Part shown: one piece after another, positions 1 through 34,300 of the stretch
How positions within the stretch are numbered: the first letter of the stretch is position 1
How the letters are laid out: every line of letters begins with the position of its first letter
Source of the DNA: Ramlibacter sp.
GTDB taxonomy: Bacteria > Pseudomonadota > Gammaproteobacteria > Burkholderiales > Burkholderiaceae_C
Assembly: GCA_028291885.1 (NCBI GenBank)
Contig: JAQGNJ010000229.1
Location: 1-34,300 of the forward strand
Direction: 5' to 3'
Length of the DNA stretch: 34,300 bases
Position numbers and translations under genes: made by a program
Notes under the pieces: model-generated
What the model was told of the DNA's origin: nothing
Databases searched by the model: none
What the model saw: only the letters and a program-made list of their open reading frames with translations

Positions 1-483
1 GCGGCCCGTCATCTCGCGCCAGTCCAGGACCTCGTCGCCCTTGGCGATCACGGCGAAATAGTTGGCTGGATTGGCGACCGGGCCGCATTCCAGCGCGCCA
101 AGCTCGTCCACGTACCCGGGCTCGAAGACGAAGCGCTCGCCCGGGTCATGCCAGGCGGTCTGCTCGCCGACGTAGCCGGCGAGGTCGCGCGCCGCGTGCA
201 CCGCCGGATTGAGCAGCACCGCCTTGCATCCCGTCCTTTCCGCGACGTAGGTGGCATAGAAGCCGCCCAGCGAGGAGCCGACCACGGCCATGCGGTCGCG
301 CGGCCAGTCAGCGATGCCGGCCATCACCATCGCCATGGCGGCGCGCGGCGAGGGCGGCAACTGGGGACACCACCAGGTCACGCCGGGATGGTCATTTGTC
401 ACATGTTTCGCGAGCTGCCGCGCCTTCGTCGACTGCGGCGACGAGCGGAAACCGTGAAGGTAGAGGAGGTGGGAGACGGGCAT
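1..483 (-). CDS. YqiA/YcfP-family alpha/beta hydrolase, 3' end outside window
   Basis: Reading leftward from the ATG at 483 the frame stays open to the window edge, giving 161 N-terminal residues of a protein whose end is not visible. The start is followed by a strand ending in LYLHGFRSSP, the oxyanion-region motif of YqiA/YcfP-type esterases. VVGSSLGGFYA then supplies the GxSxG nucleophile elbow, and NPAVHAARDL follows as in this family. E. coli YqiA is about 190 residues, so only the tail with the catalytic His should be missing. This family hydrolyses short acyl esters in the cytosol; the physiological substrate is unknown. The gene diverges from the small gene at 584. A TAGGAT hexamer sits so that the predicted transcription start coincides with the A of the ATG. 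Confidence 0.85.
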   Translation of the reverse strand, partial: MPVSHLLYLHGFRSSPQSTKARQLAKHVTNDHPGVTWWCPQLPPSPRAAMAMVMAGIADWPRDRMAVVGSSLGGFYATYVAERTGCKAVLLNPAVHAARDLAGYVGEQTAWHDPGERFVFEPGYVDELGALECGPVANPANYFAVIAKGDEVLDWREMTGR

Positions 484-489
484 CGCGCC

Positions 490-495
490 ATCCTA
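490..495 (-). promoter_or_regulatory. -10 element of the YqiA-type gene
   Basis: The minus strand reads TAGGAT here. If its last base is -7, transcription starts at 483, exactly the first base of the ATG, so a leaderless mRNA is implied. No convincing -35 is visible. Confidence 0.4.
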
Positions 496-583
496 GCAAG
501 CCGCTCCCGCATTGAGACTAGGTCGAATGGCCGACGCGCAGCAGCCGCGCCGCACCTAAAGTGCGCTGAGCCTGGAGTCGACT

Positions 584-1054
584 GTGAGCACCTTGACCTC
601 GTCCCTGAGTTACGGCGCGCTGATCGCCTTGTCCTGCTGCAATGCCGTGCTGCAGATCGCCGTCGTGCCCGCATGCAAGGATCCGGCGCGCGATTCGACT
701 TGGCCCGCCTGCGCGCCCGACGGCGTCCTGGGCGAGAGCGAACTGCGCGACAAGCTGTTCCGGTCCGACCGCATCACCCGCATGGTGCTGGCCAGCGGCG
801 GCGACGCATCGGACGGCGGCGGCCTGGTCGCGCGCTTCCACGGCGACGGCAAGCTGGAAAGCGCGCCCGCGGGCGGTGGCAACGTCGGCCGGGAATGGCG
901 GATCGCCGGCGACCGGGTCTGTCTCGAGTTCGACCCGGGCTACCGCAGCCGGCCGGAGTGCGGCGGCTTCGAGATCGTCCGCGGCAAGCTGTACCTGGTC
1001 GAGGACGAAGGCCGGCGCAAGCCCGTCGACAGCATCGAATGGACGGCGCATTGA
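584..1054 (+). CDS. Hypothetical small exported protein
   Basis: This 156-residue protein is not recognised. The GTG start is preceded by GGAG at 574-577, a good ribosome-binding site. The first ~30 residues are hydrophobic with a Cys pair (LIALSCCNAVLQIAVV), which could be a signal peptide or membrane anchor. The mature part is small, acidic to neutral and Gly-rich. It ends with a pattern seen in many small periplasmic beta-rich proteins, a W-R-I-x-G-D-R-V-C-L stretch near residue 105 followed by paired Cys residues. It lies between the divergent hydrolase gene and rodA, 55 bases from the latter. Coding status rests on the RBS, the leader-like N-terminus and the lack of any competing frame with sensible composition. 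Confidence 0.55.
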   Translation: MSTLTSSLSYGALIALSCCNAVLQIAVVPACKDPARDSTWPACAPDGVLGESELRDKLFRSDRITRMVLASGGDASDGGGLVARFHGDGKLESAPAGGGNVGREWRIAGDRVCLEFDPGYRSRPECGGFEIVRGKLYLVEDEGRRKPVDSIEWTAH

Positions 1055-1095
1055 GCGTGCCTGCAGCGGGGGAGCCGATCCGGGGTGGCAGGACC

Positions 1096-1101
1096 GATAA
1101 T
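1096..1101 (+). promoter_or_regulatory. -10 element of rodA
   Basis: GATAAT lies 8 bases before the rodA ATG, placing the predicted start at about 1108, a 5' leader of roughly two bases. No Shine-Dalgarno sequence is visible between them. The -35 position is not conserved. Confidence 0.4.
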
Positions 1102-1109
1102 CCAGCCCC

Positions 1110-2264
1110 ATGGCAGCAGTATTCGACCGACCTTCCCTGCGGCAGCGGGCCGCGCCGATGTTCCAGGGCTTCGACGGACCCCTGGCCTTCGCGGTCTTCC
1201 TGCTGGCCTGCGCCGGGCTGCTGACGATGTATTCCTCGGGCTTCGACCACGGCACCCGTTTCGTCGACCACGGCCGCAACATGCTGCTGGCCGGCTGCAT
1301 CATGTTCGTGGTCGCGCAGATCCCGCCGCAGCGGCTCATGAGCTTTGCCGTGCCGCTGTACGTGCTCGGGGTCGGGCTGCTGATCGCCGTGGCCGTGTTC
1401 GGCGTCACCAAGAAGGGCGCGAAACGCTGGGTCAACCTGGGCGTGGTGATCCAGCCCAGCGAGATCCTGAAGATCGCGATGCCGCTGATGCTGGCCTGGT
1501 GGTTCCAGAAGCGCGAAGGGCAGTTGCGGCCGCTGGACTTCATCGTCGCCGGCCTGCTGCTGGCGATCCCGGTGGGGCTGATCGTCAAGCAGCCGGACCT
1601 GGGCACCGCCATCCTGGTGCTTTCCGCCGGCATGGGCGTGATCTTCTTTGCCGGCCTGTCGTGGAAGCTGATCGTGCCGCCGATGGTCGTCGGCCTGGCC
1701 GCCGCCGTGCTGCTGGTGGTGTTCGAGCCGCGGCTGTGCGCCGAAGGCGTGAGCTGGCCGCTATTGCACGACTACCAGCAGCAGCGCATCTGCACCCTGC
1801 TGGACCCGAGCCGCGACCCGCTGGGCAAGGGCTTCCACATCATCCAGGGGATGATCGCGATCGGCTCGGGAGGCGTGTTCGGCAAGGGGTTCATGCAGGG
1901 CACGCAGACCCACCTGGAGTTCATCCCGGAGCGCACGACCGACTTCATCTTCGCCGCCTATTCGGAGGAATTCGGCCTCTTGGGCAACCTCTGCCTGATC
2001 GGCGCCTTCATCTTCCTGATCCTGCGCGGCCTGGCCATCGCGCTGGAAGCATCGACCCTGTTTTCGCGCCTCCTGGCAGGCGCCGTGACGCTCATCTTCT
2101 TCACCTACGCCTTCGTCAACATGGGCATGGTGAGCGGCATCCTGCCGGTGGTCGGCGTGCCCCTGCCTTTCATCAGCTACGGCGGCACGGCGATGGTGAC
2201 GCTCGGCATGGGGCTGGGCATCCTGATGTCGATTTCCAAGGCCCGGCGGCTGGTGCAAAGCTGA
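1110..2264 (+). CDS. rodA: Rod-shape SEDS peptidoglycan glycosyltransferase RodA
   Basis: RodA polymerises lipid II into glycan strands during lateral wall growth, working with the class B penicillin-binding protein PBP2 in the elongasome of the inner membrane. The 384 residues match the family length and show about ten hydrophobic helices. QPDLGTA is at residues 161-167. FIPERTTDFIFAAYSEEFG holds the catalytic Asp at about residue 278. The C-terminal signature has VPLPFISYGGTA. The N-terminus carries a short polar extension before the first helix. In related genomes rodA follows mreBCD and the PBP2 gene; here the upstream neighbours are a small unknown gene and a divergent hydrolase, so rodA probably has its own promoter (GATAAT at 1096). 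Confidence 0.96.
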   Translation: MAAVFDRPSLRQRAAPMFQGFDGPLAFAVFLLACAGLLTMYSSGFDHGTRFVDHGRNMLLAGCIMFVVAQIPPQRLMSFAVPLYVLGVGLLIAVAVFGVTKKGAKRWVNLGVVIQPSEILKIAMPLMLAWWFQKREGQLRPLDFIVAGLLLAIPVGLIVKQPDLGTAILVLSAGMGVIFFAGLSWKLIVPPMVVGLAAAVLLVVFEPRLCAEGVSWPLLHDYQQQRICTLLDPSRDPLGKGFHIIQGMIAIGSGGVFGKGFMQGTQTHLEFIPERTTDFIFAAYSEEFGLLGNLCLIGAFIFLILRGLAIALEASTLFSRLLAGAVTLIFFTYAFVNMGMVSGILPVVGVPLPFISYGGTAMVTLGMGLGILMSISKARRLVQS

Positions 2265-2269
2265 CGCGC

Positions 2270-3049
2270 ATGGACAAGCCCCGGGTCGGCATCGTCGGCG
2301 TCGGCAACATGGGCGGCGCGATGGCCGCCCGGCTGCTGGCGACCGGCTGGCCGCTCCAGGTCTGCGACATCGATGCCCACCGCGCCCGCCAGCTCGGGTT
2401 GCAGGGCGCCCAGGTCCACCACACTCCGGCCCAGTGCGCCGGCGGCGTCGCCGCCCTGATCGTGTGCGTGGTCGACAGCCCGCAGATCGAGGCCGTGCTG
2501 TTCGGCCCGGCCGGCGCGGCGACAGTGCTGCGGTCCGGCCAGGACGTGCGGGCGCGCGACGGCACGATGAGCCTGATGCTGGCCTGCGACGACGCGGCCT
2601 TCGAGCGGCAGCGCGCTCTCGTCGAGACCCTGAGCAGCAAGGCATTCCGGATCAGCGCCAGGCCGGGCAACGGCGCCCGGACCAAGCTCGTGAACAACCT
2701 GCTGGCGGCGATCAACCTGGTCGGCGCGGCCGAAGCGATCGCGCTGGCCGGGCGGCTCGGCCTCGCGCCGGAGCAGGCGCTGTCGGTGATCGAGCAGTCC
2801 AGCGGCCAGAGCTGGATCGGCTCCGACCGCATGCGCCGCGCCATCGCCGGGGATTTCGAGCCCAGGGCGCACATGACGCTGCTCGAGAAGGACACGCGGC
2901 TTGCCCTGCAGGCCGCGGCCGCCGCCGGCTTCGAAGGACCCCTGGGCGCTGCCGCCCACGCGGTGTTCGCGCGGGCCTGTGCCGCGGGGCTGGCGGACCA
3001 GGACGACGGCGCCTTGCTGCAGCTGCTGCGCCAGCCTCCGCCACGCTGA
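2270..3049 (+). CDS. 3-hydroxyisobutyrate-dehydrogenase-like NAD(P)-dependent oxidoreductase, internally shortened
   Basis: This is a member of the beta-hydroxyacid dehydrogenase family. The N-terminal Rossmann motif GVGNMG is at residues 10-15. The catalytic-Lys helix GARTKLVNNLL has Lys139. The C-terminal helical domain ends with SSGQSWIGSDRM and a LEKDTRLA segment. The 259 residues are about 35 fewer than the usual ~295. The gap is at residues 93-94: the chain jumps from the segment after the Rossmann fold (LRSGQDV) straight to RARDGTMSLM. That omits the stretch that normally holds a strand, a helix and the substrate-binding D-A-P-x-S-G-G loop. The frame is kept, so the protein is made but probably impaired. 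The start is five bases after the rodA stop, so the two are likely co-transcribed. The substrate is unknown. Confidence 0.82.
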   Translation: MDKPRVGIVGVGNMGGAMAARLLATGWPLQVCDIDAHRARQLGLQGAQVHHTPAQCAGGVAALIVCVVDSPQIEAVLFGPAGAATVLRSGQDVRARDGTMSLMLACDDAAFERQRALVETLSSKAFRISARPGNGARTKLVNNLLAAINLVGAAEAIALAGRLGLAPEQALSVIEQSSGQSWIGSDRMRRAIAGDFEPRAHMTLLEKDTRLALQAAAAAGFEGPLGAAAHAVFARACAAGLADQDDGALLQLLRQPPPR

Positions 3050-3081
3050 CCCCGCGGCCTGCCCGGCTGGCGGGCCGGGCC

Positions 3082-3087
3082 TAGAAT
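3082..3087 (+). promoter_or_regulatory. -10 element of tldD
   Basis: TAGAAT is placed so that the predicted transcription start is 3094, the A of the tldD ATG. No Shine-Dalgarno sequence is visible, so a leaderless transcript is the simplest reading. Confidence 0.45.
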
Positions 3088-3093
3088 GGTCCC

Positions 3094-4554
3094 ATGATCT
3101 CCCGCGAACCCACCATCGAACGCCTCTCCACTGCACAGCGGCTGCTGCTCGAGCCGTTCGGCCTGACGGAAAGCCACCTGTCGCGCGCGCTGGCCGAAAT
3201 CACGGCGCACAAGGTCGACGACGCCGACCTCTACTTCCAGTACACCCGCAGCGAAGGCTGGAGCCTGGAAGAAGGCATCGTCAAGACCGGCAGCTTCAGC
3301 ATCGACCAGGGTGTCGGTGTCCGCGCCGTGAGCGGCGAGAAAACGGCCTTCGCGTATTCCGACGACATCTCCGAGGCCTCGCTGCTGGACGCCGCGCGCA
3401 CGGTGAGGACGATCTCTTCGTCCTCGCGCTCGGGCCGCGCCAAGGTGGCTTCGCGCAAGGTGGCGGCAGGACGCTCGCTGTACGACGCCGTCGACCCCAT
3501 CGGTACGCTCGACAGCACGGCCAAGGTCAAGCTGCTGGAGAAAACCGAGCAGCTGGCACGCAAGAAGGACCCGCGCGTCGCGCAGGTCATGGCCGGCCTG
3601 GCCAGCGAGTGGGACGTGGTGATGGTCGCGCGCGCCGACGGCACGCTGGCCGCCGACGTCCGGCCGCTGGTGCGGCTGTCGGTGACGGTGATCGCGGAAC
3701 AGAACGGCCGCCGCGAAGTCGGTTCCGGCGGCGGTGGCGGCCGCTTCGGGCTGGCCTACTTCGACGACGCCCAGATCGAGAGCTATGTCAACGACGCGGT
3801 GAAGGCGGCGATCACCAACCTCGACTCGCGTCCTGCTCCGGCCGGCGAGATGACGGTGGTGCTCGGCCCGGGCTGGCCCGGCATCCTGCTGCACGAGGCG
3901 ATCGGACACGGGCTCGAAGGCGACTTCAACCGCAAGGGCTCCAGCGCCTTCTCCGGCCGCATCGGCGAGCGCGTCGCGGCCAAGGGCGTGACGGTGCTGG
4001 ACGACGGCACGATCAGCGACCGCCGCGGCTCGCTCAACATCGACGACGAGGGCAACGCGACCCAGCGCAACGTGCTGATCGAGGACGGCATCCTGCGCGG
4101 CTACATCCAGGATTCGCTGAACGCGCGCCTGATGGGCGTCAAGCCCACCGGCAACGGCCGGCGCGAAAGCTACGCCCATGTGCCGATGCCGCGCATGACC
4201 AACACCTACATGCTCGGCGGCGACAAGGCGCCGGAAGAAATCGTCGCCAGCATCAAGAAGGGCCTGTATGCCACCAACTTCGGCGGCGGCCAGGTCGACA
4301 TCACGTCGGGCAAGTTCGTGTTCTCCGCGAGCGAGGCCTTCTGGGTGGAAAACGGCAAGATCCAGTACCCGGTCAAGGGCGCGACGATCGTCGGCAACGG
4401 CCCCGATTCGCTGACCCGCGTCACCATGATCGGCAACGACATGAAGCTCGACACCGGCGTGGGCACCTGCGGCAAGGAAGGCCAGAGCGTCCCGGTGGGC
4501 GTGGGCCAGCCGACGCTGCGCATCGACGGCCTCACCGTCGGCGGCACCGCCTGA
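3094..4554 (+). CDS. tldD: Metalloprotease TldD
   Basis: TldD pairs with TldE/PmbA to form a cytosolic metalloprotease that degrades unfolded or small peptides and matures some ribosomal peptides. The 486 residues match the family. The zinc-binding HExxxH motif is HEAIGHGLEGD from residue 267, and the distant Cys ligand lies in GVGTCGKEGQ near the C-terminus. The Gly-rich loop SGGGGGRFGL (about 211-220) and the late YATNFGGGQVDITSG segment are also typical. The partner tldE is not in the window. A 16-base gap separates it from the unknown gene at 4571, so the two probably form one transcript. Confidence 0.96.
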   Translation: MISREPTIERLSTAQRLLLEPFGLTESHLSRALAEITAHKVDDADLYFQYTRSEGWSLEEGIVKTGSFSIDQGVGVRAVSGEKTAFAYSDDISEASLLDAARTVRTISSSSRSGRAKVASRKVAAGRSLYDAVDPIGTLDSTAKVKLLEKTEQLARKKDPRVAQVMAGLASEWDVVMVARADGTLAADVRPLVRLSVTVIAEQNGRREVGSGGGGGRFGLAYFDDAQIESYVNDAVKAAITNLDSRPAPAGEMTVVLGPGWPGILLHEAIGHGLEGDFNRKGSSAFSGRIGERVAAKGVTVLDDGTISDRRGSLNIDDEGNATQRNVLIEDGILRGYIQDSLNARLMGVKPTGNGRRESYAHVPMPRMTNTYMLGGDKAPEEIVASIKKGLYATNFGGGQVDITSGKFVFSASEAFWVENGKIQYPVKGATIVGNGPDSLTRVTMIGNDMKLDTGVGTCGKEGQSVPVGVGQPTLRIDGLTVGGTA

Positions 4555-4570
4555 CGCGAAACCGGACGCG

Positions 4571-5140
4571 ATGAGCACAGGCAATTCGCGGCTGCCCTCG
4601 ACGATCTCCGGTTCGCGGCCGGGCAGCAATTTCGGCCAGCTCAGCGACTTCCTGCGCGGCACCAATGCCGACGAGGAAAGCCGGCGCGTCGGCGAGAGCA
4701 TGTCGGAGCTGGCGGCGCATGTCGAAGGGCTCATCGAGGGCCTCAAGCAGGGCAAGGTGCGCACGACGATCGCGCCGCTGCTGGTGGACCTGCTCACGGT
4801 GCTGCGGGCCCACCGCCACATGGTCGTCGGGCTGGGCCTGCCCTGGCGCGGGCTCTACGAATACGCCGGCTACCTGCAGGCGCTCAATCACTTTCGCGTT
4901 CTGATCGGCCAGTGGCTGCTCGATGGCGGCCCGCGCAGCAGGGAACTGCTGCTCAATGCCGAGGACTTCGAGCTGGTCGCCTGGCGCACGCTGGCCGAAG
5001 GCATGCTGCTGATCGACGTCTACGAGCAATGGGTGATCCGCGAGCAGCACGAACAGCAGCAGCAGGAGTCCGGGCTGGCCGCGCTGTCGGAGCCGCAGGT
5101 CGACCGCGCGATCCAGTGGTGGAAGAAGTTGCGGCTGTGA
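4571..5140 (+). CDS. Conserved hypothetical protein, 189 residues
   Basis: I do not recognise a family. The first ~30 residues are Ser/Gly-rich and probably disordered. The rest looks all-helical: an amphipathic ESMSELAAHVEGLIEGLK segment, then two helix pairs rich in Leu, Trp and Tyr, then a Gln-rich EQHEQQQQES linker and a basic Trp-containing tail (IQWWKKLRL). There is no signal peptide and no clear membrane helix. The ATG is 16 bases after tldD, and the gene ends 40 bases before the promoter of the aroG leader. Codon use is like its neighbours. Its position suggests a housekeeping accessory role, but no function is assigned. Confidence 0.75.
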   Translation: MSTGNSRLPSTISGSRPGSNFGQLSDFLRGTNADEESRRVGESMSELAAHVEGLIEGLKQGKVRTTIAPLLVDLLTVLRAHRHMVVGLGLPWRGLYEYAGYLQALNHFRVLIGQWLLDGGPRSRELLLNAEDFELVAWRTLAEGMLLIDVYEQWVIREQHEQQQQESGLAALSEPQVDRAIQWWKKLRL

Positions 5141-5180
5141 GACAGGCCCGCCCACGCCCGCTGGAACGGCACGGGAGCTG

Positions 5181-5189
5181 TGCTATATT
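5181..5189 (+). promoter_or_regulatory. Extended -10 promoter of the aroG leader
   Basis: TGCTATATT is an extended -10 (TGn plus TATATT at 5184-5189). A weak CTGGAA lies 17 bases upstream at 5161-5166. The predicted start is 5196, one base before the leader ATG, so the leader peptide would be read from a nearly leaderless mRNA. Confidence 0.5.
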
Positions 5190-5196
5190 GGCTGCC

Positions 5197-5268
5197 ATGC
5201 GTGCAACCCGCTCTTATTTTTTTGGTTCCTTTTGGTTCTCCAGCCCATCCGGCGGCCGAGAGATCTGA
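5197..5268 (+). CDS. Aromatic-rich leader peptide of aroG (attenuator)
   Basis: This is a 23-codon ORF, ATG at 5197 and TGA at 5266-5268. Residues 7-14 read YFFGSFWF: one Tyr, four Phe and one Trp within eight codons (5215-5238). Such a run is far from the average composition and resembles the PheL and TrpL leader peptides of enterobacteria. The remaining codons (SSPSGGREI) contain a CCGGCGG segment at 5249-5255. That segment is identical to the 3' arm of the downstream terminator, so it can compete for the 5' arm. Expected logic: a ribosome stalled on aromatic codons leaves 5249-5255 free to form the antiterminator, while one reaching the stop codon covers it and lets the terminator form. 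The gene downstream makes DAHP, the common precursor of Phe, Tyr and Trp. The ORF is too short for routine gene callers. Confidence 0.85.
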   Translation: MRATRSYFFGSFWFSSPSGGREI

Positions 5269-5309
5269 GCGTACCTGCAACCCACGCACCGAACTCCCAA
5301 AACCGCCGG
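5249..5309 (+). promoter_or_regulatory. Predicted antiterminator of the aroG attenuator
   Basis: CCGGCGG at 5249-5255 can pair over seven G-C pairs with CCGCCGG at 5303-5309, which is also the 5' arm of the terminator. The structures are mutually exclusive. The 5249 arm lies inside the leader ORF, 10 bases past the last aromatic codon and 10 before the stop codon, where it is masked or exposed according to ribosome position. Confidence 0.7.
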
Positions 5310-5328
5310 CAACCCCGGCGGTTTTTTT
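5299..5328 (+). terminator. Intrinsic terminator of the aroG attenuator
   Basis: CCGCCGG (5303-5309) pairs with CCGGCGG (5315-5321) around a five-base loop. The stem is extended by A-T pairs and followed by seven T residues (5322-5328). It lies between the leader stop and the aroG start, so it must be bypassed for aroG expression. Confidence 0.9.
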
Positions 5329-5362
5329 ATGTCCATTCGATCCGACCTCTAGGAGCACCGCG

Positions 5363-6481
5363 ATGAACGACCAGTCCCCCGCCGACCGTCCCTGGCAGAC
5401 GCAGCCTGTCGACAAGACCAGCCAGACCGACGACGAACGCATCAAGGACATCACCGTGCTGCCGCCTCCAGAACACCTGATCCGCTTCTTCCCGATCCGC
5501 GGCACCGCGGTCGAGAACCTGATCACCGACACCCGCAGGAACATCCACAACATCATGGGCGGCAGCGACGACCGGCTGCTGGTGGTGATCGGCCCGTGCT
5601 CGATCCACGATCCCGAGGCGGCGCTGGAATACGCGCGACGGCTCAGGCAGGCGCGCAGCAAGCACCAGGACACGCTGGAAATCGTGATGCGGGTCTACTT
5701 CGAGAAGCCGCGCACGACGGTCGGCTGGAAGGGGCTGATCAACGATCCCTATCTGGACGAAAGCTTCCGCATCGACGAGGGGCTGCGGATCGCGCGCCAG
5801 CTGCTGATCGAGATCAACCGCCTGGGCCTGCCCGCGGGCAGCGAATTCCTGGACGTCATCTCGCCCCAGTACATCGGCGACCTGATCTCCTGGGGCGCGA
5901 TCGGCGCGCGCACGACCGAAAGCCAGGTCCACCGCGAGCTGGCCTCCGGCCTGTCGGCGCCGATCGGATTCAAGAACGGGACCGACGGCAACATCCGGAT
6001 CGCGACCGACGCGATCCAGGCCGCCGCGCGCGGCCACCACTTCCTGTCCGTCCACAAGAACGGCCAGGTCGCGATCGTCCAGACCAACGGCAACAAGGAC
6101 TGCCACGTCATCCTTCGCGGCGGCAAGGCGCCGAACTACGACGCCGCCAGCGTGGCGACGGCCGTCAAGGACCTGGAAGCTGCCGGGCTGCCCGCCAGGC
6201 TGATGGTCGACTGCAGCCATGCCAACAGCAGCAAGCAGCACGAGAAGCAGCTGGATGTCACACGCGAGATTGCTGCCCAGGTCGCCGCTGGCTCGCGCAG
6301 CGTGTTCGGCGTGATGATCGAAAGCCACCTCACTCCCGGAGCCCAGAAGTTCACGCCCGGCAAGGATCTGGCGAGTGGCCTGGAGTATGGGAAAAGCATT
6401 ACCGACGCTTGCCTCGGCTGGCAGGATTCGCTCCAGGCGCTCGACATCCTCTCGGGCGCCGTGAAGTCCAGGCGCGGTTAA
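5363..6481 (+). CDS. aroG: 3-deoxy-7-phosphoheptulonate synthase (DAHP synthase, type I alpha)
   Basis: The enzyme condenses phosphoenolpyruvate and erythrose 4-phosphate into DAHP, the first step of the shikimate pathway. The ATG at 5363 is chosen because AGGAG at 5351-5355 precedes it; earlier in-frame starts lie upstream in the attenuator. The 372 residues match the E. coli AroF/G/H class. Visible are the metal-site GPCSIHD (77-83), RVYFEKPRTTVGWKG, the EFLDVISPQYIGDLISWGAIG region, the GFKNGTDG loop, the C-terminal metal ligands in MVDCSHANS, and FGVMIESH. Feedback specificity (Phe, Tyr or Trp) cannot be told from sequence alone. The leader, with codons for all three amino acids, suggests transcription responds to general aromatic supply. 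Confidence 0.96.
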   Translation: MNDQSPADRPWQTQPVDKTSQTDDERIKDITVLPPPEHLIRFFPIRGTAVENLITDTRRNIHNIMGGSDDRLLVVIGPCSIHDPEAALEYARRLRQARSKHQDTLEIVMRVYFEKPRTTVGWKGLINDPYLDESFRIDEGLRIARQLLIEINRLGLPAGSEFLDVISPQYIGDLISWGAIGARTTESQVHRELASGLSAPIGFKNGTDGNIRIATDAIQAAARGHHFLSVHKNGQVAIVQTNGNKDCHVILRGGKAPNYDAASVATAVKDLEAAGLPARLMVDCSHANSSKQHEKQLDVTREIAAQVAAGSRSVFGVMIESHLTPGAQKFTPGKDLASGLEYGKSITDACLGWQDSLQALDILSGAVKSRRG

Positions 6482-6507
6482 AGACAGCTGATCCGTGACA
6501 TATTCCA

Positions 6508-6536
6508 TTTACAACTAGTAACCATTAGATTACATT
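6508..6536 (+). promoter_or_regulatory. Sigma-70-like promoter of the 344-residue unknown gene
   Basis: TTTACA (6508-6513), a 17-base spacer and TACATT (6531-6536) lie in the most AT-rich stretch of this part of the window. The predicted start near 6543 gives a ~40-base leader containing a short hairpin (GTGCC 6545-6549 with GGCAC 6554-6558) and the RBS. Confidence 0.5.
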
Positions 6537-6583
6537 TGTTGCGAGTGCCAGAGGGCACGCCTTTCTTTGAGAAGGACCGCAAC

Positions 6584-7618
6584 ATGTCGATCGAACTTCC
6601 GGTGCTCCGCCTTGGCCTGGCGGGGTTTTCCGCCCAGCAGGTCGCCGAACTCGACGCCCTGCTGCGCCGGTCGGCGCCTGGGCGGTACATCTGGCAGATC
6701 GGTCATTTCAACGACGCCGATGCCTGGTGGCTCAACGGGTCGCGGGTCCAGCGAGTCGCTGAAAACGCCATCCGCATCGTCCCGGCGATCCCGACCGAAC
6801 GTTCGCTGCAACTGAACATGGAAGAAGTGGACCGGCCGATCGGCTTCGGCCTGCCGCTTGCCTTTGCGCCTTCCGAGCCGAACTACACCTTCGATCCGGC
6901 GTCGCCGGCCAGCGTCAACCAGGTGCTGGAAAAGTTCGAAAGCTGGCTCCAGCCCATCGCCGCCCAGTTCTCGCTCGCCGCCCGCATCATCGAGCAGGAA
7001 AGCGTGCTCGGCTCGGCCTCCTACCATGTCGTTCTCAACGGCCAGTTGCTCGCCGTGGTCAACATGCTGGGCGACATCGGCGTCTTCCCGAGCGCGGGCC
7101 CGGCTGATTTCGACGACGCCATGTGGGTGCGCCAACCGGCAAAGAGCGGCATCCCCGAGTCCTTCGTCCGCACCTCGCTGTCCGAGCTGATGTGGCAATA
7201 CGCCTTGCGGACCACGCGCGACGTGCTGCCCAAGCGCTATCGCACCGGCCTGCTTTACTTCCGCCGCCCGCCGCACCTGCCGCAGCGCCTGCTGTCGGAT
7301 TCGCACCTGCTGGTGATGCGGGAACTGTCGGCAGGCGCCGGCGTCTTCGCCGACCTGCAGCAGCGCACCGGGATGGCCGCGGCGGCGCTGGCCAGGATCC
7401 TCGCGGCGCTGTACCTCGTGGGAACCATCACCTCCAACCCGAAGCGCGCGTCGGTGACGACGATCGGCGCCGTCCGCGACGAGGTCGAACCCAGCATCGG
7501 CATCCAGCACAGCGTCGTCCCGTCGGGGCTGGACGGCGAGTCGGTCCCGGCCACGCAGCCGCCGCGGCGCCGCAGGCTGGTCGACTTCACGCTTCCCGTT
7601 CCGCTGCTGCGGCGCTAA
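6584..7618 (+). CDS. Conserved hypothetical protein with C-terminal winged-helix-like region, 344 residues
   Basis: I do not recognise a named family. The ATG at 6584 has GAGAAGGA just upstream. The N-terminus (LRLGLAGFSAQQVAELDALL) looks like a response-regulator-like or sensory alpha/beta start. The middle holds a helical segment around residues 105-140 and a conserved-looking VNMLGDIGVFPSAGPADFDDAMW stretch. Residues ~240-290 (LLVMRELSAGAGVFADLQQRTGM, then LARILAALYLVGTITSNPKR) resemble a winged helix of the kind found in DUF4388-like or regulator C-termini. The tail is Arg/Pro-rich. There is no signal peptide. It has its own promoter, and its stop codon overlaps that of mpl tail to tail. 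A cytosolic regulatory or scaffold role is only a guess. Confidence 0.75.
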   Translation: MSIELPVLRLGLAGFSAQQVAELDALLRRSAPGRYIWQIGHFNDADAWWLNGSRVQRVAENAIRIVPAIPTERSLQLNMEEVDRPIGFGLPLAFAPSEPNYTFDPASPASVNQVLEKFESWLQPIAAQFSLAARIIEQESVLGSASYHVVLNGQLLAVVNMLGDIGVFPSAGPADFDDAMWVRQPAKSGIPESFVRTSLSELMWQYALRTTRDVLPKRYRTGLLYFRRPPHLPQRLLSDSHLLVMRELSAGAGVFADLQQRTGMAAAALARILAALYLVGTITSNPKRASVTTIGAVRDEVEPSIGIQHSVVPSGLDGESVPATQPPRRRRLVDFTLPVPLLRR

Positions 7619-8988
7619 GCCGCCTTCGCCAGCGCGGCCAGCAGGCGGCCGTGGAAGCCGCCGAAGCCGCCGTTGCTCATGCAAAGCACGTGGTCACCGG
7701 GACGCGCGGCCGCCAGCACCTGCTGCAACAGCTCCTCGACCGATCCCGCAACGCTGGCGCGCTGTCCCATCGGCGAGAGCGGCTCCCGCGGGTCCCAGCC
7801 CAGACCGGCGCCGTGGCAGAACGCGAGATCGACCTGCTCCAGGCTCCAGGGCAGCTGCGACTTCATCGTCCCCAGCTTCATGGTGTTGCTGCGCGGCTCG
7901 AACACCGCCAGGATGCGCTCCTTGCCGACCTTGCGCCTGAGGCCGTCGACGGTGGTGCGGATGGCGCTGGGGTGGTGTGCGAAGTCGTCGTAGACGGTAA
8001 CGCCGCCGATCACGCCAAGCAGTTCCATCCGGCGCTTGGCGTTCCTGAATTCGCACAGGGCCGCGGCAGCGGCCTCAGGCGTGACGCCGACGTGCTGCGC
8101 CGCCGCGATGGCGGCGAGCGCATTGAGCTGGTTGTGCACGCCGCTCAATTCCCATTGCACCTTGCCGGCCGGCCGTCCGCGTTCCAGCACCTCGAACGAA
8201 TCAGGCTCGCCTTCGGCGCCGAAGTCGCTGACGGCGGCGCCGAAACTGCGCACCTCGCTCCAGCAGCCCTGGTGCAGGACGCGGGCCAGGCTTTCCTCCA
8301 GGCCGTTCACCACCACCCGCCCGGACGTGGGAACGGTTCGCACGAGGTGATGGAACTGGCGCTCGATCGCGGCCAGGTCGTCGAAGATGTCCGCGTGGTC
8401 GAACTCCAGGTTGTTCAGGACGGCGGTGCGCGGCCGGTAGTGGACGAACTTGCTGCGCTTGTCGAAGAAGGCGGTGTCGTACTCGTCGGCCTCGATCACG
8501 AAGGCCGGTCCGGAACCCGTCCGGGCCGAGATGCCGAAGTTCAGCGGCACGCCGCCGACCAGGAAACCGGGCTGCCGGCCGGCGTGCTCGAGGATCCAGG
8601 CCAGCATCGACGTCGTCGTCGTCTTGCCGTGCGTGCCGGCCACGGCCAGCACGTGCCGGCCCTGCAGCAGGTTCTCGGCCAGCCATTGCGGCCCGCTGGT
8701 GTAGGCAGCGCCGGCATCGAGGATGGCTTCCATCAGCGGATAGCGCGGCTGGCCGTCCGCCGTCCGCGCGCGCGACACGACGTTGCCGACCACCCAGACA
8801 TCGGGCTTGAACGCCATCTGTTCCGCCCCATAGCCCTCGATCAGCTCGATGCCGAGCGCGCGGAGCTGGTCGCTCATCGGCGGGTAGACGCCGGTGTCGC
8901 AGCCCGTCACCCTGTGTCCCGCTTCGCGCGCCAGTGCGGCGACGCCTCCCATGAAAGTCCCGCAGATGCCGAGGATATGAATGTGCAT
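7615..8988 (-). CDS. mpl: UDP-N-acetylmuramate:L-alanyl-gamma-D-glutamyl-meso-diaminopimelate ligase
   Basis: Mpl reattaches the tripeptide released from old peptidoglycan to UDP-MurNAc, a recycling step in the cytosol. The 457 residues match the family. The Mur-ligase ATP motif GTHGKTTTT is at 118-126. The start HIHILGICGTFMGGVA is the typical Mpl N-terminus. VIEADEYDTAFFDKRSKF, LEFDHADIF, HNQLNALAAIAAA and FAHHPSAI (the C-terminal domain His/Pro motif that separates Mpl from MurC) are all present. The TAG stop overlaps the TAA of the convergent gene at 7616-7618. A GATAAT hexamer upstream overlaps the stop codon of the acyl-CoA ligase gene, so mpl can be transcribed alone or with it. Confidence 0.96.
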   Translation of the reverse strand: MHIHILGICGTFMGGVAALAREAGHRVTGCDTGVYPPMSDQLRALGIELIEGYGAEQMAFKPDVWVVGNVVSRARTADGQPRYPLMEAILDAGAAYTSGPQWLAENLLQGRHVLAVAGTHGKTTTTSMLAWILEHAGRQPGFLVGGVPLNFGISARTGSGPAFVIEADEYDTAFFDKRSKFVHYRPRTAVLNNLEFDHADIFDDLAAIERQFHHLVRTVPTSGRVVVNGLEESLARVLHQGCWSEVRSFGAAVSDFGAEGEPDSFEVLERGRPAGKVQWELSGVHNQLNALAAIAAAQHVGVTPEAAAAALCEFRNAKRRMELLGVIGGVTVYDDFAHHPSAIRTTVDGLRRKVGKERILAVFEPRSNTMKLGTMKSQLPWSLEQVDLAFCHGAGLGWDPREPLSPMGQRASVAGSVEELLQQVLAAARPGDHVLCMSNGGFGGFHGRLLAALAKAA

Positions 8989-8996
8989 GGGCCGGG

Positions 8997-9002
8997 ATTA
9001 TC
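8997..9002 (-). promoter_or_regulatory. -10 element of mpl
   Basis: The minus strand reads GATAAT, ending eight bases before the mpl ATG, and overlaps the stop codon of the upstream gene. The predicted start is about 8990, giving a two-base leader. Confidence 0.4.
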
Positions 9003-10635
9003 GGTGCCCGGCGAAGCGCTCCCTGAGCTTCATCTTCCAGAATTTGCCTGTAGATGTACGCGGCACGGCGTCGATGAACTCGTAGCGGTCCGGAAGCTGC
9101 CATTTCGCGAAGCCGTGCTGCAGCAAATGGGCGTTGAAGTCCTGCGCCGTCGCGGCTTGTCCAGGCTTCAGCACCACGCAGGCCAGGGGCCGCTCGCTCC
9201 ACTTCAGGTCCGGGATCGCGATCACCGCGGCTTCGGCGACCGCGGGGTGGGCCATGATCGCGTTCTCCAGGTCGACCGAGCTGATCCACTCGCCGCCGGA
9301 CTTGATCAGGTCCTTGGTGCGATCGCTGATCTTGACAAAACCGAGTCCGTCCACGGATGCGACATCGCCGGTGCGCAGCCAGCCGTCGGCCGTGAACTTC
9401 TCGGGGTCCGCCGGAACCTGGTGATAGCTGCCGGAGATGAACGGGCCGCGAACCTGGATTTCGCCGACGCTCTTGCCGTCCCAGGGCTGCTCGAGGCCTT
9501 CGTCGTCACGCACCCGCAGGTCAACCAGCGGCACCGGCACGCCTGCCATCGCGGCGCGCCGGTAGCGCTCGTCCTGCGTGGCCTCGCGCAACTCCGCGCG
9601 CGGATAGGCGATCGTGCAGACGGGCGAGGTCTCGGTCATGCCCCAGCCCTGCATGATCCAGATGCCGTGACGGTCGAAGGCGCGGATCAGCGCTTCCGGG
9701 ACCGCCGCTCCTCCCACCAGCGAGCGCATGCCCTTGGGCAGCTTCCAGCGGCCGTGGTTCGGCGAGCCTTCGGCCTGCGCGGCATCGAATGCCTGGATCA
9801 GACTCATCCAGATCGTCGGGACGCCCAGCGACAGCGTCGGCGGCTCCAGCTGCATCAGGTCCAGCAGGTCATCGGGATGCAGGTGCGGCCCTGGGAACAC
9901 CAGCTTGACGCCCATCATCATGGCGCCGTACGGCATGCCCCAGCTGTTGGCGTGGAACATCGGCGTGACCGGCAGCACCACGTCCGTTCCGCGCAAGCCC
10001 CAGAAATCCCCCAGGCTCGCGACCAGCGTGTGCAGCACGGTCGACCGGTGCGAATAGACGACGCCCTTGGACCGCCCCGTCGTGCCCGACGTGTAGCACA
10101 TGGCGACGGGGTCGTTCTCGTCGTGCGGCTCGTACTGGAAGGCGTCCGGATCGGCGTCGGCGATCAGTGCTTCGTAGTCGACGAACTCCGGCGGCACGGG
10201 CGCGCCCGAGAACGGAAAGACGATCACCTTCTCGAACTTGTGCAGGCCGGCGAATTGCTTGTACAGAGGCAGGAGCACATCGTCGACGACGAGGAACCGA
10301 TCCTGCGCGTCGCCGGCGATCCAGCCGATCTCGTCGGGCGAGAGCCGCAGGTTGAGCGTGTGCATGACGCCGCCGGCGGCCGGGATGCCGAAGTAGCACT
10401 CGAGGTGCGCGTGGTGGTTCCAGCACAGGGTGGCGACGCGGTCGCCCTTGTTCATCCCGAATTTTTTCAGCGCGGCGGCCAGCGAACGCGTGCGCCGGTA
10501 ATACTCGCCGAAACTGTGCCGGCGCAGTGTCTTGTCCGGCAGGCGCGACACGATCTCGTTGCCGGCGAACAGCCGGCCCGCGCGGTCCAGCAAGTGGTTG
10601 AGCGACAGCGGGACGTCCATCATCGTGCTTTGCAT
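8998..10635 (-). CDS. Medium/long-chain acyl-CoA synthetase (AMP-forming)
   Basis: The enzyme activates a carboxylate with ATP via an acyl-AMP intermediate and transfers it to CoA. The ATG at 10635 is chosen because GAGGAG lies five bases upstream; an earlier ATG at 10659 has no RBS. The 545 residues show the adenylate-forming signature YTSGTTGRSKGV (from residue 181), the QGWGMTETSP motif, the hinge region DGWLRTGDVASVD, and the A10-like Lys in TSTGKFWKMKLRE at the C-terminus. NLRLSPDEIGWIAGDA is typical of FadD/AlkK-type ligases. Chain-length specificity cannot be read from sequence. It is transcribed divergently from the gene at 10702. Confidence 0.92.
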   Translation of the reverse strand: MQSTMMDVPLSLNHLLDRAGRLFAGNEIVSRLPDKTLRRHSFGEYYRRTRSLAAALKKFGMNKGDRVATLCWNHHAHLECYFGIPAAGGVMHTLNLRLSPDEIGWIAGDAQDRFLVVDDVLLPLYKQFAGLHKFEKVIVFPFSGAPVPPEFVDYEALIADADPDAFQYEPHDENDPVAMCYTSGTTGRSKGVVYSHRSTVLHTLVASLGDFWGLRGTDVVLPVTPMFHANSWGMPYGAMMMGVKLVFPGPHLHPDDLLDLMQLEPPTLSLGVPTIWMSLIQAFDAAQAEGSPNHGRWKLPKGMRSLVGGAAVPEALIRAFDRHGIWIMQGWGMTETSPVCTIAYPRAELREATQDERYRRAAMAGVPVPLVDLRVRDDEGLEQPWDGKSVGEIQVRGPFISGSYHQVPADPEKFTADGWLRTGDVASVDGLGFVKISDRTKDLIKSGGEWISSVDLENAIMAHPAVAEAAVIAIPDLKWSERPLACVVLKPGQAATAQDFNAHLLQHGFAKWQLPDRYEFIDAVPRTSTGKFWKMKLRERFAGHR

Positions 10636-10687
10636 GCGGTCTCCTCGTTTGCAGGTCACTTTACGTCCGCCGGCGGCCCAATGCCTG

Positions 10688-10693
10688 CAGAAT
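10688..10693 (+). promoter_or_regulatory. -10 element of the 10702 gene
   Basis: CAGAAT is placed so that the predicted transcription start is about 10700, two bases before the ATG at 10702. This favours 10702 over the upstream ATG at 10681, which would lie before the transcript start. Confidence 0.35.
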
Positions 10694-10701
10694 CAACCCT
10701 G

Positions 10702-11286
10702 ATGGACAACGTGAAATCGGAGATCGCAGCCACGGCTGCGCGGATGGTGGTGGAGGAGGGCCTGGAATACGGGCCGGCCAAGCGGCGTGCCGTGCGCCAG
10801 CTGGGTCTCCCCGCCCGCACGGCGCTGCCGGACAACGATGCGGTGGAAGATTCCGTGCGCGAATACATCGAGCTGTTCTGCGCCGACACCCAGCCCGCCG
10901 AACTCGAGGCCCTGCGCCGGCTCGCCGTCACCTGGATGGAAAGGCTGGCGATGTTCCGGCCTTACCTGGGCGGCGCGGTCTGGCACGGCACGGCGACGCG
11001 GCTGTCGGACATCTACCTGCAGCTGTTTTGCGACGACCCGAAATCGGCCGAGATCGCGCTGATCGAGCACCAGGTCGACTACGAAGCGCGGACGGTGACC
11101 GGCTTCAACGGCGAATTGGTGGAGGCGTTGAGCCTGTCCAGCCTGAGCCCGGAACTGGGGGAGCCGATCGGCGTGCACCTTCTGATCTACGACCACGACG
11201 ACGTTCGCGGGGCGCTGCGGCCGGATGCAAAGGGCAGGGTTCCGCGGGGGGACATCAATGCCGTGCGGGCGATGCTGGGACAATGA
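10702..11286 (+). CDS. Conserved hypothetical protein (family sometimes labelled UDP-N-acetylmuramate-alanine ligase)
   Basis: The 194-residue protein starts DNVKSEIAATAARMVVEEGLEYGPAKRRA, a helical N-terminus found in an uncharacterised betaproteobacterial family. The middle (YLGGAVWHGTATRLSDIYLQLFCDDPKSAEIALI) has a G-x-V-x-G-T and D-x-x-L-Q-L-F-x-D pattern like a minimal nucleotidyltransferase-type fold. The tail contains YDHDDVRGALRPDAKGRVPRGD. Homologues are, from memory, often annotated as a Mur ligase, but nothing here resembles one: there is no GxxGKTT and the protein is far too short. An upstream in-frame ATG at 10681 would add seven residues. The gene ends five bases before the TlpA-like gene, so both are probably one operon. 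Confidence 0.78.
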   Translation: MDNVKSEIAATAARMVVEEGLEYGPAKRRAVRQLGLPARTALPDNDAVEDSVREYIELFCADTQPAELEALRRLAVTWMERLAMFRPYLGGAVWHGTATRLSDIYLQLFCDDPKSAEIALIEHQVDYEARTVTGFNGELVEALSLSSLSPELGEPIGVHLLIYDHDDVRGALRPDAKGRVPRGDINAVRAMLGQ

Positions 11287-11290
11287 CGCC

Positions 11291-11854
11291 ATGGATTCCT
11301 CTTTCCCCCGATTCGGCGAAGTCCGGACCCTGACGAATCGCCGCCGGCTGCTGTATGGCGCCGTCGCCGTCGCCGCAGCCGCGGCCGGCGCCGGCCTGGC
11401 ATGGTGGCGGCACACGCCGGGCGAAGCTTCCAGCGACGCCACGACCACGCTCTGGAACAGCAGTTTCGACACGCCGCAAGGCGCGCAGCTGGCGATGCAG
11501 GCATTCCGCGGCAAACCACTGTTGCTCAATTTCTGGGCGACCTGGTGTCCGCCCTGCATCGAAGAGTTGCCGATGATTGACGCGTTCTATCGCCAAAATG
11601 CGTCGAAAAGCTGGCAAGTCCTCGGACTGGCGATCGACCAGCCGAGCGCAGTGAGGACGTTCCTGGCCCGCACGCCGGTCAGTTTCCCGATCGGGCTCGC
11701 CGGTCTGGAGGGGACCGAACTGGGCAAATCCCTGGGAAATGCCAGCGGCGGACTACCTTTCACCGTGGTGCTGTCGGCGGACGGTCGTTTGCTCCACCGT
11801 AAAATGGGCCGGCTCACGGACGCCGACCTCGCCGCCTGGAGCCAGCCGGCCTAG
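11291..11854 (+). CDS. TlpA-like membrane-anchored thioredoxin
   Basis: This is a 187-residue periplasmic thiol-disulfide reductase of the TlpA/ResA type. The N-terminal helix (about residues 21-38, after NRRR) anchors it to the inner membrane. The redox motif WCPPC is at 85-89 within LLNFWATWCPPCIEELP. A cis-Pro follows in GGLPFTVVLSADGRLL. Such proteins usually keep apocytochrome c or other secreted Cys proteins reduced. No cytochrome maturation genes are in the window, so the partner is unknown. The ATG is four bases after the preceding stop. A GACAAT at 11279-11284 gives a predicted start exactly at the ATG. Confidence 0.9.
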   Translation: MDSSFPRFGEVRTLTNRRRLLYGAVAVAAAAAGAGLAWWRHTPGEASSDATTTLWNSSFDTPQGAQLAMQAFRGKPLLLNFWATWCPPCIEELPMIDAFYRQNASKSWQVLGLAIDQPSAVRTFLARTPVSFPIGLAGLEGTELGKSLGNASGGLPFTVVLSADGRLLHRKMGRLTDADLAAWSQPA

Positions 11855-11942
11855 CGGGAAACCTCCCGAGCCGGCCCCCGCGCTGGTTCCCAAGCCGGCA
11901 GTCGAAATAAAAAATAGCGAAACATAGCGGAAGAAAATTAAA

Positions 11943-11972
11943 GAAGGCGTGAATTGGAGTAAATTCGCCTTC
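11943..11972 (+). promoter_or_regulatory. Imperfect inverted repeat upstream of accB
   Basis: GAAGGCG (11943-11949) pairs with CGCCTTC (11966-11972). An inner AATT/AATT pair is separated by a two-base bulge. It lies in an AT-rich spacer between the TlpA-like gene and accB, 26 bases before the accB ATG. There is no clean T-run, so it may be a weak terminator, an operator or part of the accB 5' leader. Confidence 0.45.
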
Positions 11973-11998
11973 CTTTGGTTGCATCCGCTGGAGAGCAC

Positions 11999-12451
11999 AT
12001 GGACTTGCGCAAGCTGAAGACGTTGATCGACCTGGTGTCGGAGTCGAACGTCTCCGAACTCGAAATTACCGAAGCCGAAGGCAAGGTGCGGATCGTCAAG
12101 GGGGCGCCCGGCGGCAGCCATGGCGCGCCCGCGCAGGCCTTCGCCGCACACCCCGCGGCAGGCCCGGTTCCGCTTGCGGCAGCCGCGCCCGCGGTCGCCG
12201 CGCCCGAAACGCCGGCCGGCCACATCGTCAAGTCGCCGATGGTCGGCACCTTCTACCGCTCCTCCAGCCCCGGCGCCAAACCTTTCATCGAGATCGGCAG
12301 CCAGGTCAAGGAAGGCGAGACCATCTGCATCATCGAGGCGATGAAGATCCTCAACGAGATCGAAGCCGACAAGGGCGGGACCGTCACCCAGATCCTGTGC
12401 CAGAACGGCCAGGCCGTGGAATACGGCCAGGCCCTGGTGGTCATCGAATAA
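11999..12451 (+). CDS. accB: Acetyl-CoA carboxylase biotin carboxyl carrier protein
   Basis: AccB carries the biotin that shuttles CO2 from biotin carboxylase to the carboxyltransferase in the first committed step of fatty acid synthesis. The protein is 150 residues. An N-terminal helix pair ([22 protein letters not shown]) is followed by an Ala/Pro-rich flexible linker (about 38-73) and a biotinyl domain. In that domain [11 protein letters not shown] forms the thumb region, and the biotinylated lysine is Lys116 in [18 protein letters not shown] just upstream acts as RBS. accC follows after eight bases. Confidence 0.97.
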
Positions 12452-12459
12452 GCGCGCCC

Positions 12460-13809
12460 ATGTTCAAGAAAATCCTGGTCGCGAACCGCGGAGAAATTGC
12501 ACTACGGATCCAGCGGGCCTGCCGCGAACTCGGGGTCAAGGCCGTGATGGTGTATTCCGAGGCCGACCGCGAGGCCAAGTACGTCAAGCTGGCCGAGGAA
12601 GCGGTCTGCATCGGGCCGGCGCCGTCGCCGCAAAGCTACCTCAATATGCCGGCCATCATTTCGGCCGCCGAGGTGACCGATGCCGAAGCGATCCATCCCG
12701 GCTACGGTTTCCTGAGCGAAAACGCCGACTTCGCCGAGCGCGTGGAAAAGAGCGGCTTCCAGTTCATCGGCCCGACGCCCGAATCGATCCGCATCATGGG
12801 CGACAAGGTCTCGGCCAAGCAGGCCATGATCAAGGCTGGCGTGCCTTGCGTGCCGGGCTCCGAGGGCGAGCTGCCCGACGACCCGGTGGTGATCCGCCGC
12901 ACGGCCAAGGCCGTCGGCTACCCGGTCATCATCAAGGCGGCCGGCGGCGGCGGCGGCCGCGGCATGCGGGTGGTCCACACCGAGGCGGCCCTGATCAACG
13001 CCGTGCAGATGACCAAGGCCGAGGCCGGCGCGGCGTTCGGCAATCCGGCCGTCTACATGGAAAAGTTCCTGCAGAACCCGCGCCACATCGAGATCCAGAT
13101 CCTGTGCGACAAGCACAAGAACGGCGTCTACCTGGGCGAGCGCGACTGCTCCATGCAGCGCCGCCACCAGAAGGTGATCGAGGAAGCGCCGGCGCCCGGC
13201 ATCCCGCGCAAGCTGATCGAGAAGATCGGCGAGCGCTGCGTCGCCGCCTGCAAGAAGATCGGCTACCGCGGCGCCGGCACCTTCGAATTCCTCTACGAGG
13301 ACGGCGAGTTCTATTTCATCGAGATGAACACGCGGGTCCAGGTGGAGCATCCGGTCACCGAGCTGATCTCGGGCGTCGACATCGTCAAGACGCAGATCAT
13401 GGTGGCGGCCGGCGAGAAGCTGCCTTTCGCGCAGCGCGACGTCACGCTGCGCGGCCACGCGATCGAGTGCCGGGTCAACGCCGAGGACGCGTACAAGTTC
13501 GTGCCGTCGCCGGGCCGCATCACGATGTGGCATGCGCCGGGCGGCCCCGGCGTGCGGGTCGATTCGCACGTCTACACGAACTACTTCGTACCGCCGAACT
13601 ACGATTCGATGATCGGCAAGATCATCGTGCACGGCGACACGCGCGAGCAGGCGCTGGCCCGGATGCGCACGGCGCTGCTCGAGACGGTGGTCGAGGGCAT
13701 CAACACCAACATCCCGCTGCACCGCGAGCTGATGGTCGACGCCAAGTTCATGGCCGGCGGCACCAACATCCACTACCTCGAAGAGTGGCTGTCGCGGCAC
13801 AAGCGCTGA
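12460..13809 (+). CDS. accC: Acetyl-CoA carboxylase biotin carboxylase subunit
   Basis: AccC carboxylates the biotin of AccB using ATP and bicarbonate. The 449 residues match the family. The N-terminal domain begins [31 protein letters not shown] is followed by the ATP-grasp Gly-rich loop [13 protein letters not shown]. Metal and bicarbonate residues lie in [16 protein letters not shown], and the C-terminal domain has ECRVNAED and [12 protein letters not shown]. The start is eight bases after accB, so the two are translationally linked. Confidence 0.98.
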
Positions 13810-13822
13810 TCGCGTCCGTTCC

Positions 13823-14704
13823 ATGTTCGAGCTGCGCCTGCTGGCCCCCGAAAACCGGGTTGAAACCCTGAGCGACGCGCTGGAGGCGCTCGATGCGCTG
13901 AGCGTGTCCCTGGAAGACGCGGACGCGCAGACCCCCGCGGAGCAGGCGCTGTTCGGCGAGCCCGGCATGCCGCCGCCCAAAGAAGGCTGGCTTCGTTCCC
14001 GCGTGGTGGCGCTTTTCGGCACGCGGGCAGCGGCCGAGGAAGCCGCCACGCTGTTGCAGGCCCAGGATTTCTTCCAGGGTTGCGGCGTCGCCGGGATCGA
14101 GAACGTGCCGGCGCAGGACTGGGTGCGGCTGACGCAATCGCAGTTCGCGCCGGTGGAGATCACGCCCGAGTTCTGGATCGTTCCCACCTGGCACGAGCCG
14201 CCCGGGCAGGCGACGCAGGTGATCCGGCTCGACCCCGGGCTGGCATTCGGCACCGGCACCCATCCCACGACGCGCATGTGCCTGCGCTGGATCGCGCAGC
14301 ATCCGCAGGCGGGCCGGCGGGTGCTCGACTACGGCTGCGGCTCCGGCATCCTGGCGATCGGCGCCGCCAAGTTCGGCGCGACCGACATCGACGCCGTCGA
14401 TATCGACGAAGCGGCGGTTCGCGCCACCGAGGCCAACGCCCGGGCCAACGAGGTCGCGCTGGTAGCCGGCTTGCCGGACCGCGCACAGGGCCGCTACCAG
14501 ACCGTGCTGGCCAACATCCTGGCTTCGCCGCTCAAGGTGCTGGCGCCGCTGCTTTGCGCCCATGTGGCGCCGGGCGGCTCGCTCGTCCTGGCCGGAATCC
14601 TGGAGCGGCAGGTCGACGAGTTGAAGCAGGCCTATGCACCGTATGCCGCGCTCGAGGTCGGCGACGCCGAGGAGGGCTGGGTGCTGATGACCGCGCGCCT
14701 CTGA
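13823..14704 (+). CDS. prmA: Ribosomal protein L11 methyltransferase
   Basis: PrmA trimethylates ribosomal protein L11 using S-adenosylmethionine. The 293 residues have an N-terminal L11-recognition domain (about 1-60), a linker, and a class I methyltransferase domain. GLAFGTGTHPTT leads into the SAM-binding loop DYGCGSGILAIGAAKFGA. DIDAVDIDE carries the acidic SAM-ribose ligand, and LANILASPL is the catalytic-side N-x-L motif. It begins 13 bases after accC, in the accBC-prmA order common in Burkholderiales. Confidence 0.96.
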   Translation: MFELRLLAPENRVETLSDALEALDALSVSLEDADAQTPAEQALFGEPGMPPPKEGWLRSRVVALFGTRAAAEEAATLLQAQDFFQGCGVAGIENVPAQDWVRLTQSQFAPVEITPEFWIVPTWHEPPGQATQVIRLDPGLAFGTGTHPTTRMCLRWIAQHPQAGRRVLDYGCGSGILAIGAAKFGATDIDAVDIDEAAVRATEANARANEVALVAGLPDRAQGRYQTVLANILASPLKVLAPLLCAHVAPGGSLVLAGILERQVDELKQAYAPYAALEVGDAEEGWVLMTARL

Positions 14705-14732
14705 GACCGGTCCCGCCCGGCGGGTCGCTCGA

Positions 14733-14738
14733 TACAAT
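14733..14738 (+). promoter_or_regulatory. -10 element of the DUF3426 gene
   Basis: TACAAT lies nine bases before the ATG at 14748. The predicted start at about 14745 leaves a three-base leader. No Shine-Dalgarno sequence is visible. Confidence 0.4.
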
Positions 14739-14747
14739 CGGCGGCTC

Positions 14748-15710
14748 ATGAGCCTGATCACCCGGTGCCCCGCCTGCGGGACGATGTTCAAAGTCGTTCC
14801 CGACCAACTCCGGATTTCGGAAGGCTGGGTGCGTTGCGGACACTGCGCGGAGATCTTCGACGCCACCGCCAGCCTGCAAGGGCCCGAGGCGACGGCCCTG
14901 CCGGTGCAGGCTCCGGCGGCGCCTCCGGTGCAAGCGGCCGTGCCGTTTCCTGTGCAGGCTGCGGTCACTGAACCAGCTCCGATCCAGCAGTTTCGCGAGA
15001 CCGAGCCGCCCACGCAAGCGCCGGCGCCCCGCGTGCCGGCGCCGTCCGCGCCCATCCGTCCTGCGCCCGAGCCGCGAGACGCGCCCGACAGCATCGACGC
15101 GCCGCCGCTTTATCCGTCGTTCCCCTCCGAGGTGCACGAATCGGAACTCGAGCGCGAAGCGCGGCACAGGGACGAAGAACCCGATCTCGACAGCGTTTCC
15201 TTCGTCCGCAAGGCGCGGCGCAAGGCCTCGTGGCGCCGTCCGCTGGTGCGCGCCGTGTTGTTGCTGGTTGCGCTGGTGCTGGCCGCGGTGCTGGCACTCC
15301 AGTACGGAGTGCAGGAGCGCGCCAGGCTGGCGGCGATGCAGCCCGCGCTGCGGCCGTGGCTGCAATTGCTGTGCGGGCCGCTACGCTGCGACATCGGTCC
15401 GCCGCGCCAGATCGACGCCATCGTCGTCGACAGCTCCTCCTTCAACCGGCTGCGCAGCGACGCCTACCGCCTGAGTTTCAGCTTGCGCAACCAGGCGCCG
15501 ATGCCGATCGCCATGCCGTCGATCGAACTCACGCTGACCGACACCCAGGACCAGCCGGTGGTCCGCCGCGTGCTGGCGCCGCGCGACATCGGCGCCGCGC
15601 CGGTGATTGCGGGCGGCGGCGAGACCGCCAGCTCGGTGACGGTCGCCGTCGCGGCCAACGGCAGCAGCGGCCGCATCGCCGGCTACCGGCTGCTGGCCTT
15701 CTATCCCTGA
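14748..15710 (+). CDS. Zinc-ribbon and DUF3426 membrane protein
   Basis: The 320-residue protein opens with an MJ0042-type zinc ribbon: Cys7 and Cys10 (CPAC), Cys30 and Cys33 (CGHC). A long Pro/Ala/Gln-rich linker follows (about 45-115) with repeated P-V-Q-A units. A basic patch (RKARRKASWRRP) precedes one transmembrane helix (about 168-187). The C-terminal DUF3426 domain contains LLCGPLRCDIGPPR and VDSSSFNRL and would lie in the periplasm. Function is unknown. Homologues sit beside prmA across betaproteobacteria and resemble zinc-ribbon envelope proteins. It carries its own -10-like element. Confidence 0.9.
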   Translation: MSLITRCPACGTMFKVVPDQLRISEGWVRCGHCAEIFDATASLQGPEATALPVQAPAAPPVQAAVPFPVQAAVTEPAPIQQFRETEPPTQAPAPRVPAPSAPIRPAPEPRDAPDSIDAPPLYPSFPSEVHESELEREARHRDEEPDLDSVSFVRKARRKASWRRPLVRAVLLLVALVLAAVLALQYGVQERARLAAMQPALRPWLQLLCGPLRCDIGPPRQIDAIVVDSSSFNRLRSDAYRLSFSLRNQAPMPIAMPSIELTLTDTQDQPVVRRVLAPRDIGAAPVIAGGGETASSVTVAVAANGSSGRIAGYRLLAFYP

Positions 15711-15736
15711 TCCAACCAACCCGAGGTTTCTTCCCC

Positions 15737-16633
15737 ATGGCAGCAGTCATTTGTGGCTCTCTGGCCTTCGACACCATCATGACGTTCGAGGGCCGCTTTT
15801 CCGAGCAGATCCTGCCGGACCAGCTTCATATCCTGAACGTGTCGTTCCTGGTGCCGTCGCTGCGGCGCGACTTCGGCGGTTGCGCCGGCAACATCGCCTA
15901 CAGCCTCAAGCTGCTGGGCGGCCGGCCGCTGCCGATGGCGACGCTGGGCAGCGACGGCGCCGACTATCTCGAGCGCCTCAGGACCCAGGGCATCAGCACC
16001 GAGTTCGTGCGCCAGGTGGAAGGCACCTACACGGCGCAGGCGATGATCATGACGGACCGCGACAACAACCAGATCACCGCCTTCCACCCGGGCGCGATGA
16101 TGCAGGCGCATGGCACGAAGATCGCCGCGCGCAGCGACATCCGTCTGGGCATCATCTCGCCCGATGGCCGCGACGCGATGCTCGAGCACGCGCTGCAGTT
16201 CAAGGCGGCCGGCATCCCCTTCGTCTTCGATCCGGGCCAGGGCCTGCCGATGTTCGACGGCGCCGAACTGGCGGCCTTCGTCGACCAGGCGACCTGGGTC
16301 ACGGTCAACGACTACGAGGGCAAGATGCTGTGCGACCGCACCGGCCTGTCGAACGCCGAGATCTCCAAGCGCGTCCAGGGCCTGGTCGTGACACTGGGCG
16401 CCGAAGGCTGCGAAGTCTGGATGGGCGGCGAAAAGACGGTGATCCCTCCTGTGAGGGCCAAGGAGATCGTGGACCCCACCGGCTGCGGCGACGCCTGGCG
16501 CGGCGCGCTTCTCTACGGCCTGGAGCAGGGCTGGGACCTGCCGCGTTGCGCGGCGCTGGGCAACCAGGTCGGCGCGATCAAGATCGCCAGCCGCGGGCCG
16601 CAGAACTACGAACTGGGCGGCCTGAAGTTCTGA
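15737..16633 (+). CDS. PfkB-family carbohydrate/nucleoside kinase (adenosine kinase-like)
   Basis: This 298-residue ribokinase-fold enzyme transfers phosphate from ATP to a sugar or nucleoside hydroxyl. The N-terminal substrate region has GGCAGNIAYSLKLLGG. The C-terminal PfkB signature DPTGCGDAWRGALLYG contains the catalytic Asp and anion hole (G-C-G-D instead of the usual G-A-G-D). The ATG at 15737 is chosen from the start-proximal sequence AAVICGSLAFDTIMTFEGRF, typical of this subfamily; earlier in-frame codons run through the previous gene. Such proteins are often annotated as adenosine kinase in Burkholderiales. It converges with the SDR gene, 13 bases from that gene's stop. Confidence 0.9.
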   Translation: MAAVICGSLAFDTIMTFEGRFSEQILPDQLHILNVSFLVPSLRRDFGGCAGNIAYSLKLLGGRPLPMATLGSDGADYLERLRTQGISTEFVRQVEGTYTAQAMIMTDRDNNQITAFHPGAMMQAHGTKIAARSDIRLGIISPDGRDAMLEHALQFKAAGIPFVFDPGQGLPMFDGAELAAFVDQATWVTVNDYEGKMLCDRTGLSNAEISKRVQGLVVTLGAEGCEVWMGGEKTVIPPVRAKEIVDPTGCGDAWRGALLYGLEQGWDLPRCAALGNQVGAIKIASRGPQNYELGGLKF

Positions 16634-16646
16634 TTCGCCGCGCGGC

Positions 16647-17413
16647 TCAGCCCCGCGCCAGTGTGACGCCGCCGTCGACGACGATGGTCTGGCCGACCAC
16701 GTAGTCGCCGGCGCGCGAGGCCAGGTAGATGGCGACGCCGGCCATGTCCTCGTCGATGCCGATGCGGCCGGCGGGAATGCGCCGGGCCGTTTCCTGCGCG
16801 TGGTCGCGCGCCACCTTGTTCATCTCCGAGGCGAAGGCGCCCGGCGCGATGCCGCTGACGACGATGTTGTCCTGGATCAGCCGCAGCGACATCCGCTTGA
16901 TCAGCTGGATCAGGCCGGCCTTGCTCGCCGCGTACGAATAGGTTTCCTGCGGGTTGACCGAGATGCCGTCGATGGACGCGACGTTGATCACTTTCGCCGG
17001 CCGGGTTTTCGCCGCGGCGCGCAACTGCCCGTGCAGCGCCTGCGTCAGGAAGAACGGAGACTTCAGGTTCAGGTCCATCACCTTGTCCCAGCCCTTTTCG
17101 GGAAAGCTGTCGAACGACTCGCCCCAGGCCGCGCCGGCGTTGTTCACGAGGATGTCCAGCGCCGGTTCCTTCGCCGCGAAGGCCGCCGCGAGCGCCTTGG
17201 CTCCCTCGAGGCCGGACACATCGGCCGCAGCGAAAAGCACGGGCCCAGCGCCGACAACTCGCTGGCCGTCTGGTCGCATGCGTCCGCCTTGCGCGACGAG
17301 ATGTAGACCCGGGCTCCCTGGCTGAGCAGGCCGGTGGCGATCATGCGGCCGATGCCACGCGAGCCGCCGGTGACGAGCGCCGTGCGGCCTTGCAGCGAAA
17401 AGAGATCCTTCAT
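16647..17413 (-). pseudogene. SDR-family dehydrogenase with a frameshift
   Basis: The ATG at 17413 opens MKDLFSLQGRTALVTGGSRGIGRMIA in two parts of a classical short-chain dehydrogenase: a cofactor motif T-G-G-S-R-G-I-G, and downstream NNAGA, the S-Y-x3-K catalytic pair in YSYAASKAG, and a C-terminus VVDGGVTLARG. The first frame continues correctly to ELSALGP and then degenerates. The correct sequence resumes in the next frame at VLFAAADVSG. One missing base within about 17227-17246 (for example in the four-base A run at 17233-17236, T on the coding strand) restores a 255-residue protein. This is either a true frameshift or a sequencing error. It is the last gene of the liv operon strand, so it may have been a catabolic dehydrogenase for the imported compound. 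Confidence 0.85.
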
Positions 17414-17462
17414 GGTGCGCTCCCGGGGTGAAGGCCACGAGGCTAGCGCCGGCCGCCCCGGG

Positions 17463-18422
17463 TCAGGCGGCGCGCGCGCGCCGCCGTTCGAACCAGGCGT
17501 GCAGCTCGCCGACCACGCCCTTGCGGAAGGCCAGCACGCAGACCACGAAGATCACGCCGATGATCACCGTGACCCAGGCGCCGACCTTGTCGGCCAGCAG
17601 GTCCTGCAAGGCGATCACGATGCCGCCGCCGACCACCGGGCCGAAGAAGGTGCCGACGCCGCCCAGCAGGCTCATCAGGATCACCTCGCCAGACATCGAC
17701 CAGTGCACGTCCGACAGCGTGGCGAAGCCCATGACCAGGGTCTTGAGCCCGCCGGCCAGCCCCGCCAGCGCCGCCGACAGCACGAAGGCGAGCAGCTTGT
17801 AGCGGTCGACCTCGTAGCCCAGCGAAATCGCGCGCGGCTCGTTCTCCCGGATCATCTTGAGCACCTGGCCGAAGGGCGAGGTGACGATGCGCGAGATCGC
17901 CAGGAAGCAGCCGACGAAGATGGCGACGACGAGGTAGTACAGCGTGGTGTCCGGCTCCAGCGACAGCAGGCCGAACAGCTTGCCGCGCGGCACGCCCTGG
18001 AGCCCGTCCTCGCCGCCGGTGAATGGCGCCTGCAGGCAGATGAAGTAAACCATCTGCGCCATCGCCAGCGTGATCATCGCGAAGTAGATTCCCTGGCGCC
18101 GGATCGCCACCGCGCCGAACACCAGTCCGAGGATGGCGGCCCCGACTGTCGCCGCGACCAGCCCGAATTCCGGCGACCAGCCCTGGGACCTGATGACCCA
18201 TCCCGCGACGTAGGCGCCGCCGCCGAAGAATGCCGCGTGGCCGAAGGAGAGCAGGCCGGTGAACCCGAGCAGCAGGTTGAAGGCGCAGGCGAACAGCGCG
18301 AAGCAGAGCAGCTTCATCACGAACACCGGGTACAGGCCGATGAGGGGCGCGACCAGCACCAGCACCAGCAACGCAAGGTAGGTGACCCGAACGAGCTTGC
18401 CGTGTTGTTTCATGGCGGACAT
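17463..18422 (-). CDS. livM: Branched-chain amino acid-type ABC transporter permease (LivM-like)
   Basis: One of two inner-membrane permeases of a HAAT-family importer. The 319 residues have about nine hydrophobic segments. FAFNLLLGFTGLLSFGHAAFFGGGAY-type sequence near residues 45-70 (here CAFNLLLGFTGLLSFGHAAF) and the cytoplasmic loop IRENEPRAISLGYEVDRYKL, which contacts the ATPase, are LivM hallmarks. The ATG at 18422 is preceded by AAGGAGG, which lies inside the 3' end of livH. A second ATG three codons later is less well placed. The tail is Arg-rich. Substrate cannot be assigned; the family also moves amides, urea and aromatic acids. Confidence 0.93.
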   Translation of the reverse strand: MSAMKQHGKLVRVTYLALLVLVLVAPLIGLYPVFVMKLLCFALFACAFNLLLGFTGLLSFGHAAFFGGGAYVAGWVIRSQGWSPEFGLVAATVGAAILGLVFGAVAIRRQGIYFAMITLAMAQMVYFICLQAPFTGGEDGLQGVPRGKLFGLLSLEPDTTLYYLVVAIFVGCFLAISRIVTSPFGQVLKMIRENEPRAISLGYEVDRYKLLAFVLSAALAGLAGGLKTLVMGFATLSDVHWSMSGEVILMSLLGGVGTFFGPVVGGGIVIALQDLLADKVGAWVTVIIGVIFVVCVLAFRKGVVGELHAWFERRRARAA

Positions 18423-18425
18423 GCT

Positions 18426-19310
18426 TCAGGCCTCCTTGCCGAAGAGGCCGGCCGGCCGCAGGATCAGCACGATGACCATGACGACGAAGACCACCACGCT
18501 GGAGGCCTCCGGGTAAAAGACCCGCGTCAGGCCCTCGATCACGCCCAGCCCCAGGCCCGTGACGACGGAGCCGAGGATCGACCCCATGCCGCCGATCACC
18601 ACGACCGCGAACACCACGATGATCAGGTTGGACCCCATCAGCGGCGTGACCTGGATGATCGGCGCTGCCAGCACGCCGGCCATGGCGGCCAGGCCGGCGC
18701 CGGCGCCGTAGGTGAGCATCACCATCAGCGGCACGTTGACGCCGAAGGCCTGCACCAGGCGCGCGTTCTCGGTGCCCGCGCGCAGGTAGGCGCCCAGGCG
18801 GGTGCGCTCGATCAGGTACCAGGTGCCCAGGCACACCAGCAGCGAGGCCAGCACCACGAAAGCGCGGTAATTGGGCAGGACCATGAAACCCAGGTTGGTC
18901 GCGCCGGACAGCAGTTCCGGCACCGGGTAGGACTGGCCGGAGACGCCGTACTGGTCGCGAAACGCGCCTTCCAGGATCAGCGACAGGCCGAAGGTCAGGA
19001 GCAGCCCGTACAGCGGGTCCAGCCCGTACAGGCGCTTGAGAAAGGCCCGCTCGATGACGACACCGAGCGCACCGACGATGAGAGGGGCCAGCACCAGGGC
19101 CGCCCAGAAATTGATGCCGAACTTGTCCAGCATGATCCACGCCGCGAAGGCGCCCACCATGTACAGGGCGCCGTGCGCGAAGTTCACGATGTCCAGCAGG
19201 CCGAAGATCACGGCGAGCCCCAGGCTGAGCATGGCGTAGAACGCGCCATTGACCAGCCCCAGCATCAGCTGGCCGAGGAACGCCTGGTGGGGGATGCCGA
19301 AGATTTCCAT
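18426..19310 (-). CDS. livH: Branched-chain amino acid-type ABC transporter permease (LivH-like)
   Basis: The second permease of the importer, 294 residues with about eight hydrophobic helices. GAFYAMLSLGLAVIFGLLDIVNFAHGA is split here as the LivH N-terminal signature around residues 21-45. The coupling loop RAGTENARLVQAFGVNVPL and the GGMGSILGSVVTGLGLGVIEGL stretch match LivH. Only three bases separate its stop from the livM start. A strong hairpin lies between it and the binding-protein gene upstream. The RBS is weak, which fits lower translation than the binding protein. Confidence 0.94.
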   Translation of the reverse strand: MEIFGIPHQAFLGQLMLGLVNGAFYAMLSLGLAVIFGLLDIVNFAHGALYMVGAFAAWIMLDKFGINFWAALVLAPLIVGALGVVIERAFLKRLYGLDPLYGLLLTFGLSLILEGAFRDQYGVSGQSYPVPELLSGATNLGFMVLPNYRAFVVLASLLVCLGTWYLIERTRLGAYLRAGTENARLVQAFGVNVPLMVMLTYGAGAGLAAMAGVLAAPIIQVTPLMGSNLIIVVFAVVVIGGMGSILGSVVTGLGLGVIEGLTRVFYPEASSVVVFVVMVIVLILRPAGLFGKEA

Positions 19311-19334
19311 TGGGTCCGCAGGTTCAGGCGAGAT

Positions 19335-19357
19335 GGCAGCCGGCGCCGCCGGCTGCC
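19335..19357 (-). repeat. Perfect 10-bp hairpin between binding-protein gene and livH
   Basis: GGCAGCCGGC (19335-19344) and GCCGGCTGCC (19348-19357) pair perfectly around a three-base loop. No T-run follows on either strand, so it is unlikely to be an efficient terminator. Its place just after the binding-protein stop suggests an mRNA-stabilising intercistronic stem that protects the upstream message. Confidence 0.75.
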
Positions 19358-19376
19358 TGTCGCTCGTTGGTTTCTT

Positions 19377-20579
19377 TTACTTCTTCAGCAGCGAACACTT
19401 GCTCTCTGCGACGGTCGTGAACGCCTGCTCGCCGGGCACCTTGGCCATCAGCTTGTAGTAGTCCCACGGCGTGCCCGAATCCCTGGAGCTCTTCACCTGG
19501 AACAGGTACATGTCGTGCAGCATGCGGCCGTCGGCGCGGACGCTGGCGTTCTTGTGATAGAAGTCGTTGTACTTCATCGACTTCATCTCGCCCATGACCT
19601 TGTCGCTGTCGGTGGTGCCGACCTTCTGCACCGCCTTGAGGTAGTTCGTGGTCGCCGAGTAGTCGGCCGCCTGGATCGACGAGGGCATGCGCTTGTACTT
19701 GTCGAAGAAGCGCTTGGCGAACTTGCGCGACTCGTCGTCCTGGTTCCAGTACCAGCTGTCGGCCAGCTGCAGGCCCTCGGCGTTGGCGAGGCCGACCGAG
19801 TGCACGTCGTTGATGAACACCAGCAGCCCGGCAACCTTCATGCTCTTGGTGATGCCGAATTCCTTGGCTGCCTTCATCGCGTTGATGGTGTCGCCGCCGG
19901 CGTTGGCCAGCGCCAGGATGTCGGCTTTGGAGCCCTGGGCCTGCAGCAGGAAGGACGAGAAGTCGGAGGCGTTGAGCGGGTGCTTCACGGAGCCGACCAC
20001 GGCGCCGCCGTTCTCCTTGACCACCTTGGTCGCGTCGCCTTCCAGCGAGTGGCCGAAGGCATAGTCCGCGGTCAGGAAGTACCACTTCTTCGCACCCGCC
20101 TTGACCAGGGCGCCGGCGCCCACCTTGGCCAGGGCCACGGTGTCGTAGGCGTAGTGGATGGTGTAGGGCGAGCAGTCCTCGTTCGTCAGGCGGGCGGAGC
20201 CGGCGCCGATGGAAATGAAGGGACGCTTCTTCTCCCGGGTCACGCCCGCCATTGCCAGGTTGGTGCCCGAGCTGGTGCCGCCGATCAGCATGGCCAGGTT
20301 CTGGCTGTCGATCCATTCACGCGCCTTGGAGGCGGCGACGTCGGCCTTGTTCTGGTGGTCCGCCGAAAGCACTTCGACGGGGCGGTTGAGCACCTTGCCG
20401 CCGAAATCCTGCACCGCCCACTTGACCATCTCCACGCCGGCCGGGCCGTCGATGTCGGCGTACAGGCTCGCCATGTCGGTGATGAAGCCGATGCGCACCG
20501 GACCGGTCTGGGTCTGGGCGACGGCGGCGTAGCTGCCGAGGCCGACGGCCAGCGCTGCAACGAGGGTCTTGAGTTTCAT
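19377..20579 (-). CDS. ABC transporter substrate-binding protein (LivK/Leu-Ile-Val-binding type)
   Basis: This 400-residue periplasmic type I binding protein delivers ligand to the LivHM permease. The signal peptide (MKLKTLVAALAVGLGSYAAVAQ) ends near residue 23. The mature protein starts with VRIGFITDMASLYADIDGPAG. The ligand-site stretch IGGTSSGTNLAMAGV and later LTADYAFGHSLEGD are typical of Periplasmic_binding protein 6-type receptors. AGGAG lies shortly upstream of the start. Only the general HAAT class can be given; many relatives bind aromatic or other carboxylates rather than leucine. The gene sits between the two ATPases and the permeases of the same operon. Confidence 0.93.
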   Translation of the reverse strand: MKLKTLVAALAVGLGSYAAVAQTQTGPVRIGFITDMASLYADIDGPAGVEMVKWAVQDFGGKVLNRPVEVLSADHQNKADVAASKAREWIDSQNLAMLIGGTSSGTNLAMAGVTREKKRPFISIGAGSARLTNEDCSPYTIHYAYDTVALAKVGAGALVKAGAKKWYFLTADYAFGHSLEGDATKVVKENGGAVVGSVKHPLNASDFSSFLLQAQGSKADILALANAGGDTINAMKAAKEFGITKSMKVAGLLVFINDVHSVGLANAEGLQLADSWYWNQDDESRKFAKRFFDKYKRMPSSIQAADYSATTNYLKAVQKVGTTDSDKVMGEMKSMKYNDFYHKNASVRADGRMLHDMYLFQVKSSRDSGTPWDYYKLMAKVPGEQAFTTVAESKCSLLKK

Positions 20580-20631
20580 TGGATGCTCCTGGGTGAAAAA
20601 CTTGGGCTGGAGGCGAGGGTGAGGGGCCGGG

Positions 20632-21336
20632 TCATACGCCGAGGTATTCCTGCAGCATGCCCATGTTGTCGGCGAGCTCGCGCTGCTCGAACTGCCTGAC
20701 GATGCGGCCGTGCTCCATCACGTAGAAGCGGTCGGCCAGCGGCGCGGCGAAGCGGAAGTTCTGTTCCACCAGCACGATGGTGTAGCCCTTGGCCTTGAGC
20801 GTGCGGATCATCTCGGCGAGCTTCTGCACGATGACGGGCGCCAGCCCTTCGGAGATCTCGTCGAGCAGCAGCAGCCTTGCGCCGGTGCGCAGGATGCGGG
20901 CCACCGCCAGCATCTGCTGCTCGCCGCCCGACAGCCGCGTGCCGGGGCTCGAGGCGCGCTCCTTCAGGTTGGGGAACATGGCGTAGATCTCGTCGACACC
21001 CATTCCGCCGGGCCGGATCACGGGCGGCAGCATCAGGTTTTCTTCCGCCGTGAGGCTGGCGAAGATGCCGCGTTCCTCCGGGCAGTAGCCCACGCCCAGG
21101 CGCGCGACCTTGTGCGGCGGCAGCTTGATCGCTTCTTGGCCGTCGATGCGGATGGAGCCCTTGCGCGCGCCGGTGAGGCCGACGATGGCGCGCATCGTGG
21201 TGGTGCGGCCGGCGCCGTTGCGTCCGAGCAGGCAGACCACCTCGCCCTCGTTCACCGTCAGGTCGACGCCGTGCAGGATGTGCGATTCGCCGTACCACGC
21301 GTTGAGGCCCTCGATGCGAAGGAGCTCCTTAGACAT
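20632..21336 (-). CDS. livF: ABC transporter ATP-binding protein (LivF-like) with Arg in Walker A
   Basis: One of the two ATPases of the importer, 234 residues. The ATG at 21336 is preferred: GGAGG lies four bases upstream, while the TTG one codon earlier is too close. The Walker A reads GRNGAGRTT (38-46), with Arg44 where Lys is normally found; the codon is CGC. The ABC signature RLSGGEQQMLAVAR, Walker B LLLLDEISEGLAP and a switch His-like segment in the E-Q-N-F end are present, as in LivF. Arg in this position is known in some LivF-type proteins, as far as I recall, and need not abolish function because the partner LivG keeps a canonical Walker A. Confidence 0.94.
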   Translation of the reverse strand: MSKELLRIEGLNAWYGESHILHGVDLTVNEGEVVCLLGRNGAGRTTTMRAIVGLTGARKGSIRIDGQEAIKLPPHKVARLGVGYCPEERGIFASLTAEENLMLPPVIRPGGMGVDEIYAMFPNLKERASSPGTRLSGGEQQMLAVARILRTGARLLLLDEISEGLAPVIVQKLAEMIRTLKAKGYTIVLVEQNFRFAAPLADRFYVMEHGRIVRQFEQRELADNMGMLQEYLGV

Positions 21337-21337
21337 C

Positions 21338-21420
21338 AAGCCTCCGACGGGCCGCCCCGAGGCAGGCTTGGGCCCCCTCGGGGGGCAGCGAACTACACGT
21401 AGTGAGGAGCATGGGGGTCA
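21338..21420. repeat. Comamonadaceae-type intergenic palindromic repeat
   Basis: The spacer between livG and livF is a chain of inverted repeats: AAGCCT/AGGCTT (21338-21343 and 21365-21370), GCCCCC-TC-GGGGGGC (21373-21387) and ACTAC-AC-GTAGT (21393-21404), ending in CATGGGGGTC. I recall very similar segments between genes of Variovorax, Acidovorax and Ramlibacter genomes, so it is probably a dispersed repeat inserted within the operon. It also holds the livF RBS at one edge. Confidence 0.6.
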
Positions 21421-21421
21421 T

Positions 21422-22213
21422 TCAATGCGCCCCCTGCAGTTGGGCGCCCGTCGTGCCCATGTAGGCCTCGATCACCTGCGCATTGGCCGCCACTTCGGCA
21501 TAGGGGCCGTCGGCGATGATGGCGCCGCGCTGCAGCACCGTGATGCGGTCGGCGATCGACGACACCACGTTCATGTTGTGCTCCACCATCAGGATGGTGC
21601 GACCCGCCGAGACCTTCTTGATCAGGCCGGTGACGCGGCTCACGTCCTCGTGGCCCATGCCCTGCGTCGGTTCGTCGAGCAGCATCAGCTCCGGCTCCAG
21701 CGCCATGGTGGTGGCCAGCTCCAGCGCGCGCTTGCGGCCGTAGGGCAGGTTCACCGTCATCTCTTCTTCGAAATCCTGCAGGCCCACCGTGGCCAGCAGT
21801 TCGCGCGCCCGCTGGTGCAGCGGCGCCAGGGTCTGTTCGGACTTCCAGAAGTGGAAGGAGCTGCCCAGGTTGCGCTGCAGCGCGGCGCGCACGTTCTCCA
21901 GCACCGTCATGTGCGGGAACACCGCAGAAATCTGGAACGAACGGACGATGCCGCGCCGGGCGGTCTGCGCCGGCCGCTCGCTGGTGATGTCCGTTCCGTT
22001 GTAGGCGATGGAGCCCGAGGTGGGATGCAGGAACTTCGTCAGCAGGTTGAAGAAGGTGGTCTTGCCTGCGCCGTTGGGTCCGATCAATGCGTGGATGTGT
22101 CCGCGGCGCACCTTGAGGTCGACCTTGTTGACCGCGACGAAGCCCTTGAACTCCTTGGTCAGGCCCTTCGTCTCTAGGATGTACTCAGCTGGCAAATCGC
22201 GCTCCTGCGGCAT
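21422..22213 (-). CDS. livG: ABC transporter ATP-binding protein (LivG-like)
   Basis: The first gene of the liv-type operon, 263 residues. The Walker A is canonical, GPNGAGKTT (45-53). The signature is the LivG variant LPYGRKRALELATTMAL rather than LSGGQ. Walker B is LMLLDEPTQGMGHED and the switch His is in ILMVEHNMNVV. The ATG is preceded by GGAG at 22218-22221. With LivF it forms the ATPase pair that drives import. Confidence 0.95.
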   Translation of the reverse strand: MPQERDLPAEYILETKGLTKEFKGFVAVNKVDLKVRRGHIHALIGPNGAGKTTFFNLLTKFLHPTSGSIAYNGTDITSERPAQTARRGIVRSFQISAVFPHMTVLENVRAALQRNLGSSFHFWKSEQTLAPLHQRARELLATVGLQDFEEEMTVNLPYGRKRALELATTMALEPELMLLDEPTQGMGHEDVSRVTGLIKKVSAGRTILMVEHNMNVVSSIADRITVLQRGAIIADGPYAEVAANAQVIEAYMGTTGAQLQGAH

Positions 22214-22225
22214 CGGACTCCATGG

Positions 22226-22243
22226 CGCCCGGCTGCCCGGGCG
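22226..22243 (-). promoter_or_regulatory. Hairpin in the predicted livG 5' leader
   Basis: CGCCCGG (22226-22232) pairs with CCGGGCG (22237-22243) around a four-base loop. It is just upstream of the livG RBS. A TAGGAT at 22254-22259 (minus strand) would start transcription near 22247, placing this stem at the very 5' end of the operon mRNA, possibly as a stabiliser. Confidence 0.35.
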
Positions 22244-22386
22244 AAGATGGCGAATCCTATGGACCGCTGCTGCGGCGCGATAGTGGGTAAAGCCCTAGGT
22301 CGTTCCGCGTGGTGCGGCGACGCACCGTTCGAGGGCATCGCTTGCTGTCGAAAGCCTGACGCGCGCATGCTGCGGCGTTGCCGCGC

Positions 22387-23241
22387 TCAGACCACCTTGA
22401 TGCCCTGGACCTGCGGATCCGGCGGCGGATAGCGCAGTCCCAGCGACAGCAGCTTGTCGCGCACGATGGTCGCGATCATCAGGTTGCGGTGCGTCTTGGA
22501 GTCGGCCGGCACGATGGTCCACGGCGCGAGCGAGGTGCTGGTCGCGCCCAGCGCCTCGCCGTACGCCTGCTGGTAGCGGTCCCATTGCCGGCGCGCTTCC
22601 AGGTCCGCGGGAACGAATTTCCAGGCCTTGGCCGGATCGTCGACACGCGCCTGCAGGCGCTTGCGCTGTTCGTCGGGACCGATGTGAAGCATGAACTTCA
22701 GCACGACGGTGCCGGTTTCCACCAGCAGCCGTTCGAAGTCGTTGATCTGGCGGATGCGCTGCGCCACCTGCGTCGGCTCGAGTTCGCCGTTCACCACCGG
22801 CACCAGCACGTCCTCGTAGTGGCTGCGGTTGAAGATCATCAGCTCGCCGGCCCCGGGCACGCGCTGGTGGATGCGCCAGAGAAAATCGTGGGCGCGCTCT
22901 TCGTCGGACGGCGCCCGCCAGCTCGTGGTGTGCACGCCCAGCGGACTGACGCGGCCGAACACGTGGCGGATGGTGCCGTCCTTGCCCGAGGCGTCCATTC
23001 CCTGCAGCACGACCAACATCCTGAAGCGCCGGTCGGCGTACAGCAGGTCCTGCAGGTGGTCGATCTCGAGCGCGAGTTCCTCGATCAGCGCCTTGTCGCG
23101 CAGCTTGTCGCCGGTCGAGAAGGGCCTGGCCGCCGGGTCGAATTTCGACAGCACCGCCGCCGCCTTGCCCGTGGTGGCGACCTGCCAGGGCGCCAGGGCG
23201 GCGCGACTGGCGCGCCTGGGCCGCTTGGTCTTCGGGGCCAC
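22387..23241 (-). CDS. ppk2: Polyphosphate kinase 2 family protein
   Basis: PPK2 enzymes transfer phosphate between polyphosphate and nucleotides. A GTG start at 23241 is proposed because AGGAG lies eight bases upstream, just past the dctM stop; the 284 residues then match the family. The Walker A is GMDASGKDG (81-89), the lid region follows, and NRSHYED (138-144) is the Walker B-side motif. The C-terminus has WTIVPADSKTHRNLMIA, typical of single-domain PPK2. Whether it prefers AMP, ADP/GDP or NMP cannot be told. It is the fourth gene of the TRAP operon strand, 11 bases after dctM, an unusual pairing with a transporter. Confidence 0.92.
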   Translation of the reverse strand: MAPKTKRPRRASRAALAPWQVATTGKAAAVLSKFDPAARPFSTGDKLRDKALIEELALEIDHLQDLLYADRRFRMLVVLQGMDASGKDGTIRHVFGRVSPLGVHTTSWRAPSDEERAHDFLWRIHQRVPGAGELMIFNRSHYEDVLVPVVNGELEPTQVAQRIRQINDFERLLVETGTVVLKFMLHIGPDEQRKRLQARVDDPAKAWKFVPADLEARRQWDRYQQAYGEALGATSTSLAPWTIVPADSKTHRNLMIATIVRDKLLSLGLRYPPPDPQVQGIKVV

Positions 23242-23252
23242 CGCGCCTGCTC

Positions 23253-25220
23253 CTAACCGCCGTAGAGATACCTGGGCAGCCACAGCGTCATGCCGGGCCA
23301 CACGTACATGAACACCATGCACAGGATCACGATCAGCATGTACGGCATCATCCCGGCGAAGATCTGGTTGATGGTCACGTGCGAGGGCGACACACCCTTC
23401 AGGTAGAAGGCGGACATCGCCACCGGCGGCGACAGGAAGGCGGCCTGCAGGTTCACGAACACCAGCACGCCCCACAGGATCGGGTCGATCTGGAAGTGCG
23501 TCAGCAGCGGCAGGAAGATGGGCACGAAGATCACGATGATCTCGGTCCACTCCAGCGGCCAGCCGAGGATGAAGATGATCGCCTGCGACACCAGCAGGAA
23601 CTGCAGCGGCGACAGGTTCATCGAGAGCACCCAGTTCTCGACCACGCTCTGTCCGCCCAGCAGCGCGAACACCGCCGAGAACAGCGCCGATCCGACGAAC
23701 AGCCAGCAGACCATGGCGGTTGTCTTGGCCGTGAGGAAAACCGCTTCCTTGATCCGCTGGAAATCGAGGGTGCGCGCCTGCCACGCCATCAGGAAGGCGC
23801 CGGCCGCACCCACGGCGGCCGACTCGGTCGCCGTCGTGATGCCGAACAGGATCACCGCCAGCACGACGAAAGTCAGGATCGCCAGCGGCATGACCGACGT
23901 GATCAGCATCCCCAGGATCTCGAACTGCTCGGCGTCGAATTTCGCGTAGTACCAGGCCAGCAGCAGCAGCGTCAGGCCGCAGGCGATCCAGAACCCGGTG
24001 TAGAACGCCGGCGGCACGGCAATCGCATGGGGCGCGTCGACTGCCGCCGGGTCGCCCATCTGCTGCAGCGGTTCGTCGGCGGCAGGCATCCTGGCGGCCG
24101 CCGAGGACGCCGCAGCCTCCGTGGGGTCCGCACCGGGCGGTTCCTCCAAACCGCCGGAGGACGGCGGCTCCTGCACGCCGCCGGCGCTGGGAGGTTCCTG
24201 CAGTCCGCCCGCACCCGGCGCTTCCCGGACCCCGCCCGATGCGGGAACAGCGGCGATCGGCGGCGTCGCGGCGAGTTTCTGCGCCTGAGCCGCCGGCTTG
24301 GCTGCCGCTTCGTTGTCTTCCTGCGAGTGGATCACCACATACCACCAGATCGCGCCCAGCGTGACGACGGCGAGCAGCAGCGGCACCAGCGCTTTCATCA
24401 GGCTGGAGGCGAGCCGGCTCCACGGGATCGGGCCGACGCCGTCGGGAGCCTTGAGCGCGCGCCCGGGCGACACGACGGCCGCCAGCAGCGCGGGCAGCAT
24501 CCGCCGGCCATAGTTCGCCGCGACGTGGGCCACCCAGGGCCGGACCGGCACCGTCATCTGCTCCGGTGGAAGGCGAGGCGCGACCTTCGGATTGATCAGG
24601 ACCCAGCCGATGATGTAGATCAGGTAGAGCAGCGCGAGGAAGAAGCCCGGGAACATCGCGGCGGCATAGAGCTTGACGACCGACTGGCCGGCGACTGCCG
24701 CATACACGATGATCATCACGGAGGGCGGGATCAGGATGCCCAGCGTGCCGCCGGCCGTGATCACGCCGGCCGCCAGCCGCGTGTCGTAGCCGGCGTTGAG
24801 CATCGGGCGCATCGCGATCACGCCCATCAGCACCACGACCGCACCCACCAGGCCGCTGGCGATCCCCCAAAACGTGCAGATGATCAGCGTCGTGACGGCC
24901 AGGGAGCCGGGAACGCTCCGGAACGCGAGCTGCACGCTGTGGAACATCTTGTCGACCAGCGCCCCCCGTTCCATCACATAGCCCATCAGGACGAACAGCG
25001 GGATCGACAACAGCGTGTCGTTGGTCATCGCTCCGAAGGCGCGCTGCACCATGAGGTCGAAGATCCTGTTGTTCCAGAAATGCTGGGCCGGGTCGTAAAA
25101 GGCCACGAACCCGAACATCATTCCGAGGCCCATCAGGGTGAAGGCGGTCGGGAAGCCCATCATGATCACGATGACGATGAGCCCCAGCATCGTCATTCCA
25201 AGTGCAGCGTTGCTCATCAT
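23253..25220 (-). CDS. dctM: TRAP transporter large permease (DctM/FcbT3-like) with a long central insertion
   Basis: The large membrane subunit of a sodium- or proton-driven TRAP importer. The ATG at 25220 shares its A with the dctQ stop (TGATG), giving translational coupling. At 655 residues it is about 220 longer than a usual DctM (~430). Residues 1-~175 and ~430-655 are the family halves: GGTLGILIPPSVMIIVYA, then TTATESAAVGAAGAFLMA, WPLEWTEIIVIFVPIFLPLL and FLSPPVAMSAFYLKGVSP. The insertion between them contains two extra hydrophobic segments (LVPLLLAVVTLGAIWWYVVI and FYTGFWIACGLTLLLLAWYY) separated by an Ala/Pro/Gly-rich linker with four 9-residue repeats (329-364). Similar long forms may exist among FcbT3 relatives, so this may be lineage-specific rather than unique. 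Confidence 0.92.
   Translation of the reverse strand: MMSNAALGMTMLGLIVIVIMMGFPTAFTLMGLGMMFGFVAFYDPAQHFWNNRIFDLMVQRAFGAMTNDTLLSIPLFVLMGYVMERGALVDKMFHSVQLAFRSVPGSLAVTTLIICTFWGIASGLVGAVVVLMGVIAMRPMLNAGYDTRLAAGVITAGGTLGILIPPSVMIIVYAAVAGQSVVKLYAAAMFPGFFLALLYLIYIIGWVLINPKVAPRLPPEQMTVPVRPWVAHVAANYGRRMLPALLAAVVSPGRALKAPDGVGPIPWSRLASSLMKALVPLLLAVVTLGAIWWYVVIHSQEDNEAAAKPAAQAQKLAATPPIAAVPASGGVREAPGAGGLQEPPSAGGVQEPPSSGGLEEPPGADPTEAAASSAAARMPAADEPLQQMGDPAAVDAPHAIAVPPAFYTGFWIACGLTLLLLAWYYAKFDAEQFEILGMLITSVMPLAILTFVVLAVILFGITTATESAAVGAAGAFLMAWQARTLDFQRIKEAVFLTAKTTAMVCWLFVGSALFSAVFALLGGQSVVENWVLSMNLSPLQFLLVSQAIIFILGWPLEWTEIIVIFVPIFLPLLTHFQIDPILWGVLVFVNLQAAFLSPPVAMSAFYLKGVSPSHVTINQIFAGMMPYMLIVILCMVFMYVWPGMTLWLPRYLYGG
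24129..24236 (-). repeat. Four 27-bp tandem repeats inside dctM
   Basis: Four successive 27-base units encode GGVREAPGA, GGLQEPPSA, GGVQEPPSS and GGLEEPPGA. The first begins at 24236 on the minus strand and the last ends at 24129. Unit length is a multiple of three, so copy-number changes would keep the frame. The units have diverged in wobble positions, so the array is not very recent. Confidence 0.9.
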
Positions 25221-25846
25221 CAGCCTTTCATGCCCTTGGATTTCTCGATCGCGAGTTGCCGCGACTCCTCGTCCACGTACTCGCTGGCGGCCAGCTGCTG
25301 CGCGACGACGTCGGCTTCCTCCGCATCCTTGAGGCGCTCCGGCCATTCGCCCGTCTTGAGGCAGACCACGCAGCGGATGATCTCGGCGACACCCTGCATC
25401 AGAACGATGGCGCCCGACAGCGGGATGATGAACTTGAACGGATACAGCGGCAGCGGCGTAGCGTTGAAGGTCTGTTCGTGCATGGCCAGCGAATCCTGGA
25501 AGTAGGTCCAGCCGGCCCAGGTCAGGGCCAGGATGCCCGGCAGGAAGAACAGGAAGTAGAGAACCAGGTCGAGGCTCGCCTGCTTGCGCGGCCGCATGCT
25601 GCCGTAGAGGAAATCGCCGCGCACGTGTCCGTTCTGCGCCAGCGTGTAGGCGCCGGCCATCATGAACAGCGTGCCGTACATCATGTTGCTGGCGTCGAAG
25701 ATCCACGCCGTCGGCATGTTCAGGATGTAGCGCTTGAAGACCTCGATGCAGACCATCAGCATCAGCGCGACGATCAGCCAGGCAAAGGCCTTGCCGATCC
25801 AGGTGCTGATCAGGTCGACCGTGTGGAGGAGTCTTTGGACATTCAT
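25220..25846 (-). CDS. dctQ: TRAP transporter small permease (DctQ/FcbT2-like)
   Basis: The small membrane subunit, 208 residues with four hydrophobic helices (about 15-37, 53-75, 91-113 and 137-160). The family pattern is seen in the first helix-loop (VCIEVFKRYILNMPTAWIFD) and in GAYTLAQNGHVRGDFLY. The C-terminal ~45 residues are a charged cytosolic tail (AEEADVVAQQLAASEYVDEES), longer than in E. coli YiaM-like proteins. The ATG at 25846 has only a weak RBS. The gene follows a strong terminator-like hairpin after dctP, so its level should be lower than that of the binding protein. Confidence 0.9.
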   Translation of the reverse strand: MNVQRLLHTVDLISTWIGKAFAWLIVALMLMVCIEVFKRYILNMPTAWIFDASNMMYGTLFMMAGAYTLAQNGHVRGDFLYGSMRPRKQASLDLVLYFLFFLPGILALTWAGWTYFQDSLAMHEQTFNATPLPLYPFKFIIPLSGAIVLMQGVAEIIRCVVCLKTGEWPERLKDAEEADVVAQQLAASEYVDEESRQLAIEKSKGMKG

Positions 25847-25876
25847 GAAGTACCGCCGGAAAACTGCTGTCAAAAC

Positions 25877-25905
25877 AAAACCAGCCCCGGTCAGGGGCTG
25901 GTTTT
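25877..25905 (-). terminator. Intrinsic terminator between dctP and dctQ
   Basis: AAAACCAGCCCC (25877-25888) pairs with GGGGCTGGTTTT (25894-25905) around a five-base loop. On either strand the stem ends in a four-base T run. In the minus direction it lies between the dctP stop and the dctQ start inside the operon, so it can act as a partial terminator or as a 3'-end stabiliser for the dctP message. Confidence 0.8.
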
Positions 25906-25920
25906 CGGGGAATGGACGGC

Positions 25921-27033
25921 TCAGGCCTTCTTGCCGGTGGCGAAGTAGTGGTTGTAGGCCATCTTGAAGTCCAGCGTGTAGTCGTTGTGCCACTGGCCCA
26001 CCCGCTGCGCGAAAGCGCGCTGCGAATCCATCACCCGCTTGAACATGGGGTTCTCGGCGGTCTTCTTGGCGACTGTCTTGTCCCATGCGGCCAGCTGCGC
26101 GCGCAGCACGGCATCCGGCGTCTTGTAGAACTTGATGCCCTGCTTCTTCATTTCCTCGTAGTCCTTGGAATTGCGGTCCGCATGTTTCCAGCTCATGTCG
26201 GCGCTGGACGCCTGCACGGCGTAGTCGATGATCGACTTCAGTTCCTGCGGCAGGGCGTTGTACTTGGCCTTGTTGAACAGGATCTCGAACTGCTCGCCCG
26301 ACTGGTGGAAGCTTTGCAGCATGCAGTTCTTGACCACGTCGGGAAAGCCCAGAACCCGGTCGCTGGAGGCGTTGTTGAATTCGGCCGCGTCGATCAGGCC
26401 GCGGTCCAGGGCCGGGACGATTTCACCGCCGGGCAGTGGGTTCACCGACGTGCCCATCTCGGTGAACATGTCGACCGCGAGGCCGACCGTGCGGAACTTC
26501 AGGCCCTTCATGTCCTCGACCTTCGCGACCGGCTTCTTGAACCAGCCCAGCGGCTGCACCGTCATCGGGCCGTACAGGTAGGACACCACGTCCATGTTGA
26601 TGGTCTTGTAGATCTCTTCGAGCAGCTGCTTGCCGCCGCCGTAGTAGTGCCATGACAGCACCAGGTTCGAGTCCAGGCCGAAAGCCGGGCCGGAGCCCCA
26701 GATCGCCAGCGCGGAATTCTTGCCGTAGTGGTATGCCACGACGCCGTGTCCGCCGTCGAGCGTGCCCTTGTTCACCGCCTCGAGCAGCTGGAAGGCCGGG
26801 ACGACGGCGCCCGACGGCAGCACCTCGATCTTCAGGCGGCCACCGGCCATGTCGTTGACCTTCTTGGCGAAGTCATTGGCGTACTCGTGGAAGATGTCCT
26901 TGGCCGGCCAGGTGCTCTGGAAGCGGAACGACGTGGTCTGCGCGACGGCGACCATCGGAGCCGACATCGCTCCGGCTGCGACTGCGGCGCCCTTGAGCAG
27001 GTTGCGGCGGCGGGGGGATTGGCTCTGGCTCAT
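25921..27033 (-). CDS. dctP: TRAP transporter substrate-binding protein (DctP/FcbT1-like)
   Basis: The periplasmic receptor of the TRAP importer, 370 residues. The Tat-type signal SPRRRNLLKG (6-15) with a hydrophobic stretch ending near AVAQ (residue 32) implies export in folded form. Mature sequence starts FRFQSTWPAKDIFHEYANDFAKK. GLKFRTVGLAVDMFTEMGTS and PALDRGLIDAAEFNNASSD contain the conserved Arg and Asn/Glu of the carboxylate-binding site. The whole matches the class annotated as mannitol/chloroaromatic TRAP receptors. AGGAGA lies upstream of the ATG. The ligand is probably an organic acid. Confidence 0.94.
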   Translation of the reverse strand: MSQSQSPRRRNLLKGAAVAAGAMSAPMVAVAQTTSFRFQSTWPAKDIFHEYANDFAKKVNDMAGGRLKIEVLPSGAVVPAFQLLEAVNKGTLDGGHGVVAYHYGKNSALAIWGSGPAFGLDSNLVLSWHYYGGGKQLLEEIYKTINMDVVSYLYGPMTVQPLGWFKKPVAKVEDMKGLKFRTVGLAVDMFTEMGTSVNPLPGGEIVPALDRGLIDAAEFNNASSDRVLGFPDVVKNCMLQSFHQSGEQFEILFNKAKYNALPQELKSIIDYAVQASSADMSWKHADRNSKDYEEMKKQGIKFYKTPDAVLRAQLAAWDKTVAKKTAENPMFKRVMDSQRAFAQRVGQWHNDYTLDFKMAYNHYFATGKKA

Positions 27034-27182
27034 GCTTGTCTCCTGGTTGATAGGTCATTCTTGGCACGATCGTTAGCACGCTATCTTTTGACTGGCTCGT
27101 GCTGCCGGGTAAGAGGGTTTTCACCAACGCGCCCGGGCGGCAATCCCCTATCCACTGATCCACCCAGCACAAAGGAGGCAGC
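27034..27182. promoter_or_regulatory. Divergent control region between dctP and the FAH-family gene
   Basis: This 149-base spacer separates two divergent starts, each with a good RBS (AGGAGA for dctP, AAAGGAGG at 27175-27182 area for the + gene). It contains palindromes ACGATCGT (27066-27073) and TAGC-AC-GCTA (27074-27083) that could bind a dimeric regulator. I see no convincing -35/-10 pair on either strand. No regulator gene is adjacent. Confidence 0.35.
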
Positions 27183-28014
27183 ATGGACAGAAGGAATTTT
27201 TTCCAGGGAACGGCCGTCGCCGCGGTGACCGGCGCGATCGCCGGCTGCGCGAGCCCGGGAGCAATGCAGGCAACGAGCCGGACTCCCTTCACGGTGCCGG
27301 GCACCTTCATCCCGGTCGTGGGTTCGGACGGGATGTACCCGGTGCGCCGGATCTACTGCATCCGCCGCAACTACGCGGCCCATGCGCGCGAGATGGGATC
27401 GGACCCGAACCGCGAGCCGCCGTTCTTTTTTTCCAGAAGCCGACCGATGCGATCCAGTTCGTTTCGGTGGGCTCGACGCCGGACCATCCTTACCCGCCGC
27501 TGACAAAGAACTACCACTACGAAGCCGAGCTGGTGGCATGCCTGGGCAAGGGCGGGCGCAGCATCCCGATCGCCAGCGCGCTGGATCACGTCTGGGGCTA
27601 CACCCTGGGCCTGGGCCTGGGCCTGGGCCTGGGCCTGGGCCTGGGCCTGGACATGACGCGACGCGACGCGATCTGCAGCGCGCCATGGGCGACGAGAAGA
27701 AGCCCTGGGAGATCGGCAAGAGCTTCGACCGCTCGGCGCCCATCGGCCCGGTCCACAGGGTTGCGCAGACGGGGCATTTCACCCAGGGTGCGATCTGGCT
27801 GAAGGTGAACGGCCAGACCAGGCAGAACGCCAACCTGAACCAGATGATCTGGTCCGTCGCCGAGCAGATCAGCAGGCTGTCGGAAGCCTTCGAGATGTTC
27901 CCCGGCGACATCATCTATTCCGGCACCCCGGAAAACGTGGGCCCGGTGGTCAAGGGCGACGTCATCGAGATGCACATCGACGGCCTGCCCAACCTCAGCG
28001 TCAAGATCGTCTAG
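27183..28014 (+). pseudogene. Fumarylacetoacetate hydrolase family gene broken at simple repeats
   Basis: Joined across three frames the sequence encodes an FAH-family protein: an N-terminal Tat/lipobox-like leader (DRRNFFQGTAVAAVTGAIAGCA), RNYAAHAREMGSDPNREPPFFF, then QKPTDA and DHPYPPLTKNYHYEAELV, DHVWGY, DMTRRD, LQRAM, and a normal C-terminus (MIWSVAEQISRL, GDIIYSGTPENVGPV). Frame is lost first at a T7 run (27426-27432; five Ts would be in frame), and again at an extra GCGAC unit (27654-27668), net +7 bases. Between them CTGGGC is repeated seven times, where one copy is usual. All lesions lie in tandem repeats, so slippage or sequencing error is likely. The intact enzyme would be ~262 residues and hydrolyse a beta-diketone-like aromatic breakdown product. 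The usual G-R-N-Y-A motif reads R-R-N-Y-A. Confidence 0.88.
27605..27652 (+). repeat. Hexanucleotide repeat CTGGGC x7 plus CTGGAC
   Basis: Seven perfect CTGGGC units (27605-27646) are followed by one CTGGAC. In frame they add six extra Leu-Gly pairs to the FAH-family protein before the LDMTRRD segment. Perfect identity of all units indicates recent expansion by replication slippage. Confidence 0.95.
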
Positions 28015-28052
28015 CGAGCCGCGCGGCGGCGGCCGCGGCGCGGCGGGACTGG

Positions 28053-28058
28053 CAGAAT
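28053..28058 (+). promoter_or_regulatory. -10 element of the rhodanese gene
   Basis: CAGAAT gives a predicted transcription start at 28065, one base before the ATG at 28066. No Shine-Dalgarno sequence is visible apart from GGGGCG. Confidence 0.35.
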
Positions 28059-28065
28059 CGGGGCG

Positions 28066-28506
28066 ATGGAACACCCGATTCAGCCCCATGACCGCGCCGC
28101 GCAGGTTCGGCCGGCGCAAGGCTACGCCGGCGACGTCACGCCGCAACTGGCCTGCCGGTGGTGGCAGCAGGGCGACGCCGTGCTGGTCGACGTGCGCACC
28201 GATGCCGAACGCGAATGGGTCGGCTTCGTGCCGGGCGCCGTGCCCCTGGCATGGAAGCAGTGGCCGGGCATGGCCATCAACGGTGGCTTCGACGATGCGA
28301 TCAAGGCCGCGGTCCCGCCGGGCAAGAAGGTGGTCCTGCTATGCCGCAGCGGCGTGCGTTCGATCGCCGCCGCGAAACGCGCAACCGAGCTCGGCATCGA
28401 GGCCTACAACATCCTCGAGGGCTTCGAAGGCGACGCCGACCAGGACGGCCACCGCGGCCGCAAGGGCGGCTGGCGCTTCCATGGCCTGCCCTGGCGCCAG
28501 GGCTGA
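28066..28506 (+). CDS. Rhodanese-like domain protein
   Basis: A single-domain, 146-residue rhodanese of the cytosol that would carry a persulfide. VLVDVRTDAEREWVGFVPGAVPLAW matches the N-terminal half (about 39-64), and the active-site loop is CRSGVRS with Cys93. The C-terminus NILEGFEGDADQDGHRGRKGGW is a pattern common in GlpE/PspE-like proteins of this clade. The ATG at 28066 is used because earlier codons are upstream of a -10-like element. Sulfur donor and acceptor are unknown. It ends 45 bases before argJ. Confidence 0.88.
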   Translation: MEHPIQPHDRAAQVRPAQGYAGDVTPQLACRWWQQGDAVLVDVRTDAEREWVGFVPGAVPLAWKQWPGMAINGGFDDAIKAAVPPGKKVVLLCRSGVRSIAAAKRATELGIEAYNILEGFEGDADQDGHRGRKGGWRFHGLPWRQG

Positions 28507-28551
28507 AGCGGCCGCGCACCTTTCTTTTCAACGCAACCCAAAAAGAGCTTC

Positions 28552-29778
28552 ATGGCTGTCAATCTGTCCGTGCCCCAGGCCGGCGAACTTCATCCCGTCC
28601 CGGGCGTGCGCATCGGGGTCGCCGAAGCGGGAATCCGCAAGGCCAACCGCAAGGACCTCACCGTCGTCCTCATCGACGCGGGCGCCTCGGTGTCGGGCGT
28701 CTTCACCCAGAACCGCTTCTGTGCCGCGCCGGTGCAGGTCAGCCGCGAGCACCTGCAGCGCGGCGACATCCGCGCGATGGTGATCAACACCGGCAACGCC
28801 AACGCCGGCACCGGCCAGGACGGCCTGGTCCGCGCCAGGTCCACCTGCATCGCGCTGGCCCGGCACCTCGATCTCGCGCCCGAACAGGTGCTGCCGTTTT
28901 CCACCGGCGTGATCATGGAGTCGCTGCCGGTCGAGCGCATCGAGGCGGGCCTGCCGGCGGCGATCGCCGACGCCGCGCCCGACCACTGGCTGCGTGCGGC
29001 CGAAGGCATCATGACGACCGACACGGTGCCCAAAGCGTTCAGCGCGCAGCCGAGCATCGACGGCGTGCGCGTCACTGTCACCGGGATCAGCAAGGGCGCC
29101 GGCATGATCCGGCCCAATATGGCGACCATGCTGGGCTTCATGGCAACCGACGCCAGGGTCGCTCCGGGCCTGATGCAGCAACTGGCGCGTGAGCTCGCCG
29201 ACGGTTCGTTCAACCGCGTGACGGTGGACGGCGACACGTCGACCAACGACTCGTTCGTTGTCATCGCCACCAACAAGGCTGCCCACGCCGAAATCACGTC
29301 GCTGGAAAGCGGTGCCGGACAGGCGCTGAAGGCGGCGATGCTCGAGGTCTCGCGCAAGCTGGCGCAGGCCATCGTGCGCGACGGCGAGGGTGCGACCAAG
29401 TTCATCACCGTGCGCGTCGAGGGCGGGGCGACGACCGGCGAATGCCTCAAGGTCGCCTATGCGATCTCGCATTCGCCGCTGGTCAAGACCGCGTTCTTCG
29501 CCAGCGACCCCAACCTTGGCCGGATCCTGGCGGCGGTCGGCTACGCCGGCATTGACGACCTCGACCAGAGCCGGATCGACCTGTACCTGGACGACGTGCT
29601 GGTCGCCGTCGACGGTGGCCGCAATCCGGCCTACCGCGAAGAGGACGGCCAGCGCGTGATGAAGCAAAGCGAGATCACCGTGCGGGTGGTGCTGGGACGC
29701 GGCGATGCCGCCGACACCGTCTGGACCTGCGATTTCAGCCACGACTACGTGAGCATCAACGCCGACTACCGTTCCTGA
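28552..29778 (+). CDS. argJ: Bifunctional ornithine acetyltransferase/N-acetylglutamate synthase
   Basis: ArgJ moves the acetyl group from N-acetylornithine to glutamate in cyclic arginine biosynthesis and may also use acetyl-CoA. The 408 residues match the family. The protein self-cleaves between Ala191 and Thr192 in [16 protein letters not shown], exposing the Thr nucleophile of the beta chain. The oxyanion residues are in FSTGVIME (about 116-123), and [10 protein letters not shown] is the conserved beta-chain motif. Position 188-190 is R-P-N-M where H-P-D-M is more common. It sits between the rhodanese gene and the DUF815 ATPase gene. Confidence 0.96.
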
Positions 29779-29795
29779 TTGCCGGCCTCACCCGG

Positions 29796-29815
29796 CCCTC
29801 TCGCGCAGGAGAGGG
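29796..29815. repeat. Short inverted repeat between argJ and the DUF815 gene
   Basis: CCCTCTC (29796-29802) pairs with GAGAGGG (29809-29815) over a six-base loop, preceded by GCCGGCCTCACCCGG. There is no T-run. I recall near-identical stems as dispersed intergenic repeats in many Burkholderiales, so it is likely a REP-like element rather than a terminator. Confidence 0.55.
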
Positions 29816-29841
29816 CGAAGAATGCCTGAGAGGATAGAGAT

Positions 29842-30714
29842 TTGAACGACAAATTCGAGCAACTGATCGAGCGCGCGGCGCAACTGCTCACCCGCATCGA
29901 AGCCGTCCTGCCGCAGCCGCTGACGTCCCCGGACTGGAGCCAGTCCATCGCCTGGCGTTATCGCAAGCGCTCGTCGGGGCACGGCTCGCTGGAGCCGGTG
30001 CGGCACGTCGCCGAGATCCGGCTGGGAAACCTCAAGGAGATCGAGCCGCAGAAGGAAAAGATCCAGCGCAACACGCTGCAGTTCGTGCAGGGCCAGCCGG
30101 CCAACAACGTGTTGCTGACGGGGGCGCGCGGCACCGGCAAGTCATCGCTGATCAAGGCCTGCCTCAACGAATACGCGCCGCGGGGCCTGCGGCTGATCGA
30201 GGTCGACAAGGCCGATCTCATCGACCTGCCCGACATCGTCGACGTGGTCGCCGGCCGCGCCGAGAAGTTCATCGTCTTCTGCGACGACCTGAGCTTCGAG
30301 GAGGGCGAGCCCGGCTACAAGGCGCTCAAGTCCATCCTCGACGGCTCGGTTGCCGCTGCCACGCCGAACGTGCTGATCTACGCGACCAGCAACCGGCGCC
30401 ACCTGCTGCCCGAGTACATGAAGGAAAACCTCACGTACACCCACACCGAGGACGGCGAGGTCCATCCCGGCGAGGTGGTCGAGGAGAAGATCTCGCTGTC
30501 GGAGCGCTTCGGCCTCTGGGTGAGCTTCTATCCCTTCACCCAGGACGAGTACCTGGTGATCACGGCGCAGTGGCTGTCGTCGTTCGGCGTGACGCCGGCC
30601 AGCATCGAGGCCGCGCGCGCCGAGGCGCTGGTCTGGGCGCTGGAGCGCGGGTCGCGCAGCGGCCGCGTCGCCTACCAGTTCGCGCGCGACTACGCGGGGC
30701 GCCACGCTGAATGA
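29842..30714 (+). CDS. DUF815-family P-loop ATPase
   Basis: A 290-residue AAA-like ATP-binding protein of unknown role. TTG at 29842 is the start (NDKFEQLIERAAQLL); AGAGGA lies upstream and no ATG is near. The Walker A is GARGTGKSS (94-102) and Walker B is KFIVFCDDLSFEEGE (about 142-156). Sensor-1 lies in LIYATSNRRHLLPEYM, typical of the family. ERFGLWVSFYPF is another family segment. It overlaps mutT by four bases (ATGA), so the two are translationally coupled. Conservation of the DUF815-mutT pair in betaproteobacteria suggests a linked housekeeping role. Confidence 0.93.
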   Translation: MNDKFEQLIERAAQLLTRIEAVLPQPLTSPDWSQSIAWRYRKRSSGHGSLEPVRHVAEIRLGNLKEIEPQKEKIQRNTLQFVQGQPANNVLLTGARGTGKSSLIKACLNEYAPRGLRLIEVDKADLIDLPDIVDVVAGRAEKFIVFCDDLSFEEGEPGYKALKSILDGSVAAATPNVLIYATSNRRHLLPEYMKENLTYTHTEDGEVHPGEVVEEKISLSERFGLWVSFYPFTQDEYLVITAQWLSSFGVTPASIEAARAEALVWALERGSRSGRVAYQFARDYAGRHAE

Positions 30715-31199
30715 GCAATCCCGTGCTCGTCGCCCACGGCGAGCGCCCGCGTGAAGGCGGGCCCGACCGCAAGGAAGTGGAGGTCGCCGTCGGCGTGCTG
30801 CTGCGGCCCGACGGCGCTTTCCTTCTGACCTCGCGCCCGCCGGGCAAGGTCTACGAGGGCTACTGGGAATTCCCCGGCGGCAAGGTGGAGGCGGGCGAAA
30901 CGGTGGAGCAGGCCCTGCGCCGCGAACTGCAGGAAGAAATCGGCATCACGGTCGCCGCGGTCCAGCCATGGAAGGTCGAGCGCGTCGACTATCCGCATGC
31001 GCTCGTGCGGCTGAATTTCTGCAAGGTGTTCGAATGGAGCGGCGAGCTGCACATGCACGAAGGCCAGTCCTTCGCCTGGCAGACCTTGCCGGTGCAGGTG
31101 CAGCCGGTTTTGCCCGGCACGGTCCCGGTGCTGCAATGGTTCGCCGCCGAGCGGGGCTTCGCTGGCCCGACGCACACGCCGCTGCCGCAAGACAGCTAG
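30711..31199 (+). CDS. mutT: 8-oxo-dGTP diphosphatase-type Nudix hydrolase (MutT)
   Basis: The protein removes oxidised guanine nucleotides from the pool by hydrolysis to the monophosphate. The 162 residues carry a Nudix box from Gly56 to Gly78, with GGKVEAGE at its start and RELQEEIG at its end supplying the metal-binding Glu residues. SRPPGKVYEGYWEFPGGK is the typical lead-in. The ~30 residues before the box make an N-terminal strand pair. The ATG overlaps the previous stop by four bases. Its own stop abuts that of the convergent yacG gene without a gap. Confidence 0.92.
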   Translation: MSNPVLVAHGERPREGGPDRKEVEVAVGVLLRPDGAFLLTSRPPGKVYEGYWEFPGGKVEAGETVEQALRRELQEEIGITVAAVQPWKVERVDYPHALVRLNFCKVFEWSGELHMHEGQSFAWQTLPVQVQPVLPGTVPVLQWFAAERGFAGPTHTPLPQDS

Positions 31200-31415
31200 C
31201 TACTGCAGCTTGGCGTCGCCGAAGGGCTGGTCGTCCGCCGGTGCATCGCTGGGCACGCGGAAGCTCTCGCTGGCCCAGGCGCCCAGGTCGTAGTTCTTGC
31301 AGCGCTCGCTGCAGAACGGCCGGTAAGGGTTGCTGGGCGCGTAGATGCTGTCGCCGCCGCAGCCGGGGCAGGGCACGATGCGCGGCTTCACGCCCGATGG
31401 TTTTTGCTCGCTCAT
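31200..31415 (-). CDS. yacG: DNA gyrase inhibitor YacG
   Basis: YacG is a small zinc protein that binds GyrB and can inhibit gyrase. The 71 residues carry CPGCG (Cys16, Cys19) and CSERCK (Cys35, Cys39), the four zinc ligands. [14 protein letters not shown] after the ribbon is diagnostic of the family. It lies 12 bases downstream of zapD, in the conserved order coaE-zapD-yacG, and converges head-on with mutT at 31199/31200. Confidence 0.95.
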
Positions 31416-31427
31416 GATCCCTGCGAT

Positions 31428-32183
31428 TCAGGAACAGAGCGTCAGTTCAAACGTGGCGTTCTCGGTGCTCGGCTGGAGCCGGTCGCCGGCCTCGTCGTGC
31501 ATCAGCCGCACCGACACCATCAAGCGGTTGCCGCTGATCTCCGGCACCAGCCCGAGCGCGGGATCGATGCGCAGGCGCAGCAGCTGGAAGGTGCGACCGG
31601 CGGGCAGGGTCTGCTGCAACTGGCCGGCCGAGGCCATCACTTTCTGCGGCATTCCGGAGTCGCGCAGCAGCCTGAGCAGCATGTGGATGGATTCGGCGAG
31701 CGGCGCCAGTGTGGAGGCCCAGCGTTCGAGGTCGGCGCGGCGGGCCGCGGGTGGGCGGTGCTGCCAGGCGTAGTACGCCGGCAGGTCGAACTCGCAGGTT
31801 CCGCCGGGAATGCTGATCCGGCTGCGGATACTCATCAGCCAGTCGTTCTCGGTCAGCGTCTGGCCGGCCTTGCCGGGAAGCTTGTTGAGGCTGGAAAAGC
31901 AGCCGTCGAGCTTGCCGATCACGTCATCCAGGACCTTCTCGGCGATCGCGGGATTGCCGCGGTAGGCGTTGAGCGCCTGCTTCTGTTTTTCGAGGTCCTT
32001 CATCACGTCGGACTTCAGGTCCGCGCGCGCGCCGACGTCCATCACTTCGAAGATGGTGGCGAGGGCGTAGTGGTGGTCGACGGGATGGTCGCGCGGGACG
32101 AGCAGGCTCAGCTGTCGGAACAGGTGCTCCAGGCGCAGGTAGGTGCGGATTCGTTCGTTGAAAGGATATTCGTAGAGGATCAC
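31428..32183 (-). CDS. zapD: Cell division protein ZapD
   Basis: ZapD cross-links FtsZ filaments at the Z-ring in the cytosol. The 251 residues match the family. The N-terminus LYEYPFNERIRTYLRLEHLF is characteristic, as is FEVMDVGARADLKSDVMKDLEKQK. SIRSRISIPGGTCEFDLPAYYAWQ lies in the beta domain. It is 28 bases downstream of coaE and is read on the same strand as yacG, so these probably form one transcript. Confidence 0.96.
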   Translation of the reverse strand: MILYEYPFNERIRTYLRLEHLFRQLSLLVPRDHPVDHHYALATIFEVMDVGARADLKSDVMKDLEKQKQALNAYRGNPAIAEKVLDDVIGKLDGCFSSLNKLPGKAGQTLTENDWLMSIRSRISIPGGTCEFDLPAYYAWQHRPPAARRADLERWASTLAPLAESIHMLLRLLRDSGMPQKVMASAGQLQQTLPAGRTFQLLRLRIDPALGLVPEISGNRLMVSVRLMHDEAGDRLQPSTENATFELTLCS

Positions 32184-32211
32184 GCTGCGTCGGGTTCCGG
32201 CAAGGCCGCCA

Positions 32212-32817
32212 TCATAGCCCGAAGCGTTGCGCCGCCTGGGCCACTTCGGCCCGCAGTTGCAAGAGCGTGAGACCCTCGTTGCAAATGACGACGTCGGCAG
32301 CCGCGAGCCGCAGCTGGCGCGGCGCCTGCGCGGCGATGATCGCCTCCACCTGCTGCGGTGCGAGCGCGCTTCGCGCGACCACGCGGGCGATCTGCGTCGG
32401 CACCGAGCAGTCCACCACGACGACCTGGTCCACCTGCCGCCGCCAGCGGCCAGATTCGACCAACAGCGGGATGTCGAACACGATGCAGCGACTGCCGCCG
32501 TCCAAAGCGGCCTGGACCTGGCGCGCGCTCTCGGCGCCGACCAGCGGATGGATGATCGCCTCGAGCTGCTGGCGCGCGGTCGGGTCCGCGTACGCGTGCT
32601 CGCGCATCAGCGCGCGGTCCAATGCACCGTCGGCGCCGATGAAGTTCGCGCCGAAGTGCTGCGCGATGGCCGGGATCGCCGCGCCGCCCGGTGCGGTGAC
32701 GCTGCGCGAGATCGCGTCTGCGTCGATCACCGCGGCGCCGAGAGCGGCGAACATCTGCAGCACCGTGCTCTTGCCGCTGCCGATGCCACCCGTGAGCCCG
32801 ACGCGAAGCGCGGTCAT
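32212..32817 (-). CDS. coaE: Dephospho-CoA kinase
   Basis: CoaE phosphorylates the 3'-OH of dephospho-CoA in the last step of coenzyme A synthesis. The 201 residues start with LRVGLTGGIGSGKST; the P-loop is at 10-18. DADAISRSVTAPGG and ADPTARQQLEAIIHPLV are family segments, and VFDIPLLVESG is the lid-proximal motif. The start is eight bases after the pilD stop, where TGAGG serves as RBS. The pilC-pilD-coaE-zapD-yacG order is common in beta- and gammaproteobacteria. Confidence 0.96.
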   Translation of the reverse strand: MTALRVGLTGGIGSGKSTVLQMFAALGAAVIDADAISRSVTAPGGAAIPAIAQHFGANFIGADGALDRALMREHAYADPTARQQLEAIIHPLVGAESARQVQAALDGGSRCIVFDIPLLVESGRWRRQVDQVVVVDCSVPTQIARVVARSALAPQQVEAIIAAQAPRQLRLAAADVVICNEGLTLLQLRAEVAQAAQRFGL

Positions 32818-32825
32818 GCCGGACC

Positions 32826-33668
32826 TCAAAGGCCGATGGCGCGGAGGATGGACTCGGGGCCGAAGATCATCGCCGTGAGGCCGGCAGCGGCCAGGAACGG
32901 GCCGAACGGCACATGGCCGCCTTCGCGCAATCCGCTCGTGAACTTGAGAGCGATGCCGACGACGGCGCCGATCACGGACGCCATCAGGATGATCGGCACC
33001 AGCGCCTGCCAGCCGAACCAGGCGCCGAGCGCCGCGAACAGCTTGAAGTCGCCATAGCCCATCCCCTCCTTGCCGGTCAGCAGCTTGAAGCCCTGGTACA
33101 CCAGCCAGAGCGAGAGGTAGCCGGCAACCGCGCCCCAGAGGGCCTGCGACAGCGGCACGCCGGTCCAGCGCAGTGCGGCGGCGATCAGGCCGGCCCACAG
33201 CAGCGGCAGGGTGACGTCGTCGGGAAGAAGTGTCGTGTCCCAGTCGATCAGCGCGAGCGCCACGATGGCGGCCGAGAAACCGCACCAGGCAAGCCCGGTC
33301 GGCGTGGCGCCCCAGCGGTGGATGCAATAGAGAAAGAGCGCTCCGGTGACCAGTTCAACGACCGGGTAACGGATGCCGATCGGCTTGCCGCAGGCCGAGC
33401 ATTTTCCCCGCAGCACCAGCCAGCTGACCACAGGGATGTTTTCGTACCAGCGAATCTGGTGACCGCAGTGCCCGCAACGCGAGCGCGGCACCATCAGGTT
33501 GAAGGGCGGGGCCACCGGAGCCGGCTGGCCGGAGAAGTCGGCGCACTCGGCGGCCCACTGCCGCTCCAGCATCTTGGGCAACCGGTAGATCACCACGTTC
33601 AGAAAGCTGCCCACGAGCAGGCCCAGGATGCCGGCGAGGCCGGCATCGATCGCCGCCGAACCGAACAT
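32826..33668 (-). CDS. pilD: Prepilin peptidase PilD
   Basis: PilD cleaves the leader from type IV prepilins and type II secretion pseudopilins and methylates the new N-terminus, within the inner membrane. The 280 residues have about eight hydrophobic helices. The cytosolic zinc domain has CGHCG (Cys65, Cys68) and CSACG (Cys90, Cys93). The catalytic aspartates are in LIDWDTTLLPDD (about 142-144) and GYGDFKL (Asp207). The ATG shares its A with the pilC stop (TGATG), so translation is coupled. Confidence 0.97.
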   Translation of the reverse strand: MFGSAAIDAGLAGILGLLVGSFLNVVIYRLPKMLERQWAAECADFSGQPAPVAPPFNLMVPRSRCGHCGHQIRWYENIPVVSWLVLRGKCSACGKPIGIRYPVVELVTGALFLYCIHRWGATPTGLAWCGFSAAIVALALIDWDTTLLPDDVTLPLLWAGLIAAALRWTGVPLSQALWGAVAGYLSLWLVYQGFKLLTGKEGMGYGDFKLFAALGAWFGWQALVPIILMASVIGAVVGIALKFTSGLREGGHVPFGPFLAAAGLTAMIFGPESILRAIGL

Positions 33669-34300
33669 CAGACGACCTGGCCCAGCTTGAAGATCGGCAG
33701 GTACATGGCCACGACGATGCCGCCGATGAGGCCGCCGAGGAACACGATGATGATCGGTTCCATCAGGCTGGACAGGCCGGCCACCATGTCGTCGACCTCG
33801 GCTTCGAAGAAGTCCGCGGCCTTGCCCAGCATGTGGTCGACCGAGCCCGATTCCTCGCCGATCGCGCACATCTGCAGCACCATGGTGGGGAAGATGTTGG
33901 CATTGGTCATCGCCGCGGTCAGGCTGGTGCCGGTCGACACTTCCTGCTGGATTTTTTCGGTGGCCTTGGCGAACACCGAGTTGCCCGACGCGCCGCCCAC
34001 CGAGTCCAGCGCTTCCACCAGCGGCACGCCGGCGGCGAACATGGTGGAGAGGGTGCGGGTCCAGCGGGCGATCACCGATTTGTAGATCAGGGAGCCGAAC
34101 ACCGGGATCTTCAGCAGGAGCCGGTCCATGAAGGCTTGCACTTTTTCACTGCGCTTCCATGCCTGCATGAAGAAGTAGAAGCCGCCGCCGATGCCGCCGA
34201 AGATCAGCCACCAGTACTTGACGAAGAACTCGCTCATCGCGATCACCATCAGCGTGGGCGCGGGCAGGTCGGCGCCGAAGGAGCTGAATACCTCCTTGAA
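33668..34300 (-). CDS. pilC: Type IV pilus inner-membrane platform protein PilC, 5' part outside window
   Basis: Only the C-terminal 210 residues lie in the window; the frame is open through 34300 and the start is beyond it. The visible part has the C-terminal repeat of the GspF/PilC fold: TLSTMFAAGVPLVEALDSVGGASGNSVF, then QMCAIGEESGSVDHMLGKAADFFEAEVDDMV, and a last helix IIIVFLGGLIGGIVVAMYLPIFK. Other family copies are about 400 residues. It couples the PilB/PilT motors to pilin assembly. Confidence 0.95.
   Translation of the reverse strand, partial: FKEVFSSFGADLPAPTLMVIAMSEFFVKYWWLIFGGIGGGFYFFMQAWKRSEKVQAFMDRLLLKIPVFGSLIYKSVIARWTRTLSTMFAAGVPLVEALDSVGGASGNSVFAKATEKIQQEVSTGTSLTAAMTNANIFPTMVLQMCAIGEESGSVDHMLGKAADFFEAEVDDMVAGLSSLMEPIIIVFLGGLIGGIVVAMYLPIFKLGQVV

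Follow-up and report, generated by a model that had tools for sequence, protein, structure and literature searches.

Flux into aromatic synthesis enters through DAHP (3-deoxy-7-phosphoheptulonate) synthase, an enzyme also targeted in metabolic engineering. In the window (the whole stretch of DNA analyzed, 34.3 kb), the gene for this enzyme, aroG, is preceded by a short open reading frame (ORF) crowded with aromatic codons and by a terminator, which raises the question of whether transcription of aroG is governed by the ribosome that would translate the short frame. The analysis points to a ribosome-mediated transcription attenuator of aroG, a reading to which we assign a probability of about 0.88. 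The host genome is a 4.3-Mb draft of 340 contigs; around the device, the genes follow each other in the order rodA, tldD, an ORF of 189 aa (4571-5140) and aroG, with mpl farther on, on the opposite strand. The aroG product matched TIGR00034 (aroFGH) with an E-value of 4.9e-160 (531.9 bits, cut-off 173.2) and PF00793 with an E-value of 2.1e-95, while against NF006723 (AroG) the E-value was 1.3e-162, yet the score of 540.6 bits is below the cut-off of 568. A second DAHP synthase of the host genome (locus L002, G000 C310:7645-8655) is 55% identical, and neither leader nor terminator was found at this paralogue under the automatic criteria.

Table 1. Elements of the aroG leader region, with positions in the window
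Feature	Position	Strand	Sequence or size
Extended -10 element, 7 nt before the leader ATG	5181..5189	+	TGC-TATATT
Leader peptide ORF	5197..5268	+	MRATRSYFFGSFWFSSPSGGREI; 23 codons + TGA
Segment 1, anti-antiterminator 5' strand (last Phe codon plus the first two bases of the codon that follows)	5236..5240	+	UUCUC
Segment 2, competitor inside the leader ORF, antiterminator 5' strand	5249..5255	+	CCGGCGG
Segment 2 continued, anti-antiterminator 3' strand	5258..5262	+	GAGAG
Segment 3, terminator 5' arm, common to terminator and antiterminator	5299..5309	+	AAAACCGCCGG
Segment 4, terminator 3' arm and U tract (T7 at 5322-5328)	5315..5328	+	
aroG Shine-Dalgarno sequence	5351..5355	+	AGGAG
aroG, class I DAHP synthase, the regulated gene	5363..6481	+	372 aa

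Residues 7-14 of the leader peptide read YFFGSFWF, six of them aromatic (Y, F, F, F, W, F). The earlier note had placed this run and its ORF, as well as CCGGCGG and a terminator consisting of a stem at 5303-5321 and T7, and all of these positions proved exact. On both strands of the window, this is the single ATG-started ORF of 10-40 codons with at least six aromatics in eight residues, and all 87 aromatic-dense short ORFs detected in the 601,724 bases of loci L001-L111 were aroG leaders (87/87, with 0 others). The aromatic mixture therefore looks selected, because the background holds no comparable ORF, and the frame has the appearance of a leader in being short and in having many codons for end products of the pathway to which aroG belongs. 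Alignment of the region upstream of aroG in relatives, proposed in the earlier note as a check, turned out in its favor: leader and terminator occurred together in 93 of the 111 fetched aroG-type loci (automatic criteria; 91 distinct in sequence), and both antiterminator and terminator show compensatory changes. Past the aromatic run it is the RNA and not the C-terminal peptide that is conserved, because GGCGG is kept across changing reading frames; its core starts at codon positions 1, 3 and 2 in 57, 35 and 1 of the 93 leaders, respectively, and the peptide over this common core varies (PGGRE, PAVER, TAAGEA, LADREG). At two loci, L064 and L098, the RNA elements upstream of aroG are kept and the leader frame is broken by a change in the length of a T run, which, on reading of the DNA, represents either a sequencing error or a decaying leader.

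Codons for all three aromatic amino acids had been claimed for this leader, and the claim extends to most relatives: of the 93 leaders, 78 contain Phe, Tyr and Trp, 14 lack only Trp, and one has no aromatic other than Phe. Leaders were grouped by hand, using leader type and record titles, into 71 Comamonadaceae-type (including some non-Comamonadaceae loci), 12 Burkholderia-type and 10 Oxalobacteraceae-type. Of the 71 Comamonadaceae-type leaders, 39 close their aromatic run with YFWF, counted as the last aromatic and the three residues before it; the leader of the window has SFWF there and is the only one of the 71 to do so. A Ser codon, TCC at 5227-5229, stands three before its last aromatic, where 44 of the 71 relatives carry Tyr. 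The leader of the window thus lacks a proximal Tyr codon, and its sole Tyr codon lies seven codons before the last Phe. In the equilibrium model described below, a ribosome at this distal codon would open the switch; such a stall would leave segment 1 uncovered, and the effect of the Tyr codon in the window is therefore likely to be weaker. Judging by codon content, joint reading of all three aromatics would fit most relatives better than the window genome itself. The alternative that survives best, and which we consider possible but rather unlikely, is an attenuator in which Phe alone sets read-through in practice and the Tyr and Trp codons add little. The missing proximal Tyr codon in the window genome is what such a device would allow, as are the position of Phe as last aromatic in 61 of 71 Comamonadaceae-type leaders and the absence of Trp from all Oxalobacteraceae-type ones (10/10). 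It sits poorly, however, with the placement of Trp one before the last aromatic in 49 of 71 leaders and of Tyr three before it in the 44 mentioned above, as well as with the predominance of leaders that contain all three residues.

The effect of ribosome position was calculated by masked folding of 92 of the 93 leaders (L005 was left out), an equilibrium calculation that ignores pausing and kinetics, with a mask reaching 12 nt past the first base of the A-site codon, which is the toeprint value of E. coli. The mean antiterminator probability was 0.85-0.99 with the A site between -9 and 0 relative to the last aromatic codon (n = 92), and 0.91-0.99 when only the last aromatic codon and the three codons preceding it are considered as A-site positions (0.91 at the last itself). 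Past this codon the mean fell to 0.48 at +1, 0.16 at +2 and 0.02 at +3; a fall somewhere is inevitable from the masking itself, and the informative part is its place just behind the last aromatic codon. With the ribosome at the stop codon, the mean was 0.00 and the probability was below 0.5 in 92/92 leaders. For the window's own leader, the antiterminator probability stayed at 1.0 as far as the last Phe, dropped to 0.64 at +1 and was 0 from +2; when no ribosome was present, it was 0.01. For the 92 leaders without a ribosome, the mean was 0.46 and the median 0.19; the anti-antiterminator is hence weak in many leaders, because about 45% of them reach an antiterminator probability of at least 0.5 in this state, and basal behavior probably differs among species.

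From these elements we infer the transcription start, the translation of the leader, the stalling, the read-through and the amino acids sensed, which would combine as follows. Transcription would begin at or next to the leader AUG, and the ribosome would load there directly. When Phe-, Tyr- or Trp-tRNA is scarce, the ribosome would stall within the aromatic run; a stall near the end of the run would cover UUCUC and leave CCGGCGG free to pair with the newly made 5' arm of the terminator, and the resulting antiterminator would permit transcription of aroG. When all three are plentiful, the ribosome would proceed to the stop codon, which lies 10 nt beyond the competitor, and would mask CCGGCGG, upon which the terminator would form and transcription would end. 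In the absence of a ribosome, UUCUC:GAGAG and neighboring pairs would tend to hold segment 2, favoring termination. The earlier note had presented a two-way switch between terminator and antiterminator; these structures do exclude each other, but the data support a four-segment attenuator whose anti-antiterminator had been overlooked. Absent from that note were the helix 5236-5240/5258-5262, the -10 box at 5181-5189 and the reach beyond Comamonadaceae. The folding profile, which opens for a stall anywhere from nine codons before the last aromatic up to it (0.85-0.99), would also suit a sensor of translation in general rather than of tRNA. Antibiotic-sensing leaders open in this manner on any slow-down or block of the leader ribosome. 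We regard such general sensing as improbable here, given that the codon content corresponds to the pathway end products both in the tabulated beta-type leaders and in those of alpha and gamma members that were written out.

Folding of 5181-5362 alone gave z = -1.98, with folds as good in 9 of 200 shuffles, so that the single sequence is only modestly better than its shuffles and the case rests on conservation. An intrinsic terminator lies between the leader ORF and the first structural gene, with a core of 5303-5309 / 5315-5321 and A-T pairs that extend the stem to 11 bp (5299-5325). The 36 nt that follow the last of the aromatic codons contain a stretch of 7 nt or more perfectly complementary to the terminator arm in 67 of 93 loci, compared with 2.2% of shuffles; the corresponding values were 81/93 versus 8.7% for at least 6 nt, and 92/93 versus 34% for at least 5 nt. 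When the whole leader was searched without restriction, the longest perfect complement to the arm fell outside the competitor in 11/93 loci and was absent in one. An antiterminator exclusive of the terminator, with its 5' strand placed where ribosome position decides, was found, the exceptions being L005 (CCGGCCG) and L038 (CCGGUGG, with a perfect complement of only 4 nt). An anti-antiterminator (1:2) pairing was found as well; in the fold model it is weak in the proportion of the 92 leaders given above.

The presence of these elements, their conservation and their compensatory changes were established by computation. Alignment A1 comprises 84 of the 93 leaders (omitted were L005, L048, L067, L071, L078, L088, L092, L104 and L109) and alignment A2 comprises 67; GGCGG is kept in eight of the nine leaders omitted from A1, and the ninth, L005, has GGCCG and counts against the pairing. 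In A1, 91.3% of cells in the antiterminator were paired, with 16 cells changed on both sides, and the terminator had 94.7% and 20 such cells. The UUCUC:GAGAG helix (n = 84) was paired in 89.3% of cells and had 14 double-changed cells, with both-sided changes in 5/5 pairs. For all three helices, the proportion of paired cells and the number of double-changed cells were equalled by 0/500 shuffles, a comparison in which related sequences may beat shuffles without any structure; slid registers, which retain the relatedness, paired at most 65% (antiterminator), 67% (terminator) and 70% (UUCUC:GAGAG) of cells, below the true register. Measures that count pairs stayed near shuffle level, because antiterminator and terminator vary at their outer pairs and hardly at the central ones: both-sided changes occurred in 2 antiterminator pairs (as high in 243/500 shuffles) and 2 terminator pairs (90/500), further pair types numbered 7 (11/500) and 6 (106/500), respectively, and one slid antiterminator register showed 3 pairs with both-sided change, against 2 in the true register. 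In alignment A3, consisting of 39 sequences and adding probable xanthomonad and alphaproteobacterial members, 88.1% of antiterminator cells were paired and 20 were double-changed; both-sided change occurred in 4 of its pairs (as high in 2/500 shuffles), and its eighth pair fails in 24 of 39 sequences.

These results also bear on the possibility that the structure is no more than the terminator of the upstream 189-aa ORF, accompanied by a chance ORF. In favor of this explanation are the strength of the terminator and the end of the upstream ORF at 5140; we nevertheless find it barely credible, since the competitor covaries, the device precedes aroG in other classes too, and the leader is the sole aromatic-dense short ORF of the window as well as one of a kind that coincided with aroG leaders in 87/87 cases. 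The combination of a chance ORF with an ordinary terminator was rejected on this ORF background and on the statistics of the 7-nt complement. Hardly more plausible is a metabolite-binding riboswitch or T-box acting on the same terminator, for which the GCGU...ACGC inverted repeat visible between competitor and terminator in many Comamonadaceae might speak and which we reject, as Rfam searches yielded nothing over the leader either in window positions 4700-6700 (E-values up to 5, only a chance mir-21 match outside the leader) or in 20 relatives at the gathering threshold (two matches, a cobalamin riboswitch and an SRP RNA, both elsewhere). This repeat (5268-5292 in the window), recognized by eye, may extend or cap the antiterminator.

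The position of the -10 element predicts that transcription starts on the A of the leader ATG or no more than 1-2 nt away, which would give a leaderless leader mRNA; no good match to a -35 element was seen by eye upstream of the -10 box in the window. A -10-like hexamer is located 6-8 nt before the ATG in 67 of the 71 Comamonadaceae-type loci, with one at 9, one at 13 and two without any. In the Oxalobacteraceae-type loci, the best -10 match lies at least 25 nt upstream in 9 of 10 (one has none), and the -10 criterion singled out 0 of 12 Burkholderia-type loci. Alphaproteobacterial loci show CTATA about 8 nt before the leader ATG in 11 of 16 cases (by eye). Shine-Dalgarno-like 4-mers precede 0/71 Comamonadaceae-type, 1/12 Burkholderia-type and 2/10 Oxalobacteraceae-type leaders; their absence from the first group is a weak argument, because the two groups with a longer 5' leader seldom have them either.

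Under the automatic criteria, 18 of the 111 loci lack the device, among them the paralogue L002, L015 at the edge of a contig, Polynucleobacter (L037, L041, L042), Cupriavidus (L036, L044) and records titled Planctomycetota, Verrucomicrobiia and Gemmataceae. Weaker leader-like ORFs were seen in L029 and L030; that of L030, MRTTVRYHFWHFHIQHLTGAGVANA, lies between about 136 and 58 nt upstream of the matched start of aroG, has His codons among the aromatic ones and is followed by a terminator. Model R1, built from 67 of the 93 leaders, matched 146 of 150 genomes of the family, the four misses being drafts of 55-90% completeness. In the host genome it identified one strong copy (E-value 1.4e-18), and a second candidate (C112, E-value 0.0035) was rejected on reading of the DNA as a chance terminator behind an unrelated ORF. 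In the order, 92 of 300 genomes matched at an E-value ≤0.01 and 78 at ≤1e-3, compared with 232 of 300 having an aroG-type gene at ≤1e-50; the device is thus common, yet not universal, across the order. At least 62 of these 78 matches are directly before aroG among the 66 aroG matches listed, and three more precede aroG in fetched loci (L136, L137, L141). The match in G110 (C46, E-value 5.1e-4) was discarded as an aroG leader, the single aroG match of this genome being on C1. In the order-wide loci L112 and L118-L146, aroG is directly downstream in 30/30.

A search of 274 genomes of the class returned strong R1 matches only in the family of the window and in family f63, which, from its gene and leader types, is probably Xanthomonadaceae; matches weaker than about 1e-4 in this search had no adjoining aroG (L149-L161). 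In f63, 14 of 60 genomes matched at an E-value ≤1e-3, and aroG was downstream in 10/10 aroG-leader loci examined (L147, L148, L162-L166, L178-L180). Of 249 genomes of the phylum, 26 matched R1 at the same threshold, including families f244, f247 and f251, the first two of which are presumably Bradyrhizobium-like and Rhizobiaceae-like. Among 14 R1 regions fetched, aroG follows the leader in 13 and an ilvC-like gene in one. Model R2 (39 sequences) added further alphaproteobacterial families with the device; as it over-scores bare terminators, many matches covering only model positions ~90 to 123, its use was limited to strong full-length matches. Five of its six strongest alphaproteobacterial matches (including G948, a member of the model) precede aroG and one is at a contig end. 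Overall, genomes of Burkholderia type and Oxalobacteraceae type, as well as those of probable xanthomonads and probable rhizobia, also have the device before aroG.

In principle, this is classical ribosome-mediated attenuation, and the device is real, complete, deeply conserved and broad in reach. The trp and phe leader-peptide attenuators of enterobacteria combine an ORF of end-product codons with alternative helices. The aroG device resembles TrpL and PheL in its end-product codons, terminator, antiterminator, anti-antiterminator and the decisive role of ribosome position, and differs from them in governing the common first step, DAHP synthase, instead of a single branch, in having Phe, Tyr and Trp codons in one leader, in its predicted leaderless start and in having no Rfam match. 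Mixed-codon leaders such as thrL (Thr/Ile) and those of ilv (Ile/Leu/Val) likewise read several related amino acids in one leader, although for other amino acids and genes. The mechanism of ribosome-mediated attenuation has been described (PMC2659441). The leader RNA of Sinorhizobium meliloti trpL (rnTrpL/peTrpL) starts with the ATG of its ORF and is thus leaderless (PMC7298713, PMC10117765); it is a Trp leader governing trpE(G) with a reported 5' end, whereas the start of the aroG leader is predicted from the position of the -10 element. The uORFC-13-1 motif, upstream of Acholeplasma aroF, likewise places one or more Phe codons and a terminator ahead of a gene for DAHP synthase; its published description gives 24 representatives with a ribosome-binding site, from Acholeplasma and unassigned environmental sequences only, and names Phe alone (PMC8632094). 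Two uORF candidates with Phe and Tyr near genes of shikimate metabolism were reported among five other genomes by Stav et al. (2019); these may overlap with the leaders described here (PMC6429828). In gammaproteobacteria, TyrR and TrpR control DAHP synthase genes (PMC5343134); enzyme family and signals are alike, but these are protein regulators acting on DNA instead of an RNA device.

Searches of an open-licence library brought up no account of an aroG leader from these groups, in agreement with the earlier note, which knew of none of this mixed type in Comamonadaceae; an earlier account may exist elsewhere. Tentatively, and at a little short of even odds, we propose that the leaders form a single class of leaderless attenuators, ancient and unregistered, by which beta-, alpha- and gammaproteobacteria (the last probably Xanthomonadaceae) control entry to the shikimate pathway through the joint charging of Phe, Tyr and Trp tRNAs, in the role held elsewhere by TyrR/TrpR. 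Its distinguishing features would be three amino acids in one leader at the entry of the pathway and the predicted leaderless start, the latter adding a widespread case to the precedent of S. meliloti trpL. A single leader with three inputs predicts how many soil, water and plant-associated bacteria set the flux of this pathway, and the leader ORF with its terminator provides an annotation where Rfam gave no match. By analogy with rnTrpL/peTrpL, the roughly 130-nt terminated RNA and the peptide might also act in trans.

Other leaders were encountered during these searches. The R1 region followed by an ilvC-like gene (L177, G775 C136), from a probable xanthomonad, was rejected as an aroG leader; on reading of the DNA, its peptide contains ILVLVLIT and a terminator follows, as in a branched-chain attenuator. 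Locus L161 (G488 C33) also has a leader with branched-chain codons and a terminator. L228 and L229 are weak R2 matches that lack aroG; on reading of the DNA, their minus strand encodes an FFF-x-FFF leader, probably pheL, so that the aroG leader and pheL peptides would resemble each other.
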